Shown here: piece after piece, positions 1 to 64,000 of the stretch
Numbering within the stretch: position 1 is the stretch's first letter
How the letters are laid out: every line of letters begins with the position of its first letter
Origin: Gemmatimonadota bacterium
GTDB lineage: Bacteria; Gemmatimonadota; Gemmatimonadetes; Longimicrobiales; Gaopeijiaceae
Assembly: GCA_028874905.1 (NCBI GenBank)
Contig: JAPPGZ010000045.1
Span: 1 to 64,000 of the forward strand
Direction: 5' to 3'
DNA length: 64,000 nucleotides
The notes under the pieces: model-generated
The model's input: only the letters and a program-made list of their open reading frames with translations
What the model was told of the DNA's origin: nothing
Databases searched by the model: none
Translations under genes and position numbers: made by a program

Positions 1-58
1 TGTCGAACATGCAACCACATTCACCGCAACAAGATGCGAAACTACAACCACATGCCGG

Positions 59-112
59 CCCGGCGCCTCGCCGGTCTCGGTGCTCGTGCGGGTTTGTCCG
101 CGGACTGCTAGA
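59..112. repeat. Dispersed intergenic repeat, copy A
   Basis: This stretch upstream of carA shares two exact blocks with positions 6081-6124: CCCGGCGCCTCGCCG, and 13 bases GCGGGTTTGTCCG, followed in both by a variant of GG-C-GCTAGA. Copy A has about 8 extra bases between the blocks. The first block contains a short inverted repeat, CGGCG-CCT-CGCCG. A degenerate piece of the second half recurs at 56183-56205. The function is unknown. A small intergenic repeat family or terminator-like element is possible. Confidence 0.5.
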
Positions 113-120
113 TTCCGGCA

Positions 121-1302
121 ATGCCCGCGCCAACAAAGTCCTCAAGCGATCGCGATTCCGTACGACCCGCCTACCTCCTGCTCGAGGACGGGCGCCGATT
201 CAGCGGCATTTCACTCGGTGCCCGCGGAACCGCAATCGGCGAGGTCGTTTTCAACACCTCCATGACCGGCTATCAAGAGGTGCTGACCGACCCGTCGTAC
301 GCGGGTCAGCTGGTCACCATGACCTACCCGCTGATCGGCAACTACGGGACCAACGACGAGGACGAAGAGTCCTCCCATCCGCAGGTGGCAGGCTTCATCG
401 TCCGGGAAGCGGCGCGGGCGCCCAGCTCCTGGCGCAGTCGCGAGACTCTGGACGGCTACCTCTGCAGCCACGGCATCGTGGGAATCCGCGATATCGACAC
501 GCGGGCGCTGACGCGCCATATCCGTAGCGAAGGAGCCATGCGCGGAGGGATCGTCCCGGGCGGGACCCCTCCCGAAGAATGCCTTGAGCAGATCCTCGCC
601 CACCCGACGATGGAGGGGCTCGATCTGGCGTGTGGCGTGTCGACGGAAAAGTCGTACGTCGTTCCGGCGGCCGGGCACGAGATGTACCACGTGGCGGCGT
701 TCGACTTCGGGGTCAAGGCCAGTTCTCCGCGCCTGCTCGCCGAGCGCGGGTGCCGGGTTACGGTATTGCCCGCCGAGTCCGGCAGCCGGGAAGTCCTCGC
801 GCTCGAGCCGGATGGCCTCTTCATCTCCAACGGACCGGGCGACCCGGCCGCCGTGCAGCGCGCCGCCGACACAATCCTCGAGGTTGCCGGGCGGGACATA
901 CCCGTCTTCGGGATCTGTCTCGGGCACCAGCTCATCGCCCGCGCGTTTGGAGGAGGCACGTTCAAGCTGCCCTTCGGGCACCACGGCGCGAACCACCCGG
1001 TCATGAACCGGGATCGGGGAACGGTCGAAATCACGTCGCAGAATCACGGCTTCGCGGTGCGGGGCGGGGAGGGGGACGCGGTCCCCGGCGCGCCCGACCT
1101 CAGGGTCACGCACTGGAACCTCTACGACAACACGGTGGCGGGCATCGCGCATGCCACTCTCCCGGTGATCGCGGTCCAGTACCATCCGGAGGCCGCTCCG
1201 GGCCCGCACGACAGCAGCTATCTGTTCGATGACTTCGTATCCATGATGAGCCCGCGCCGAAACCCGGTCGCAACATCCCCGAAAACAGCACAAAACTCTT
1301 GA
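121..1302 (+). CDS. carA: Carbamoyl-phosphate synthase small (glutaminase) subunit
   Basis: This subunit hydrolyses glutamine and passes ammonia to CarB for carbamoyl phosphate, which feeds pyrimidine and arginine synthesis. The 393-residue protein has the CarA N-terminal domain (FNTSMTGYQEVLTDPSY near residue 45) followed by a class I amidotransferase domain. The catalytic triad is visible as Cys266 in GICLGHQ and His355/Glu357 in YHPE. The FGHHGANHPV motif is typical of CarA. One small oddity is KASSPR where the family usually has KRNILR after the FDFGVK strand. carB is not adjacent, since the next gene encodes an HU-like protein. The ATG start has no strong Shine-Dalgarno sequence. Confidence 0.96.
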   Translation: MPAPTKSSSDRDSVRPAYLLLEDGRRFSGISLGARGTAIGEVVFNTSMTGYQEVLTDPSYAGQLVTMTYPLIGNYGTNDEDEESSHPQVAGFIVREAARAPSSWRSRETLDGYLCSHGIVGIRDIDTRALTRHIRSEGAMRGGIVPGGTPPEECLEQILAHPTMEGLDLACGVSTEKSYVVPAAGHEMYHVAAFDFGVKASSPRLLAERGCRVTVLPAESGSREVLALEPDGLFISNGPGDPAAVQRAADTILEVAGRDIPVFGICLGHQLIARAFGGGTFKLPFGHHGANHPVMNRDRGTVEITSQNHGFAVRGGEGDAVPGAPDLRVTHWNLYDNTVAGIAHATLPVIAVQYHPEAAPGPHDSSYLFDDFVSMMSPRRNPVATSPKTAQNS

Positions 1303-1436
1303 CGCTGCGGGTTCCGGTCGGTTACTTACCAACCGTTTCATATGGCAACGACTGAAGCGATTCCGGGTGAGTGTCCTCCAGTTCTGGCGGTGCGATCCAG
1401 CAAGCTTCTCGTCGAGCGGCTCCAGAGGAGAATCGA

Positions 1437-1742
1437 ATGACCAAGGCCGATCTCGTAGAGCAGGTGGCGGACGCGATAGGTCCGGGGATTACCAGGAAGG
1501 ACTGCGCGCTGGTGGTCGATGGATTCCTGAACGCCGTGAAGCAGGCGCTCGCCCAGGGTGAGGGAATCGAAATCCGCGGGTTCGGCACGTTCAAGGTGCG
1601 CCAGCGCAAAGCCCGCATGGCCCGCAACCCGAGAACGGGCGAAGCGGTCAGAGTCCCGGCGCGGACCTCGCCGGTCTTCAAGCCGTCCAAGCACTTCCGT
1701 GCCCAGGTTGGCCGGTTGGACGCGGGCGATGGATCCGGATAG
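1437..1742 (+). CDS. HU/IHF-family DNA-binding protein
   Basis: This is a 101-residue nucleoid protein of the HU/IHF family. It begins with the helical dimerisation segment MTKADLVEQVADAIG and continues into the beta-arm signature GFGTFKVRQRKARMARNP, which ends in RTGEAVRVPA and VFKPSK. The family bends DNA as a dimer. The start is set by GAGGAG six bases upstream of this ATG. An in-frame upstream start would add about 22 residues without family similarity. The sequence does not settle whether it behaves as HU or as an IHF subunit. Confidence 0.93.
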   Translation: MTKADLVEQVADAIGPGITRKDCALVVDGFLNAVKQALAQGEGIEIRGFGTFKVRQRKARMARNPRTGEAVRVPARTSPVFKPSKHFRAQVGRLDAGDGSG

Positions 1743-1808
1743 CCAGCGATCGCTCTGTCAGGCCCTCGTTGCGACGCCCGAGAACGCGTGAACCGCTGAC
1801 GCACTACA

Positions 1809-2054
1809 ATGAGAGTGAAGGTTCTGCTGTTCGCCGCTCACCGCGAGCTGGTTGGTCAGGCGGATACGGTCGCGGCCCTGCCGGAGGGGGCAACCGTCGA
1901 GGTGCTGATTGCGGAGTTGAAGGCGCGCGGAGGCGGTTGGGCGCGGCTGCCCGTGCGGCCTGCGGTGGCGGTGAACCACAAGTACGCCGGTAGCGACACC
2001 ATGTTGGAGGACGGGGACGAGGTGGCGCTGATTCCCCCGGTCGCAGGCGGCTAG
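1809..2054 (+). CDS. moaD: Molybdopterin synthase sulfur-carrier subunit MoaD
   Basis: The 81-residue ubiquitin-like protein (MoaD/ThiS fold) ends in the diagnostic Gly-Gly (PPVAGG), which is adenylated and thiocarboxylated so that MoaE can transfer sulfur to precursor Z. The segment LEDGDEVALIPPVAGG matches the family C terminus. It sits 15 bases upstream of moaE and in the same operon as moaA, so together they cover molybdopterin formation. moaC and an adenylyltransferase (MoeB) are not seen in this window. Confidence 0.93.
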   Translation: MRVKVLLFAAHRELVGQADTVAALPEGATVEVLIAELKARGGGWARLPVRPAVAVNHKYAGSDTMLEDGDEVALIPPVAGG

Positions 2055-2069
2055 CGAGGGGAGGTCAGG

Positions 2070-2516
2070 GTGATCTGGAGCGACGTGACGACCGACCCCA
2101 TCGATCCCGGGACGGTCTTGAAGCGCGTGGGCGCGCCCGGAGACGGCGCGGCGGCCCTCTTCGTGGGCATGGTACGCAACTCGAACGAAGGCCGCCCGGT
2201 CGGCGGAATGGAGTATGAGGGCTACCGGGACATGGCCCGGGACCAGTTGGCGGCCATCGCGGCGGAGGCTGCGCAGCAGGCGGACAGCGACCGCGTGGCA
2301 GTGGTTCACCGGCTGGGGGAACTGGCGATCGGCGAGGTTAGCGTGGCCATCGCGGTGTCCTCACCTCACCGGGCGGAGGCCTTCCGCGCGGCGCGCTACG
2401 TGATCGAGGAAATCAAGAAGCGTCTTCCCATATGGAAGCGGGAACGCTATCTAGATGGGGAGGAGGTGTGGCTGGAGGGGCATCTTCCGGTGACAGGGAT
2501 CGAGGGCACCCGGTGA
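2070..2516 (+). CDS. moaE: Molybdopterin synthase catalytic subunit MoaE
   Basis: This large subunit of molybdopterin synthase uses MoaD thiocarboxylate to make the dithiolene of molybdopterin. The 148-residue protein shows the family signatures VVHRLGELAIGEVSV and, near the C terminus, the lysine-rich active-site segment EEIKKRLPIWKRE. The start is a GTG preceded by AGGGGAGG at 2057-2064. It is followed by moaA in the same direction. The gene order moaD-moaE-moaA supports the assignment. Confidence 0.95.
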   Translation: MIWSDVTTDPIDPGTVLKRVGAPGDGAAALFVGMVRNSNEGRPVGGMEYEGYRDMARDQLAAIAAEAAQQADSDRVAVVHRLGELAIGEVSVAIAVSSPHRAEAFRAARYVIEEIKKRLPIWKRERYLDGEEVWLEGHLPVTGIEGTR

Positions 2517-2566
2517 AACACAGCGTGCGGTCGCACAGGTCTTCCTCCGGCAAGGAGGCCCGGGCA

Positions 2567-3547
2567 ATGGTGGACGGCTTCGGACGCCATATCGAGTACC
2601 TGCGCATTTCCGTCACGGACAAGTGCAACCTGCGCTGCGTCTACTGCATGCCGGAGGAAGGTCTTCCCTGGCTTCGGCGCGCCGAAATCCTGACCTACGA
2701 GGAGATCACGGATGTGGTGCGCGTGATGGCGCGCATGGGTCTCAGGAGACTCCGGCTGACCGGTGGCGAGCCGCTGGTCCGGAAGGACCTGCCGCGCCTC
2801 GTCGAAATGCTGGCGGCGGTCCCCGGGATCGAGGACATCGCCCTTTCGACCAACGCCGTGCTCCTCGCCCCCGTCGCCAGTCGTCTGCGGGACGCGGGGG
2901 TGAGCCGCGTGAACATCTCGCTGGATTCCCTCCGGCCGGAGCGGGCGGACGCCATCGCGCGCCGCCCGGGAACCCTGGCGAGAGTGTTGGAGGGACTCGA
3001 CGCGGCGCACGCCGTGGGATTTGATCCGATCAAGATCAACGTCGTGCTCATGCACGGCGAGAACGACGACGAGGTGGCCGACTTCGCCGAGTTGTCGCGC
3101 AAACGGCCGCTTCATGTCCGGTTTATCGAGGTCATGCCCACGGAGTCCAACCTGGAGTTGAGCGCCTCCGGATTCCTTTCCTGCGACGAAGCGCTGTCCC
3201 GCGTGCGCGAGGTGGATGCCCTCGAACCGGTACCCGGTCCCCCCGGCAACGGCCCCGCAACGTATTTCAGCTTCCCCGGGGCTCAGGGCACCATCGGCGT
3301 CATTACGCCCATGAGCCACAACTTCTGTGACCGCTGCAACCGGATGCGCCTGACGGCCGACGGCCAGTTGCGCCCCTGTCTGTTCGGTACGATCCAGACC
3401 CCGTTGCGCGACGCGCTGAGGCGGGGGGATGCGCTGGAGCCGCTGATCAACGAGACGCTCCGGATCAAGCCCGAGAAGCACCTGCTGGTGCAGGGGTCGT
3501 CGGAGGGATCCGGAGGACTCATCGCCCTCTCACAGACGGGCGGATGA
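2567..3547 (+). CDS. moaA: GTP 3',8-cyclase MoaA (radical SAM)
   Basis: MoaA carries out the radical-SAM first step of molybdenum-cofactor synthesis, converting GTP to 3',8-cyclo-dihydro-GTP. The 326-residue protein has the radical SAM cluster CNLRCVYC (Cys20, 24, 27). It also has the C-terminal second-cluster motif CDRCNRMRLTADGQLRPCLF, and it ends in the family's Gly-Gly tail (QTGG). I chose this ATG because AAGGAGG lies eight bases upstream and the length then fits the family. A GTG at 2513 overlapping the moaE stop is the alternative and would add 18 residues. Confidence 0.96.
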   Translation: MVDGFGRHIEYLRISVTDKCNLRCVYCMPEEGLPWLRRAEILTYEEITDVVRVMARMGLRRLRLTGGEPLVRKDLPRLVEMLAAVPGIEDIALSTNAVLLAPVASRLRDAGVSRVNISLDSLRPERADAIARRPGTLARVLEGLDAAHAVGFDPIKINVVLMHGENDDEVADFAELSRKRPLHVRFIEVMPTESNLELSASGFLSCDEALSRVREVDALEPVPGPPGNGPATYFSFPGAQGTIGVITPMSHNFCDRCNRMRLTADGQLRPCLFGTIQTPLRDALRRGDALEPLINETLRIKPEKHLLVQGSSEGSGGLIALSQTGG

Positions 3548-3601
3548 AGCGAATCCGACCTCCTTGCAGTGCCGATTCAACAACCATGGAGAAGCCATAG
3601 C

Positions 3602-4525
3602 ATGGCCGGAAAAATCACCGTCGTAGGCGCAGGGCACGTAGGCGAAGTGTGCGCCCAGCGCCTTGCAGAGAAGGAGCTGTGCCGGGAAGTCGTACTGATC
3701 GACATCATCGAAGGGATCCCGCAGGGCAAGGGGCTCGACCAGTGGGAGAGCGCGCCCGTGGAGGGGTTCGACACGCGTGTGACCGGGGCGAACGGCTACG
3801 GCCCCGCCGAGGGGTCGGACCTGTTCATCGTCACCGCGGGAATCGCGCGCAAGCCGGGAATGAGCCGTGACGACCTGCTGCGCACCAACGCGGGGATCGT
3901 GCGTTCGGTCAGCGAACAGATTGCCCGGGTCGCGCCCGAGGCGGTCGTGATTGTCGTGTCCAACCCCCTCGATGTCATGGCGTACGTGGCCAAGGAGGCC
4001 ACCGGGTTTCCGCGCGAGCGCGTGGTCGGCATGGCGGGGGTTCTCGATACGGCCCGCTTCCGCTCATTCATCGCGCTGGAACTCGACGTGAGCGTCGAGG
4101 ATGTCCAGGCGATGGTCCTCGGTGGTCACGGCGACACGATGGTGCCGCTGGTGTCGTACACGACCGTGAGCGGGATTCCCGTGTCGCACCTCATCCCGCG
4201 CGACCGCCTTGACGCGCTGATCGAGCGGACCCGCAACGGAGGCGCCGAGATCGTAGGGTACCTGAAGACCGGGAGCGCCTACTACGCGCCCTCGGCGGCG
4301 GCGGTTCAGATGGCGGAGGCCATCGTCAGGGACAAGCGCCGGATCCTGCCCGCGGCAGCCTATCTCGAAGGCGAGTACGGGCACGACGGGATCTACCTGG
4401 GCGTGCCGTGCAAGCTGGGCGAGGGCGGGCTCCAGGAGGTGATCGAGGTGCCGCTGAGCGATGCCGAGGCGGCGGCGCTGGCGAAGAGCGCGGACCATGT
4501 GCGGGGGACGATGGCGCACCTGTAG
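3602..4525 (+). CDS. mdh: Malate dehydrogenase (LDH-like type)
   Basis: The enzyme interconverts malate and oxaloacetate using NAD in the TCA cycle. The 307-residue protein has the Rossmann motif GAGHVGE at its N terminus. The loop ARKPGMSR carries an arginine at the substrate-selecting position that marks malate rather than lactate dehydrogenases. The catalytic His lies in [10 protein letters not shown] around residue 175. The ATG start follows GGAGA. It belongs to the LDH-like branch and not to the E. coli type. The gene converges on the exported-protein gene downstream, with only about 35 bases between them. Confidence 0.95.
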
Positions 4526-4560
4526 GACGGGCCGGCTGCGCCGGACGGTCCTGGCCGGCG

Positions 4561-5370
4561 TCAGGGCCGGCTGAAGATTGCCGGATCCACCTCCGGGTTC
4601 AGCACGAAGTCGGACGTCACCAGCACCTTCCATATCCTGTCGTCCGCGTTGACGTGCACGCGCCGGCCGGTGAAGACGTAGCCGTCCACTTCCTGAACGT
4701 CCTCCCAGTACGTGCGGCTTATGTTCCGGCGCCCCTCTTCGCGGTAGCCGATCGACACCGGCATCGCGCGGCCTTCCTCGAAGACATAGAACCAGGTGTC
4801 GCTGTGGTCGCCCACGCCTTCCCCGAAGGTTACCCGCACCAGGTGCCGCCCGGCCTCGTCCGTGCCGTCGTAGTGCAGGAAGACGCCGGGGTCCTTCAGC
4901 TTGAACGGCAGGCCGATCCAGTAGAAGACATCGCCGGACACGTAGCGCGCCTCGTCATAGTCCTTGTCTCCGGGCCCCAGGGTTTCCCCGTTCATGGCCG
5001 CCCACTGCCGCACGCCGTCGAAGCCGTGCTGGATGAAGTCGTTGCCCTCCCAGCGTTCGATCCGGGCGGCCTGACCGGTCTCGAGCCGCGCGATCGTGAC
5101 ATAGCGCGGCCGGGCACGCTGCAACCGCCCGCTCGCGGGGTCCCAGATCTCGGTGGTGAGGGTGTAGGAGGCGCTGCGGAGCCTCCAGTACGTCTCCATG
5201 CCGCCGAGCGCTTCGATCCAGGCGTCCACGAGGGCTTCGGCGGTCTCGTCGCTCGCCTTCAGTGGGGTTGCGCGAGCCGTGCCGGCGTCCGGCGGCGACG
5301 CCGGTGCCGCCCACGCAGCCGCTACCAGTACGGCTGCCGCGAGCGCCAACGTCCGTGGCAGTTTCGCCAT
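4561..5370 (-). CDS. Exported protein of unknown function
   Basis: The 269-residue protein has an N-terminal signal peptide (MAKLPRTLALAAAVLVAAAW, then Ala-rich) and no further membrane segment, so it is probably periplasmic. The body is rich in Trp, Tyr and beta-strand-like segments such as RYVTIARLETGQAARIERW and VFYWIGLPFKLKDPG. This recalls LolA-like or related all-beta exported proteins (DUF6503-type), but I cannot name the family firmly. The start is fixed by AAGGAGGT ahead of this ATG. It is a single gene, divergent from the FKBP-type lipoprotein. Confidence 0.8.
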   Translation of the reverse strand: MAKLPRTLALAAAVLVAAAWAAPASPPDAGTARATPLKASDETAEALVDAWIEALGGMETYWRLRSASYTLTTEIWDPASGRLQRARPRYVTIARLETGQAARIERWEGNDFIQHGFDGVRQWAAMNGETLGPGDKDYDEARYVSGDVFYWIGLPFKLKDPGVFLHYDGTDEAGRHLVRVTFGEGVGDHSDTWFYVFEEGRAMPVSIGYREEGRRNISRTYWEDVQEVDGYVFTGRRVHVNADDRIWKVLVTSDFVLNPEVDPAIFSRP

Positions 5371-5510
5371 CGTCGTGCTACCTCCTTCTCTCAAGTACCG
5401 CAGCCTGTCCGACGGGGACTTGCCCGGACAGCCGGCCCTAGGCAGTGTACGTCCGTGCGACCCCCGCCGAGGCGGAAGTGCAAGGTCCCTTCGACTTACG
5501 TGAATATGAT

Positions 5511-6080
5511 ATGCAATCGCGCGCCGTCGCGCGCCTCCCGGCCGGGACCGGACCCGGAACCTTGAGGGGCTGGATGGCCGCCCTGGCCGCCGTCGCCGGA
5601 GTCTTCGGCTGTGGCGGTGAGATCACGTTGGAACCGGAACCGCCCGACATCGCTTCCCTGGTCTTCGCCCCCGAACTCGGCGTCGATCTGTCGCAGATGA
5701 TGCTGCTCGGGTCCGGGCTCTATGTCCGCGACCTGGTCGCGGGCGACGGCGAACGGGCTGGCCAGCAGCTGGGCGTCCGCTTCAACTACCGCGGTTGGCT
5801 GCATGACGGGACGCCCGTGGACCAGGGCATCTACCCGGCGAACGAATTCTCGCCCGGCGCGTTCGTGAATCCGTTCGACGGAGAGGTGTACTACCAGGTC
5901 GGCAGCGGCCAGACGATCGCCGCGTGGGATCTGGGCCTTGACGGGATGCGCGTGGGGGGCACACGTCAACTGGTGGTCCCGCCCCGTCTTGCCTACGGGG
6001 CCATCGGATCGCCGGACGGGCGCGTACCGGGAAACGCGGTGCTGGTGTACGTATTCGAACTGCTGGCGGTGGAGCCGTAG
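5511..6080 (+). CDS. FKBP-type peptidyl-prolyl isomerase, lipoprotein
   Basis: The protein is predicted to catalyse proline cis-trans isomerisation in the periplasm as a folding helper. A basic N terminus and a hydrophobic stretch end in the lipobox-like VFGC (Cys34). After a linker, an FKBP domain runs from about residue 70 to the end. Its landmarks are VRFNYRGWLHDGTPVDQ, QTIAAWDLGLDGMRVGG and PPRLAYGA, and it closes with VLVYVFELLAV. A second possible start is the ATG at 5574, just after GAGGGG, which would leave a very short signal. A TATGAT box directly abuts the chosen ATG, so the true start is uncertain. Confidence 0.87.
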   Translation: MQSRAVARLPAGTGPGTLRGWMAALAAVAGVFGCGGEITLEPEPPDIASLVFAPELGVDLSQMMLLGSGLYVRDLVAGDGERAGQQLGVRFNYRGWLHDGTPVDQGIYPANEFSPGAFVNPFDGEVYYQVGSGQTIAAWDLGLDGMRVGGTRQLVVPPRLAYGAIGSPDGRVPGNAVLVYVFELLAVEP

Positions 6081-6124
6081 CCCGGCGCCTCGCCGCTCTC
6101 GCGGGTTTGTCCGAGGCCGCTAGA
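6081..6124. repeat. Dispersed intergenic repeat, copy B
   Basis: This is the partner of the repeat at 59-112. It fills the gap between the convergent FKBP and dcd genes, starting right after the FKBP stop codon and ending over the dcd stop (CTAGA). Two blocks are identical to copy A (15 and 13 bases). The position between two convergent stops suggests a bidirectional transcription-end or insertion-tolerant element. Confidence 0.5.
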
Positions 6125-6674
6125 GCTTGGGCAGCGTCACGCCCACCTGACCCTGGTACTTGCCGCTGCGGTCCGCGTAGGCGACCTCCGGTGGCTCGTC
6201 ACCCTGGAAGAAGACGAGCTGGGCGATGCCCTCACCCCCGTAGATTCTCGCTGGAAGCGGGGTCGTGTTCGATATCTCGAGCGTCAGGAACCCCTCCCAG
6301 GTGGGTTCGAGCGGCGTCACGTTGACGATGATCCCGCAGCGTGCGTACGTGCTCTTTCCCACGCACAGCACGAGCACGTCCCGCGGGATGCGGAAGTATT
6401 CCACGGTGCGCGCCAGTGCGAAGGAGTTGGGCGGAATGATGCAGTCCCCGCCCTTCACGTCGACGAACGAGCGCTCGTCGAATTCCTTGGGGTCGACAAC
6501 GAGATTGTGGACGTTGGTGAAGACCTTGAACTCGGGTGCGACGCGGATGTCGTAGCCGAAGGATGAGAGCCCGTATGAAATGCTGCCGTTCCTGACCTGT
6601 TCGGACTCGAAAGGATCGATCATGCGGTGTTCGAGGGCCATTCTGCGTATCCAGCGGTCGCTCTTGACGGGCAT
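6120..6674 (-). CDS. dcd: dCTP deaminase
   Basis: The enzyme deaminates dCTP to dUTP for thymidylate synthesis. The 184-residue length and the motifs fit the family: [13 protein letters not shown] near the N terminus, [19 protein letters not shown], and [18 protein letters not shown] with the catalytic Glu. The C terminus is [15 protein letters not shown] start at MPVKSDRWI because longer in-frame versions add non-homologous sequence. Whether it also hydrolyses dUTP, as bifunctional homologues do, cannot be told by eye. It is divergent from the nuo operon across a 322-base gap. Confidence 0.95.
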
Positions 6675-6837
6675 GGGGGTCTTCTGGTGGCCGATGGTGT
6701 GCCGGATCCGGGCGTGGCTGACGCCGGAGCCGCGGGAACAGGGCGAAGTGGTGGGTGACGGGAAGATAGAGAGAGGGGGGCGGGGCGCCAAGCCGGGCGG
6801 GTCCGGCCCGCCCGGATCACGGACGACCGGCGTCCGC

Positions 6838-6866
6838 TTGAATCCCCGGGGCTTCCCCCGTATCTT
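6838..6866 (+). promoter_or_regulatory. Predicted sigma-70-type promoter of the nuo operon
   Basis: TTGAAT at 6838-6843 and TATCTT at 6861-6866 are separated by 17 bases, with four of six matches to each consensus box. Transcription would start near 6873. It is the best promoter match in the dcd/nuo gap and points into the 14-gene nuo operon. Confidence 0.55.
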
Positions 6867-6885
6867 TCAGCCTTGATCCGAGAGT

Positions 6886-6903
6886 TCGTGAAAAATTTCA
6901 CAA
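6886..6903. promoter_or_regulatory. Rex-like operator upstream of nuoA
   Basis: TCGTGAAAAATTTCACAA matches the known Rex consensus TTGTGAA-N4-TTCACAA at 13 of 14 defined positions (C for T at position 2). Rex is a repressor that leaves DNA when NADH is high, and nuo is a known Rex target in other bacteria such as Streptomyces. The site lies about 13-30 bases downstream of the predicted transcription start, a position suited to repression. No rex gene is in the window. Confidence 0.6.
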
Positions 6904-6996
6904 GCTTTCGGGTTGCGAGGCACCCGTGGCGGGCGGCCTGGCGAGGCCGGACACTGCGGGCGCGGGTAACCAAGACCGGGAGGGCCTTCAGTCAGC

Positions 6997-7353
6997 ATGG
7001 CGAAGTCCTATATTCCGCTGCTGATCATCCTGGGCGTTACGGTTGTGAACGCCGTCGGGATGGCTGCCGCCTCCCACATCCTCAATCCCCGCCGCCCGAC
7101 CCCCCAGAAGGCGATGCCCTACGAGTCGGGAATGATCCCGCTCGGCGATACGCGCACCCGCTTCTCGATCAAGTTCTACATGGTGGCGATCAGCTTCATC
7201 GTGTTTGACCTCGAGACCATCTTCCTCGTGCCCTGGGCCGTGCGGGTAAGGGAACTGGGGTGGGGACCGTTCGTGGCTGTGTTCCTGTTCGTGGTCGTCC
7301 TCGCTGTCGGACTGGTCTACGAATGGAAGAAAGGCGGTTTGGAATGGGACTAG
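6997..7353 (+). CDS. nuoA: NADH-quinone oxidoreductase subunit A
   Basis: This small membrane subunit belongs to the quinone-module junction of complex I. Its 118 residues contain three hydrophobic segments and the family motifs [20 protein letters not shown] and [15 protein letters not shown]. It is the first gene of the operon nuoA-N. The nuoB start lies inside its last codons, a 10-base overlap that suggests coupled translation. Confidence 0.97.
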
Positions 7354-7997
7354 ACAAACCTGGCATACTGGGCTCGGGGACGCCCACGTTCCTTACCACG
7401 CGACTTGATTTCGTGGTTAACTGGGCACGCCGCAACTCGTTGTGGCCCATGCCTTTCGGTACCGCGTGCTGCGCGATCGAAATGATGGCGTCCGCGGCGA
7501 GCAACTACGATCTGGCACGTTTCGGCATGGAGCGAATGTCCTTCAGTCCGCGTCAGGCCGACGTGCTGATCTGCGCGGGGCGGGTGCCGTACAAGCTCGC
7601 CCCTGTGCTGCGGCGCATCTGGGACCAGATGATGCAGCCCAAATGGTGTATCTCGATGGGGGCCTGTGCCTCGTCGGGCGGCGTCTTCGACGTGTACTCG
7701 ATGGTTCAGGGGATCGACACGATCGTGCCGGTCGATGTCTACATCCCCGGGTGCCCGCCCCGGCCCGAGGGCCTGATCTACGGCCTGATGATGGTGCAGG
7801 AGAAGATCCGGGGCGAGAGTCTGGCCAATCACGCGGCGCTGCGGGCCGAGGATCCCCTGGCCGCCGGACGTCCGCGCGCCGGCGACGAGGAAGTCTCCGA
7901 CCTGACCGGGCCCTTCGGCAATTCGACCCAGCAGAACCGGGTGAGCGGACTCGTGGAGACCGACGCCATCGGTCGTGGCGAGGATCGACTCCCCTGA
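7344..7997 (+). CDS. nuoB: NADH-quinone oxidoreductase subunit B
   Basis: NuoB carries the N2 [4Fe-4S] cluster that reduces quinone in complex I. The cluster region is visible as [10 protein letters not shown], then [12 protein letters not shown] and [11 protein letters not shown]. The 217-residue protein has a C-terminal tail of some 50 polar residues past the conserved core. The start MGLDKPG overlaps nuoA. Longer in-frame starts are not homologous. Confidence 0.97.
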
Positions 7998-8040
7998 AGA
8001 CGCGCATGTCGTCCGGTCGTCCCCGGCGCGAGGGCACGCG

Positions 8041-8763
8041 ATGACGCGTGAATCGGTGCCGGAGCCGTCCCTGTCCGGATTCGACCTTGTCGCTGCCGGC
8101 CCCGGGCAGGGCCGCGAGCAGAGCGCGCCGGCGACGGCGGCAGAGAATGTCGCGCCCGGCAACCCGTCCGTAACGGCTCTGCGCGAGCACTTTGCCGAAG
8201 CGGTGTTCCGGAACCGCATCTGCGCCGGCGACGAGGACGTCGTCTACGTCGACCCGGAGCGGATCACCGACATTCTCGGCTGGCTCCACGACGACGCGGA
8301 GCAGCACTACGATCATCTGGCCGACGTCACGGCGGTCGACTACGGCGGCGGCAGGCCGCTGGAGGTCGTCTACCAGCTGTGGTCGATCCCGCACCGCGCC
8401 GCGTTGCGCGTCAAGTGCGAACTGCCTCTCGACGGCCTCGCGATCGACAGCGTGACGGGCATCTGGGCCGGGGCCAACTGGCTGGAACGCGAGGTGTACG
8501 ACCTCTTCGGCATCCATTTCAACGGACATCCGGACCTTCGGCGCATCCTGATGCCCGACAACTATGCCGAGGGCCATCCGCTGCGCAAGGATTTCCCGTT
8601 GCGCGGCCGGTTCTCGCGTGCCGAGCAGACCCGTCGGGCGCTGACCCAGGACCCGGAGGACTACTACGTACCCGGCGAGATTGCCGAGCGCGTGCCGCAG
8701 GTCGTCGAGGGGGCTGCGGGCACCGGCGCCGAAGGGGGAGGCGCGGGAGGGGACGATGTCTGA
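8041..8763 (+). CDS. nuoC: NADH-quinone oxidoreductase subunit C
   Basis: This is the 30-kDa subunit of the peripheral arm of complex I. The family core spans roughly residues 50-200 and includes [13 protein letters not shown], the signature [19 protein letters not shown] and [20 protein letters not shown]. The first 50 residues are low-complexity and not conserved, so the exact start is uncertain. The chosen ATG is 43 bases after nuoB. The end overlaps the nuoD start by 8 bases. Confidence 0.95.
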
Positions 8764-10030
8764 CGCTGTCGACTACGTGGCGCGGCGCAATCCGGAAATG
8801 GGGCCGGACGGGACACCGGTTCCGAGCCCGATCGAGCCCTTCGAAGTCGAGGAGCCTGAACTCGGTTCGAACACGATGCTGGTGAACGTCGGACCCCAGC
8901 ACCCGGCTACGCACGGGGTTCTGCGCCTCGTGGTGGAGCTCGACGGAGAGACGGTGGTCAGCGTGGTCCCGCGCCTGGGCTATCTGCACTCGTCCTTCGA
9001 AAAGCTCGGCGAATACCGGACCTGGAACCAGATCGTCACGCTTACCGACCGCATGGACTACCTGGCGCCGTTGATCTACAACTGCGCGTACGTCATGGCG
9101 GTTGAGAAGCTGATGGGGATCGAGGTGACCGATCGCTGCCGGGTTGCGCGCGTCATCTGCATGGAGATGGATCGCATATTCTCCCACCTCCTGTGGCTGG
9201 GAACGTGGTCGATCGATGTCGGGGCCTTCACGCCGTTCCTGTACGCCTTCCAGCAGCGGGAAAAGGTTTACAAGCTGCACGAAGCGCTCACGGGCGCCCG
9301 GATCACCACCTCGGCCACGCGCATCGGCGGCATGATGGCCGACCTGCCCGAGGGTTGGGCGCACGGGGTCCGGGAGTTTGCGGACAACCTCCCGGCCACG
9401 CTCGACGAGATCGACTCTCTCCTGACCTGCAACGCGATCCATGTCGGGCGCACCCAGGGCATCGGCGCCATCTCGGCCGAGGAAGCAGTCAACTATGGCC
9501 TTACGGGGGCCAACCTGCGTGCCAGCGGGGTGCCTTACGACGTCCGCAAGGACCGCCCGTACTACGAATACGAGAGCTACGACTTCGAGGTCCCGATCGG
9601 GTGCCACGGGGACTGCTACGACCGCTACCTGGTTCGCATGGAGGAGATGCGCCAGAGCGTCCACATTCTCCACCAGGCGCTGGACAGGTTGCCCGACGGC
9701 CCCATGGACGTCGAAGACCCCCGCATCAGCCTGCCCTCCAAGACCGACTGCATGTCGGACATGGAGTCGATGATTCACCACTTCAAGCTGATCACGGAAG
9801 GGATCCCCGCTCCCGCCGAGGACTGCTGGTTTTCGGTGGAAGGCTCGAAAGGCGAGCTGGGGATGTATGTCGTGGGCGACGGAGGACCGAAGCCGGTGCG
9901 GTGGCGTATCCGGCCACCTTCCTTCGTGAACCTGTCGGCGATTCCCAAGCTGGCCGAGGGACACCTGATGGCCGACCTGATCATGATCAACGCGAGCCTC
10001 GACATTGTTCTGGGAGAGATCGACCGGTGA
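8756..10030 (+). CDS. nuoD: NADH-quinone oxidoreductase subunit D
   Basis: This 49-kDa subunit helps form the quinone-binding pocket with NuoB. The 424-residue protein has [12 protein letters not shown] near residue 45, then [16 protein letters not shown], and the C-terminal [12 protein letters not shown] and [18 protein letters not shown] lies just upstream of the ATG. The stop overlaps the GTG start of nuoE (GTGA). Confidence 0.97.
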
Positions 10031-10689
10031 GCGAAGTGCGCTTCCGCAACCCGGGCTGGGCGGGGAACACGGGCGAGTTCGACCTTAGCGAAGCCGACGT
10101 GCGCGGGACGGAGTACGTGGGCGAGCGGGTGCTGGACGGGGGTCACCCGTCGGTTTCTCCGAGCCTGCCGTACATGTTCGTGGAGAAGGACCCCGACGCG
10201 CCGCTTTTCGAGGGACCCTACCGGGAGCGATTCGACAAGATCCGAAGCCGCTATCCGACGGCGCGGGCGGCGCTGCTTCCCGCCCTCAATCTCGCCCAGG
10301 AGTTGCGTGGCCATATTTCCCCGGAAACGATGGACGAGGTTGCCGGACTGCTCGGTCTGAGTGACGCCTACGTCCGCGGGGTCGCGACGTTCTACACGAT
10401 GTACAACAAGCGTCCGGTTGGGCGCTTTCTGATTCAGGTGTGCACCAACATCTCCTGCAACCTGTGCGGAGCCGACGAGGTTCTCGAAGCGTTTCTGGAA
10501 CACACGGGCACGGAGCTTGGGCAGACATCGAGCGATGGGAACTTCACGGTCGTGGAGGCCGAGTGTCTGGCGGCGTGTGGCTTTCCGACCTGCGTACAGA
10601 TCAACTCGCGCTACTTCGAGGACGTTTCGGCGGACGACGTTCCGGCCGTTCTCGACCGGTTGAAGCGCGAGGTTAACAGAGGCTTCTAG
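10027..10689 (+). CDS. nuoE: NADH-quinone oxidoreductase subunit E
   Basis: This thioredoxin-like subunit of the NADH-oxidising module binds the N1a [2Fe-2S] cluster. Its ligands are visible in VCTNISCNLCG and EAECLAACGFPTC. At 220 residues it is longer than the usual 160-170, because about 50 residues precede the conserved helical part (FDKIRSRYPTARAALLPAL). The GTG start overlaps the nuoD stop codon. Confidence 0.95.
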   Translation: MSEVRFRNPGWAGNTGEFDLSEADVRGTEYVGERVLDGGHPSVSPSLPYMFVEKDPDAPLFEGPYRERFDKIRSRYPTARAALLPALNLAQELRGHISPETMDEVAGLLGLSDAYVRGVATFYTMYNKRPVGRFLIQVCTNISCNLCGADEVLEAFLEHTGTELGQTSSDGNFTVVEAECLAACGFPTCVQINSRYFEDVSADDVPAVLDRLKREVNRGF

Positions 10690-10714
10690 GAAGCGGAACC
10701 CGGAGGAACCGGAC

Positions 10715-12007
<1,293 letters not shown>

Positions 12008-12025
12008 TGCACCCGGGGGAGCCCC

Positions 12026-13636
12026 ATGGCGAATAACGGTCGCAAAGCCGAGACGGTCACCCTGACCATAGACGGGCAGGAGGTCACCGTCCCCAGGGGC
12101 ACTTCGCTGCTGCACGCCGCAGAATCGATCGGTACCGAGGTGCCTCACTACTGCTACCACCCCGGCCTGTCGGCGCCCGCGCAGTGCAGAATCTGCCTGG
12201 TCGAGGTGGAGGGGGCGCCGAAGCTGCAGCCCTCGTGCGTGACGATGGCCGCCGACGGACAGGTCGTGCATACCGACAGCCCCGCCGCAAAGCGGATGCG
12301 TCAGGGCGTGCTCGAGTTCTATCTGGTGAACCACCCGCTCGACTGTCCGATCTGCGACATGTCGGGGGAGTGCAAGCTCCAGGACTACGTCTTTGACGAG
12401 GGCAGGGAACAGGGCCGCGGGCGCGAGCCCAAGCGCGTCTTCGGGCGCGACGATTTCGGTGGCGATGTGCTCTACTACGGTGACCGCTGCGTGATGTGCA
12501 CCCGGTGCGTGCGCTTCATGGACGAGGTGGCCCGCGACTCCCGGCTGACGGTGGTGGAGCGGGGCAGCCGTGCGGTGATCGACACCTTCTTTGATCGCGG
12601 GCTCGACGGGGCGGCTTTCGCGGGCAACGTGGTGGACATCTGTCCCGTCGGCGCGCTGGTCTCGAAGGACTTCCTGCACAAGGCCCGGGCCTGGGACCTC
12701 GACCACACGCCCTCCATCTGCCCGAACTGCAGTCATGGGTGCAATATCGAACTTCATACCCGCGACAACCTGGTGCAGCGACTCAAGCCGCGTGAAAACC
12801 AGGAGGTCAACGGCCACTGGATGTGCGACTACGGGCGCGCGAACTACGAGTGGCTGAACCGGCCCGGCCGCCTGGAGGCGCCGGCGGTCGGCCGCGGATC
12901 GGACAGGCGGGCGGCGGACTGGAGGGAAGCGCTGGAACTGCTCTTCGCGCGCCTCCAGGCCGCCGAGGGCGATGTCGCGCTGGTGGGATCGGCGACATGC
13001 TCGAACGAGGCGCTGGCCGGCCTGGCGGCGCTGGGGGAAGAGGTGCCTGGCGGGGCGGCTGGGCGTGTGTTCCGTTCGCCCCGGGCCCCCGACGAAGTCC
13101 CCCTGCCCGGATTCCCGCTGCTGGTGCGCCGCCGCGATCTGGTCCCCAACAGCGACGGTGCCGGGCTGCTCGGCTTCGAGCGCGCCGGCAACGACGACGG
13201 CCAGGGTGGACTGGAAGACGTGGCGGAACACGGCGGGGTCGTCATCGTGCTGGGCGATGAGCTTGCGGACCAGGGCGAGGACTTCGGAGCGAACGCGAGC
13301 CTGTTCGTCTATCTCGGCACCTTCGACTCGGCGGCGGCCCGCAACGCGGACTTCGTTCTTCCGATCACGACGTTTGCGGAGGAGGAAGGGACTTTCGTGA
13401 ACGCACAAGGACGCGTCCAGCGGTTCCAGCAGGGCCTGCGTCCACCCGAATCGGCGCGCCCGGCCTGGCTGGTGCTGGGGGCGCTGGTGGCGGCGTTCCG
13501 CGGCGAGAAGACTCCCGACAGCGCGCCGGAGGCATTCGCGCGCCTGGCGGCCGCTCACCCCGCTTTCGAGGGTCTGACCTGGGAAGCGGTCGGGGACGGG
13601 GGCGCGGCCCTTGTAGCGGAGGCGGCCCATGGGTGA
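12026..13636 (+). CDS. nuoG: NADH-quinone oxidoreductase subunit G, compact form
   Basis: NuoG carries several Fe-S clusters of the peripheral arm. The N-terminal [2Fe-2S] domain (HYCYHPGLSAPAQCRIC) is followed by the N5 region (CPICDMSGECKLQDY) and the N4 ligands CVMCTRCVRF and CPVGAL. The additional N7-type pattern C-x2-C-x3-C-x27-C begins at CPNCSHGC. At 536 residues it is far shorter than the roughly 800-900 residues of many NuoG proteins, because most of the molybdopterin-oxidoreductase-like part is missing. A remnant (NADFVLPITTFAEEEGTFVN) remains. It overlaps nuoH by 8 bases. Confidence 0.94.
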   Translation: MANNGRKAETVTLTIDGQEVTVPRGTSLLHAAESIGTEVPHYCYHPGLSAPAQCRICLVEVEGAPKLQPSCVTMAADGQVVHTDSPAAKRMRQGVLEFYLVNHPLDCPICDMSGECKLQDYVFDEGREQGRGREPKRVFGRDDFGGDVLYYGDRCVMCTRCVRFMDEVARDSRLTVVERGSRAVIDTFFDRGLDGAAFAGNVVDICPVGALVSKDFLHKARAWDLDHTPSICPNCSHGCNIELHTRDNLVQRLKPRENQEVNGHWMCDYGRANYEWLNRPGRLEAPAVGRGSDRRAADWREALELLFARLQAAEGDVALVGSATCSNEALAGLAALGEEVPGGAAGRVFRSPRAPDEVPLPGFPLLVRRRDLVPNSDGAGLLGFERAGNDDGQGGLEDVAEHGGVVIVLGDELADQGEDFGANASLFVYLGTFDSAAARNADFVLPITTFAEEEGTFVNAQGRVQRFQQGLRPPESARPAWLVLGALVAAFRGEKTPDSAPEAFARLAAAHPAFEGLTWEAVGDGGAALVAEAAHG

Positions 13637-14927
13637 GATGCAGGAGCTCTCGACCTTCTGGTTCGTGACCTTCGGGGCCGTCAAGGTCGTCGCCGTCTTC
13701 ACCGTTGTCATGGCGGTGGTCGCGTACATGACTCTCGCGGAACGCCGGGTGTCCGCCTTCATCCAGGACCGGCTCGGACCCAACCGCGTCGGCCCCTTCG
13801 GGCTGCTGCAGCCCATCGCCGACGGCATCAAGAACATCATCAAGGAAGAGACCATGCCGGGCACGGCGGCGAAGTTCTACTTCGTGCTGGGACCGGCGCT
13901 CGCGATCATGCCGGCCGTGGTCACCTTCGCCGTGATCCCGTTCGCCGCGCCCTTGCCCACGCCGGTGGGAACGGTGGACATGATCGTCGCGGATGTTCCC
14001 ATCGGCATCCTGTACATTCTGGCGCTGTCATCGCTCGCCGTGTACGGAATCGTGCTCTCCGGATGGGCCTCGAACAACAAGTACGCGTTCCTGGGCGGGC
14101 TGCGGGCCTCGGCGCAGATGATCTCGTACGAGGTTGCGCTGGGTCTGAGCGTCATCGCGGTGCTGCTGCTTGCCGGCAATGTCACGCTGACGGAGATGGT
14201 GTGGAAGCAGCAGCAGCTGGGACTCTGGTTCGTTTTCCCGCTGTCGCTGGCGTTCATCTTCTTCCTCATTTCCGCGCTCGCCGAGACCAACCGCCTACCC
14301 TTCGACATGCCCGAAGCCGAGTCGGAACTGATCACGGGGTACCACACCGAGTATTCAGCGATGAAGTTCTCCATGTTCTTCATCGCCGAGTACGCGCACG
14401 TGGTCACGGCGTCAGCACTCATGGCCACGCTGTTCTTCGGCGGGTGGGACATCCCGTTCTGGCCCGGGGACGACATGTTCCGCCACGAGGGTGCGTGGAT
14501 TCGCGGCTTTGACGAGTCGGGGGCGCCGATTCCGACGAGTCCGAGCGTGCTCATCACGCTTCTCACCCTGGCGGCGTTCTCGGCGAAGACGGGCTTCTTC
14601 CTCCTCCTCTACATCTGGATTCGGTGGACGCTCCCGAGATTCCGCTACGACCAGGTCATGCACCTCGGCTGGAAGGTTCTTCTGCCGGCGGCCCTCGGTT
14701 ACATCATGCTGATCGCGGGGACCATGCTCGTTCTGGATCAGTTGGGCGTGGCGTACGGAATGCTCTACGGGCTGGTCCTGACCGCGGTCAGTGGGGTCAC
14801 GACCCTTGCGTTCCTCTTCTTTGTCGACCGCGACCGCGTGATCTCCGGCGCCCACAGAAAGCGGCCCGGGCGCGCACGTGTCGCACGGCCCGCAGGCGGA
14901 CCTGCGGGCCGGACCACCTCAAGCTGA
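13629..14927 (+). CDS. nuoH: NADH-quinone oxidoreductase subunit H
   Basis: This membrane subunit contacts the quinone site and links the two arms. The 432-residue multi-spanning protein has ERRVSAFIQDRLGPNRVGP near the N terminus and ETNRLPFDMPEAESELI in a cytoplasmic loop, both family signatures. The last 25 residues are a basic, Gly/Ala-rich tail (RKRPGRARVARPAGG) outside the usual end. Confidence 0.97.
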   Translation: MGEMQELSTFWFVTFGAVKVVAVFTVVMAVVAYMTLAERRVSAFIQDRLGPNRVGPFGLLQPIADGIKNIIKEETMPGTAAKFYFVLGPALAIMPAVVTFAVIPFAAPLPTPVGTVDMIVADVPIGILYILALSSLAVYGIVLSGWASNNKYAFLGGLRASAQMISYEVALGLSVIAVLLLAGNVTLTEMVWKQQQLGLWFVFPLSLAFIFFLISALAETNRLPFDMPEAESELITGYHTEYSAMKFSMFFIAEYAHVVTASALMATLFFGGWDIPFWPGDDMFRHEGAWIRGFDESGAPIPTSPSVLITLLTLAAFSAKTGFFLLLYIWIRWTLPRFRYDQVMHLGWKVLLPAALGYIMLIAGTMLVLDQLGVAYGMLYGLVLTAVSGVTTLAFLFFVDRDRVISGAHRKRPGRARVARPAGGPAGRTTSS

Positions 14928-14941
14928 ACGGAGCGGCAACG

Positions 14942-15442
14942 ATGGCGATATCGGTCAAGGTGATGAGACGCCCCGAGGCTGGCCGCACGTCGTACATGCG
15001 CGCGACGCTCAAGGGCATGAGCCTGACCTTCAGGCACATGGTCCGGCCCACCAAGGTCACGCTGGAGTATCCCGAGGAGCAGCCGGAGTTGAGTCCTCGC
15101 TGGCGGGGCACCCACCGTATGGAGGTTCATGCCGACGGCCGTCCCAAGTGCGTGGCCTGCGGACTTTGCCCCACGGTATGTCCGGCGAACTGCATCAGGC
15201 TGGTCGGCGGCGAGGACGACCAGGGCAACCGCTACCCGATCGTGTACGAGATCGACGAATTCCGCTGCATCTTCTGCGGCATGTGTCAGGAAGTCTGTCC
15301 GGTCGAGGCGATCCACGTGGGGCAGCACTTCGAGAACGCGGAATACGGCCGGGATCGGTTCGTCTACGATCTGGACCGGCTGATGGAACAGGACCATCCC
15401 ACGACCCTGCTTTGGGATCCGTCGGATCCGCGCTCCGAATGA
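14942..15442 (+). CDS. nuoI: NADH-quinone oxidoreductase subunit I
   Basis: This 8Fe ferredoxin-like subunit carries clusters N6a and N6b. The two motifs CVACGLCPTVCPANC and CIFCGMCQEVCPVEA are complete. Its 166 residues match the family length. The stop codon overlaps the nuoJ start (ATGA). Confidence 0.97.
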   Translation: MAISVKVMRRPEAGRTSYMRATLKGMSLTFRHMVRPTKVTLEYPEEQPELSPRWRGTHRMEVHADGRPKCVACGLCPTVCPANCIRLVGGEDDQGNRYPIVYEIDEFRCIFCGMCQEVCPVEAIHVGQHFENAEYGRDRFVYDLDRLMEQDHPTTLLWDPSDPRSE

Positions 15443-15978
15443 CCGATATCCTCTTCATTCTGTTCGCTGTTGTCGCCGTTGGCGGCGCCATCGGCGTGGT
15501 GATCGGGCGCAGTCCGGTCGCCAGCTTGCTGTTCATGGTGGCCACGCTTGCCAGCGTCGCGGGGATCTACGTGCTTTTCGAGGCCCATTTCCTTGCCGCG
15601 ATCCAGGTGCTTGTGTACGCCGGGGCGATCATGGTGCTCTTCCTTTTCGTGATCATGCTCCTGAACCTTGGGCACGACTACCGGGCGGACTTCCGCTACG
15701 GTTCGTGGTCGCTCCTTTCCCTTGTGGTTGTTGGCCTTACGGCGGGCGTCCTCATGCAGGGCTTCAGCGGCGATGTCGGGGCGGACCTGCTGGAGAACGG
15801 CGCGGCCGCGGCGGCGGCGATCGACGCGGCGGTGGTCGAAAAGGGGGCCGTGGGCGTGATCGCGGACCCGCTCTTCACGGACTACGTCGTTGCCTTCGAA
15901 CTCATGGGCCTGCTGCTGCTCGTCGCGATCGTGGCCGCGGTCGTGCTCGCCAAGCCGCGCGGATCAGGGGAGGGCTGA
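15439..15978 (+). CDS. nuoJ: NADH-quinone oxidoreductase subunit J
   Basis: This membrane subunit is involved in proton translocation. Its 179 residues contain five hydrophobic segments and the conserved helix [20 protein letters not shown], which includes the pi-bulge helix region. An alanine-rich loop (about residues 120-140) precedes the last helix. It is followed one base later by nuoK. Confidence 0.96.
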
Positions 15979-15979
15979 G

Positions 15980-16273
15980 ATGCTGACACCGGCCCTGCTC
16001 CTCAGCGCGGCCCTCTTCGTGATCGGCACCCTGGGCGTCATCGTGCGCCGGAACGCGATCATCATCTTTCTTTGCATCGAGCTGCAGCTCAACGCCGTCA
16101 ACCTGGCCTTCGTCGCCCTGTCCCGCTACACGGGGATCGAGGGCCAGCTCTACGTGTTCTTCGTCATGACGGTTGCGGCGGCCGAGGCGGCCGTCGGGCT
16201 GGCGATCATCATTTCGATCTTCAGGCACTATGAGACGGTCAACGTGAACAAGTTCAACGTGTTGAAATGGTGA
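15980..16273 (+). CDS. nuoK: NADH-quinone oxidoreductase subunit K
   Basis: This three-helix membrane subunit (97 residues) is related to MrpC. It keeps the essential glutamate in [15 protein letters not shown] and a second acidic residue in the helix [22 protein letters not shown], within the end of nuoJ, serves as its ribosome-binding site. The last codons overlap the nuoL start by 7 bases. Confidence 0.97.
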
Positions 16274-18471
16274 CCGGCGTGACGACCGTCGAGTCGACCG
16301 TCACGTCCCTGGCGGGGGCAATGCCGCTGTCGACCCCGGCGTTCACCGTGCAGGAGGCCGCGCCGTGGGAGCCGGTTCTGCCCGGGCTGATCGTCCTGCT
16401 TCCGCTGCTGGGCTTTGTGATCAACGGGTTCCTCGCGCTACGGGCCGCCGCCGCGTCGTCCGCGGCGGTCCGAAGTGGAACGGAGTGGAATCCCTTCGCG
16501 GGCGAGGCGACCCCGGCGACGCACCGGCTCCCGACCCTGGTGGGGCCCGGGGTAATGCTGATCGCATTCGCCCTCGCGCTGCTGAACTTCATCGGGATGC
16601 CGGACGATCTGCACGAGCCCTTTGTCCGCTCCTACTGGAGCTGGATCGCGACCGGCGACCTGCGGATCGAGGCCGCCCTCCAGCTGGACCAGCTCTCCGC
16701 CGTCATGATGCTCGTGGTCACCGGGGTCGGCTTCCTGATCCACGTCTTCAGTGTCGGCTACATGAAGGACGACGTGGGGTATCCGCGCTACTTCTCCTAC
16801 CTCAACCTCTTCGTCTTCTTCATGCTGGTGCTGGTCATGGGTTCCGGATACGCCACCATGTTCGTGGGGTGGGAAGGCGTCGGACTCTGCAGCTACCTCC
16901 TGATCGGGTACTGGTTCAGCGACCGCGAGAAATCCGATGCGGGCAAGAAGGCGTTCATCGTGAACCGCATCGGGGACGTCGGCTTCCTGGTCGCCATGTT
17001 CCTGATCTACCAGGCCTTCGGAACCCTCGACTTCGGCGAGGTCTTCGCCGGGGCCGAGGGTCAGCTGGCCGCGGGCGGCGCCACGGTTACCGCCATCACC
17101 CTGCTGCTCATGCTGGGGGCCGCGGGGAAGAGCGCACAGGTGCCGCTGCATGTGTGGCTTCCCGACGCCATGGCGGGCCCCACGCCCGTGTCGGCCCTCA
17201 TCCACGCGGCGACCATGGTTACCGCTGGCGTGTACATGGTCGCGCGGTCCTCGGTCCTGTACGCGCTCGCCCCGGTCAGCCAGGCGGTCGTCGCGGGCGT
17301 CGGCGTGCTCACCGCGCTCGTCGCGGCGACCATCGCCATTCAGCAATACGACATCAAGAAGGTGCTGGCCTATTCGACCGTTTCCCAACTCGGGTTCATG
17401 TTCCTCGCCGCCGGGATCGGTGCCTTCACCGCGGCGATCTTCCACCTCGTCACGCACGCCTTCTTCAAGGCGCTGCTTTTCCTCGGGGCCGGCGCGGTCA
17501 TCCACTCCATGCACCACGCGGCGCATCACGGGGAGGGGCACCTCGATGAGCAGGACATGCGCAACATGGGCGGGCTGCGGAAGTACATGCCCCTCACCTG
17601 CGCGCTCATGTGGATCGCTACCCTGGCCATCGCCGGCATCTGGCCGTTCGCCGGGTTCTTCTCCAAGGACGAGATCATCTGGTACACGGCGGCCTGGGCG
17701 GGCGCGGAGTCGAACCCGTTCGGCGCCCTTTACGCGGTGTACTGGGCTGTCGCGCTGGTCACCGCGCTGATGACCGCCTTCTACATGACCCGCCTGATGG
17801 TCATGACCTTCCACGGGACCAATCGCACCGGCGCTGCGGGTGCGGCTCATCTTCACGAGGCCCCGCCCGTGATGACGCTGCCGCTGATCGCGCTCGCCGC
17901 GCTGTCAATATTCGGTGGCTGGATCAACGTTCCCGAAGGCCTCCGGGAGTCCTTTGCGGGATTGTTCGGTGTCTTGCCGATGAGCGAATGGCTTCATCAC
18001 TGGCTGGAACCGGTGACACACGCGGCGGCGGAGATCCAGGTCGCGGGCTTCGGGGAGGCCGCCCATAGTGCGCCGCTCGGCGGCGGCGAAGTCTCGTGGG
18101 CGCTTGCTTCGACGGTGGCTGCCGCGCTCACGGTCGCGGTGAGCGCCCGCCTGCTGGGCACGCGCAAATACGTTGCCGCGGCCGCCGACTCGGGCCCCCG
18201 GGCGGGGCTTCCGCGGGTTCTCCACGACAAGTGGTACTTCGACGAGGCTTACGAGGCCGTGATCGTGCGGCCGCTGCTCAGGCTTTCCAGGTGGTGCTGG
18301 AGGTTCATCGATGACGTGATCATCGACGGATTCGTCAACGCCACCGCTCAGTTCGCGCGTCTTGCCGGCTGGATCATGAGCCTCTTCCAGACAGGCCAGG
18401 TGAACATGTACGCATTCGTGCTGACCGTCGGCGTTCTCCTGGTTCTGGGCACCACGGTCTTCCTGCGGTAA
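16267..18471 (+). CDS. nuoL: NADH-quinone oxidoreductase subunit L
   Basis: NuoL is the distal antiporter-like proton-pumping subunit. The 734-residue protein has an N-terminal extension of about 35 residues. The core motifs are [39 protein letters not shown] and [16 protein letters not shown]. The C-terminal part includes the long lateral helix region ([15 protein letters not shown]) and a final membrane helix. Confidence 0.97.
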
Positions 18472-18476
18472 CGCCA

Positions 18477-20090
18477 ATGACGGATCTGCTTGCATCGCTC
18501 CGGTACGAGGACTGGATCCTCCACGCGCTGATATGGCTGCCGCTGGTCGGCATGGCGCATGTCGTCGTCTCGTCGCCTGAAAGGGCGAAGAACCTCGCCT
18601 TCGTCTGGTCGTCCATCGTTTTCGTACTCAGCCTGGGTCTCTGGTGGGGCTACGAGCCGGGCGGCGGCGGGTTCATGCTCGAATCCTCCACGCCGTGGAT
18701 CGAGTCGTGGGGCGTGAGCTACTCGCTCGGCGTCGACGGCATCTCCGTCTTCATGGTGATGTTGACGACCTTCACCAGCGCGATCGCCATTCTTGGGTCG
18801 TTCGAGTACGTGAAGACGCGCCGCAAGGCGTTCTACGCGCTCATGCTGCTCCTGGAGACGGGTGTGCTGGGGGTATTCCTCGCCACCGACATCTTCCTGT
18901 TCTACGTCTTCTTCGAGCTTACGCTGGTGCCCATGTACTTCATCGTGGGGATCTGGGGCGGGGAACGACGCATCTACGCCGCCGTGAAGTTCTTCCTCTA
19001 CACCGCGGTCGGCTCGCTCCTCATGCTGGTGGCGATCCTCTACATCTACTTCGGAGGCAATGCGGGATCCTTCGGGTACGAAGCGTTCCTGAACGCCGAC
19101 CTCGGCCTGCGCGAGCAGCTTTGGCTCTTCTCGGCCTTCGCGCTCGCTTTCGGCATCAAGGTACCCGTATTCCCCCTGCATACCTGGCTGCCCGACGCGC
19201 ATGTCGAAGCTCCGACGCCCGGTTCGGTCATACTGGCGGCGGTGTTGCTGAAGATGGGCACGTACGGCTTCATGAGATTCCTCCTGCCGTTCTTCCCGGC
19301 CGCCGCCCAACACCCGACGGTCGTGGCGGTCATGCTGGTGCTCGGAGTGGTCGGCATCATCTATGCGGCGTGGGTCGCCGCCGTCCAGCCGGACGCCAAG
19401 AAGCTGGTTGCCTACACGTCGGTGGCCCACATGGGGTTCGTGGTGATCGGGATCTTCGCCCTGACGCTCAACGGCCTTCAGGGCGGCATGGTGGTCATGA
19501 TCAGCCACGGCATCTCGACGGGCGCCCTGTTCCTGCTTCTCGGAATGATGTACGAGCGGCGGCATACGCGGCTGATCGAGGACTTCGGCGGACTTGGCCG
19601 GGCGGCCCCGCTCTTCGCGACGGCTTTCGTGATCACGGCACTGGCCTCCATCGGGTTGCCCGGGACGAGCGGGTTCGTGGGGGAGTTCCTGGCCCTGCTG
19701 GGAACCTTCGAGACCCATGCGCTTGCAGCGATCATTGCCGCCACGGGCGTTGTGTTCGCCGCGTACTACATGTTGCCCATGGTGCAACGCGTCCTCTTCA
19801 ACAGGCTGGACAAGCCCCAGAACCGGAAATTCCCGGATCTGTCCAGGCGGGAGATCGTGATTCTGGCACCCATGGTTGCGCTCATGATCGGGATCGGCGT
19901 CCACCCCACGCCCATTCTCGAGCGCATGGAACCGAGCGTACAGCGGGTGCTTGCGCGGGTCGAGGGAGCGGGCGCCGAACTGGAAACGGCTTCCGAGGAG
20001 CCACCGCATATCGGACTCGAGGGGTACGTGGGAGACGCCCGCTCGGGAGCGGGGGAACGCGTTCCAGGCGCTGCGGCGAGGGAGGACTGA
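18477..20090 (+). CDS. nuoM: NADH-quinone oxidoreductase subunit M
   Basis: NuoM is an antiporter-like proton-pumping subunit. The 537-residue multi-spanning protein carries FFELTLVPMYFIVGIWGG with the key glutamate, KVPVFPLHTWLPDAHVEAPT and KKLVAYTSVAHMGFVV. The start lies 5 bases after the nuoL stop. The polar C-terminal tail of about 45 residues is not conserved. Confidence 0.97.
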   Translation: MTDLLASLRYEDWILHALIWLPLVGMAHVVVSSPERAKNLAFVWSSIVFVLSLGLWWGYEPGGGGFMLESSTPWIESWGVSYSLGVDGISVFMVMLTTFTSAIAILGSFEYVKTRRKAFYALMLLLETGVLGVFLATDIFLFYVFFELTLVPMYFIVGIWGGERRIYAAVKFFLYTAVGSLLMLVAILYIYFGGNAGSFGYEAFLNADLGLREQLWLFSAFALAFGIKVPVFPLHTWLPDAHVEAPTPGSVILAAVLLKMGTYGFMRFLLPFFPAAAQHPTVVAVMLVLGVVGIIYAAWVAAVQPDAKKLVAYTSVAHMGFVVIGIFALTLNGLQGGMVVMISHGISTGALFLLLGMMYERRHTRLIEDFGGLGRAAPLFATAFVITALASIGLPGTSGFVGEFLALLGTFETHALAAIIAATGVVFAAYYMLPMVQRVLFNRLDKPQNRKFPDLSRREIVILAPMVALMIGIGVHPTPILERMEPSVQRVLARVEGAGAELETASEEPPHIGLEGYVGDARSGAGERVPGAAARED

Positions 20091-20093
20091 CCC

Positions 20094-21611
20094 GTGCTGC
20101 TAGACTACACGTCCAGTGCCCACTACGTGCTTGCGCTTCTGCCGGAGGTAGTGCTCTCCGTTTGGGGGATGGGGATACTGGTCGCCGGGGTTTCCGGGCG
20201 ACACCAGGGTGGGTCGGGCCAGGAACTCGGCTGGCTCACGATCGCCGGCCTGGCCTTCGCCGCGCTGGCAAACGGTTGGCTGTATTTCGGAGTTGTCGAA
20301 GAGACCGCCACGGCGATGATCGCACTTGATCGCTTCCGTCTCTTCGCGAACTGGATCTTCCTCCTCGGAGCCGGCTTTGCCATCATCGTTTCGCTGCCGT
20401 ACGTCGCGCGGCAGAGGCTCCAGGCGGGGGAGTACTACTCCCTGATCCTGTTTGCTGCCGTGGGGATGATGTTCATGGCTTCGGCCCGGGACCTGATGGT
20501 GATCTTCCTGGGGCTGGAACTCATGTCCATCGGCGTCTACGCCCTGGCCGGCTTCAATCGGCGCGACCGGCGGTCGGCCGAAGCGGGGTTGAAGTACTTC
20601 CTCCTCGGCGCATTCGCCAGCGGGTTCCTGCTGTTCGGGATTGCGCTCGTGTACGGCGCGACGGGGAGCGCCAACATCCAGGTAGTGGCGGATTCGGTGC
20701 GAGGTGGCACGGCCGTGGGCGCCCTTATGGGTCCCGGAGTGGCGCTGCTCGCGATCGGATTCGCCTTCAAGGTCTCCGCCGTGCCCTTCCACATGTGGAC
20801 GCCGGATGTCTACGAGGGCGCGCCGACCCCGGTCACCGCCTTCATGGCGGCGTCCGTCAAGGCGGCCGCGTTCATGGCCTTCCTCCGGGTATTCCTGGTA
20901 GGCCTGGACGGCCTGTACGACCAGTGGTGGACCATCCTCTGGTGGATTGCCGCGGTCACCATGGTCGTGGGCAACGTGATTGCCGTGGTGCAGTCCAATG
21001 TCAAGCGCATGCTGGCCTATTCGTCGATCGCCCACGGCGGGTATCTGCTGGTGGCGCTGGTCGCCGGGAACGACGTGGCGGCGGCCGGGCTCCTCTTCTA
21101 CCTCCTGGTCTACACGATCATGACCATCGGTGCCTTCGCGATCGTGGTCACCGTCGGCAACCAGAGCGAGAGCAACTCCAGGATCGAGGACTATACCGGA
21201 TTCGGGTGGCAGCGGCCGCTGCTGGGGCTCCTGATGACCGTTTTTCTGCTGTCCCTTGCCGGCTTCCCCGGGACCGCGGGCTTCATCGCGAAGTACTACC
21301 TTCTGCTGGGTGCCGCCGAGGCAAGGCTCTGGGTGTTGGCGGTGATCCTTGTTCTTACGACGGTCGTCTCATACTGGTATTACCTGCGCGTCGCCTGGTA
21401 CATGTGGATGAAGGAGCCTGAGGCGGCGGATGGGCCGCGCGCGGCGGCGGTAACGCCCCTGGCGACGCACATCGTCCTGGTCATCGGCGTGGCGCTGATC
21501 ATCCTGGGCGGACTGTTCCCCGGAGTGGCCCTGGACCTGGCGACGGGTTCCGTCGACGGCCTCAGGCAGGCCGTGGGCGAGGCGGCCGCCGCGGCCGCCG
21601 CGGGTCCCTGA
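20094..21611 (+). CDS. nuoN: NADH-quinone oxidoreductase subunit N
   Basis: NuoN is the third antiporter-like subunit and the last gene of the nuo run. The 505 residues include IFLGLELMSIGVYALAG, FKVSAVPFHMWTPDVYEGAP and VKRMLAYSSIAHGGYLLVAL. The start is a GTG preceded by GGAGG. The phosphomannomutase gene follows only 26 bases later and may be co-transcribed. Confidence 0.97.
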   Translation: MLLDYTSSAHYVLALLPEVVLSVWGMGILVAGVSGRHQGGSGQELGWLTIAGLAFAALANGWLYFGVVEETATAMIALDRFRLFANWIFLLGAGFAIIVSLPYVARQRLQAGEYYSLILFAAVGMMFMASARDLMVIFLGLELMSIGVYALAGFNRRDRRSAEAGLKYFLLGAFASGFLLFGIALVYGATGSANIQVVADSVRGGTAVGALMGPGVALLAIGFAFKVSAVPFHMWTPDVYEGAPTPVTAFMAASVKAAAFMAFLRVFLVGLDGLYDQWWTILWWIAAVTMVVGNVIAVVQSNVKRMLAYSSIAHGGYLLVALVAGNDVAAAGLLFYLLVYTIMTIGAFAIVVTVGNQSESNSRIEDYTGFGWQRPLLGLLMTVFLLSLAGFPGTAGFIAKYYLLLGAAEARLWVLAVILVLTTVVSYWYYLRVAWYMWMKEPEAADGPRAAAVTPLATHIVLVIGVALIILGGLFPGVALDLATGSVDGLRQAVGEAAAAAAAGP

Positions 21612-21637
21612 GTCCCATACGCGGACACCGGGCTCCG

Positions 21638-23008
21638 ATGCACCTGGCGGACCACGTCTTCCGGCAGTACGACATCCGGGGCATCGTGGGGACGGATCTG
21701 ACCCCCGCCCTGGCGGAGGCCGTGGGCAGCGCCTACGCGTCGGAGTTGTGCGCGCAGCTCCCGAGTGCCGCACCGCGTGTCGCCGTGGGCCAGGACAACC
21801 GACCCTCGTCTCCCGGGTTGCGGGCCGGTCTGGTGCGGGGGCTGAAATCGGCGGGATGCGGAGTCCTCCAACTGGGCACCGTTCCGACTCCCGTCACATA
21901 CTTCAGCGAATACCAATTCGGCACCGACGGAGCCGTGCAGATCACCGGTTCCCACAATCCGGCCGAGTACAACGGCATCAAGATGACCATGGGGAAGGCG
22001 TCGGTGCACGGCGACGGCATCCAGCGCCTCAGACGTCGCATTCTGGAGTCCGATCTGACCGAGGGGACAGGGTCTTGCGAGCATGTGGATCCGCTTCCCG
22101 CCTACGTGGCCGACGTGTCCGCCCGCTTCCGGCTGTCACGTCCGCTGAGGGTAGTCGTCGACTGTGGGAACGGGGCCGGTTCAGTGGTTGCACAACAGCT
22201 TCTGGAAGCCATCGGCCTGGAAGTGATTCCGCTCTACTGCGAATCGGACGGAACCTTCCCCAATCATCATCCGGACCCGACCGTTGACGAGTACGTCCAG
22301 GACCTGATCACGGAAGTACGGACACACCAGGCCGATGTGGGCATCGGCTTCGACGGCGACGCCGACCGCATCGGAGTTGTGGACGACCGTGGGAGCATCG
22401 TGCGGGGCGACATTCTCCTTCTTCTCTTCGGCCTCGATGTACTGCGGCGCAACGGGATCGGACAGCGTCTGGTCTTCGACGTGAAGTGCTCGCAGGTCCT
22501 TGCCGAGGAGTTTGCGCGTGCCGGAGGCGAGCCTCTGATGTGGAAAACCGGACACTCGCTCATCAAGGAGAAGATGAAGGAGACCGGGGCGCTGGTCGCG
22601 GGGGAGCTGTCCGGACACGTCTGCTTTGCCGACGACTACTACGGCTTCGACGACGCCCTCTATGCGGCGTGCCGGCTCGCCGCGCTGATCGCGGACGGCG
22701 GCCGTCCGCTGTCGCAGGTCGTCGGGGCGTTGCCCGCCTGCGTCGCGACTCCGGAACTGAGGGTGGAGGTCGCGGAGGAAGACAAGTTCCCGCTCGTGGA
22801 ACGCGCCGTCCGGCACTTCAGCGACCGCTACGACGTGATTGCCGTGGATGGTGTGCGCGTTCAGTTCGGTGACGGATGGGGGCTGATCCGTGCTTCGAAC
22901 ACGCAGCCCGTAGTCGTGGCGCGCTTCGAGGCCGAGAGCCCGGAGCGCCTCCAGGAGATCCGGGCGACGATGGAGGACTGGCTCCGCCAGGAAGGGGTGC
23001 GCATCTGA
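21638..23008 (+). CDS. Phosphomannomutase/phosphoglucomutase
   Basis: The enzyme moves phosphate between the 6 and 1 positions of mannose or glucose for nucleotide-sugar synthesis. Four domains are recognisable. FRQYDIRGIVG is at the start, the phospho-serine loop is TGSHNPAEYNGIKM, the metal loop is GFDGDADRIGVVD, and the sugar-selecting loop is GELSGHVCF. The C-terminal phosphate-binding region is IRASNTQPVVVARFEAE. The GELSGH form fits the AlgC-type dual-specificity branch rather than GlmM. Its likely partner is the ManC-like enzyme at 58277-59362. Confidence 0.93.
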   Translation: MHLADHVFRQYDIRGIVGTDLTPALAEAVGSAYASELCAQLPSAAPRVAVGQDNRPSSPGLRAGLVRGLKSAGCGVLQLGTVPTPVTYFSEYQFGTDGAVQITGSHNPAEYNGIKMTMGKASVHGDGIQRLRRRILESDLTEGTGSCEHVDPLPAYVADVSARFRLSRPLRVVVDCGNGAGSVVAQQLLEAIGLEVIPLYCESDGTFPNHHPDPTVDEYVQDLITEVRTHQADVGIGFDGDADRIGVVDDRGSIVRGDILLLLFGLDVLRRNGIGQRLVFDVKCSQVLAEEFARAGGEPLMWKTGHSLIKEKMKETGALVAGELSGHVCFADDYYGFDDALYAACRLAALIADGGRPLSQVVGALPACVATPELRVEVAEEDKFPLVERAVRHFSDRYDVIAVDGVRVQFGDGWGLIRASNTQPVVVARFEAESPERLQEIRATMEDWLRQEGVRI

Positions 23009-23221
23009 GGGGAAGGGGCTGAATCCTCCGCGTCGGCGCCCTCGCTATCGGGCCGTGCGTGTGATTGTCCCATACAGCTATCCCTCTGGCCCATGGGCCG
23101 GTCGATCTTGGGGCACGCCGAAATGCACCCGCCCATCCCTGAGGGAGTCTCCCGCAGGCCACGAGGGGTGCGGACGGTTGCGACCCGACACCCCATACCG
23201 CGAACGGAGGGAGCGGCAACA

Positions 23222-24373
23222 ATGCTCACGCCGGAGAACCGCCGGAACCGCCAGAAGACCCGATCCCGTTGCGCCGCCCGCCACAAGGGCGAGCCCTACA
23301 CCATCCCTGGCCAGGTCCTCGGTCTCCTCATGGTCCTTGTCGCGTCGGCCTGCGACACGGACGAGACCAGTCCTCCGCCGCCAGCATCCGATCCAGCCTC
23401 GCCCCCGGGGTTGGTGGACATAGCGGCGTTCCACGAAGCGTTCGACGTGATCCAGGAGCTTGAGCTGGAAGAGACCGACCAGGCCATGACAGTGCAGCCG
23501 ATGGTCAATCCCGGGGGGGACGGCACGTTCCTGCTGGCGGAGCCGATGGAGGGCCAGGTCAACGTCTACGGCAACGATGGGCGTCTGCGGCGCGTTGTGG
23601 GTGGCCGAGGGCAGGGGCCGGGAGAGTTTGTGTTGCCTCTCGGCGCCCATCGGACTCTCGATGGCGGCATCGTCGTCGCGGACTTCCAGCTTGCCCGACT
23701 GACGTTCTTTCCGGGGTCCGGTGAGGATCCTGAAATCGTCATGTCACCGATCACTACGGTGCAGGGAGCACAGGATCTCGGCGACGATCGGTATCTGCTG
23801 ACCGGGATGCTGCAGTCCGAGGGGGCACCGACGCTTCTGCACATCTGGAACCGCCGAACAGGGGACATCGAACGCAGTTTCCTTCCCATGGGTGTGCCGG
23901 AAGAATCCCGCGGCTACGCACTCACGTTTCAGGGCGCCTTCGCTGCGCTGGAAGCAGACACGATCTGGGCGGGGTGGGCGCTGTCGGACACCCTCTACAA
24001 GTTCAGTCGCCAGGGGGATCGCCTGGAGGAGATCCCTCTTCCGATGGTGAGGCCCATGGGCACCCTGCCCAGGGCCGGTGAGAGCGTCCCCGATGCCGAC
24101 GCTGGCGCGGACGCGCTTGACCGGTTTACTCAGGTGTTCGGGGTGTCCGTGCTTGATGACGGCAATCTGGTGGTGAAGTCCATGCAGTCGCGAGGCACGG
24201 ATGCCGTTTGGGATCTGGTGATCATCGACCGGACGGGGCAGCAACTGCTGGGTGCGCCCAACATGCCGCAGCTGTTGGCCGTGGAACAGGGTCTGTTCTA
24301 CTTCGATGATCCAGCCTCGGTCTTGCCGAATCGGTGGCTTGTGGCGCGTTGGAAGGGTGGTCTCAAGCCGTGA
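23222..24373 (+). CDS. Six-bladed beta-propeller lipoprotein
   Basis: The 383-residue protein has a long basic N terminus and a hydrophobic stretch ending in ASAC (Cys44), which marks a probable lipoprotein. The body is a repeat protein with GRLRRVVGGRGQGPGEF, a hallmark of the NHL/TolB-like six-bladed-propeller lipoproteins common in Bacteroidota and Gemmatimonadota. Further blade-like segments are DGGIVVADFQLARLTFF and DDGNLVVKSMQ. The biochemical role is unknown. The GGAGGGA site upstream sets the ATG. Its stop overlaps the GTG of the thioredoxin-like lipoprotein, so the two are probably translated together, ahead of the small-peptide genes. Confidence 0.85.
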   Translation: MLTPENRRNRQKTRSRCAARHKGEPYTIPGQVLGLLMVLVASACDTDETSPPPPASDPASPPGLVDIAAFHEAFDVIQELELEETDQAMTVQPMVNPGGDGTFLLAEPMEGQVNVYGNDGRLRRVVGGRGQGPGEFVLPLGAHRTLDGGIVVADFQLARLTFFPGSGEDPEIVMSPITTVQGAQDLGDDRYLLTGMLQSEGAPTLLHIWNRRTGDIERSFLPMGVPEESRGYALTFQGAFAALEADTIWAGWALSDTLYKFSRQGDRLEEIPLPMVRPMGTLPRAGESVPDADAGADALDRFTQVFGVSVLDDGNLVVKSMQSRGTDAVWDLVIIDRTGQQLLGAPNMPQLLAVEQGLFYFDDPASVLPNRWLVARWKGGLKP

Positions 24374-24930
24374 GGTGGTCAGTCGGACGCAGCCGCGGCA
24401 TCTGCTCGAATGCCCTCGCCCTGCATCAGGCCGCAGCCACGCTTCTTCTGGCCTGGATGGCTGCCGGGTGTTCGCCGCGGGACGGCAGGGTCCCTGGTGT
24501 CGGGGACAGCATGCCGGGTCTTGAGTTCTCTGGACGGGGTCCGGTGCTGGCGTGGGTTTTCGACGCCCGGGAGTGTCTGGGATGCACGCTCACGGACCCC
24601 GCCAGGACGGTGCGGGCCCTCCAGTATCGGTTGGGCGAACGGTTCGAGGTGATCGCAGTGGCGGTGGGAGAGAACGGCGACGCGGACCGCGATCTGGTTG
24701 CGGGCTTTCTCGGTTTCCAGCGGATTTCGGCAAGGATCGAGGTGCTTGGTCGATCCGATTACGTCCGAGCGTTCGGACAAGCGGTACCGGGCCTGTTCTA
24801 CATCACGAACGAGGCCGGGGTGATCGAGGCGGTGGTGCCGGCGAGCGAAGTCGAGGGCTGGCGCTCTGCGGGGGATTCGCTCGATCTGGCAGGGTTCGTC
24901 CAGAGCCTTGGGACAGGTGCAATTCGGTGA
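24370..24930 (+). CDS. Thioredoxin-like lipoprotein with CxxC motif
   Basis: This predicted lipoprotein of 186 residues has a GTG start overlapping the upstream stop, a signal ending in MAAGC (Cys34), and then a thioredoxin-like domain. VLAWVFDARECLGC places a CxxC pair at Cys69/Cys72 after the first strand. VPGLFYITNEAGVIEAVV looks like the cis-proline strand of thioredoxin folds. A periplasmic thiol-disulfide role is an inference from these features. The position directly upstream of three secreted four-cysteine peptides makes them natural candidate substrates. I do not recognise a named subfamily. Confidence 0.72.
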   Translation: MRWSVGRSRGICSNALALHQAAATLLLAWMAAGCSPRDGRVPGVGDSMPGLEFSGRGPVLAWVFDARECLGCTLTDPARTVRALQYRLGERFEVIAVAVGENGDADRDLVAGFLGFQRISARIEVLGRSDYVRAFGQAVPGLFYITNEAGVIEAVVPASEVEGWRSAGDSLDLAGFVQSLGTGAIR

Positions 24931-24937
24931 ACTGACG

Positions 24938-24955
24938 ACACGGACGGATCCGTGT
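24938..24955. promoter_or_regulatory. Inverted repeat upstream of the peptide genes
   Basis: ACACGGA-CGGA-TCCGTGT is a perfect 7-bp inverted repeat with a 4-base loop, placed 7 bases after the thioredoxin-like gene and 38 bases before the first peptide gene. It could be an operator, an mRNA hairpin or an attenuator. There is no T-run after it. A TTGACA at 24965-24970 follows but lacks a matching -10 box. Confidence 0.4.
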
Positions 24956-24993
24956 AACTCGGTGTTGACATTTGAAAGAGAGGGAGATTGACG

Positions 24994-25230
24994 ATGAAGA
25001 GAAACAGAAGACGTCTTGTGCGCCGCGCCTGGTTGATGCGCGCTGCGGTCATGGGCGCGGCGGCCGTGTTCTCGGCGGGTGCGCCGGCTGTGGGGGTTCC
25101 GGCCGCGGCGGCCGATGTAGAGGCGCGTGGCGACCAGATATGGGAACACGTAATCGGGATGGGGAAGCTACGCATCTGTTGGGGGATTTGCTGGAGTGGC
25201 TGGTGTTGCTACGACAATCCTCACTTCTAA
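24994..25230 (+). CDS. Small secreted four-cysteine peptide 1
   Basis: The 78-residue precursor has a strongly basic start (MKRNRRRLVRRAW), a hydrophobic Ala-rich core and a likely signal cleavage after residue 40 (PAAAA then DVEAR). The mature peptide would be about 38 residues. It contains Cys62, 66, 71 and 72 in the pattern C-x3-C-x4-CC (ICWGICWSGWCCYD), followed by only six residues. It is Trp-rich. GGAG seven bases upstream supports this ATG. A TTG two codons earlier is the alternative. The next two genes encode divergent peptides of the same plan. The function is unknown. Confidence 0.78.
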   Translation: MKRNRRRLVRRAWLMRAAVMGAAAVFSAGAPAVGVPAAAADVEARGDQIWEHVIGMGKLRICWGICWSGWCCYDNPHF

Positions 25231-25247
25231 CAAGAGGGGAAGAGGAA

Positions 25248-25496
25248 ATGCAAAAGACATTCGGAAGAGTTGCAGGCCGCGTGCGGGGCATTCGCGCGGG
25301 CGTGAAGGTGTTGGGTCTGGTCGCGGCGCTGACAGCGGTCGCGCCGGCGCTACCGGACGACGGCGTGCCGGTCGAGACCGTGGCGAGCGCCCAGTCGGGG
25401 CCCCACAAGCTGGTCATCTGGTTTCGCGGATTGAAGTTCTGCACCCACTACGCATGTGGCGGAGCCCCGACCTGTTGCGGTCCCGTCCTGTTCTGA
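25248..25496 (+). CDS. Small secreted four-cysteine peptide 2
   Basis: The 82-residue precursor has a basic N terminus (GRVAGRVRGIRAGVK), a hydrophobic core and a probable cleavage site after residue 48 (VASA then QSG). The predicted mature part is about 34 residues, with an alternating hydrophobic/basic stretch HKLVIWFRGLKF. Cys65, 70, 76 and 77 follow in the pattern C-x4-C-x5-CC (CTHYACGGAPTCCG), and five residues end the chain. A purine-rich Shine-Dalgarno (GAGGGGAAGAGG) fills the 17-base gap after peptide 1. Apart from the cysteine plan it shares little sequence with its neighbours. Confidence 0.78.
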   Translation: MQKTFGRVAGRVRGIRAGVKVLGLVAALTAVAPALPDDGVPVETVASAQSGPHKLVIWFRGLKFCTHYACGGAPTCCGPVLF

Positions 25497-25510
25497 GCAC
25501 GAAACACACG

Positions 25511-25526
25511 GCGGGATTGTTCCCGC
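25511..25526 (+). promoter_or_regulatory. Intercistronic hairpin before peptide gene 3
   Basis: GCGGGA-TTGT-TCCCGC is a perfect 6-bp stem with a 4-base loop, ending directly against the AAAAGGAT ribosome-binding region of peptide gene 3. It could set relative expression or mRNA stability within the operon. No U-tract follows, so full termination is unlikely. Confidence 0.45.
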
Positions 25527-25540
25527 AAAAGGATGACATC

Positions 25541-25789
25541 ATGCAAGGCAAAACGATGGAGTGCTTGGCGACAGCTGCGGCGAGGAGCGCGAAGATCGCG
25601 TGCGTTGCGGCGGCGCTGCTGGTCTCCGCGCCCGGCACTGGAGAACACGCCTCGGTTACCGCGGCATCGGTCAACGGCGACTGGTGGAGGGTACACTTCG
25701 GGACCTGGATCCTGTGCCTGCCCATACGCTGTATGGTTGGCACGCCCTACTGCTGCGACATGTTCTCGCCACCGGGTCCGATGACGTGA
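25541..25789 (+). CDS. Small secreted four-cysteine peptide 3
   Basis: The 82-residue precursor has a signal-like N terminus (AKIACVAAALLVSAPG) and likely cleavage near residue 42 (VTAA then SVNG). The mature part of about 40 residues has an aromatic stretch DWWRVHFGTWI. Cys59, 64, 71 and 72 follow in the pattern C-x4-C-x6-CC (CLPIRCMVGTPYCCDM), with a ten-residue tail rich in Pro. Two further cysteines (Cys8, Cys21) lie in the signal part. The same layout as peptides 1 and 2 argues for an old tandem duplication. The function is unknown. Confidence 0.77.
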   Translation: MQGKTMECLATAAARSAKIACVAAALLVSAPGTGEHASVTAASVNGDWWRVHFGTWILCLPIRCMVGTPYCCDMFSPPGPMT

Positions 25790-25810
25790 CCCGCGCGGCA
25801 GGTATGGAAA

Positions 25811-25829
25811 CGCCGTCTCTGTGACGGCG
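25811..25829. terminator. Hairpin downstream of peptide gene 3
   Basis: CGCCGTC-TCTGT-GACGGCG is a perfect 7-bp stem with a 5-base loop, beginning 21 bases after the peptide 3 stop. A longer hairpin follows immediately. Together they probably form the transcription end of the peptide operon. Confidence 0.5.
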
Positions 25830-25836
25830 GTTGTAT

Positions 25837-25869
25837 CCGGCGGGCTCCTCACAGAGAGGAGCCCGCCGG
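25837..25869. terminator. Strong hairpin between convergent operons
   Basis: A perfect 14-bp inverted repeat (CCGGCGGGCTCCTC, loop ACAGA, then its complement) lies between the peptide operon and the convergent bshB1-like gene. Neither side has a strong T-run, but the stem is the most stable in this region. Its location fits a bidirectional terminator. Confidence 0.65.
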
Positions 25870-25959
25870 CGTTCATGGGTGCTTGTCGTCTCGCCCTTGC
25901 CGGATTTGGCTCCCGCGCGCCGGACAGAACGCGAAGTCCCACCGAATCCGTGCTGGCCG

Positions 25960-26685
25960 CTAGAAGGTGCTGACTCCGAGGTCTCCCAGAGTTTCCTTCT
26001 CGACGGTCTCTTCGGTCCAGAAGATCTCGGCATGGCGGCAGCGGATCAGCGACCCGTAGGCGGCGTGTACGCTTCGGATCTGCTCGAAGAACGGTCGGTC
26101 GCCGGCCGGGAACACCTCGCCCATGCCGCTCTTGCCGTGAAACTGCGTGCCGTAGGCCGACAACGCCTCGATCTTGCGGTCCATCTGATCCGTAATGTCC
26201 ACGGCGAACGTCGGTTTGACCGGATCCTCCCGGAACGAAAGGGCGTGGACGATCTTCTGCGGACGATGGGGCTCGCCTTCGATGGGCAGGTTTCGCAACC
26301 CTGACAGGAAGGCAGCATCCCGGGCGAGTTCCGCGGCAGCACGGTGGTCGGGGTGACGTCCCCGGGTCCAGTGAGTCACGATGGCGCGAGGCCGCAGAGC
26401 GCGGATCATCCCTGCGACCACGTGCCGGGAGCGCAGGTCATTGAACAGCCCGGCATCCGGGAGACCGGCGCAGCGGCGTACCGCAAGACCCATGATCTCG
26501 GCCGCCACGGCGGCTTCTGAAGCCCGGGACTCGCGGGTGCCGCGCGACCCCATTTCGCCGGCGGTCAGGTCGAGGACGCCGGTTCGCTGTCCGGCGTCCG
26601 CGGACTTGATCAGCGATCCACCGCAGAAGATCTCGGCGTCGTCCGGATGCGCCATGACCGCGAGTACGTCGAGCGGCGCGCTCAC
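25960..26685 (-). CDS. bshB1: LmbE-family deacetylase, BshB1-like
   Basis: The family removes the acetyl group of GlcNAc-malate in bacillithiol synthesis. The 241-residue protein has the zinc motif AHPDDAEIFCGGSL, the BshB1-type LDLTAGEMGSRGT, the RHPDH motif and DAAFLSGLRNLP. PTFAVDITDQMDRKIEAL matches BshB1 well. The GTG start overlaps the stop of the upstream permease gene (GTGA), so it is the last gene of the efflux operon. Bacillithiol as the product is inferred, because bshA and bshC are not in the window. Confidence 0.85.
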   Translation of the reverse strand: MSAPLDVLAVMAHPDDAEIFCGGSLIKSADAGQRTGVLDLTAGEMGSRGTRESRASEAAVAAEIMGLAVRRCAGLPDAGLFNDLRSRHVVAGMIRALRPRAIVTHWTRGRHPDHRAAAELARDAAFLSGLRNLPIEGEPHRPQKIVHALSFREDPVKPTFAVDITDQMDRKIEALSAYGTQFHGKSGMGEVFPAGDRPFFEQIRSVHAAYGSLIRCRHAEIFWTEETVEKETLGDLGVSTF

Positions 26686-27998
26686 TCGTATCTGAGGGCG
26701 TCGACGGGGTCCAGCTTGGCGGCACGCAGAGCCGGGAGCAGTCCGAAGAGAATCCCGGTGAGGGCGGCCACGGAAAGCGCGGCAAACACCGACCAGATCG
26801 GGATCCGGGCCGGTAGCGGAGTCAGTGCGGCGAGCAGTTCGGAGGCCCCCCAGCCGACCAGGAGCCCGGCTGCCCCGCCGGCAGCGGTGAGAAGCGACGC
26901 TTCGATCAGGAATTGCGACTTGATCTCGCGGCGGGTCGCCCCGATGGCCTTGCGGATGCCGATTTCCCGCGTGCGCTCCGTGACCGAAATGAGCATGATC
27001 CCGACCACGCCGATCCCCCCCACGAGCATGCCTATCGAGGAAAGCGCCACCATCACCATGAAGAACATGGCCGTGAACTGGTTGAACAGGTCTATGATCT
27101 GCTCGCTGCGGATGACGGCGAAGTTGTTCTCGTCCGCGGGTCCGAGTCCGCGCATCGAGCGGAGCGCCGAAACGACCTGGTCTTCGACCTCGCTCGTTTC
27201 GACGCCGTCCCTGGGGGCAACCTGGACCATCATGAAGTTCCACCGCGTACGGGCCTTGAGCCGCTTGTCCGCCGCGGTGAAGGGCACCACCGCGAAATTA
27301 CCCGCAACCTCGCCGAAGAGATTGTCGATGGGCCTGAAGACCCCGACTACGGTGAACTGCTCGTTTGCCGCCCTCCGGCCCGCATTGACGCGCACGCGTT
27401 TTCCAATCGGATCCAGCTCTCCGAAGACCGTTTCCGCCAGTTCTTCCGATACCACGACCACGCCTCTGGCCTGGGCGACTTCGGCGGGGGTGAAGTCCCT
27501 GCCCGCGATGAAATCCCCTCCAGTGAAGGTCGCCCATCCGCTTGAGTTGCCGACCCACTGGATTCCCCGGACCCAGTCCGACTCGTAGCGCATCGTCGCA
27601 CCGAATTCGTACCTGGCGTTCGCTTCCGCGACCCCGGGCAGGGTCTGAACCCTCCGGATCTCCCGGTTGCTGATCTCGGGCCGATCCCACCACGGCGGCC
27701 GCCCCGAGCCGTCGGCGGCGATCCGGACGTTGGTGAAGTCGAAAGGCATGAGCGTGAAGCTGCCCGGCACGGACGCCTCGAAAATCTCCATGACCTCGCT
27801 GCGGATTCCGCTTACCATCGCTGCTACGGTGACGACGACGCCGACCCCGATTCCTACACCCAACACCGCCAGTGTCGTACGCATCCAGTTGGCCCGCAGT
27901 GCGTCGAAGGCTACGCGGACGCTCTCGCTCAGCACGTGACCCGGTGCCGCCGGCTTTCCGTTCGGCGCACTGGCTCCGCTCCCGCCTCGGTGCGTCAT
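26682..27998 (-). CDS. MacB/FtsX-type ABC transporter permease
   Basis: The 438-residue membrane protein has the MacB layout: an N-terminal helix (TTLAVLGVGIGVGVVVTVAA), a large periplasmic domain and three C-terminal helices. The motif ERTREIGIRKAIGATRREI lies before the second helix, and the end is KLDPVDALRYE. No ATPase domain is present. It overlaps its sister permease by ATGA. Such permeases work with an adaptor and a TolC-type exit duct, both encoded upstream. The substrate is unknown. Confidence 0.92.
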   Translation of the reverse strand: MTHRGGSGASAPNGKPAAPGHVLSESVRVAFDALRANWMRTTLAVLGVGIGVGVVVTVAAMVSGIRSEVMEIFEASVPGSFTLMPFDFTNVRIAADGSGRPPWWDRPEISNREIRRVQTLPGVAEANARYEFGATMRYESDWVRGIQWVGNSSGWATFTGGDFIAGRDFTPAEVAQARGVVVVSEELAETVFGELDPIGKRVRVNAGRRAANEQFTVVGVFRPIDNLFGEVAGNFAVVPFTAADKRLKARTRWNFMMVQVAPRDGVETSEVEDQVVSALRSMRGLGPADENNFAVIRSEQIIDLFNQFTAMFFMVMVALSSIGMLVGGIGVVGIMLISVTERTREIGIRKAIGATRREIKSQFLIEASLLTAAGGAAGLLVGWGASELLAALTPLPARIPIWSVFAALSVAALTGILFGLLPALRAAKLDPVDALRYE

Positions 27999-29236
27999 TC
28001 GTACCTCAGCGCGTCGACGGGGTCGAGTCTGGCCGCGCGGGAGGCCGGGTACACGCCCGAGGCCACGCCCACGCCGACACCAAGCGCGACGCCGAGGGCC
28101 ATCCACTTGGGAGCTACGGCCGCTGGCAGGGGGGTCATCGCACCCAGCAGAATGGTCAGGCCGATTCCGATGCCCACCCCAATCGCGGCACCGACGGCCG
28201 AGAGGGTGGCGCTCTCGATCAGGACCTGGACCAGAACATCGCCGCGACGGGCGCCGATGGCCTTGCGAATGCCGATCTCCCGCGTCCTCTCCATTACCGA
28301 TACCAGCATGATGTTCATGATCACAATCCCGCCCACGACAAGCGAGATGCCGACCAGCCCGGGCAGGGCCAGGAACAGGACCTGACTGATATTGTCCCAG
28401 AAGGCCAGGGAGGATTCCGTGGTTTCGGCGGCGAAATTGTCCAGGTCCGCGGGTCTGAGCCGGCGTCTCAGGCGCATGGCCTCCACGGTCTCCTGATGGA
28501 TGGGCAGGACCAGCTCGGGGGCATCGGCCTTGATGATGATCTCGTCCACGATGCCGTGCGGATTGACGAATCTCTGGACCGGCGAGCGTGCCGGCGCGAT
28601 GGCCAGGTTGTCCAGGGAAACGATCAGAAACGATCCCTGCTCCTCCAGAACTCCCACGACCCGGAACGGGAACCCGCGAAGCCGCACCGTTCTGCCGATC
28701 GGATCGAGACCTTCGAACAGGACCTCGGCCGTGGACTTGCCCAGGACGACCACGGGCGCTCCTTGATCGGCCTCATGTCGGGTGTACGCCCGACCACGCT
28801 CCACATTCCAGTTGCGGATGTCGAAGATCTCCGCCGAAGCACCGACGATATTCACGTTCTCGACCTTGAGCCCGGTGTCCGACTCGAGTTCTCCACCGGC
28901 GTCCGATTGTGCCCCGATCGTTGCCGACAACGTGATCCTGTCGCGAAGGTACTCCAGGTCGTCAAAGGTCAATCTCGGTGCACGAGCCCATGCCCTCCAC
29001 TGCTCGGGCGAGGGATCGACCGCCTCTCTGGGCATTCTGCCGACCCGGACGGTGTTCACGCCCATGACCCTCTCGGTGAGCGTGCCGCGGATGTAGCGGT
29101 CCGTTCCTTCCACGATGCTCACCACGAGGATGAGGAACATCACGCCCACGATGACCCCCAAAAGGGTAAAGAAGCTCTTGAGCTTCTGGGTGCGGATCTG
29201 CTCCCACGCCAGGCGCACGCCCTCGAAGAACTGCAT
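27995..29236 (-). CDS. MacB/FtsX-type ABC transporter permease
   Basis: This 413-residue permease has the same plan as the next gene: an N-terminal helix (FFTLLGVIVGVMFLILVVS), a periplasmic domain, and the C-terminal block with ERTREIGIRKAIGARRGDV and ARLDPVDALRYE. It is distinct from its neighbour in the periplasmic part, so the two probably form a heterodimer. The ATPase that should power them is not in the operon. Confidence 0.93.
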   Translation of the reverse strand: MQFFEGVRLAWEQIRTQKLKSFFTLLGVIVGVMFLILVVSIVEGTDRYIRGTLTERVMGVNTVRVGRMPREAVDPSPEQWRAWARAPRLTFDDLEYLRDRITLSATIGAQSDAGGELESDTGLKVENVNIVGASAEIFDIRNWNVERGRAYTRHEADQGAPVVVLGKSTAEVLFEGLDPIGRTVRLRGFPFRVVGVLEEQGSFLIVSLDNLAIAPARSPVQRFVNPHGIVDEIIIKADAPELVLPIHQETVEAMRLRRRLRPADLDNFAAETTESSLAFWDNISQVLFLALPGLVGISLVVGGIVIMNIMLVSVMERTREIGIRKAIGARRGDVLVQVLIESATLSAVGAAIGVGIGIGLTILLGAMTPLPAAVAPKWMALGVALGVGVGVASGVYPASRAARLDPVDALRYE

Positions 29237-29268
29237 TCAGACGACTCGATCGATGCGGGGCGTCACGG

Positions 29269-30546
29269 TCAGCCCTGTCCGTCGTCCGCGGCATCCGGGG
29301 CATCATTTTCGTCCGCCCGAACGTCATCACCGTCCTCCAGCGTTCGGACGACCTGATACGGCCCGCTGACGACCGTGTCTCCAAGCGACAATCCCGAGAG
29401 CACCTCGAAATACTCCTGGCCTGCGATTCCGACCGTGACCGGCGTGAACGTGACCCGGCCATCCCTGACCACAAAGACCCCTTCAACGGGATCGGGCACT
29501 TCGCCAGCCGAGCGGTCGTTCCTGTTCTCGGCCTCGTCGCCGTCGGATTCCGGTTCGCGCAGGGTGAGTGCAATGATCGGGATGCTCAGTTGCTCGGCGC
29601 GCGTCTCGGTGATCAGTTCGGCGGTGGCGGACAGATCCGGGCGAAGTTCCACCTCGGGACTGTCGAGCGTCACCACCACCTCGAAGTCGATGGTCGGCGT
29701 CTGTCCGGTGCCGGCAGCCTGCGAAGGTGGACGAATGGCGCTGTTCCCGATCTCCGTGACAACCCCGGGAAAATCCATGTCCGGGAAAGCGTCGAGGTCG
29801 ACGGTGGCGCTATCGCCCAACGCGATTTCGGGCACGTCGGTTTCGTCCACTTCGAGCACGACTTCCATGACCGACAGATCCGACACCGTGAGTACCAGGC
29901 TGCCCGGGTTGTTCATGGTGCCCACGATCACCGTCTCGCCCTCTTCGACGTTCAGACGGGTAACCCGGCCCGCCATTGGGGCTCTGATGATGGTCTTGGC
30001 GAGCTGGTCGCTTGCCTCCTCGAGGGCGGCTCCGGACTGGTTGACTCCGAATTCCGACGACTCTAGCAGGGACCGCTGCACCTCCAGGTCGGTCTGTGCG
30101 TTGTCGACCTCCTGGCGGCTCACCAGCAGCGGTTCGCGAGCGTGCAGTGAATCCAGGCGCTCCGCTTCTCTCTGCGCACGCAGGTAGTTGGCGCGCGCCT
30201 GCGCCACCTGTGCCTGTGCCTGGCTGAGATTCGCGCGGCTCCGGTTGACCGCCGCCTGGTGGCGCGTGGGGTCAAGGCGCAGCAGAATCTGTCCTTCGTC
30301 CACGTCCTGGCCCTCGTCCACCAGCAATTCCGCCACACGGGCGGAGATGTCCGAGCTGATGTCCACCTTTCGGCGCGCGCGGACGTTGCCGCTGGCTGTG
30401 ACGGTCGCGACCAGGTCGCGTGTGTCTACGGTCTCGACCCGGACCTCGATGCCCTGTTGGCGGCGGCCGTTCATGCTCAGCCCGGCGGCCGAAACCAACA
30501 GGATCGCGATGCCGATCCCGATCATCACCTTGGTTCTGGTTCTCAT
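29269..30546 (-). CDS. Efflux periplasmic adaptor (HlyD/MacA family)
   Basis: The 425-residue membrane-fusion protein has an N-terminal anchor (IGIGIAILLVSAAGLSM) and a lipoyl-like half (VRARRKVDISSDISARVAEL). A coiled-coil hairpin follows (about residues 100-180, with AQAQVAQARANYLRAQREAE). The second lipoyl half is APMAGRVTRLNVEEGE, and beta-barrel and membrane-proximal domains complete the chain. It bridges the inner-membrane permeases and the TolC-type protein. The last 100 residues contain an acidic, low-complexity insert and tail. Confidence 0.94.
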   Translation of the reverse strand: MRTRTKVMIGIGIAILLVSAAGLSMNGRRQQGIEVRVETVDTRDLVATVTASGNVRARRKVDISSDISARVAELLVDEGQDVDEGQILLRLDPTRHQAAVNRSRANLSQAQAQVAQARANYLRAQREAERLDSLHAREPLLVSRQEVDNAQTDLEVQRSLLESSEFGVNQSGAALEEASDQLAKTIIRAPMAGRVTRLNVEEGETVIVGTMNNPGSLVLTVSDLSVMEVVLEVDETDVPEIALGDSATVDLDAFPDMDFPGVVTEIGNSAIRPPSQAAGTGQTPTIDFEVVVTLDSPEVELRPDLSATAELITETRAEQLSIPIIALTLREPESDGDEAENRNDRSAGEVPDPVEGVFVVRDGRVTFTPVTVGIAGQEYFEVLSGLSLGDTVVSGPYQVVRTLEDGDDVRADENDAPDAADDGQG

Positions 30547-30554
30547 GGTGTTCT

Positions 30555-32081
30555 TTATGGATTCCTGATAGGCATGCCGACGACCGCTTCGAGGTCGGCG
30601 ACTGCATCGTGATAGGTGAATATTGCCACAATACGTTCGCGGTCGGCTCGCGCCTTCACCGTTTCAGCCTCCACCAGGTCGATGAAGTTGGAAAACCCCA
30701 GGCGATATCGTTCCTGCGCCAGGCGCAGCTGCTCGTCGGCCAGCGCCTGGTTGCGCTCCTCGATCAGAGCGCTCTCATAGGCCGTCCGCACCAGCGCGAC
30801 GCTCGACTCGATATCCGCGCGCAACGCCAGCTCCTGTTCGCGGATGCGGAACCTGTTGTCGTTCAGTTGGGCGCGGGCAGTCTCCAGCTCCCTCTGGCGG
30901 CCAAGCCCCTGGAACACCGGGATCGAGACGGTCAGGCCCACCGAGGGCGGCTGGGTGGTGAAGTTGAACGGGAACGCCTGGTTGTCGGCCCGGATCGCCT
31001 CCAGTGCGGATTCGGGAGTCGCCAGCAGGCTGCAGTCCTGGAGCGCCGGGGGGTTCGGGAGACGTGAGACGAGATCGTTCAGCGCCAGACACTGCTGTAC
31101 CCTGGCGGCCCCGGCGGCGATCGCCTGCGCCTCCTGGCCGGCGGTGCTGCTCGCCTGCCGGGTGAAGCCGCTCCACCCCGCGGACATTGACACGCTGGGA
31201 AAGTAGGACGAACGGGCGATGCTCACGTCGTAGCGAGAGGCTTCCTCCTGGGCGCGCATCGCCTGAAGATCCGGATTGTTGCCGATCGCCACCTGGTAAA
31301 GCTGATCGGGCGTCCACTCGGGCCGAGTCACCGAAAAGGTCGTCACGAGGGTCGGTTGTGCGTCAAGATCCACGCCGATTTGCTGAAGCAGCCGGATCCG
31401 TGACGTCTGCACGCCGGTGCGCGCCTGAATCAGGGTCACCTCGGCGCGGCCCACGTTCACTTCCGCCTGGCGGACATCGATCGCGTTGCCGGATCCCACC
31501 TCCTGGCGTCCCTGGGCCAGGCGCAGGTTGATTCGGGCGCGCTCAAGTTCCTGCTCGGCAAGCGTCAGCGCCTCACCCTGGCGCAACACTTCGAGGTAGG
31601 CCCTCGTAACGTTCAGGCGGAGGGCCGCCTCGGTGCTATGAATCTGGGCGCGCGTGGCGTCGCGGGACCGGCGGGCCTGGCCGGGGGCCATCAGCGTGCG
31701 GCCGTCCATCGAAAAGCTCAGGCCGGCGTTGTACGAACTGAACAGGAACGAAGGCTGGTCCTGAAATCCGAGCTGATCGGCGGTGATGCTGCCGAACCGC
31801 TGTTCGCCCGCCCCCTGCCAGGACACGGAGGAATTGAGGGAAGCCGAGGGGAGCCAGGATCCGTAGGCCGAATTCAGGTTCCAGTCGGCGACCTGCAGGT
31901 CGTTCCGCACCGCCTGCACACCCGGGTTGTTGCGGAGCGCCACGCTGAGCGCTTCCTCCAGGGTCAGCGAGGCAGCAAGACGCTCCTGCGCGCCCAACTG
32001 CGGCGCGGCCAGGATGCCGCTCACGAGTGCAACCGGAATCCACGCCGCCCATCGGGCCTGGAAGACTATTCGCTTATCCAC
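30555..32081 (-). CDS. TolC-type outer membrane efflux protein
   Basis: This outer-membrane exit duct of the tripartite system has 508 residues. A signal peptide (ARWAAWIPVALVSGILAAPQ) is followed by two related OEP repeats of long helices. LTLEEALSVALRNNPGVQAV begins the first, and LYQVAIGNNPDLQAMRAQEE begins the second. I chose the second of two adjacent GTG codons because it lies eight bases from GGAGG. The adaptor gene starts 8 bases downstream. A loop with two cysteines (around QQCLALNDLV and LQDCSLL) interrupts the second repeat. Confidence 0.92.
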   Translation of the reverse strand: MDKRIVFQARWAAWIPVALVSGILAAPQLGAQERLAASLTLEEALSVALRNNPGVQAVRNDLQVADWNLNSAYGSWLPSASLNSSVSWQGAGEQRFGSITADQLGFQDQPSFLFSSYNAGLSFSMDGRTLMAPGQARRSRDATRAQIHSTEAALRLNVTRAYLEVLRQGEALTLAEQELERARINLRLAQGRQEVGSGNAIDVRQAEVNVGRAEVTLIQARTGVQTSRIRLLQQIGVDLDAQPTLVTTFSVTRPEWTPDQLYQVAIGNNPDLQAMRAQEEASRYDVSIARSSYFPSVSMSAGWSGFTRQASSTAGQEAQAIAAGAARVQQCLALNDLVSRLPNPPALQDCSLLATPESALEAIRADNQAFPFNFTTQPPSVGLTVSIPVFQGLGRQRELETARAQLNDNRFRIREQELALRADIESSVALVRTAYESALIEERNQALADEQLRLAQERYRLGFSNFIDLVEAETVKARADRERIVAIFTYHDAVADLEAVVGMPIRNP

Positions 32082-32196
32082 CACGATCTCCTCCCTCTTC
32101 TCTTCGGAACCCCTTGCCGGGATCCTGCACGCGCCGCCCCCAATACGCGGTCCACGCGGTTCCAGTTTCGGTCTACGGCTCTGGGACCGGTTTGGT

Positions 32197-32928
32197 TCAA
32201 CCCCCGTATTCCCTTTGCGCAACGAAGCCATCCGTTGGCACCTCCACCCGCACGAGCCTGCCGCTCCCGTCGAACCAGACCGTCCGGACCTGGTCACCGG
32301 ACACGATGCGCACCCGGGTCGCCTCCACCTGCTCACCCTGCAGCGTGATGGTCTCCGATCCGATGTCCAGATCGGCGGCCCAGTCCTCCCTTTCGGATCG
32401 TGGTTCGAATGCGTGCAGCGTCATGTCGGCGGCCCCGCGCGCCAGGAACCCGCCGATCACGAAGTAATGGTGGGCGACCCCGGCATCGAAGATCATCGTT
32501 CGCGGGCTCGCCCTGAACTCCTGCTCCTCCTCGCCCCATGGCGCGACCGTCACTCGCCGCAGTCGATCGCCCGCATGCAGGACTCGAACTTCGAGGGTGT
32601 CGGCGCCTCCCACGATCGCCTGATACTCGGAGAACGCCATGGATGGACCGACAGTGCGCAGGATCGTCGTGACGACGCGCCCGTCATTCATTCTGACGGC
32701 GCCGCGGGCGAGTGTCTGCTGGGCCTCACCTGAACCGATCCGCTGGATCGCGAAGTCCTCCGTCCCCATCTCCGAGCCGTACAGGAACAGGCGAAAGCGC
32801 CCCCGATCCAATTGCTGTCCCGGGAGCGCCGCACCGGGCACCGAAAACGCCAGGACGGCTACGGCGAGGGCGGCGAGAAGCCTGGCCGCAAGCCCCATTG
32901 TGCTGCGCGAAGGAACTTCGTGATCCAT
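32197..32928 (-). CDS. Exported protein of unknown function
   Basis: The 243-residue protein has a hydrophobic signal (LLAALAVAVLAFSVPGAALP) and a beta-rich body without motifs I can name. It includes GRFRLFLYGSEMGTEDF, APWGEEEQEFRASPRTM and VRTVWFDGSGRLVRVEVP, a pattern resembling DUF3108-like or other lipid-binding exported proteins. It is the first gene of the minus-strand run into the efflux operon, with a 115-base gap before the TolC-type gene. Neither this ATG nor the one ten codons later has a ribosome-binding site. An AT-rich stretch lies directly upstream. Confidence 0.75.
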   Translation of the reverse strand: MDHEVPSRSTMGLAARLLAALAVAVLAFSVPGAALPGQQLDRGRFRLFLYGSEMGTEDFAIQRIGSGEAQQTLARGAVRMNDGRVVTTILRTVGPSMAFSEYQAIVGGADTLEVRVLHAGDRLRRVTVAPWGEEEQEFRASPRTMIFDAGVAHHYFVIGGFLARGAADMTLHAFEPRSEREDWAADLDIGSETITLQGEQVEATRVRIVSGDQVRTVWFDGSGRLVRVEVPTDGFVAQREYGG

Positions 32929-32966
32929 TAGATTAACAATAACGGCAAAAGGAAGGGGTCAGGCCT

Positions 32967-33005
32967 ATGTCTAGGTGGGACTCGCCGGAGCCCCGCAGCC
33001 CGTGA
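32967..33005 (+). CDS. Possible 12-codon leader ORF
   Basis: AAGGGG eight bases upstream precedes an ATG opening a 12-codon frame, MSRWDSPEPRSP. Its stop overlaps the GTG of the large histidine-kinase gene (GTGA). The kinase gene has only a weak site of its own, so the short frame may serve to couple translation. This could be chance. Confidence 0.35.
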   Translation: MSRWDSPEPRSP

Positions 33006-36000
33006 CGGGCCGGAACACCTCCGCTGAGCGGTCGGAGTCTGCCGGCCATCTTCTTTGGGCGGGGCTCTTCTGCCTCGTGATGTGGACGCGCCTCGACACC
33101 ACGTGGTTGCTCGCAGCCGCCGCTCTCCTCCTGTCGTGGGCCGCCGTAGGGAAGCAACGGGGTTGGCGCCATGGCATCTCTGTGGTTCTGCTGTCGGCTG
33201 GTGTCGTTGCCGGCTTCTTTGGCGACGCGGCCGATCGCCGCTTCGCGGAGGGCTGGGGCCAATACTGGGAAGAGCGGCGCGAAAGCGTTGCAGAGCAGCT
33301 TGGCGCGGAGTTCGACGCGCTGGTGGTTCGGGGCGATGCGACGGTAGACAGGCTGGCCCGCGCCGCCTCGGCGGGCGGTGGACGCGGGGTTCTGCAGGAC
33401 TCACTTCGTACGCTGTTGGACGACACGGGGTTGACCGCCGCGGCCGTCATCGGTCCCGATGGCGGGCTGCTTGCCTGGGAGGGCAGTCATCAGGGCCGGC
33501 TCCCGGGGGACATGCTCGTCCAGATGGGGCGCTACGCGTACGCGGGCACGCCGCTATTCTCGTATCTGTACTTCACCAGAATGCTCCCCGACGACCGGGG
33601 AGTCGCGGTGGTGGCGGCACTGGTCCGCTCCGACCTGCCCGAATTCTTCGCTTCGGGCCTGGGTGATTTCGCGTCCCGCTTCCGCGAGGAGACGGGGGAG
33701 CGAATCAGGGTCTCCCGCTCGGACCGGACATCGGGGCCGGGTGTGTTCGATTTCGGATGGCCCGACGAGACGCTCCTGAGCATTACGATCGACGAACCCG
33801 CACAGGACGTGCGGCGCGCGGAGGAGCGGGGTCGCTGGGCCCGGATCGTCGCCGCGCTCGCTGCGCTGGTGTGGCTTGCCCTGTCCTTTGGCGTCCCGAG
33901 GGCCAACCTCGTGTACTCGGTCGCGATGCTGGGAGTCGGCGCGGCCGTACTGCCTCTGGATGGCCTGTTCAGGAGACCGGAGCTGGTGGATCCGGGCACG
34001 TTCGCGCTTCTCGGCCCCGTGCCGCTGACGCTGGCCCGTGTCGTCCTGCTGTGCATCGCGATCATGCCGGCGGCCGTACTGACGCTGCCTCGATGGCGGC
34101 CGGCCATCGGGGGGTGGGCAGCGCCCCTGGTGGTCGCGGCGTCGTTTCCGCTGGTCCTCGCCTGGATGGAGGGCAGCGCCTCGCCGGAACTCATGGGGAC
34201 CACGGACGGTCGGTGGATCGTGTTCCAGACCACCGTGGCCATGATCCTGGCCGTTGTCACGTCGGTTGCGCTTGCATGGCGTCCCGGTGGCGGCGGCAGG
34301 GGCGGACCGGGGTTCGTGGCGCTTGGCCTCGCGGCCGCGGGTGCACTGGGGGTCCTCGTGGCGATCGGCGTGCGGACCGGACCTTCCGTCACTCCGCTGC
34401 TGACGGTGCTGTGGGGCGTACCCGTGGCGGTGGTGGCTCGTGGACTCGGGAAAGCCCGTCCGCAGTCGTACCTCCATTGGTTCTGCTCGTTCTGGCTGTC
34501 CGCAACCGCGGTTCTGCCATTCACGTGGTCGATGCGCACAGAGGCGCGCATGACGATCGCGGAAGAGCAGATGGGACGTCTCGGCGTCACGTCGGAACCG
34601 AATCTCGAACCGCTTCTCGAGCGCTTTGCGGAGCAGGTCGACTCGCTGGACCGGGCCGGCGCGGGGGACGTGGAGATGATGTACCAGGCCTGGGTCGGCA
34701 GCGATCTTGCCGGCCGGGGAACCGCCATGTTTCTGACGTTGTGGTCGGCGGACGACATCCCCGTGCAGGAACTCAGGCTGGGCGTGAAGGGCGACCGCCC
34801 GGACGTCGTTGTCGACCTTCTCCCTCAGCTCCGATCGGTCGGGACGGGCGAGTACCGCGATCCGGACGACATCGACGTCCATCACCTTGTCGCCGTGACG
34901 CTGGCCGACGGCCGGTTGGTGACGGGCACCATCCCGCCGAGACGAACCATCGACGCCCCGTCGCCCCTCGGTCCGCTGTTTGCCTCGGTGGAGGAGGAGG
35001 GCGACCAGGAGTTCCTGACGCTGGTCCAGACGCCGCCGGGTGAGGATGTGGGGCGGGCGCGGACGGTCGAATGGAGCCGCAACCAGGAGGGGTGGAGGGC
35101 CGAAGGCGTGGCTCAATACCCCGACGGCCCGTACTCGGTCTTCTATACCATCAGCATTCCCAACCTCTCCGTCATGCTGGCGCGGGCGACATTGCTGATG
35201 GCTCTCGGTCTTGCGGTGTTCTCGGCGCTGTGGTTGCTCAGCGTCACCATCCTGGGCTTTCGGCTGCCGGCGCGAGTAGACTGGCGGGGACTGCTCACGT
35301 CGTTCCGCGCACGGGTCACCCTCACCCTGTTCGGGTTCTTCATCCTGTCGAATGTGCTCTTTGGAACACTCGCCTATCGCACGCTGGCCGGTGCTTCCGA
35401 ACGCACTGCCACGGCGCTGGCCGAGCGCGTGGTTGCGCAGATCGCCGAGGCGTACCTCGAAGAGGGGGGATCGATGGAGTTGCTGGCGCGGCGGGTGGGC
35501 GCGGATCTGTTGGAATACCGCGAGGGTGAACTCGTCGGCGGCTCGGTCGACGAGCTGATCGAACTGGGGCTCTACGAGGGCTGGGTGGATCCCGGGATCT
35601 ACGATGCGCTGGAAACACGGCAGCGGCTCAGGGCATCCCAGGTGGAGAACCTCGGCGACTGGCGATATGTAGTCGCGCACAGACGCTTGCCGGACGGCGA
35701 CATTGTAGCATCTCCCGTCCCCCTGCGAGCGGGTGCAGCCGCACTGCGTCGGCGGGACGTGGCCGATCTGCTCGGCTTTGCCATCGTGCTCGGGCCGATT
35801 CTGTCGCTGGGACTCGCCCTCCTTGTGGGCAGGGCGCTTACCCGGCCGATTCAGACGCTGCAGGTGGCCTCTGAGCGAGTCGGGAGCGGTAATCTGGCCG
35901 TGCACCTGCCGGAGGACCGCGTGGACGAGTTCGGGTCCGTGTTTGCAGCGTTCAACCGCATGGTGCTGCGTCTGGACGACGCGCGCCAGGAACTCTTGCG

Positions 36001-37075
36001 GACGACGCGGCGCACCGAAGCGATCGTGGAGGAAGCGGCCACGGGGGTGATCGCGGTGAACCCGACGGGGCACGTGACCGTTGCCAACCCGCGTGCCGAG
36101 TCGCTGCTTGCAACGTCGCTGGTGACCGGTGAGACCATTCCGAGAGCGGGCAAATACGCGGCCGAGCTGGCGGCATGGCTCGACGGCTACATGCGGAGCG
36201 GTTCCGTAGAGGCGGATGGGGACTTCAGATGGGGCGGCAGGCGGATCCAGTTGCGAGCCAGGCGCATCGTACAGGAGGGCCACGGAGGGGGTGTCGTGGT
36301 CAATCTCGAGGATGTCACCGATGAACTCCGCAGCGAGAGGATCCTGGCCTGGGGTGAAATGGCGAAGCAAGTCGCCCACGAGGTGAAGAATCCACTAACG
36401 CCGATCAAGCTCTCGGTGCAGCACCTGCGTCGCGCATGGGAAGACAGGAGAAGCGATTTCGGCAGAATACTGGACAGGAACGTGGGCGCGATTCTGGGCG
36501 AGATCGATCGGCTTGCCTCGATTGCGCGCGGCTTCTCCCGGCTGGCTTCGCCCGGTGCCGCCGACGCGGGCCCGCTGGTCGCTGTGGACCCGGGCGAGGT
36601 GATCAGGGAACTCCTGAACCTGTACCAGGGCGGTGGCGAGACCACGATTCGCCTCGAGAGCGAGTTGCCGGCTGCGCTGCCGAAGGTTATCGCGCGCCCC
36701 GACGAACTCAAGGAGGTATTGCTCAACCTTCTGGAGAACGCCCGGGCCGCCATGCCCGGCGGTGGCGTGGTGCGCATTGGCGCCATCGAGCCCTCGGACG
36801 GGTCGCCGACGGTAGCGGTTGTGGTGGAAGACGAGGGGTCCGGCATACCCGACGAATTGCTTCCACGCATTTTCGAGCCGCAGTTCTCGACGCGGTCCAC
36901 GGGGACCGGTCTCGGGCTTGCGATTGCCAAGCGGCTGGTGGATTCGTGGGGCGGTACGGTCGACGTTCAAAGTACAGTCGGTCGAGGCACCCGTGTGAGA
37001 ATCGGTCTGCAGGTGCATGATTCGCAGGCGGAGGAACGGCATGGGGACCTTGGCGGTCCCGGCAGGGGCGAGTAG
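33002..37075 (+). CDS. Very large NtrY-like sensor histidine kinase
   Basis: This 1357-residue membrane kinase has an N-terminal helix pair, a first extracytoplasmic region, a block of about eight helices (roughly residues 280-490) and a second extracytoplasmic region. A HAMP linker follows (RALTRPIQTLQVASERVGSG, about residue 940), then a PAS-like domain. The kinase core has H-box AHEVKNPLTPIKL (His1126), N-box LLENARAAM, G1 DEGSGIPDE and G2 GTGLGLAIAKRL. The H-box resembles NtrY kinases. The GTG at 33002 is chosen over a GTG at 32975, which has no ribosome-binding site. No response regulator is adjacent. The NtrC-type activator at 45691 is one candidate partner. Confidence 0.88.
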   Translation: MTGRNTSAERSESAGHLLWAGLFCLVMWTRLDTTWLLAAAALLLSWAAVGKQRGWRHGISVVLLSAGVVAGFFGDAADRRFAEGWGQYWEERRESVAEQLGAEFDALVVRGDATVDRLARAASAGGGRGVLQDSLRTLLDDTGLTAAAVIGPDGGLLAWEGSHQGRLPGDMLVQMGRYAYAGTPLFSYLYFTRMLPDDRGVAVVAALVRSDLPEFFASGLGDFASRFREETGERIRVSRSDRTSGPGVFDFGWPDETLLSITIDEPAQDVRRAEERGRWARIVAALAALVWLALSFGVPRANLVYSVAMLGVGAAVLPLDGLFRRPELVDPGTFALLGPVPLTLARVVLLCIAIMPAAVLTLPRWRPAIGGWAAPLVVAASFPLVLAWMEGSASPELMGTTDGRWIVFQTTVAMILAVVTSVALAWRPGGGGRGGPGFVALGLAAAGALGVLVAIGVRTGPSVTPLLTVLWGVPVAVVARGLGKARPQSYLHWFCSFWLSATAVLPFTWSMRTEARMTIAEEQMGRLGVTSEPNLEPLLERFAEQVDSLDRAGAGDVEMMYQAWVGSDLAGRGTAMFLTLWSADDIPVQELRLGVKGDRPDVVVDLLPQLRSVGTGEYRDPDDIDVHHLVAVTLADGRLVTGTIPPRRTIDAPSPLGPLFASVEEEGDQEFLTLVQTPPGEDVGRARTVEWSRNQEGWRAEGVAQYPDGPYSVFYTISIPNLSVMLARATLLMALGLAVFSALWLLSVTILGFRLPARVDWRGLLTSFRARVTLTLFGFFILSNVLFGTLAYRTLAGASERTATALAERVVAQIAEAYLEEGGSMELLARRVGADLLEYREGELVGGSVDELIELGLYEGWVDPGIYDALETRQRLRASQVENLGDWRYVVAHRRLPDGDIVASPVPLRAGAAALRRRDVADLLGFAIVLGPILSLGLALLVGRALTRPIQTLQVASERVGSGNLAVHLPEDRVDEFGSVFAAFNRMVLRLDDARQELLRTTRRTEAIVEEAATGVIAVNPTGHVTVANPRAESLLATSLVTGETIPRAGKYAAELAAWLDGYMRSGSVEADGDFRWGGRRIQLRARRIVQEGHGGGVVVNLEDVTDELRSERILAWGEMAKQVAHEVKNPLTPIKLSVQHLRRAWEDRRSDFGRILDRNVGAILGEIDRLASIARGFSRLASPGAADAGPLVAVDPGEVIRELLNLYQGGGETTIRLESELPAALPKVIARPDELKEVLLNLLENARAAMPGGGVVRIGAIEPSDGSPTVAVVVEDEGSGIPDELLPRIFEPQFSTRSTGTGLGLAIAKRLVDSWGGTVDVQSTVGRGTRVRIGLQVHDSQAEERHGDLGGPGRGE

Positions 37076-37084
37076 AATGATCCT

Positions 37085-37699
37085 GTGCTCCAGATGACCC
37101 CAGCCCGGCCCGGCGATTCGGACTCGCGGGCGAGCGTACGGACCCTTCCTGTTTCCGTCGACATTGCAGGTTGGGTCGACGAGCGTTCCCCGGGGATCGC
37201 CGAGCGTTGGGCGTCGGGACTGCTGGCCAACGGGGAATCCTGGGCTGGGGACATCCGGCCGGTTGCACGGCCGCTCTGCCGCGGGCTGGTCTCCTTCCTG
37301 CCCGGCATGCTCGGTGCCTACCGGGCCCAGATCCTGCCGCTCTGGTCGGAAGGTGCCGAGCTCTTCGGTTCGGTGGCTGCCCGACGCGGACTTTCCGCTG
37401 GCGAAGTGATCGAGGAATTCCAGCTTCTGCGTGAGGTCATCCTGAGGATGATGTTCGAGCGTCCTCCCACCGGGACCGAACGCGGGTTGCCGCTGCGCGA
37501 GATCCTTCATCTCAACCGGGCCGTCGACATCGGCGTAACACAGGCGAGCGTCGGCCACACCGACCTGCTGTTCTTCAGTCTGATCCACGACTCGGGTGTT
37601 CCTGCTCCCCTGGGTGCCGACGACCTGATCGAGGTTTGCGAACAGATCCGTGTGCTCCAGGGGGATGGCCAGCGAATCATGGTTCCGCGACCCGGGTAG
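37085..37699 (+). CDS. RsbRD-like regulatory protein
   Basis: The 204-residue all-helical soluble protein carries GLSAGEVIEEFQLLREVIL followed by LHLNRAVDIGVTQASVGHTD. These are features I associate with the N-terminal sensory domain of RsbR/RsbRD-type stressosome proteins. No STAS domain is present, so it is that domain alone. It starts 9 bases after the histidine kinase gene and ends 3 bases before the decarboxylase-like gene. This packing suggests an operon and a signalling link. The family call is from memory and moderately sure. Confidence 0.6.
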   Translation: MLQMTPARPGDSDSRASVRTLPVSVDIAGWVDERSPGIAERWASGLLANGESWAGDIRPVARPLCRGLVSFLPGMLGAYRAQILPLWSEGAELFGSVAARRGLSAGEVIEEFQLLREVILRMMFERPPTGTERGLPLREILHLNRAVDIGVTQASVGHTDLLFFSLIHDSGVPAPLGADDLIEVCEQIRVLQGDGQRIMVPRPG

Positions 37700-37702
37700 A
37701 CG

Positions 37703-39133
37703 ATGCCCTCAGCGGGCGGGATGCCTCCGGGCGAGTTCCGCGAGTCGGGCCACCGTTTCATCGACTGGGTGGCCGATTATCTGGCGGGGATCGACGAATA
37801 CCCGGTTCTGGCCCGGGTCCGGCCGGGCGAGGTTCGCGACGCGCTTGGACGCGAGGCGCCGCAGGGCGGGGAAACGATGGAAGCTCTGCTCCGGGACTTC
37901 GAGGCGGTGGTGGTGCCCGGGATCACGCACTGGAATCATCCGGCGTTCTTCGCGTACTTCGCGATCTCCGGATCGGGCCCCGGGATTCTGGGAGAGCTGC
38001 TCGCCGCGGCGCTGAACGTAAATGCGATGGTGTGGAAGAGTTCCCCGGCGGCAACAGAGCTGGAGGAAGTCACCCTGGACTGGCTGCGCGGCTTCCTGGG
38101 GTTGCCGCCGGAGTTCATCGGCACGATCAACGATACCGCGTCGACCTCCACCTTTTCCGCACTGGCTGCGGCGCGGGAGAAACTGCTGCCGGAGGCCCGG
38201 GAACAGGGTTTGGCCGGAGCTCCACCGGGACGCGTGTACACCACGGCCGAAGCCCATTCGTCGGTGCTGAAGGCGGTTCACGCGCTGGGTCTCGGCCGTG
38301 AAGGCGCCCGCGTTGTCCCCGCGGGGCAGCTGCGGGGGATGGACCCGGCGGCCCTCGCCGATGCGATCGACCATGACGTTACGTCAGGGTACCGTCCGCT
38401 TGCCGTGGTGGCCACGATCGGAAGCACATCGGTCAACGCGGTCGATCCGATTGCCAGGGTCGCCGAGGTCACGGCCGAGCGGGGCATCTGGCTGCATGTG
38501 GACGCGGCCTACGCCGGCGTCGCGGCTGCCCTGCCGACCATGGCTGTCCACTTCGCCGGTTGGGAGCAGGCGGATTCGATCGTGATCAACCCCCACAAGT
38601 GGCTCTTCACGCCGGTCGACTGCTCGGTCCTCTATGTCCGCGACCCGGCCGCGCTGCGCGCCGCGTTCTCACTGACGCCGTCGTACCTGGAGACAGGCGA
38701 ACAGGGAGTCACCCACCTGATGGATCACGGTCTGGCGCTTGGCCGGCGCTTCCGCGCACTCAAGCTGTGGTTCGTGATGCGCTATTTCGGCCAGGAGGGA
38801 CTGCGGGTCCACTTGGCGCGCCACGTCAGTCTGGCGAGGCGGCTCGCCGAAAGCGTCGACGCCGAGCGCGACTGGGAGCGCTGGCGTCCGACCCCGTTTT
38901 CCCTGGTGGTCTTGCGCTACGCGCCGGCCGGTGTCCGGGGTGAACGGCGCGACGCCTTCAATCTTGCACTCATGGATCACGTCAATCGGAGCGGGACCGC
39001 CTTTCTGGCACAGACGGTGATCGACGGGGAGACCTGGCTGCGCTTCGCCATCGGCAACATCCACACGCGGGCCGAACACGTCGACACGACATGGCAGGCG
39101 CTGCGCGATGGCGTCCGGGAAGTGGCCGGCTGA
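37703..39133 (+). CDS. PLP-dependent decarboxylase, aromatic amino acid type
   Basis: The 476-residue group II decarboxylase binds PLP through Lys299 in the motif NPHKWLF. Family landmarks are HWNHPAFFAYFAISGSGPG at the N terminus, the PLP aspartate in WLHVDAAYAG, and the C-terminal WLRFAIGNIHTRAEHV. It resembles aromatic-L-amino-acid and tyrosine decarboxylases. The actual substrate cannot be told by eye. Placed last in the run with the kinase and the RsbRD-like gene, it may be a regulated output or simply a neighbour. Confidence 0.9.
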   Translation: MPSAGGMPPGEFRESGHRFIDWVADYLAGIDEYPVLARVRPGEVRDALGREAPQGGETMEALLRDFEAVVVPGITHWNHPAFFAYFAISGSGPGILGELLAAALNVNAMVWKSSPAATELEEVTLDWLRGFLGLPPEFIGTINDTASTSTFSALAAAREKLLPEAREQGLAGAPPGRVYTTAEAHSSVLKAVHALGLGREGARVVPAGQLRGMDPAALADAIDHDVTSGYRPLAVVATIGSTSVNAVDPIARVAEVTAERGIWLHVDAAYAGVAAALPTMAVHFAGWEQADSIVINPHKWLFTPVDCSVLYVRDPAALRAAFSLTPSYLETGEQGVTHLMDHGLALGRRFRALKLWFVMRYFGQEGLRVHLARHVSLARRLAESVDAERDWERWRPTPFSLVVLRYAPAGVRGERRDAFNLALMDHVNRSGTAFLAQTVIDGETWLRFAIGNIHTRAEHVDTTWQALRDGVREVAG

Positions 39134-39151
39134 TCCGACGGCCGCGCGCCG

Positions 39152-40582
39152 CTAGGCCTCGCGCACCTCCTTGACCAGCTCCGACATCTGATCCTTGGCG
39201 TCCCCGAAGAACATAAGGGTGTTGTCCATATAGAAGAGATCGTTGTCGATGCCGGCGAAGCCCGGACTCAGCGAGCGCTTCATGACGATGACGGTGCGCG
39301 CCTTGTCCACGTCCAGGATCGGCATTCCCGCGATGACCGAATCCGGGTCGCGCGCGGCCGGGTTCACGACGTCGTTGGCGCCCACGATCAGCACCACATC
39401 CGTAGAGTCGAACTCGGCGTTGATGTCATCGAGGTCGAGGAGCTTGTCGTACGAGACATCCGCTTCGGCCAGCAGGACGTTCATGTGGCCGGGCATCCGT
39501 CCCGCAACCGGATGCACGCCGAAACGCACCGTGACCCCGCGGTCCTCGAGCAGGTCACAGACTTTCTTGAGCTCGTGCTGGGCCTGTGCGACGGCCAGCC
39601 CGTATCCGGGCACGACGGCCACCGAACCGGCGTAGGCGAGGACCATGGCCGCCTGCTCCGCGTCGACGTCCCGCACCGGGCGCTGTCCTGTCTTCACCCT
39701 GGCCGTCTGCCCCTCGGTCCCGAAGGCCCCGAAGGCCACGTTGCCCAGAGAGCGGTTCATGGCCTTGCACATGAGCTGGGTCAGGATCAGCCCTGCCGCG
39801 CCGACCAGCGACCCGGCAATGATCAGGATGTAGTTGTTCAGCACGAATCCGGTGGTTGCCGCCGCAATGCCGGAGTAGGAGTTGAGCAGGGACACGACGA
39901 CCGGCATGTCCGCACCGCCGATCGGGATGACCAGGAGGACGCCGAGGACCAGGGCGCCCGCCACGAGCGCCGCAAAGAACGGCCCGCTGATCTCCAGCGC
40001 GCCCATACCGAAGACCGGCGCGACGCCGTTTGCGACGCCAACATGCGCGAGGCTGGCGCCGATCACGAGGACGCCGAGGAAGAGGAGGGCGTTGAGGGTC
40101 TTCTGGAGAGGGAACGTCACGGGACTGCCCGTAACCACGCCCTGTAGCTTGCCGAAGGCGATGAGGCTCCCCGAGAAGGTCACCGCGCCGATCAGCGTGC
40201 CGAGCACGATCGTGACGCCGACCCCGAGTTCGAGCGATGGTCCGCTTCCGCCGGCACGGAGGAACTCGGCAGCCGCGACCGCCGCCGACGCGCCGCCGCC
40301 GAAGCCATTGAAGACCGCGACCAGCTGCGGCATGGCGGTCATCTGAATGTACCGGGCCAGAACCCCCCCGATCGCGGCGCCGGCCACAACCGCGGCCAGC
40401 ACCGTCGTCCAGTCGAGAATCTCGTGGTCCAGGAGGGTGACGACGATGGCCAGGAGCATGGCCAGGGATGCTCGGGCGTTCCCGGAGCGGGCCGTTGCCG
40501 GGGAAGAGAGTTGCTTGATCCCGGATACGAACAGTATCGCAGAGATCAGGTAGGCGATTTGGGTGATGGTGTTTGATTCCAC
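39152..40582 (-). CDS. pntB: NAD(P) transhydrogenase subunit beta
   Basis: This subunit of the proton-translocating transhydrogenase carries most of the membrane domain and the NADP(H)-binding domain III. The 476-residue protein has about nine helices in the first 270 residues. The soluble C-terminal domain has AVVPGYGLAVAQAQHELKKV, RFGVHPVAGRMPGHMNVLLAEA and VLIVGANDVVNPAARDP. The start is GTG (MESNTITQIA), seven bases after the pntAB stop. Confidence 0.96.
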   Translation of the reverse strand: MESNTITQIAYLISAILFVSGIKQLSSPATARSGNARASLAMLLAIVVTLLDHEILDWTTVLAAVVAGAAIGGVLARYIQMTAMPQLVAVFNGFGGGASAAVAAAEFLRAGGSGPSLELGVGVTIVLGTLIGAVTFSGSLIAFGKLQGVVTGSPVTFPLQKTLNALLFLGVLVIGASLAHVGVANGVAPVFGMGALEISGPFFAALVAGALVLGVLLVIPIGGADMPVVVSLLNSYSGIAAATTGFVLNNYILIIAGSLVGAAGLILTQLMCKAMNRSLGNVAFGAFGTEGQTARVKTGQRPVRDVDAEQAAMVLAYAGSVAVVPGYGLAVAQAQHELKKVCDLLEDRGVTVRFGVHPVAGRMPGHMNVLLAEADVSYDKLLDLDDINAEFDSTDVVLIVGANDVVNPAARDPDSVIAGMPILDVDKARTVIVMKRSLSPGFAGIDNDLFYMDNTLMFFGDAKDQMSELVKEVREA

Positions 40583-40589
40583 GTTGACC

Positions 40590-40868
40590 TCAGCGTTTCC
40601 GGAACATCTGCAGCATGCGATCGGTCACCATGAAGCCGCCGACCACGTTGATCGTCGCCATCACGATTCCCGCGGTTCCGAGGACCTTCACCCACGGTTG
40701 GTCGGCGGCGCCGGTTACGACCAGGGCGCCGATGATGGCGATGCCCGAGATCGCGTTCGCGCCGGACATCAGCGGTGTGTGCAGGGTCGGGGGCACCTTG
40801 GAGATCACCTCCTTCCCGGCGAGGGTGGCGAGCACGAAGATGTACAGCAGGATCAGCAATTCACCCAT
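40590..40868 (-). CDS. pntAB: NAD(P) transhydrogenase alpha subunit, membrane part
   Basis: The 92-residue membrane protein corresponds to the C-terminal transmembrane part of PntA in bacteria with a split alpha subunit. It has three or four helices, with SKVPPTLHTPLMSGANAISG between the first and second. The ATG of MGELLIL follows a GGAG element. The genes run pntAA-pntAB-pntB in one operon. Confidence 0.94.
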   Translation of the reverse strand: MGELLILLYIFVLATLAGKEVISKVPPTLHTPLMSGANAISGIAIIGALVVTGAADQPWVKVLGTAGIVMATINVVGGFMVTDRMLQMFRKR

Positions 40869-40875
40869 GAGTTCG

Positions 40876-42012
40876 TCACTCCGTAGCGGACGCCAGCTTC
40901 GCTCTGACGCGTTCGTTCCTGATTTCGCCGCCGTGGGTAACACAGGTGGCGGCCGTAATCTCGTCGTCGAAATCGATCTCTCCCTCGTCGTCGAAGAGGT
41001 CGTCGACGAAGCTGGCCAGGTTGCGGGAGTACATCTGGCTGGCGTGGAAGGGCAGCTCGGCCGGGAGATTGGTCGGTCCCATCACGGTCACGCCACCGTG
41101 GTCGACCGACTCGCCGGCAACCGTGACCACGCAGTTGCCGCCTGACTCGGAGGCGAGATCGACGATCGCGCTGCCTGGTCGCATGGTCGAGACCATGTCT
41201 TCCGTTATGAGGACGGGTGCCGGTCTGCCCGGAATCTGTGCCGTCGTGATGACCAGGTCCTGGTCCCTGATGCTGTCCGCGATCAACTCCAGTTCGCGCT
41301 GGTGCTGCTCTTCCGAGAGCGCCTTGGCGTAGCCTCCCTCGTCTTCGGAACTCTCATCCAACGCGGCCTCCAGGAACTTCGCGCCGAGGCTCTGCACCTG
41401 CTCCTTGACGGCGGGCCGTATGTCGAAGGCCGAGACCACCGCTCCGAGGCGGCGCGCCGTCGCGATGGCCTGGAGTCCGGCCACGCCCGCGCCAAGGATC
41501 AGTGCCTTTGCGGGACGGACCGTGCCGGCCGCGGTCGTCAGCATGGGAAGGAACCGCGTCATGGCGTCCGCACCCTTCAGGACGGCCTTGTACCCCGCTA
41601 CCGTCGCCTGCGAGGACAACACGTCCATCTTCTGCGCCCGCGTAATCCTCGGGATCAGTTCGACCGCAAACGAGGTTACCCGCCGGTCCGCCAACGCCTC
41701 CATCACACCGGTCGGACCCAGCGGGTTCAGGTGGCATACCAGCACGGCCCCGGAGGGCAGTGCGCCGACTTCCTCCTCCGAAGGAGGCTGCACCTTGAGG
41801 ACGACGCGGGCGCCGTCGAGCAGGGCGTCGCGGTCCGGCACCACCGTTGTCTCCGCCGCCGCGTAGTCGGCGTCCGGGAAGGAGGCGCCGACTCCGGCTC
41901 CGGACTGGATACGAAGGTTCCAGCCGCGCTTCCGGTATTGCCGCGAGACATCGGGCACGAGAGCGACCCGGTGTTCGCCCGGTCGGCTCTCAGCCAGGAT
42001 TGCGATTGTCAT
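40876..42012 (-). CDS. pntAA: NAD(P) transhydrogenase alpha subunit, NAD-binding part
   Basis: This soluble NAD(H)-binding domain I (378 residues) resembles alanine dehydrogenase. It opens with ESRPGEHRVALVPDV and carries the Rossmann motif GAGVAGLQAIATARRLGA. It also has YAKALSEEQHQRELELIAD and MGPTNLPAELPFHASQMYS. It is the first gene of the pnt operon. The enzyme couples proton entry to NADPH formation from NADH, complementing complex I. A short inverted repeat (GGTC-N8-GACC at 42027-42042) lies just upstream. Confidence 0.95.
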   Translation of the reverse strand: MTIAILAESRPGEHRVALVPDVSRQYRKRGWNLRIQSGAGVGASFPDADYAAAETTVVPDRDALLDGARVVLKVQPPSEEEVGALPSGAVLVCHLNPLGPTGVMEALADRRVTSFAVELIPRITRAQKMDVLSSQATVAGYKAVLKGADAMTRFLPMLTTAAGTVRPAKALILGAGVAGLQAIATARRLGAVVSAFDIRPAVKEQVQSLGAKFLEAALDESSEDEGGYAKALSEEQHQRELELIADSIRDQDLVITTAQIPGRPAPVLITEDMVSTMRPGSAIVDLASESGGNCVVTVAGESVDHGGVTVMGPTNLPAELPFHASQMYSRNLASFVDDLFDDEGEIDFDDEITAATCVTHGGEIRNERVRAKLASATE

Positions 42013-42234
42013 CAGTGTATTCTCCCGGTCAAAAACCCGACCAACTTGCACTCTTGGAAGGCGTTTCGCCAGCCCCCCGTCCCCGGTTGCGCCGGTTATC
42101 CCCTGCGCCGGCACCGCAGAGCCTCCACATCTGGCCGCTTCAGCCATGCCGGCGCCCCCCTGGCGGGAATACCGTACGTGCGTTCGGGCCATGGTTCGGG
42201 CCGGACGGGTCGGGTCAGCCAAACGGAGGACTTC

Positions 42235-43761
42235 ATGCTGGCAGTCGTTCGCTCCTGTTGGGTACACGGCGTCGAGGGACAGCCGGTCAGGGTCGAGGTG
42301 AAGGTCCGCAACGGACTGCCCATCTTCACGGTGGTCGGCCTGCCGGCGGGCGCGGTGCGCGAAGGAAAGGAGCGGGTCTACGCCGCTTTCGCGCAGGCCG
42401 GGCTGTCGTTTCCTCCCCGACGCGTGACCGTGAACCTCGCCCCGGCGGATCTTCCGAAATCGGGTTCGGGGTTCGACCTCCCGATCGCCGTAGCGCTGCT
42501 GGCGGCTGAAGAACACGTGCCGATCGACGCGACTGCCGACAGTGCCTTCGTGGGTGAACTGGGACTGGACGGCTCGGTCCGGCCCGTACGGGGCGCCATT
42601 GCACTGGCCATGAGCTGCCGGTCCGATGACACTCGCCGTCTTTTCGTTCCGGCGGACAACGCCCGTGAGGCGTCTGCCGTGCCGGGAGTGGAGGTGGTGC
42701 CGGTGTCGTCTCTGGACGAGACCGTGGGGATTCTTCGGGGAGAACTCCGTCCACTCCCGATTCCCGCTGGTGCCGCGGCAACCTCACCGTCACCTTCGGA
42801 TCTCGAGGATGTCCGAGGCCAGCATTTGGCAAAGCGGGCGTTGGTGGTCGCGGCTGCGGGCGGGCACAGCCTCCTCATGGCGGGCCCGCCGGGCGCGGGG
42901 AAGACCATGCTCGCGAGGCGACTGGCGGGTTTGCTCCCGCCGCTGCGGGAGGCCGAGTCGCTCGAGGTAACCAGGGTCCATTCGGTTGCCGGACTTCTGG
43001 ACCGGGACCGGCCCGTGAAGACCCGGCGACCCTTTCGGGCTCCTCATCACACGATCTCGTCGGGGGGACTCATCGGAGGAGGCAATCCACCGCGTCCGGG
43101 CGAGATCAGTCTGGCGCACCTGGGGGTGCTGTTTCTCGATGAACTGCCGGAATTCAGCCGGCGAGTGCTCGAAACGTTGCGGCAACCGATCGAGTCAGGC
43201 TGTGTCCGCATTGCCCGCGTTCGCCACACCGTGACCTTTCCGGCGCGGTTCCAGTTGATCGCAGCCATGAACCCGTGTCCGTGCGGACTCGAGGGTGAGA
43301 GTTGCATCTGCGCGGACCGCGACGTTGCCCGCTACCGGTCACGCCTTTCCGGTCCCCTTCTGGACAGGATCGATCTGCAAGTCCGGATGCCTCCCGTCAC
43401 CTGGAGGGAACTCACGGCGGGGGACGGCGTTCCGGCTTCGGGCACGGCGGCGGCCCGGGAGCACGTCCGGGAAGCCAGAAGGCGCCAGTCCGTGCGCCAC
43501 GGCGAAGGCCTCGCGTGCAACGCCATGATGCGCTCTCGTGACGTAATGAGATTCTGTGCGTTGTCGGATGCCGGGGCCGAATTGCTGGAAGCGGGGATCG
43601 CTGCGTACCAGCTGTCCGCGCGCGCCGTGCACCGTACACTGCAGGTCGCGCGCACGATCGCGGATCTCGGTGGAAGGGACCTTATCGACGCGCCTCAAGT
43701 CGCGGAGGCGCTGCGGTTGCGATCGGGACTTCACGGGACTCTGCCGGGACACAGCATGTGA
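42235..43761 (+). CDS. comM: YifB/ComM-family AAA+ ATPase (Mg-chelatase-like)
   Basis: ComM is a hexameric branch-migration helicase aiding integration of incoming DNA during transformation. The 508-residue protein has the N-terminal Lon-protease-like domain (GLPIFTVVGLPAGAVREGKE). Its AAA+ module has Walker A GPPGAGKT (about residue 220) and Walker B LFLDELPEF. It also has the family's cysteine cluster region NPCPCG. The ATG lies four bases after GGAGGA. No other competence gene is near. The gene is divergent from pnt across 222 bases. Confidence 0.93.
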   Translation: MLAVVRSCWVHGVEGQPVRVEVKVRNGLPIFTVVGLPAGAVREGKERVYAAFAQAGLSFPPRRVTVNLAPADLPKSGSGFDLPIAVALLAAEEHVPIDATADSAFVGELGLDGSVRPVRGAIALAMSCRSDDTRRLFVPADNAREASAVPGVEVVPVSSLDETVGILRGELRPLPIPAGAAATSPSPSDLEDVRGQHLAKRALVVAAAGGHSLLMAGPPGAGKTMLARRLAGLLPPLREAESLEVTRVHSVAGLLDRDRPVKTRRPFRAPHHTISSGGLIGGGNPPRPGEISLAHLGVLFLDELPEFSRRVLETLRQPIESGCVRIARVRHTVTFPARFQLIAAMNPCPCGLEGESCICADRDVARYRSRLSGPLLDRIDLQVRMPPVTWRELTAGDGVPASGTAAAREHVREARRRQSVRHGEGLACNAMMRSRDVMRFCALSDAGAELLEAGIAAYQLSARAVHRTLQVARTIADLGGRDLIDAPQVAEALRLRSGLHGTLPGHSM

Positions 43762-43836
43762 CGCACTTGTTTGCGTGCCCGTCTCGGCATTAGCCTGCCA
43801 TCGTAGCCGCACACGGACAGACGGCCCGAGGAGTTC

Positions 43837-45060
43837 GTGGAAGACCCGTGTGCGCCGGTGGAGGCGAATCTCACGCTGATGCACTCGTCAGGGATGGACG
43901 GCACGAATCACTACATGGACTATGCCGCCACGTCGGCGGTGCGCCCGCCCGAGGTCACGGCGGCGGTGGCGGAATTCCTGCGCGGAAACGGCTGCACGCC
44001 CGGAAGAGGGGGACATTCCGGGGCCACGGAGGCGGCGCGGATCGCGTTTCGCTGCCGTCGCGCGCTCGCACGGGTACTGGGATTGCCCGGTGATCCCGGA
44101 CGCATCGCCTTCATGCACAACGCAACGCACGCCGTGAACACGGCGCTCTGGGGCCTGTTGGACGAAGGCGACGTCCTGGTCGTCTCGCAGTACGACCACA
44201 ACGCGGTATTCCGGCCCGCGCACTACCTCGCGACCTCGATGGGCGTCGAAGTTCGAATGCTGTCGGGCAGCCCCGACGGAGGCGTCGACATGGACGAGGC
44301 TGTCAGGCTTCTGGACGGAGCGCGGGTGCTTGTGGTCAATGTGGCTTCGAACGTGCTCGGTACGCTGATGCCGGTCGAGGCTCTCGCCGCGGCCGCTCGC
44401 AGCGCCGGCGCGGTCATCGTCGCCGATGCGGCGCAGTCGGCCGGCCACCTGCCGCCCCACCCTTCTCCGGTAGCCGACGTGATCGCTTTCACGGGTCACA
44501 AGGGGCTTCTGGGGCCACAGGGAACGGGTGGGCTGTGGGTGAGGGAAGGTGTGGAATGCCGGTCGCTGCTATGCGGGGGTACCGGCGGCGACTCGCACCG
44601 GCGCCGGATGCCCAGCGCCATGCCGGATCGGCTGGAGGCGGGCACGGGGAACTCCCCCGGCATCGCGGGACTCCTGGCGGGATGCCGGTTTCTCGCGGAG
44701 GCGGGCACGCGGGAAATTCATGCCCACGAGATGACCTTGAAGGCGAAGCTGTTCGACGGGCTGTCCCGGGTCCCGGGCCTGACGGTGCTGTCGCCCAGGG
44801 CGCCGAACGGAGTGCCGGTCGTCACGGTCAAGGCGGATTCGATGGATGCCGCGACACTGGCAGGGCGCCTGGATCGCGAGCACCGGGTACAGACGAGGGC
44901 GGGATTGCACTGTGCGCCGGAGGTACACAGGGTCCTCGGCACCGCGGCTTGCGGGGCCGTGAGGTTTTCGCTCGGGTGGGCGACTACCGACGAGGATGTC
45001 GAGGCCGCGGTGACCGCCGTGGACACCATGCTGAAGCCGGTGGCCGTTCCCGTTCCTTGA
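43837..45060 (+). CDS. Cysteine desulfurase-like class V aminotransferase
   Basis: The 407-residue PLP enzyme has GGHSGATEAARIAF near the N terminus, MHNATHAVN, the cofactor strand VIVADAAQSAGHLP and the PLP lysine Lys222 in FTGHKGLLGPQGTGG. Cys359 in RAGLHCAPEVHR corresponds to the persulfide-forming cysteine of SufS/Csd-like enzymes. Desulfurase activity is therefore likely, but no SUF or ISC scaffold genes are near. The GTG start is close to GAGGAG (3 bases). An ATG at 43894 is an alternative. Its stop overlaps the thpR start. Confidence 0.85.
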   Translation: MEDPCAPVEANLTLMHSSGMDGTNHYMDYAATSAVRPPEVTAAVAEFLRGNGCTPGRGGHSGATEAARIAFRCRRALARVLGLPGDPGRIAFMHNATHAVNTALWGLLDEGDVLVVSQYDHNAVFRPAHYLATSMGVEVRMLSGSPDGGVDMDEAVRLLDGARVLVVNVASNVLGTLMPVEALAAAARSAGAVIVADAAQSAGHLPPHPSPVADVIAFTGHKGLLGPQGTGGLWVREGVECRSLLCGGTGGDSHRRRMPSAMPDRLEAGTGNSPGIAGLLAGCRFLAEAGTREIHAHEMTLKAKLFDGLSRVPGLTVLSPRAPNGVPVVTVKADSMDAATLAGRLDREHRVQTRAGLHCAPEVHRVLGTAACGAVRFSLGWATTDEDVEAAVTAVDTMLKPVAVPVP

Positions 45061-45632
45061 GAACCCGGAGACTCTTCTTCGCCGTCTGGCCGCCGGAGGA
45101 GGTCAGGGAGCGGATATGGAGTTCGCTGGCGTCTTTGCGCGATACGACAACCGGAGTCCGCTGGATCCCGCCGGACCGCTACCATGTCACGCTTCGCTTC
45201 ATGGGCGACGTCGACGCCGCATTGCTGCCCCGGCTGGTGCGTGCCGCGGAGGCGCTGGCTCTGCAGCGTGCCTTCCGGGCCCGTCTGGCGGGCAATGGCA
45301 CCTTTCCCCGGCGAGGTGTCCCGCGCGTGTACTGGGTGGGACTGGAGGCGGATCCTCTGGTGCGAATGCGTGACCTGCTGGACCGGGAACTCGCCAACGA
45401 GGGATTCCCCCTGGAGCATCGGGCCTTCCGACCGCATCTCACCGTCGGAAGGACAAGGCGCGGATGCGTTCCCTCGCGGAGTAGGCGGGGCAGTTCGCGA
45501 GTGCGTGAACTTTCTCCCGGGACCGATTTTTTCAGTGTCGAGGCCGTCCACATTGTTCAGAGCACGCTGTTCCCCGACGGCCCTCGGTATGCGAACGTTC
45601 ACGGGGTGGCTCTCAGGGATACCGGACCATGA
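45057..45632 (+). CDS. thpR: RNA 2',3'-cyclic phosphodiesterase (2'-5' RNA ligase family)
   Basis: This two-histidine phosphoesterase of 191 residues opens 2',3'-cyclic phosphate RNA ends. Both catalytic HxT motifs are present: YHVTLRFMG near residue 45 and RPHLTVGR near residue 125. The start RRLFFAVWPPEEVRERI is typical. The first codon appears to be TTG, sharing bases with the upstream TGA (TTGA), because no ATG or GTG precedes the conserved strand. Confidence 0.88.
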   Translation: MRTRRLFFAVWPPEEVRERIWSSLASLRDTTTGVRWIPPDRYHVTLRFMGDVDAALLPRLVRAAEALALQRAFRARLAGNGTFPRRGVPRVYWVGLEADPLVRMRDLLDRELANEGFPLEHRAFRPHLTVGRTRRGCVPSRSRRGSSRVRELSPGTDFFSVEAVHIVQSTLFPDGPRYANVHGVALRDTGP

Positions 45633-45690
45633 TGGACGGCTCGTGCCGGTCCGCACCTGACGGGCCGGCGGACAACCTGGAGTCGGAGCC

Positions 45691-47049
45691 ATGGCAAGGA
45701 TTCTCATCATCGACGACGAGGAGTCGGTCGGCGTCGCGCTGAAGCAGCTGTTCGAGTACGAGGGGCACCGGGTGCATCTGTCGCCCAACGGGCCGAGCGG
45801 CCTGATCGACTACCCGGACTTTCGGCCGGATGTCGTTTTCCTCGACGTGAAGATGCCCAAGATGGACGGGCTGGAGGTCCTGGAACGGATTCGGGAGGGG
45901 GACTCCGGCGCCGTGGTGGTCATGATATCGGGCCACGGCACCATCGGCACCGCCGTCGAGGCGACGCGCAAGGGGGCCTTCGACTTCCTCGAGAAGCCCC
46001 TCGACACGAACCGGCTGCTCGTGACGTTGCGCAACGCGCTCATGGTCAGGGGGCTGTCCGACAGCGTGGAACGGCTGACCAGCGAGATCGAGATTCACCA
46101 CGGCATCGTGGGTGCATCGCCGGCGATCCGGCAGATCCTGCGCGATATCGAGAAGGTGGGCGCTACCGATGCTCCCGTCCTGATTACCGGCGAGAACGGG
46201 ACCGGCAAGGAACTTACCGCAAGAGCGCTGCACCGCCGCTCGGCGCGGGCCGAACAGCGTTTTGTGGAGGTGAACTGCGCGGCCATCCCCTCGGAGCTGA
46301 TCGAGTCGGAACTCTTCGGGCACGTGAAGGGGTCGTTCACGGGTGCGGTCGCAGACCGTGAGGGCAAGTTCGAGCAGGCCCATCGCGGCACGCTCTTCCT
46401 CGATGAAGTGGGGGACATGTCCCTCGCCGCCCAGGCCAAGGTGCTCCGGGCCCTGCAGGGGGGCGACATCACTCCCGTTGGAGGAGCGCGGCCCGCGTCC
46501 GTGGATGTTCGCGTGCTCGCCGCGACCAACAAGGATCTCTACGACCAGATCGAGAAGGGTGACTTCAGAGAGGACCTCCTGCACCGTCTCAACATGGTGA
46601 CGATTCGGGTCCCGCCCCTGAGGGAGCGCCGCGAGGACATCCCCATGCTCGTCGCGCACTTTGCGGATCTCGTTCCCGGAAGCTACGGAGTCCCCTACAA
46701 GCAGTTCGCTGAAGGCGCGCTCGCAGCTCTGGTCGATTCGGACTGGCCCGGCAACGTTCGTCAGCTCAAGAATGCGGTGGCGCGTCTCATGATTCTGAGC
46801 GGGGGTGATTCGGTCGAGCGCGGGGATGTGGATGCGCTGGTGCGGCCGGGTGTTTCGGAGCCCGGTGTTCCGGGAGACATGATGGCACTGGAGACGCTCA
46901 GCGAATTCAAGGACGCGGCCGAAAAGGCCTTTATCGCGGGGAAACTGAGAGATCACGACTGGAATGTTTCGGAGGCTGCGCGCCGGATGGGAATGCCCCG
47001 TTCCAACCTCTACAAGAAGATCGAAAGGCATGGTCTGCAGCGTAGCTAG
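45691..47049 (+). CDS. NtrC-family sigma-54 response regulator
   Basis: The 452-residue activator has three domains. The receiver has its phosphorylation site at Asp52 in VVFLDVKMPKMDG. The AAA+ domain has Walker A GENGTGKE near residue 170, Walker B TLFLDEVGDMSL and the arginine-finger region HRLNMVTIRVPPLRER. A Fis-type helix-turn-helix at the end reads NVSEAARRMGMPRSNLYKKI. The sigma-54 contact loop is GSFTGA (residues 214-219) rather than the usual GAFTGA. A membrane kinase partner is not adjacent. The NtrY-like kinase 9 kb upstream is a candidate. Confidence 0.93.
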   Translation: MARILIIDDEESVGVALKQLFEYEGHRVHLSPNGPSGLIDYPDFRPDVVFLDVKMPKMDGLEVLERIREGDSGAVVVMISGHGTIGTAVEATRKGAFDFLEKPLDTNRLLVTLRNALMVRGLSDSVERLTSEIEIHHGIVGASPAIRQILRDIEKVGATDAPVLITGENGTGKELTARALHRRSARAEQRFVEVNCAAIPSELIESELFGHVKGSFTGAVADREGKFEQAHRGTLFLDEVGDMSLAAQAKVLRALQGGDITPVGGARPASVDVRVLAATNKDLYDQIEKGDFREDLLHRLNMVTIRVPPLRERREDIPMLVAHFADLVPGSYGVPYKQFAEGALAALVDSDWPGNVRQLKNAVARLMILSGGDSVERGDVDALVRPGVSEPGVPGDMMALETLSEFKDAAEKAFIAGKLRDHDWNVSEAARRMGMPRSNLYKKIERHGLQRS

Positions 47050-47207
47050 CCGACCCTGCGTGATCCGGGCACTTTCGGACTTGCGAATCGGGGCGCACAT
47101 TCCATGGCCCCCCTTCCGACTGCCTCTGCTGGCGGCCCTGATCCGCATTCGGCCATGGCCGCCGGTTGACCACCCGAGTTCCGCGGCCCTCGAGCGAGAG
47201 ACGACTC

Positions 47208-48059
47208 ATGAGCCTTACCGGGCAATCTCGACCCCTGGACGACTCGCTGGACCAGTATCTTCATGAGATCAGCCGGTATCCGCTGATCGATCAGGAAGAG
47301 GAGGCCCGGCTCGCCCAGGGAATCAGGCGGGGCGAGGAAGAGGCCCTGATGAAGCTCGTGCGCGCGAATCTGCGGTTCGTCGTATCGGTGTCGAAGAAGT
47401 ACCAGAACCAGGGCGTTCCGCTGTCCGACCTCATAAGCGAGGGGAACCTTGGGCTGATCCGGGCCGCTCACAAATTCGACGAGACCAGGGGCATCAAGTT
47501 CATCAGCTACGCGGTCTGGTGGATTCGGCAGGCGATCCTGCAGGCCCTGGCCGAACAAAGCCGCATCGTTCGCGTGCCGCTCAACAGGGTGGCAACGCTG
47601 CATCGCATCGCGAAATACAGGGCCGTGCGCCTGCAGGAGCTGGGCCGCGAGCCCACTGCGGACGAGATCGCGCGGGGGCTGGACCTGACCCCGGCGGACG
47701 TGGAGCAGACCCTTACGCTTACGCGCTCGCCCGTCTCTCTGGATTCCCCGATCGTGCCCGGCGAGGATGGCCGCCTGATCGACTACATCCCGGACCGCGT
47801 GTCGCCGGGGCCCGACGAAGAAACCTACGAGAAGCTGCTCACCGAGTCTCTGACGAAGACGCTCGCCACCCTGGCCGAGCGCGAGGCAAGGATTCTGCGA
47901 CTGTACTTCGGTCTCGGCGGCGAGGAGCCCAGGTCCCTTGAGGAGATCGGAGAGCTGCTGGGCGTCACGCGTGAGCGTGTGCGACAGATCAAGGAGAAGG
48001 CCCTGGCCCAGCTCCGCCACGCTTCCAGAAGACGGTTGCTGGAGTCGTTTTCCGACTAG
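47208..48059 (+). CDS. Sigma-70 family RNA polymerase sigma factor (RpoD/SigA-like)
   Basis: The 283-residue factor has region 1.2 ([16 protein letters not shown]) and region 2 with [20 protein letters not shown]. It also has region 3, and region 4 with the helix-turn-helix [20 protein letters not shown]. It lacks the long region 1.1 and is the size of group 2 or small primary sigma factors. Whether it is the housekeeping sigma cannot be decided here. The ribosome-binding site is weak (GCGAGAGAC). Confidence 0.92.
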
Positions 48060-48083
48060 TCGAGTCAGCGGTCGAAGCGTGCG

Positions 48084-48112
48084 TTGACACGTCGGCCACG
48101 CACGAATACCTT
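48084..48112 (+). promoter_or_regulatory. Sigma-70 promoter of the rplM operon
   Basis: A perfect -35 box TTGACA (48084-48089) is separated by 17 bases from TACCTT (48107-48112), which keeps the key T, A and final T of the -10 box. Transcription would start near 48119 and give a leader of about 70 bases, including seven consecutive T, before rplM. It likely drives rplM-rpsI-rpsB-tsf and perhaps further genes. Confidence 0.65.
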
Positions 48113-48190
48113 TCCATGCTGTGGTTTTTTTCGGGCCGCGCCCCGCCACCGAGCGTGCGGGACGGCTTCGTATCGCGGGAAACGGGAACT

Positions 48191-48622
48191 GTGACGAAGA
48201 CCATCACCCCAAAGAGGGAGGACATCCACCGGACATGGTGGGTCGTCGACGCGGAAGGCAAGCCCCTGGGGCGCCTCGCCACCGAAGTGGCGCGGATCCT
48301 GCGGGGCAAGCACAAGCCCATATACACGCCCCATCTGGACACGGGCGACCACGTCATCGTCATCAACGCCGCGAGGGTAATGCTCACCGGCCGCAAGGCG
48401 GAGCAGAAGACCTATTTTCGCCATTCGGGGTACATGGGCGGGGACAAGCACATACCGTTCTCCACGATGCTTGAGCGGTTCCCCGATCGCGTCATCGAAC
48501 TGGCGGTTCGCGGCATGCTCCCGAAAAACAAGCTGGGGCGGGTCATGCGCAGGAAGCTCCGGGTCTACCCGGGCGCGCGGCATCCACATCAGGGCCAGAG
48601 CCCGAAGCCCCTGGACATCTGA
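48191..48622 (+). CDS. rplM: 50S ribosomal protein L13
   Basis: The 143-residue protein matches L13 along its length: [48 protein letters not shown] and [12 protein letters not shown]. The start is GTG ([11 protein letters not shown]), chosen because it gives the family length. It is the first gene of the translation operon, followed by rpsI. Confidence 0.97.
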
Positions 48623-48639
48623 TCCGCCACGGAGTCGCA

Positions 48640-49035
48640 ATGGCCAGCAATCAGCCGATACAGGCGGTGGGACGCAGGAAGACCAGCGTCGCCCGCGTGG
48701 TCCTCCGCCCGGGCCGGGGACTCTGGTCCATCAACGGGCGCGAGCTCGAGGACTATTTTCCGAGACCTGCGCACCGCATGCGGATCGAGGACCCGCTGCG
48801 CGTGGCCGGATCGGAGGGCAGTCTCGACGTGAGCGTGCGGGTGCGTGGAGGCGGGCTCACCGGCCAGGCCGACGCGATCCGTCTGGGCATTGCGAGGGCC
48901 CTGGTCGCGCACGATGAGGAAGTCCGGTCCAGCATGCGCGAGGGCGGCCTGCTGACCCGGGACGCACGCAAGGTCGAGCGCAAGAAGCCGGGCCGCCCCA
49001 AGGCCCGCAAGCGCTTCCAGTTCAGCAAGCGATAG
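48640..49035 (+). CDS. rpsI: 30S ribosomal protein S9
   Basis: The 131-residue protein has the S9 features AVGRRKTSVARVVLRPG, SINGRELEDYF, GGGLTGQADAIRLGIARAL and the basic C-terminal tail PGRPKARKRFQFSKR, which reaches the P-site tRNA. It is the usual partner of rplM. Confidence 0.97.
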   Translation: MASNQPIQAVGRRKTSVARVVLRPGRGLWSINGRELEDYFPRPAHRMRIEDPLRVAGSEGSLDVSVRVRGGGLTGQADAIRLGIARALVAHDEEVRSSMREGGLLTRDARKVERKKPGRPKARKRFQFSKR

Positions 49036-49047
49036 GCGCGCATTCGA

Positions 49048-49947
49048 ATGAACCCTGCGGGAAACCAGGTGGGACTGACCGAGTTGCTCGACGCTGGTGT
49101 CCATTTCGGCCACCAGACCCGGCGTTGGAACCCCAAGATGCGCCCGTTCATCTTCGGAGAGCGCAACGGGATCCACATCATCGACCTGCGCAAGACGCTG
49201 GACCGCCTCAACGAGGCCAGGGATGCGGTGCGCAGGGTGGTGCTGAAGGGGGACAAGGTCCTCTTTCTCTCGACCAAGCGCCAACTGCGCCAGATCATCG
49301 AAGAGGAAGCGAACCGGTGCGGGGCACTGTACGTGACCGAACGCTGGCTGGGAGGGATGCTGACCAACTTCCAGACGATACGCCGCCAGATTCGGCGGAT
49401 GAAGGAGTTGGAGCGGGGCCAGGAAGAGAATGCGTTCGAATTCTATACCAAGAAGGAACGCCTGCTGCTCGAGCGCGAACGGTCCAAGCTCGAGAAGTAC
49501 TTCATCGGCGTCCGCGACATGGTGCGATTGCCCGGCGCCGTCTTCGTCGTGGACGCGAAGCGCGAGATCATAGGTGTGCGAGAGGCCCACCGTCTCGGGA
49601 TCCCCGTGATCTCCATCGCCGACACGAACGTCGACCCTGAGCTGATTGATTACCCCATCCCGGGAAACGACGACGCGATCCGCTCGGTGAGCCTGATCGC
49701 CGGCCAGATTGCGGATGCGATCGAGACAGCGCGAAGGGAAGTGCCCGACGAACAGCTGCGGCGGCAGGCGGAGCTCGAAGCCACCACCTACTCGACCGAG
49801 ACCGGCGAAAAATCGGCGGACGTCAGGGAAGTACGGCGCCGGCCTCGCCGCCGCCGTCCGCGCCCCGAGGCCATTGCGCAGGTGCGAAAAACCGGCGACG
49901 GCGACGCGGGCTCCAAACCCGGGGGCGCCGGGGACGAGAGCGGCTGA
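49048..49947 (+). CDS. rpsB: 30S ribosomal protein S2
   Basis: The S2 core covers residues 1-230, with [33 protein letters not shown] and [20 protein letters not shown]. The protein is 299 residues, about 55 longer than most S2. The extra C-terminal part is low-complexity, with an Arg/Pro-rich run ([14 protein letters not shown]) and a Gly/Asp-rich end. Such tails occur in several phyla and probably contact rRNA. Confidence 0.97.
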
Positions 49948-50003
49948 GGTTCTCACAAGCGCGGGGCCGCATGGTCCGTGACGCGACCCAGGAAGAACCG
50001 GAA

Positions 50004-50597
50004 ATGACGATTGGCGCGAAACTGGTAAAGGAACTCCGCGACCGGACGGGCGCGGGGATGATGGATTGCAAGCGTGCTCTGCAGGAGACCGGTGCCGATA
50101 TCGAGGCCGCCATCGATCTGCTGCGGAGCAAGGGGGAGGCGAAGGCCGCAAAACGGGCCGACCGCGCGGTCAACGAGGGCATCGTCGCCAGCTACATACA
50201 CCATGGCGGGCGCATCGGCGTTCTGGTGGAACTCAACTGCGAGACCGACTTTGTGGCCAACACGGACGAATTCGGAACGCTCGCGCGGGACATCGCAATG
50301 CACGTTGCCGCGTCCGATCCGTTGGCCGTCGGGATCGAGGACGTCGATTCTGCTGTCGTGGAGCGGGAGCGGAAGATCTTCGCTGATCAGGTCGCCCGCG
50401 AAGGGAAGCCCGAACACATTCATGATCGAATCGTGGAAGGCAAGATGGCCAAGTTCTACAGGCAGAGCGTTCTCCTGGAACAGGCCTTCGTCAAGGATCC
50501 GGACAAGAGCGTCGGTGATCTGATCACCGAAACGTCCGCGAGGACCGGCGAGAACGTCAGAGTCGCACGCTTCGCGCGCTTCAGGGTCGGAGGATAG
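50004..50597 (+). CDS. tsf: Elongation factor Ts, short form
   Basis: EF-Ts exchanges GDP for GTP on EF-Tu. The start [20 protein letters not shown] and the core [17 protein letters not shown] are typical. At 197 residues it is the short form known from Thermus and others, with one instead of two core subdomains. The ATG of MTIGAKLV is preferred over an upstream GTG-type extension of 11 residues, because AGGAAG lies before it. Confidence 0.96.
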
Positions 50598-50670
50598 GGT
50601 TGCAGGTGGGGGCGTCGCGGATCGAGTGCGGGCCGGGTGCCCGGCACACGAATCGACCGGAACCCACCGC

Positions 50671-51393
50671 GTGAGCGACCGGAGGAGTTCGGGCTACGGC
50701 CGCGTACTCCTGAAGCTGTCCGGCGAGGCTCTCGCTGGCTCGCGCGGCTTCGGCATCGATCCGAAGACCGTCGAGGGCATCACCGACGAAATCCGCGCGA
50801 TCCACGATCTGGGCGTATCGCTGGGGCTTGTCATCGGCGGCGGCAACATCGTGCGCGGCGCCATCGCCAGCCAGCGCGGAATGGACAGGGTTTCCGCGGA
50901 CTACATGGGGATGCTCGCCACCATCATGAATGCGCTGGCGGTGCAGGATCTCCTTGAGAAGAGGGAAGTCGAAACCCGCGTCATGACGGCGATCCGGATG
51001 CCGCAACTGGCGGAACCGTATATTCGGCGCAGGGCGCTTCGGCACATGGAGAAGGGGAGAATCGTCATTTTCGCCGGAGGTACCGGGAACCCCTACTTCT
51101 CCACCGACACGGCGGCGGTCCTGCGGGCGATAGAGATGGATGCGGACGTGGTCATCAAGGCCACGAAGGTCGAGGGCGTATACAGCGCGGATCCCGCCAG
51201 CGATCCAGCGGCCGAGTTCATCCCGGAAATCTCGTACCACGAGGTCGTCAAGCGTGATCTGCGGGTCATGGATGCGGCGGCGGTGTCCCTCTGCCGCGAG
51301 AACGACCTCCCGATCATCGTGCTCAATCTCGACGGCCAGGGAGCGGTCCGCAGGGCGATACAGGGTAGGCGAGTCGGAACGCTGGTATCTTAG
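50671..51393 (+). CDS. pyrH: UMP kinase
   Basis: The enzyme phosphorylates UMP to UDP. The 240-residue amino-acid-kinase-fold protein has [22 protein letters not shown], the segment [20 protein letters not shown] and [10 protein letters not shown]. The GTG start is chosen to fit the family length. The order rpsB-tsf-pyrH-frr is widely conserved. Confidence 0.96.
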
Positions 51394-51433
51394 TTCACGG
51401 AATCATTGTCGGATCGCGTGGAAGGAGCACGGC

Positions 51434-51985
51434 GTGACACTGGTGGACGAAGCGAGAAGCAGAATGGACGCTGCCGTGGCAGCGATCCGCCGCGAATTCG
51501 AGACGGTGCGCACCGGCAAGGCCGTCCCATCGATCCTCGACTCCGTTCGGGTGGAGGCGTACGGCAGCCAGATGCCGCTGAATCAGGTCTCGACGGTGAA
51601 CGCACCGGACCCCTCTCTGCTGGTGGTGCAGCCGTTCGACCCATCCCTGATCGGGCCGATCGAAAAGGCGGTGCTGACGGCCGGTCTGGGACTGAATCCC
51701 TCCAATGACGGTGCCATCATCCGGGTGCCGATTCCGCCGCTCAGCGAGGAGCGCCGCAAGCAGTATGTCCGGATTCTGCACAAGATGGCGGAGGAGGGCC
51801 GCGTGTCGATACGGCGCGCGAGGCAGGCGGCGAACGAACGCGTGAAGGCACGGTTGCGCGCGAACGAAGTGGGCGAGGACGAAGCGCGCCGCACCATGGC
51901 CGACGTGCAGAAGCTCACCGACGAGTTCGTCGGCAGGATCGATCATCTTCTTTCCGTCAAGGAGAAGGAGGTGATGGCGATCTGA
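51434..51985 (+). CDS. frr: Ribosome recycling factor
   Basis: The factor splits post-termination ribosomes with EF-G. The 183 residues match RRF: RTGKAVPSILDSVRVEAYGS, LNPSNDGAIIRVPIPPL and the C-terminal helix RRTMADVQKLTDEFVGRID. The GTG start lies six bases after GAAGGAG. Confidence 0.97.
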   Translation: MTLVDEARSRMDAAVAAIRREFETVRTGKAVPSILDSVRVEAYGSQMPLNQVSTVNAPDPSLLVVQPFDPSLIGPIEKAVLTAGLGLNPSNDGAIIRVPIPPLSEERRKQYVRILHKMAEEGRVSIRRARQAANERVKARLRANEVGEDEARRTMADVQKLTDEFVGRIDHLLSVKEKEVMAI

Positions 51986-52021
51986 GGCACTCGACGAGCG
52001 CGCTCCCGCGCCAACTCACCC

Positions 52022-52765
52022 ATGGCGGCTGACCCGCTGTCCCTCATCAGGGAGCACGGGCGCGTGCCGCGCCATGTGGCGGTCATCATGGATGGCAACG
52101 GCCGCTGGGCCTCGAGGCGGGGGCTCCCCCGGCATGCGGGGCACTGGGAGGGGATGAAGGCGGTCCGGGAGGCCGTGGAGGGCGCGTGCGCGGCAGGAGT
52201 CGAGATCCTCACGCTCTTTGCGTTTTCCACCGAGAACTGGAAGCGGCCGCAGTCCGAGGTCGACGCGCTCATGCAGCTTCTTTGCGCGTACGCCGAATCC
52301 GAACACGAGGAGCTCGCCGGCCACGGTGTCGAGGTCCGGGTGTTGGGCGAGGTCTCGCGTCTTGATTCCGAGGCGCGAGCGGCCGTGGCACTCATGGAGG
52401 ACGCGACCCGGGACGGGGCCGTGTTGCGGCTCAACCTGATGATCTCATATGGCGGGCGAGAGGAAATCGTTCGCGCCGTCCGTCGTCTGGCGGCGCAGGT
52501 GCACGGCCGAAGCCTCGAGCCGGAGGCGATCGACGCAGACACGGTCGAACAGGTGCTTTTCACGCGCGGGCTTCCGGATCCGGATCTCCTGATTCGCACT
52601 TCGGGAGAGTTCAGGATCAGCAACTTCCTGCTTTGGCAGACGGCCTACACCGAGCTTCACATCGCCTCGGTGCTCTGGCCCGACTTTACGCGGGAAGACC
52701 TGTTTGCAGCCATCCTGGACTACCAGCACCGGGAACGACGTTTCGGACGGGTCTCCACCCGATGA
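52022..52765 (+). CDS. uppS: Undecaprenyl diphosphate synthase
   Basis: This cis-prenyltransferase makes the C55 carrier lipid for peptidoglycan. The 247-residue protein shows HVAVIMDGNGRWASRRG with the catalytic Asp, AFSTENWKRP, and RTSGEFRISNFLLWQ near the C terminus. It precedes cdsA, dxr and rseP, a common envelope-lipid gene order. Confidence 0.96.
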   Translation: MAADPLSLIREHGRVPRHVAVIMDGNGRWASRRGLPRHAGHWEGMKAVREAVEGACAAGVEILTLFAFSTENWKRPQSEVDALMQLLCAYAESEHEELAGHGVEVRVLGEVSRLDSEARAAVALMEDATRDGAVLRLNLMISYGGREEIVRAVRRLAAQVHGRSLEPEAIDADTVEQVLFTRGLPDPDLLIRTSGEFRISNFLLWQTAYTELHIASVLWPDFTREDLFAAILDYQHRERRFGRVSTR

Positions 52766-52784
52766 CGGTCCGTGTGCCCCTGCC

Positions 52785-53660
52785 ATGATGTCGGCTGAAC
52801 TCCGCGCCAGATTCGCGGTCGCTCTGGTCGGCATCCCGGTGGCGCTCCTCGCGATTCATGCCGGCGGCTGGTACTTCGGGGGACTGCTGGCCGTCCTGGC
52901 AGGTGCGGCAACCCTGGAGTTCCATCGATTGGCGGTGGCGACGGGTGCGCGTCCCATCGGCTGGCTCGGCGTCCCGGCGGCAGCAATCCTCGTGCTGCTG
53001 GCCGCGTACGAACCAGCATTCGGTGCCTGGGCGGATCGCGCCCTCACGCTGTTGCTTGCACTCGTGCTGGCGACCCCGGTTGTCGCCGTGTCGCGGCGCA
53101 GCGCCGAGGACTCGCCCATGTTATCCGTTACCGCGACGATCGCGGGAGTGCTCTACACAGGCGGGACGCTCGCTTTCGCGTTGTTGCTGCGTCATCTTCC
53201 CGACTCCGTGGCTGCCGATTCCCACGATCCCCTGGAGGGACGGTTGCTGGTGCTCTACCCGCTTGTCGTCATCTGGGCCTCGGACAGCGCCGCGTATTTC
53301 GCCGGCAAGCGCTTCGGGCGCACCAGGATGGCCCCGCAGGTCAGTCCCGGGAAGACGATGGAGGGCGGAGTGGCGGGTTTGGCTGCGGCCGTCATTGTCG
53401 GGGCCCTGGCGGGATTCGTCATGCGCGACCTCGCCAGCTTCGCCGTGTCGCCGGGCTCCGGGGCGCTCATTGGACTTGCCCTGGGCGTCGCAGGTCAATT
53501 GGGCGACCTTGCCGAGTCCCTGCTCAAACGGGAGGCCGGGGTCAAGGACTCGGGCGCGCTGCTGCCCGGTCATGGAGGCGTGCTCGACCGTTTCGACGCG
53601 CTTTTCTTCAGCCTGCCCGTGGCGTACGTCCTGCTCGTGCTTACGGGGTCGGCCGGGTGA
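52785..53660 (+). CDS. cdsA: Phosphatidate cytidylyltransferase
   Basis: CdsA makes CDP-diacylglycerol for phospholipids. The 291-residue protein has about eight hydrophobic segments and the C-terminal signature DSGALLPGHGGVLDRFD with the preceding SPGKTMEGGVAG. Two adjacent ATG codons (52785 and 52788) are equally possible starts. It begins 19 bases after uppS. Confidence 0.95.
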   Translation: MMSAELRARFAVALVGIPVALLAIHAGGWYFGGLLAVLAGAATLEFHRLAVATGARPIGWLGVPAAAILVLLAAYEPAFGAWADRALTLLLALVLATPVVAVSRRSAEDSPMLSVTATIAGVLYTGGTLAFALLLRHLPDSVAADSHDPLEGRLLVLYPLVVIWASDSAAYFAGKRFGRTRMAPQVSPGKTMEGGVAGLAAAVIVGALAGFVMRDLASFAVSPGSGALIGLALGVAGQLGDLAESLLKREAGVKDSGALLPGHGGVLDRFDALFFSLPVAYVLLVLTGSAG

Positions 53661-53667
53661 CGGTTCC

Positions 53668-54825
53668 GTGAAGCGCATCGCTCTCCTGGGAGCTACGGGC
53701 TCGGTGGGCCGCTCGACGCTCTCCGTGATTCGACGGCATCCCGGACAGTTCGGCGTCGTGGCGCTGTCCGCGCATCGATCAGTCGCCGCGCTGGAGGCGC
53801 TGGCGGTCGAATTCGGGGCGCGGCGTGTGGCGCTGGCCGATTCCGGAGCCCTCGAGAACCGTCCGGATCTTGTGGCGGTGGGATGGGGCACCGGGGCCGA
53901 CCGGATCGTGGAGCTTGCCCGGCTCGGGGGTGTCGACATCGTGGTGAACGCGGTCGTTGGTGCAGCCGGGCTGCGCCCCACCATCGCCGCCCTGGAAGCC
54001 GGAAAGCGATGCGCGCTAGCCAACAAGGAGTCGCTGGTGACGGCGGGTGACCTTGTCCTTCGGGCAGCCCAGCGGGGCGGGGGGGAGCTGGTTCCCGTCG
54101 ACAGCGAACATTCGGCGATCCTGCAATGCGTCGGCTCGGCTCGCCGGGAGGAGATCCAACGGCTCATCCTGACGGCAAGCGGGGGCCCGTTTCGCGGGAT
54201 GTCCGCAGAAGACCTTCAACAGGCGGACGCGGCGATGGCGCTACGACATCCGACCTGGGACATGGGCGCCAAGATCACGATTGATTCGGCAACGCTCGCG
54301 AACAAGGCGCTCGAGGTGATCGAGGCGCATTTCCTTTACGGCCTGCCCTATGATCGCATCGACGTGGTTGTGCACCCGACCTCGATTGTCCATTCGTTCG
54401 TCGAGTTCGTCGACGGGTCCGTGCTCTCCCAAATGGGCCAGCCCACCATGGAGCTCCCGATTCTGCACGCTCTGACCTGGCCCCGACGGTTGCCGGATCC
54501 GGTGCTCCGCGACTTCGATCCGCGCACGGCGTCGCCCCTCGTCTTCGAGCCCGTGGACGAAGCGCGCTTTCCCCTCTTCCGCCTCGGCGTGGATGCGGGT
54601 CGTATCGGTGGTGCCGCCCCGGCCGTGTTCAACGCGGCGAACGAGGTGGCCGTTGAAGCTTTCCTGAAGGGTATGGTTAGCTTCACCGGTATTGCGAATG
54701 TCGTCGAGGCCGCGCTGGAGGCATTGGAAGGCACGGCGGTGGCGACGCTTGACGAGGTGCTCTCGGTGGACCGGACGGCGAGGAGCCGGGCGGCCGCCGA
54801 GGTGGAAAGGATGGTTCGCGGATGA
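53668..54825 (+). CDS. dxr: 1-deoxy-D-xylulose 5-phosphate reductoisomerase
   Basis: Dxr is the second step of the non-mevalonate isoprenoid pathway. The 385-residue protein has the NADPH motif LLGATGSVGRSTL, then ALANKESLVTAGD, PVDSEHSAI, LTASGGPFRGM, HPTWDMGAKITIDSATLANK and HPTSIVHSFVEF. The start is GTG, 8 bases after cdsA. The stop overlaps the rseP ATG. Confidence 0.97.
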   Translation: MKRIALLGATGSVGRSTLSVIRRHPGQFGVVALSAHRSVAALEALAVEFGARRVALADSGALENRPDLVAVGWGTGADRIVELARLGGVDIVVNAVVGAAGLRPTIAALEAGKRCALANKESLVTAGDLVLRAAQRGGGELVPVDSEHSAILQCVGSARREEIQRLILTASGGPFRGMSAEDLQQADAAMALRHPTWDMGAKITIDSATLANKALEVIEAHFLYGLPYDRIDVVVHPTSIVHSFVEFVDGSVLSQMGQPTMELPILHALTWPRRLPDPVLRDFDPRTASPLVFEPVDEARFPLFRLGVDAGRIGGAAPAVFNAANEVAVEAFLKGMVSFTGIANVVEAALEALEGTAVATLDEVLSVDRTARSRAAAEVERMVRG

Positions 54826-56168
54826 CGCTACTGGCCGTTGTGGTCCTGCTCGGCGTGCTGATCTTCGTGCATGAGCTGGGCCATTTCTGGGCCGCGAAGT
54901 CGGTGGGGGTCGCGGTTGAGCGCTTTTCGATCGGCCTCGGGCCGCGCGTGTGGGGGTTTCACAGGGGCAACACGGAGTATGTCCTCTCGGCCATCCCCCT
55001 GGGTGGCTACGTCAAGATGCAGGGCATGGAGGACGAGATCCTGGAGCACCTGGAGGGCGGTGCGGGCAGAAGCCGGAGGAAACCGGGTGCCGGCGACTTC
55101 GACGCGCGACCGGTATGGGCGCGTGCCGTTGTGATCTCGGCCGGCGTGATCATGAACATGCTCTTCGCCTTCTTTCTGTATGCGCTCGTGGCGGCCGCCT
55201 GGGGAATCCAGGAAACGGCCGTCACCCGGGTCATGGACGTCAACGAAAGCACGCTGCCACCCGGGACGGAGGCATTGGCCGAGATCGTACCGGGGGCCGA
55301 GATCGTCGGTATCGGGGCAATCCGCCCCAATTCGTGGAACGAAATCCAGCGCGCATTCGTGGAGAGCGCGCCGGGCCCGCTCACCGTTGTCACCGAATCG
55401 CCGCGGGGCCTCTTCGACGTGGTTGTTCCGGCGGACGGGGAGGATCGTCGCGCGCTTGCCGGGTCGCTGCAATACTGGAGCGACCCCGTGGTCGGAAACG
55501 TCCAGGCGGGAACGCCTGCGGCGGGGGCCGCGATCGAACAGGGGGACAGGATCACCCATGTGGCGGGCGTGCCGGTCGACAGTTGGGCGGACATGACCAG
55601 GGAACTCGGCGCGCGTCCGGGAGAGCGCGTGGAGATCGGGCTCTCGCGGGGTGAGGCGAATCTTACCCGGATCGTTGTACTCGACGATGTCGAAGGCGAG
55701 CGAGCCGGAGAGCGGCGCGGCATGCTGGGGATCCTGCAGCAGCCGCCGCCACTCCGCACCGTTTCCCTGGGACTTGGAGAAGCCGTTTCATTCGGGGCGG
55801 CCCGGACCACGGAGGTCACTACCGCAATCCTCCGCTTTCTGCGCGACCTGGTGACGCTCAACGAGTCGCCCAGATCGGTGGGCTCCATCGGCACGATCTG
55901 GGTGTTTTCCGGAGCGGCGGCCGAGGGCGGACTGAGCACTTTCCTGGGCTTCATGGCGTTCTTCAGCATCAATCTCGCCATCCTCAACATGTTGCCCATT
56001 CCGCCCCTGGACGGCGGTCACATGGTTTTCCTTGGCATCGAGTTCGTGCGTGGGGAGAAGCTGGGGGTCAAGCAGCGGGTTCGCTGGGGGCAGATCGGTT
56101 TCTACGTGATCGTCGGGATCATGGTGTGGGCCCTGGGGAACGACGTGCTTCGCTTCTTCGGCCTCTAG
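54822..56168 (+). CDS. rseP: Site-2 intramembrane protease RseP
   Basis: This zinc metalloprotease cleaves within membrane helices, for example anti-sigma factors after DegS-type cleavage, and removes signal peptides. The 448-residue protein has HELGHFWAAKSVGV in the first helix and a PDZ region (about residues 200-290). The third zinc ligand is in the C-terminal helix NMLPIPPLDGGHM. An anti-sigma substrate is not in the window. Confidence 0.94.
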   Translation: MTLLAVVVLLGVLIFVHELGHFWAAKSVGVAVERFSIGLGPRVWGFHRGNTEYVLSAIPLGGYVKMQGMEDEILEHLEGGAGRSRRKPGAGDFDARPVWARAVVISAGVIMNMLFAFFLYALVAAAWGIQETAVTRVMDVNESTLPPGTEALAEIVPGAEIVGIGAIRPNSWNEIQRAFVESAPGPLTVVTESPRGLFDVVVPADGEDRRALAGSLQYWSDPVVGNVQAGTPAAGAAIEQGDRITHVAGVPVDSWADMTRELGARPGERVEIGLSRGEANLTRIVVLDDVEGERAGERRGMLGILQQPPPLRTVSLGLGEAVSFGAARTTEVTTAILRFLRDLVTLNESPRSVGSIGTIWVFSGAAAEGGLSTFLGFMAFFSINLAILNMLPIPPLDGGHMVFLGIEFVRGEKLGVKQRVRWGQIGFYVIVGIMVWALGNDVLRFFGL

Positions 56169-56182
56169 CCTGGCCGGGACGA

Positions 56183-56205
56183 TGCGGGTCCTGTCCGCGG
56201 GCTGC
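56183..56205. repeat. Degenerate third copy of the intergenic repeat
   Basis: TGCGGGT, two differing bases and TGTCCGCGG-CTGC resemble the second half of the repeat at 59-112. The element lies between the convergent rseP and MBL-hydrolase genes, as copy B lies between two convergent genes. The match is short and may be chance. Confidence 0.3.
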
Positions 56206-56242
56206 AGGTCAGCCGGAAGCCCGACGCCCGGGAGCCTTGCGC

Positions 56243-57064
56243 TCAGAACAGCGAGAGCTGGCGCGGTCCGGCGCGTGCCCGCAACTCCGCCAGATCGAAT
56301 ACCGCCGTCGGGCGGTCCGGCAGCGCCACTTCGACCAGACCCTTGAAACTCCGTCCCGACAGCGCACGCGCAGCGGCGGTTCTGGCCAGCCGGGGCGTGT
56401 TCGATTCCTCGGACAGGTGGGCGAGGACTACCACGGAAAGACGGGGATCGAATATCTCTGCCAGAAAATCGGCGGCGGCCTGATTTGAAAGGTGTCCGTG
56501 GCTGGAAGCGATCCTCGCCTTGACCGCTGGCGGATATCCTGCGGCCCACAGCATCCCCTCGTCGTGGTTGGATTCCACGATCAGCGCGTCGCAACCGCGC
56601 AGAGCATGCCGGATCTGCACTGTGGGCTTGCCCAGGTCGGTGGCAATGCCGAGGCGAAGTCCGGTTGCCGAGTCGGTTACGGCGACGGCCACGGGGTCGG
56701 CGGCGTCGTGGACCGTTATGAATGGATCGATCCTTAGCCGGTCGATGTCGACTGGAAACCCGGCGCGGTAGCATTGGACCACCTCGTTGCCGCGAAACAG
56801 CTTTCGGCATGCGAGGCGCGTCCCCGCAGTCATCAGGAGAGGCGTGCCGTGGGCACGCGCGAAGACGCCGGCGCCCCGGGTGTGATCGCCGTGTTCGTGG
56901 GTCAATACAATGGCGGAAATGGTGGCAGGGTCCACGCCGACCGTCGCCAGCCGGCGCGCGAGCTCACGTCCGCTGAAGCCCGCATCGACCAGAACGCGCG
57001 TGTCGCCAGCGGCCACGAGCACCGAGTTGCCCCGGCTCCCGCTTCCCAGAACCGAGAACTGCAC
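56243..57064 (-). CDS. MBL-fold metallohydrolase (YycJ/WalJ-like)
   Basis: The 273-residue metallo-beta-lactamase-fold hydrolase has LGSGSRGNSVLV at the start, the zinc motif LTHEHGDHTRG and SSHGHLSNQAA, with the C-terminal AHLSEESNTP. These match the YycJ/WalJ group, whose members are linked to cell-wall or DNA-end functions. The actual substrate is unknown. The start is GTG, 4 bases after the upstream nucleotidyltransferase-like gene. Confidence 0.88.
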   Translation of the reverse strand: MQFSVLGSGSRGNSVLVAAGDTRVLVDAGFSGRELARRLATVGVDPATISAIVLTHEHGDHTRGAGVFARAHGTPLLMTAGTRLACRKLFRGNEVVQCYRAGFPVDIDRLRIDPFITVHDAADPVAVAVTDSATGLRLGIATDLGKPTVQIRHALRGCDALIVESNHDEGMLWAAGYPPAVKARIASSHGHLSNQAAADFLAEIFDPRLSVVVLAHLSEESNTPRLARTAAARALSGRSFKGLVEVALPDRPTAVFDLAELRARAGPRQLSLF

Positions 57065-57068
57065 GCCG

Positions 57069-58277
57069 TCAGCGCTCCAGCTCCGACCGGGAGGGGGCTG
57101 TCGCCGCGAACACGGTGCGGTAGTGCCTGCGCATACGTGAGGTCAGTGCGACCTGTCTGCGGCCCATGACCCTTGCGGCCGTGTCGATGAACCGTTCGAT
57201 ATCGTGCTCGGCCCACGCGCCTGCGGCTCCCCAGGAAAACGGCGGTATCCAGCCGGACACGAGGTCGCCTCCGGACATGCTGGTTCCGGCTCCGATGAGT
57301 GTTCCCGTATTGATGAGCGTGCCTATCCCTGTACGAACGTGATCCCCCACCAGACACCCGGCCTTTGTCAGGCCCGTGTCGATCGTTTGGCTGCCGACAT
57401 CGGCCCTTACGGTGCGATAGGTGTTCTTGAGGTCGGAGTTGGTGGTCATCGCGCCCAGGTTCACCCAACGCCCCACGAGCGAATGGCCCACGTATCCCTC
57501 GTGCGCCTTGTTGGAGAAACCGAGCATGACGGTGGTCCTGACCTCACCGTGGACCCTGCACGCCGGTCCTATGCTTGTGTGCGCAACGATCCCTCCCAGC
57601 AGGACCGAGCCCGTCCCCAGATACGCGGGTCCGACGACGCGGCAGGGCGCCTGCACACGGGCACCGGCATCCACGATTACCGGCCCGCCGGTCGTGTCCA
57701 GGACTACGCCGGGTTCGACTTCCGAATCGGTGGACACGGCGACGCGCCCGATGCCGAGCCGGTGCACGCCCGACGGGACTCCCCGTTCCGGGAAACGGTG
57801 GGCATCGGCAATGACGCGCCCGGGGTTGGACGCTATCAATTCCCACACGGAGCCGAGCACCGTGCCTCTGACCCGGGATCGGGGCCAACTCGGCCACAGG
57901 CCGGCCAGCGCGGCGACGGGGAAGGGTTCGCCATCGGGCAGCCAGGCGCCGACGGGGCCGGCCTGGCCGAGAAGGACCGTCGGCTCCTCGAAGTCCAGGG
58001 CGATCTGATCGTCGGGGACGAACCTGCTCGACAGGTAGACCCGTTCGCCGCAAGGCTCCTCGGCTGTGGTGATCGTACACGGGGGTGTGTCCGGCTCCTC
58101 GAAATGGCGCAGCGACGTACTGGCGACGTGGGCTTCGCACACGAGCCCCAGGCACGCCTCCGCGCGTTCACGCAACGTCGCTGTTCCGAAAAGGAGTTCG
58201 CCGATCGGGCGGGTCGCGGCAAACGGCTGCCATTCACGAGCGACGGCGTCGTCGTAGAGAAGGAGGCGCGGGGACAT
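57069..58277 (-). CDS. GlmU-like sugar nucleotidyltransferase family protein
   Basis: The 402-residue protein has an N-terminal domain with FAATRPIGELLFGTATLRER, typical of a GlmU-like family in Bacteroidota and relatives. A left-handed beta-helix of hexapeptide repeats follows (about residues 170-340: VEPGVVLDT, IVDAGARVQAP, GIGTLINTGT). It probably transfers a nucleotide or acyl group in sugar-nucleotide synthesis. The N-terminal loop lacks the canonical GxGTRM motif, so activity is inferred from the family only. Its ATG overlaps the manC stop by one base. Confidence 0.8.
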   Translation of the reverse strand: MSPRLLLYDDAVAREWQPFAATRPIGELLFGTATLRERAEACLGLVCEAHVASTSLRHFEEPDTPPCTITTAEEPCGERVYLSSRFVPDDQIALDFEEPTVLLGQAGPVGAWLPDGEPFPVAALAGLWPSWPRSRVRGTVLGSVWELIASNPGRVIADAHRFPERGVPSGVHRLGIGRVAVSTDSEVEPGVVLDTTGGPVIVDAGARVQAPCRVVGPAYLGTGSVLLGGIVAHTSIGPACRVHGEVRTTVMLGFSNKAHEGYVGHSLVGRWVNLGAMTTNSDLKNTYRTVRADVGSQTIDTGLTKAGCLVGDHVRTGIGTLINTGTLIGAGTSMSGGDLVSGWIPPFSWGAAGAWAEHDIERFIDTAARVMGRRQVALTSRMRRHYRTVFAATAPSRSELER

Positions 58278-59362
58278 TACGGTGAATCCGGCCCGGCACC
58301 CCCGTCGTCGCCCGCATTCCCGAATCGTGTCGGCAAGTCCTTCAGGTGCTCTTTCAAGCGGACCAGTTCGGACCTGGGCATCACCAGCGTGATGTCACCC
58401 GTTCGCACCACGAGCATATCGTGCGCGCCGAACACCACCACCCGGCCCGAGTCGGCGAACGCGATGTTGCGTTCACCGCCCGCAACGTACGCCTCACCCA
58501 CGCAGACATTGCCGTCGGCGTCCGGTACATTGCGGCGAGCAAGCGACTCCCAGCCGCCGATGTCGTCCCAATCGAAGGCGGCGTCGATCGCGGCGACCCT
58601 CGCGCTGCGCTCCAGAATTGCCTCGTCCACGCTGATAGTCTGAGCCTGATCGAAAAACGTGGCGACGTCACCGTGTTCGAGTGCGGGCAGGGCCCGGGCG
58701 AGCTCGGGCGCGTGTCTCCTGAGCTCGGCAAGGAAGAATGCCGCCTTCCACACGAAGATGCCGGAGTTCCAGCGATAGCCGTCCGCGACGTATCGGGCCG
58801 CTTCTTCGGGACCGGGCTTTTCGACAAAGGCGGCCACCCGGTAGGCACCATGCCTCGCGGGCGTGCTCAACGGCTCACCGGGCCTGATGTAGCCATAGCC
58901 GGTTTCGGGACGGTCCGGCGGGACCGCCACGGTGATCAGGACGTCTTCGCTGTGCGCGATGGCGGCGGCGGCCACAAGAATGTCCCGGAAGCGGCTCGCC
59001 GGCGATATCAAGTGGTCGGAATGAAGGGATATCATGACGCCGGCAGGATCGGAACGCGCGATCTCCCATGCGGCCCAGGCAAGCGCCGGCCCCGTTCCCC
59101 GTGCCCGCGTCTCGATGAGGATGGCTTCGTCGCCGAGGCCGGTGGCGCGACGGATCGGTTCCGCGAGGTGCGCGCCTGTCAGCACCCGAATGTTGCCGGG
59201 CGGCACGAACCCGCGCACACGCTCGATGGTGTCGGCGACAAGGGGCCGCGACCCAACCAGGTTCAAGAGCTGTTTGGGCCGGCGTGAGGTGCTGAGAGGC
59301 CAGAACCGTGTGCCGGCACCGCCGGCCAGGACGGTTACCCAGACGGAGGTGTTCGAGGTCAC
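58277..59362 (-). CDS. manC: Mannose-1-phosphate guanylyltransferase
   Basis: The enzyme makes GDP-mannose from mannose-1-phosphate and GTP. The 361-residue protein has VLAGGAGTRFWPLSTSRRPK with the nucleotide loop, LHSDHLI, PETGYGYIRPGEPL, FVEKPGPEEAARYV and WNSGIFVWKA, all family motifs. The isomerase domain of bifunctional enzymes is absent. With the phosphomannomutase at 21638 it could supply GDP-mannose for surface glycans. Confidence 0.94.
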   Translation of the reverse strand: MTSNTSVWVTVLAGGAGTRFWPLSTSRRPKQLLNLVGSRPLVADTIERVRGFVPPGNIRVLTGAHLAEPIRRATGLGDEAILIETRARGTGPALAWAAWEIARSDPAGVMISLHSDHLISPASRFRDILVAAAAIAHSEDVLITVAVPPDRPETGYGYIRPGEPLSTPARHGAYRVAAFVEKPGPEEAARYVADGYRWNSGIFVWKAAFFLAELRRHAPELARALPALEHGDVATFFDQAQTISVDEAILERSARVAAIDAAFDWDDIGGWESLARRNVPDADGNVCVGEAYVAGGERNIAFADSGRVVVFGAHDMLVVRTGDITLVMPRSELVRLKEHLKDLPTRFGNAGDDGGAGPDSP

Positions 59363-59487
59363 GTCATCCTTCAGGCAACAGGGCCGGGAGCCTCCCGTGT
59401 TCGGGAGCCATGCAGAGCGCTCGCCGAGGGCCGCCGAACCTAGTGCCGCGACCGTACGAAGTCAACGAACCGGCGCGCGCATCGGAG

Positions 59488-59515
59488 TTGACTCCGGAAC
59501 CTCGCCGGGTAGAAT
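59488..59515 (+). promoter_or_regulatory. Sigma-70 promoter, probably giving a leaderless mRNA
   Basis: TTGACT (59488-59493) and TAGAAT (59510-59515) match five of six consensus bases each, with a 16-base spacer. The ATG of the next gene begins 7 bases after the -10 box, where transcription is expected to start. No Shine-Dalgarno sequence precedes it. Leaderless translation is therefore likely. Confidence 0.6.
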
Positions 59516-59521
59516 TCACGC

Positions 59522-60079
59522 ATGAGGATGCGCAATCTCGGTCTCGTGGTGCTCGGTGCCGCCGGTGTTCTCGTGGCGTGCGACGACAACCCCTTTCTGA
59601 TTCGCTGGGAAGAGGATCCGGACACGGTGCGGCTTTACGCACTGTCCCTCCCGGAGCCCAATCTGGTCTCCGGCTTCGATTTCCATCTGCGGCGCGCTGT
59701 ACGGATCGAGGCACCGACGACCGGAGACAATTGGGACATAGCGGTGGACAGGCACGAGGGTGCGCTGGTGTGGCTGCCGGCGGCTGCGTTGGGGATTCCG
59801 TCCGAAGCGGCGCTTGCGGTTATGGAGGGCGAGACCTTCGCTTCGGCGATCGAAGCTCCGGAAGACACCGCCCGCTACGTGTCGGATGTTCCCGTGCCGA
59901 TCGTCCCCGGGCGGATCTACGCGATCCGCACGAGGCGGCACCGGGGCACCTTCGGCACGATCTGCAACTACTACGGCAAGATCGAGCCGCTCAGCACCGA
60001 CGTCGCCGCCGGAACGGTGCGGTTCCAGTTCGACATGAGCCGCATTTGCAACAGCCGCGACCTGATTCCTCCCGACTAG
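59522..60079 (+). CDS. Lipoprotein of unknown function
   Basis: The 185-residue protein has a clear lipoprotein signal (MRMRNLGLVVLGAAG, then LVAC with Cys20). The mature part has no motif I recognise. It looks all-beta (VRIEAPTTGDNWDIAV, PVPIVPGRIYAIRTRRH), with two further cysteines in TICNYY and RICNSR that could pair. The gene has its own promoter and is divergent from manC. It precedes serS by 33 bases. Confidence 0.82.
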   Translation: MRMRNLGLVVLGAAGVLVACDDNPFLIRWEEDPDTVRLYALSLPEPNLVSGFDFHLRRAVRIEAPTTGDNWDIAVDRHEGALVWLPAAALGIPSEAALAVMEGETFASAIEAPEDTARYVSDVPVPIVPGRIYAIRTRRHRGTFGTICNYYGKIEPLSTDVAAGTVRFQFDMSRICNSRDLIPPD

Positions 60080-60112
60080 TGCCGCGTCCCAGGTGAGCGA
60101 ATAGCGACTGCG

Positions 60113-61396
60113 ATGCTGGACATCAGGCGACTGCGCCGCGATCCCGAAGGCGTGACCACCGCGCTCGCTCGCCGGGGTCTGGCCGATGCGTCCGAATCGG
60201 TCGATGTACTCCTTGAACGCGACCGGGCGCGACGCGAGGCGCTGGGAGAGGTCAACGACCTCAAGTCCCTGCGAAACCGGGTCTCGAAGCGCATAGGCGA
60301 GGCCAGGCGCGAGGGCCGCGATGCGTCTGACGAGATTGCGCGAATGCGCGAGGTCGGAGCGCGTATCGGCGAGCTGGATGCGGTGGTGGCCGAGGCCGAC
60401 GACTGGATCGCCGACGCCCTGGCGGTCATTCCGAATCTTCCGGATGCCAGGGTGCCCGAGGGCGGCGTGGAATGCAACCGGATCGTGCGGAGTTGGGGCG
60501 AACCGGCAAGGCTCCCCTTCGGTGCGAAGCCGCATTGGGAGTTGGGCTCCTCGCTGGGGATCCTGGATCTCGCCGGCGGGGGCAGGGTCTCGGGATCGGG
60601 CTTCTACGTCCTGCAGGACCGCGGGGCTACTTTGCAGCGACGCCTGATCGACTGGATGATCGAACTGCATGCGGGGGAGCACGGATACCGTGAGCTGCGG
60701 GTCCCCTATCTGGTCAAGCGGGAGGCCATGACGGGAACGGGCCAGCTTCCGAAGTTCGCCGAAGAGTCGTATGTAACACGGCGCGACGGTCTGTGGCTGA
60801 TCCCCACCGCGGAGGTTCCGGTAACCAACCTCCACCGCGGCGAGATCCTCCGTGGTGATTCACTGCCGCGGAAGTACGTGGCGTATTCACCCTGCTTCCG
60901 GAGGGAGGCGGGAGCGGCGGGGAAGGACACCAGGGGAATGCTGAGAGTCCACCAGTTCGACAAGGTCGAGCTGGTTCGCTTCGAGACGCCTCAAGCGGGA
61001 CCGGCGGCGCTTGAAGAGCTCACCGGGGAAGCCGCCAGAGTGCTGGAACTCCTGGGCCTGTCGTACAGGGTCGTGCTGCTCGCTGCCGGAGATCTGGGGT
61101 TCTCGGCTTCCCTCACCTATGACCTCGAGGTTTGGGCACCCGGGGTCGGTCAATGGCTGGAGGTTTCTAGTTGCTCTACCTTCAGCGACTTCCAGGCCCG
61201 CCGTGCGAACATCAGGTTTCGACGGGCTCAGGGCGCGAGAACGGAATTCGTACATACCCTCAACGGTTCGGCGCTGGCGTTGCCGCGGCTGATGGTCGCG
61301 CTGCTCGAGACCTACCAGCAGCCGGACGGGTCGGTCCTTCTCCCGGAGGTGCTCGCTCCGGTAGTCGGATTCATGGAGATCCGACCCGGGGCGTAG
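60113..61396 (+). CDS. serS: Seryl-tRNA synthetase
   Basis: The enzyme charges tRNA-Ser. The 427-residue class II synthetase has an N-terminal coiled coil (about residues 25-105). The motif 2 region SPCFRREAGAAGKDTRGMLR follows. Motif 3 is GSALALPRLMVALLETYQ, where most enzymes have a Gly-rich variant of the same motif. Its length fits the bacterial type. Confidence 0.97.
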   Translation: MLDIRRLRRDPEGVTTALARRGLADASESVDVLLERDRARREALGEVNDLKSLRNRVSKRIGEARREGRDASDEIARMREVGARIGELDAVVAEADDWIADALAVIPNLPDARVPEGGVECNRIVRSWGEPARLPFGAKPHWELGSSLGILDLAGGGRVSGSGFYVLQDRGATLQRRLIDWMIELHAGEHGYRELRVPYLVKREAMTGTGQLPKFAEESYVTRRDGLWLIPTAEVPVTNLHRGEILRGDSLPRKYVAYSPCFRREAGAAGKDTRGMLRVHQFDKVELVRFETPQAGPAALEELTGEAARVLELLGLSYRVVLLAAGDLGFSASLTYDLEVWAPGVGQWLEVSSCSTFSDFQARRANIRFRRAQGARTEFVHTLNGSALALPRLMVALLETYQQPDGSVLLPEVLAPVVGFMEIRPGA

Positions 61397-61435
61397 TGCC
61401 GACGGACCGGTGTCGGTCACGGGGACAGGTATCGG

Positions 61436-62709
61436 ATGATCAGGCGAATAGGAATTGCCAGGGGCACCGCCGGAGCCAGGGCGCGAACCTGGCCGATTGC
61501 GCTGGCTGTCCTCTTCCTCGCGCTGCTGGTCTGGTACCTGGTATACACCGCGGAGATCGTGCGTTCCCGCCAGGCCGACGCGGAGACCTTCACGCGAATC
61601 TACGCCGAGGTGCAACGGGGTTTGACGAGCCAGGAGACGGGGGCGGAGTTGACGGCTCTCACCAATCTTCAACGCGAACTCGTTGCACTCGGCGTCCCTT
61701 TCGTCGTTACCTCCGAGCCGGGCCGCCAGTACAATACCTCGGCCAACCTGCCGTTCGAGATAGCGGACCCACCCACCGCCGACGAGTTGGAGCGCATACT
61801 CCGCTACGCCGACGAGCTCGATGCCCGCAACCCCCCGGTGGGTGACCCGACGAGCCAGCTGGTCCACTACGGCATCACACCCGAAGCCGCCCGGCTCCAG
61901 TTGATGCCGTTCCTGTGGGCGTCGGGCCTGCTGCTCACGGTCCTGCTGGCTATCACCGTCTTCCGGTACCAGCGTCGCGCTGCCGCCGAACAGGCGTGGA
62001 CGGCCATGGCCCGCGAGCTTGCACACCAGTTGGGTACGCCGATCAGCTCGCTGCAGGGATGGGTGGAGGTACTGGGGCTGTCCCCGACCGAGCGCCCGGG
62101 CGACATGCACCGGCTCGAGATCGCCACGGCCATCGGCGAAGATCTGGTGCGCCTGGAGCGGGTCAGCCGGCGCTTTGAACTCATCGGCAGGGATCCGGAG
62201 TTGCGACGTGTCTCCCTCCGGGATGTGATCGCGGAGTTGCGCGCCTACATGGAGGCGCGGCTGCCTCGCCTTGGGCCCGGCGTGGCGTTGCATGTCCAGG
62301 TTCCGGACGACCTGCCGGACATTCTCGGACACGAGGTTCTCCTCGCGTGGGCCCTGGAGAACGTCGTAAAGAACGCCCTGGATGCAATGGCGGGCACGGG
62401 GGGCTCGATCACCCTGTCCGCCCGGCCCGCCGAAGAGGGGTGGGTCATACTCCAGATCAGAGACACGGGCCCGGGCGTGCCTTTCGAGATCCGTGATCGG
62501 TTGTTCGACCCGGGAGTGACCACCAAGTCAGGTGGTTGGGGCGTCGGATTGACCCTGACGCGACGAATCGTCGAAGGCGTGCACCATGGCAAGCTCGAGC
62601 TTCTGGATCGTGGCGAACGTGGCGTCACGTTTCAGGCGCGGCTGCCGCGAGCGCCCGAGACGCGCGCTCCCCGCGGTCGCGGTGGGGGTGCGCCACGGCG
62701 GGGCGGCCC

Positions 62710-62713
<4 letters not shown>
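61436..62713 (+). CDS. Membrane sensor histidine kinase
   Basis: The 425-residue kinase has a first helix (WPIALAVLFLALLVWYLVYT), an extracytoplasmic sensor of about 120 residues and a second helix (ASGLLLTVLLAITVF). There is no obvious HAMP domain. The catalytic core has the H-box ELAHQLGTPISSLQGW, N-box ENVVKNALDAM, G1 DTGPGVPFEI and G2 GWGVGLTLTRRIV. The H-box HQLGTP differs from the common HEIRTP. No response regulator is adjacent. The stop overlaps the helicase GTG (GTGA). Confidence 0.9.

Positions 62714-64000
<1,287 letters not shown>

What the first reader, a model, noticed from the sequence alone, without database searches (positions are those of the whole stretch)
24994..25789. Three tandem small secreted peptides sharing a C-x3/4-C-x4/6-CC core
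Three consecutive short genes encode 78-82-residue precursors, each with a basic, hydrophobic signal, an Ala-x-Ala-like cleavage region and a mature part of about 34-40 residues. Each mature part has exactly four cysteines in the order C, C, CC near the C terminus. Outside this plan the sequences have almost no identity, which suggests old duplication with selection on the cysteine frame and the aromatic/basic stretch before it. I do not recognise them as a known family. From memory, Bacteroidota encode short exported Cys-rich NVEALA peptides near six-bladed-propeller lipoproteins and TlpA-like proteins. The present locus could be a Gemmatimonadota analogue (peptide 1 has ADVEAR at the expected place). 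Roles as signalling peptides, toxins or modified peptides are all open.
Basis: partly seen in the sequence, partly recalled or inferred. Interest (0 to 1): 0.87.

Follow-up and report, generated by a model that had tools for sequence, protein, structure and literature searches.

The report
Cysteine-peptide, propeller and thioredoxin-like gene cassette
Three small secreted peptides with a fixed four-cysteine pattern are the product genes of a previously unnamed Gemmatimonadota gene cassette, always found with an exported six-bladed propeller and an exported thioredoxin-like protein that probably bind the peptides and set their disulfide bonds.

Summary
The three ORFs are real genes: a profile trained only on peptides from other loci finds exactly these three among 1,221 window segments (E 2.8e-16, 8.2e-10, 3.1e-7; next 0.024), and they show purifying selection. 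They match no Pfam or NCBIfam family, NVEALA included. They end a five-gene run: six-bladed NHL/DUF5128-type propeller lipoprotein, thioredoxin-fold CLGC lipoprotein, three peptides, then a hairpin.

I found 33 such cassettes in 26 Gemmatimonadota genomes, at unrelated sites and in several gene orders; all carry 1-3 short signal-peptide ORFs with clustered cysteines. In loci found through the thioredoxin-like gene alone, 13 of 13 have the peptide; six redoxin homologues without the propeller have none. In one genome propeller and redoxin are one ORF. Five sister genomes have an empty site.

Best reading: the propeller-redoxin pair, resembling the Trx-NHL unit of NHLRC2/SOQ1, binds the Sec-exported peptides and forms or checks their two disulfides. 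What the mature peptides do (signal, competition, redox partner) is open. I found no description of the triad; its protein folds are known.

The parts
23222..24373 (+). six-bladed NHL/DUF5128-type beta-propeller lipoprotein (383 aa)
   Evidence: relatives hit DUF5128 (best E 4.9e-7, 12 of 12) and NHL propeller structures (profile E 2.9e-28); lipobox Cys invariant
24370..24930 (+). thioredoxin-fold lipoprotein with CLGC motif (GTG start overlapping the propeller stop)
   Evidence: AlphaFold2 pLDDT 83; ResA/TlpA/CcmG-like by structure, Z up to 13.5; second Cys of CLxC invariant in 19 relatives
24994..25230 (+). Cys peptide precursor 1, 78 aa, C-x3-C-x4-CC
   Evidence: leave-out profile E 2.8e-16
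25248..25496 (+). Cys peptide precursor 2, 82 aa, C-x4-C-x5-CC
   Evidence: leave-out profile E 8.2e-10
25541..25789 (+). Cys peptide precursor 3, 82 aa, C-x4-C-x6-CC
   Evidence: leave-out profile E 3.1e-7
25837..25869 (.). 14-bp G+C-rich hairpin after the cassette, between convergent genes (possible terminator, no T run)
   Evidence: fold of 25795-25885, -53.3 kcal/mol, z -5.2

Best explanation
The three ORFs encode Sec-exported disulfide peptides of a new family and are the product genes of an exported three-component cassette. Shown here: the propeller gene, the thioredoxin-like gene and 1-3 peptide genes stay together across many sites and gene orders; propeller and redoxin carry lipoboxes and can be fused; the peptides keep a cysteine frame while the rest changes fast. 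Inferred: propeller and redoxin form one envelope-anchored complex with the CxxC site facing a propeller surface, as in NHLRC2/SOQ1. That complex captures the newly exported peptides and forms, isomerises or checks their two disulfides; the paired C-x3-C and C-x4-C peptides then act as mature, envelope-bound or secreted effectors. Their final role (signal to kin or host, or competition) is not determined.
For: Triad: in the window and 15 syntenic relatives the order is propeller-redoxin-peptide(s). Loci reached with the redoxin profile alone and lying next to this propeller (L120-L126, L157-L161, L165) all have a cysteine peptide, 13 of 13; six redoxin homologues without the propeller (L162-L164, L166-L168) have none. 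Unit inheritance: the cassette lies beside pmm and PIG-L/macB in 16 genomes, and five same-genus genomes have pmm next to PIG-L with only 155-710 bases between. Other orders: peptide-peptide-propeller-redoxin in L089 and L090, peptide-propeller-redoxin-peptide in L120, redoxin-peptide-propeller in L165. Fusion: in L054 propeller and redoxin are one 578-aa ORF without a second signal. Redoxin fold ResA/TlpA/CcmG-like. Precedent: NHLRC2 has a Trx-like domain and a six-bladed NHL propeller with the cysteine motif in the cleft between them (PMC6107167). Peptides: four invariant cysteines, dN/dS 0.3-0.7 against about 0.2 for the propeller; C-x3-C and C-x4-C classes separate on the tree with one change (0 of 500 shuffles as low), x3 before x4 in syntenic multi-peptide loci.
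Against: No direct evidence of interaction, oxidation or secretion. The window redoxin lacks the cis-proline (Gly there; Pro in 12 of 19) and two distant copies lack the first Cys, so catalysis is not certain; NHLRC2's Trx-like domain showed no activity in the insulin reduction assay (PMC6107167). About 40 propeller matches are in this genome and most examined have no cysteine peptide, so a propeller alone does not imply a peptide. The peptide model is of low confidence (pLDDT 56). The x3/x4 split has weak branch support.
Confidence: 0.55

Rival explanations
1. Bacteriocin-like system: the peptides are secreted antibacterial peptides acting in pairs, the redoxin is their disulfide helper (like PedC for pediocin) and the propeller lipoprotein protects the producer.
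For: Dedicated thioredoxin-like helpers occur in bacteriocin operons and PedC raises pediocin potency (PMC4919988); peptides change faster than their partners, occur in ordered x3/x4 pairs and the cassette is patchy within the genus.
Against: No double-glycine leader, no dedicated exporter in the cassette, no small immunity protein; the cassette sits at a stable vertical site in one lineage, unlike typical mobile bacteriocin loci.
Confidence: 0.2
2. Peptide signalling: the mature peptides are extracellular signals and the propeller-redoxin complex is the receptor or redox-gated sensor that reads them.
For: Propellers are common binding modules (for NHL repeats see PMC6107167); the redoxin lacks classical features in some copies, which suits a binding role; the pair is obligate.
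Against: No transducer, regulator or TonB-type partner is part of the cassette; both partners are lipoproteins without a cytoplasmic domain.
Confidence: 0.2
3. Redox or metal subunit: the four-cysteine peptide is not a free product but a small subunit of the envelope complex that binds a metal or carries thiols reduced by the redoxin.
For: Four clustered cysteines are the only strict feature; Sco-type copper proteins are among the structural matches of the redoxin.
Against: No His/Met ligand pattern is conserved; several divergent peptides per locus and extra cysteines in some members (L123, L124, L161) fit a cofactor site poorly.
Confidence: 0.05

Closest known systems
NHLRC2 (human) and SOQ1 (plant thylakoid lumen) Trx-like + six-bladed NHL units
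   Same: A ResA/TlpA-type thioredoxin fold coupled to a six-bladed NHL propeller; here usually two overlapping or neighbouring genes, once one fused ORF (L054), in the reverse order.
   Different: NHLRC2/SOQ1 have a CCINC motif and no known cysteine-peptide partner; the paper found no conserved neighbours in seven bacterial genomes (PMC6107167). Here CLxC, lipoproteins, and a constant peptide gene.
NVEALA peptides (PF14055) with DUF5128-type propellers, Bacteroidota
   Same: Short exported Cys peptides beside a propeller lipoprotein (context recalled from memory); the propeller here is a DUF5128 relative.
   Different: Peptide sequences do not match PF14055; a CLxC redoxin is a constant partner here.
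Pediocin PA-1 with PedC (class IIa bacteriocin and its thiol-disulfide accessory protein)
   Same: Disulfide peptide with a co-encoded thioredoxin-like protein.
   Different: Sec-type signal instead of a double-glycine leader, no ABC exporter, a propeller where a small immunity protein would be; activity unknown.
ResA/TlpA/CcmG envelope thioredoxins
   Same: Fold (Z up to 13.5), membrane anchoring, CxxC.
   Different: No Pfam match over cut-off, CLxC motif, cis-proline not kept, tied to a propeller and peptides.

Membership tests
NVEALA peptides (PF14055) | match to the family profile | tested here: not met
   No PF14055 hit for 27 members at E up to 10 (HMMER filters can drop weak ones); none over the cut-off in the genome
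NVEALA peptides (PF14055) | neighbourhood in Bacteroidota with propeller and TlpA-like genes | not testable with these tools
   No Bacteroidota genome could be reached by the search routes left; no paper in the library holds the word
Six-bladed NHL/DUF5128 propellers | profile match of the propeller gene | tested here: met
   12 of 12 relatives hit DUF5128, best E 4.9e-7; the window copy alone (E 0.0039) is under Pfam's cut-off; NHL structures match the profile at E 2.9e-28
TlpA/ResA-like thioredoxins (redoxin gene) | thioredoxin fold | tested here: met
   AF2 pLDDT 83; Z 13.5, 135 residues, 2.6 A to a putative disulfide isomerase of Bacteroides thetaiotaomicron
TlpA/ResA-like thioredoxins (redoxin gene) | CxxC active site | tested here: met
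   CLGC in the window; second Cys in 19 of 19, first in 17 of 19 relatives
TlpA/ResA-like thioredoxins (redoxin gene) | cis-proline opposite the CxxC | tested here: not met
   Gly at that column in the window copy; Pro in 12 of 19 (column assigned from the sequence alignment, not from coordinates)
Class II bacteriocins with PedC-type helper | double-glycine leader and dedicated ABC exporter | tested here: not met
   Sec-type signal region in the aligned members; no exporter gene is a constant part of the cassette; the macB genes beside the window's cassette are on the other strand and remain in genomes without the cassette
Class II bacteriocins with PedC-type helper | antimicrobial activity | not testable with these tools
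   needs an experiment
Propeller-redoxin-Cys-peptide triad (defined here) | all three genes together at independent sites | tested here: met
   33 loci in 26 genomes; 13 of 13 loci found through the redoxin alone

The most novel reading that the evidence does not exclude
A phylum-wide peptide system in Gemmatimonadota in which paired, diversifying disulfide peptides are made, folded and read by a dedicated envelope thioredoxin-propeller complex: a new kind of bacterial peptide signalling or competition, and a bacterial function for the otherwise unexplained Trx-NHL architecture of NHLRC2/SOQ1.
Probability: 0.3. Interest if true: 0.85.

Novelty: new variant of a known kind. Interest (0 to 1): 0.68.

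Why it matters
It turns three anonymous ORFs into a defined, testable gene system with a constant thioredoxin-like partner and a constant binding-type partner, carried by several families of Gemmatimonadota; two of the nearest relatives are MAGs whose names I recall as sponge metagenomes (not checked). It offers candidate natural substrates for a thioredoxin-plus-NHL-propeller pair, an architecture whose eukaryotic forms (NHLRC2, SOQ1) are important but mechanistically unclear. It also gives a simple signature (propeller, CLxC redoxin, signal peptide with C-x3/4-C-x4/6-CC) for finding secreted peptides that family libraries miss.

Tried and rejected
NVEALA membership: rejected on profile evidence. 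Chance ORFs: rejected. RiPP with a modifying enzyme: no candidate enzyme recurs in the cassettes. Peptides as part of the macB/rnd/tolC operon: rejected, since the other cassettes lack those flanks and sister genomes keep PIG-L/macB without the cassette. A general rule that every propeller has a Cys peptide: rejected; most examined propellers of this genome have none. tblastn of the propeller against plasmids: no match. AlphaFold2 of peptide 1 gave pLDDT 56 and is used only as a hint of a hairpin before the first Cys. NHLRC2's own structure is not among the rows shown, which excludes nothing. Literature searches found no description of the triad. Some weak redoxin hits (E 1e-6 to 1e-3) were not examined. 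Weak peptide hits in G185 and G344 had no cassette on reading; the one in G046 was not followed. No promoter-like site was found and no Rfam family is in the window.

Full report
1. The observation. The spacings are C-x3-C-x4-CC, C-x4-C-x5-CC and C-x4-C-x6-CC. A purine-rich, Shine-Dalgarno-like stretch lies before each start (sequence). No Pfam or NCBIfam family matches.

2. Not chance. In six frames of the window a strict pattern returns only these three ORFs; 410 kb of related loci give 41, all in cassettes; 43 kb of controls give none. A profile from 30 peptides of other loci gives E 2.8e-16, 8.2e-10 and 3.1e-7 for the three and 0.024 for the next segment. With mature parts only, peptide 3 falls to E 0.23, so its place in the family rests on the precursor as a whole, its orthologues and its position. 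Codon comparison with three relatives gives dN/dS 0.30-0.71 for the peptides, 0.26-0.48 for the redoxin and 0.18-0.29 for the propeller: coding and constrained, but faster than the propeller.

3. Surroundings. Upstream on the same strand lie a propeller lipoprotein (23222-24373) and, overlapping it by four bases, a thioredoxin-fold lipoprotein (24370-24930). Then come the peptides after gaps of 63, 17 and 44 bases, and a strong hairpin (25837-25869). The propeller belongs with six-bladed NHL/DUF5128 proteins. The redoxin has no Pfam match over cut-off, but its model (pLDDT 83) is ResA/TlpA/CcmG-like, with CLGC and, by alignment, no cis-proline.

4. Distribution. One scan of species genomes gave three relatives in Gemmatimonadota MAGs with the same five genes in the same order. 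Searches of the family and of 395 genomes of the phylum led to 33 cassettes in 26 genomes: 16 at the syntenic site and 17 elsewhere. Four are damaged or cut by assembly (L060, L088, L121, L160). Loci found through peptides are selected for having one. The 13 found through the redoxin alone (L120-L126, L157-L161, L165) are not, and all 13 have a cysteine-peptide ORF beside the pair (in L121 its start is cut by the contig end). L165 has CWC in place of CC; L123, L124 and L161 have additional cysteines. Six redoxin homologues without this propeller have none. By my own arithmetic the Fisher probability of 13 of 13 against 0 of 6 is 1/27,132.

5. Unit inheritance. The syntenic cassette sits between nuoM-nuoN-pmm and PIG-L-macB-macB-rnd-tolC (some contigs end before one flank). 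In five same-genus genomes pmm and PIG-L lie 155-710 bases apart with no cassette. Same-genus genomes without the peptide also lack the close redoxin homologue. Gene order varies among the other sites, so co-location is not merely inherited order.

6. Fusion and precedent. In L054 the propeller runs in frame into the redoxin without a second signal, 578 aa. A natural precedent is NHLRC2, where a Trx-like domain and a six-bladed NHL propeller form a cleft that holds the cysteine motif, with SOQ1 as a lumenal relative (PMC6107167). A 'quenching protein' structure, 7djk, which I take from memory to be SOQ1, is among the structural matches (Z 11.8, 2.7 A, 128 residues).

7. Two peptide classes. 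Syntenic cassettes with several peptides have a C-x3-C peptide first and C-x4-C (x5 in L051) peptides after it; the two classes form one split on a tree of 22 peptides (0 of 500 shuffles as low) but with weak branch support. This suggests paired peptides with distinct roles. Many precursors end in a hydrophobic residue (PLF, PLY, PLL, PII, GVL, GQL, AGF), mainly in the window's genus.

8. Mechanism. I commit to a dedicated envelope folding and recognition complex (propeller + redoxin) for exported disulfide peptides, 0.55. Genetic linkage, export signals, fold and fusion are shown; binding, disulfide transfer and secretion are inferred. Rivals: bacteriocin pair with a protective propeller (0.2), peptide signal with the pair as receptor (0.2), metal or redox subunit (0.05).

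9. Relation to known systems. Not NVEALA by profile. It may work like PedC-assisted disulfide peptides (PMC4919988) and like the NHLRC2/SOQ1 Trx-NHL unit, but it is shown to be a member of neither. The triad is not described in the papers searched, which are open-licence papers only. I rate it a new variant of a known kind: known folds and a known idea (peptide plus dedicated thioredoxin-like helper) in a combination I have not seen described.

10. Limits. There are no expression or interaction data; most genomes are MAGs without names; searches outside Gemmatimonadota were not possible beyond plasmids; about thirty weak redoxin hits remain unread.

Noticed in passing
L200:2188-2802, before the propeller at 2806-3942 (window's own genome, contig C16): A different Cys-rich secreted peptide (...CDSDPYCHWTPIEDCVVQPCWTTANICCWP) lies directly before another six-bladed propeller, with a good Shine-Dalgarno sequence.
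   Followed up: partly
L199:1860-2093 and 3973-4323 (own genome, contig C92): Two further, unrelated Cys-rich secreted ORFs lie next to two divergent propeller genes.
   Followed up: partly
L089:10840-11070 and L088:6811-7041: Near a cassette of the present kind lies another Cys peptide (...CAEAGCGYVTWVDCICPDIQMPNRSPQCDE) just before a second, distant propeller.
   Followed up: no
own genome, 40 places; L218:2-4680: The genome has about 40 matches to the propeller profile, four of them in one tandem array; the reason for this expansion is unknown.
   Followed up: no
redoxin genes of L091 (6333-7772, -) and L125 (5447-6148, -): Two distant redoxins keep only the second cysteine of the CxxC motif (GLAC, YLTC) yet still sit with a propeller and a Cys peptide, which argues for a binding or non-classical role.
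   Followed up: partly
L057:6567-9600: Behind the cassette a partial PIG-L copy and a second propeller precede the intact PIG-L gene, as if the region had been duplicated.
   Followed up: no
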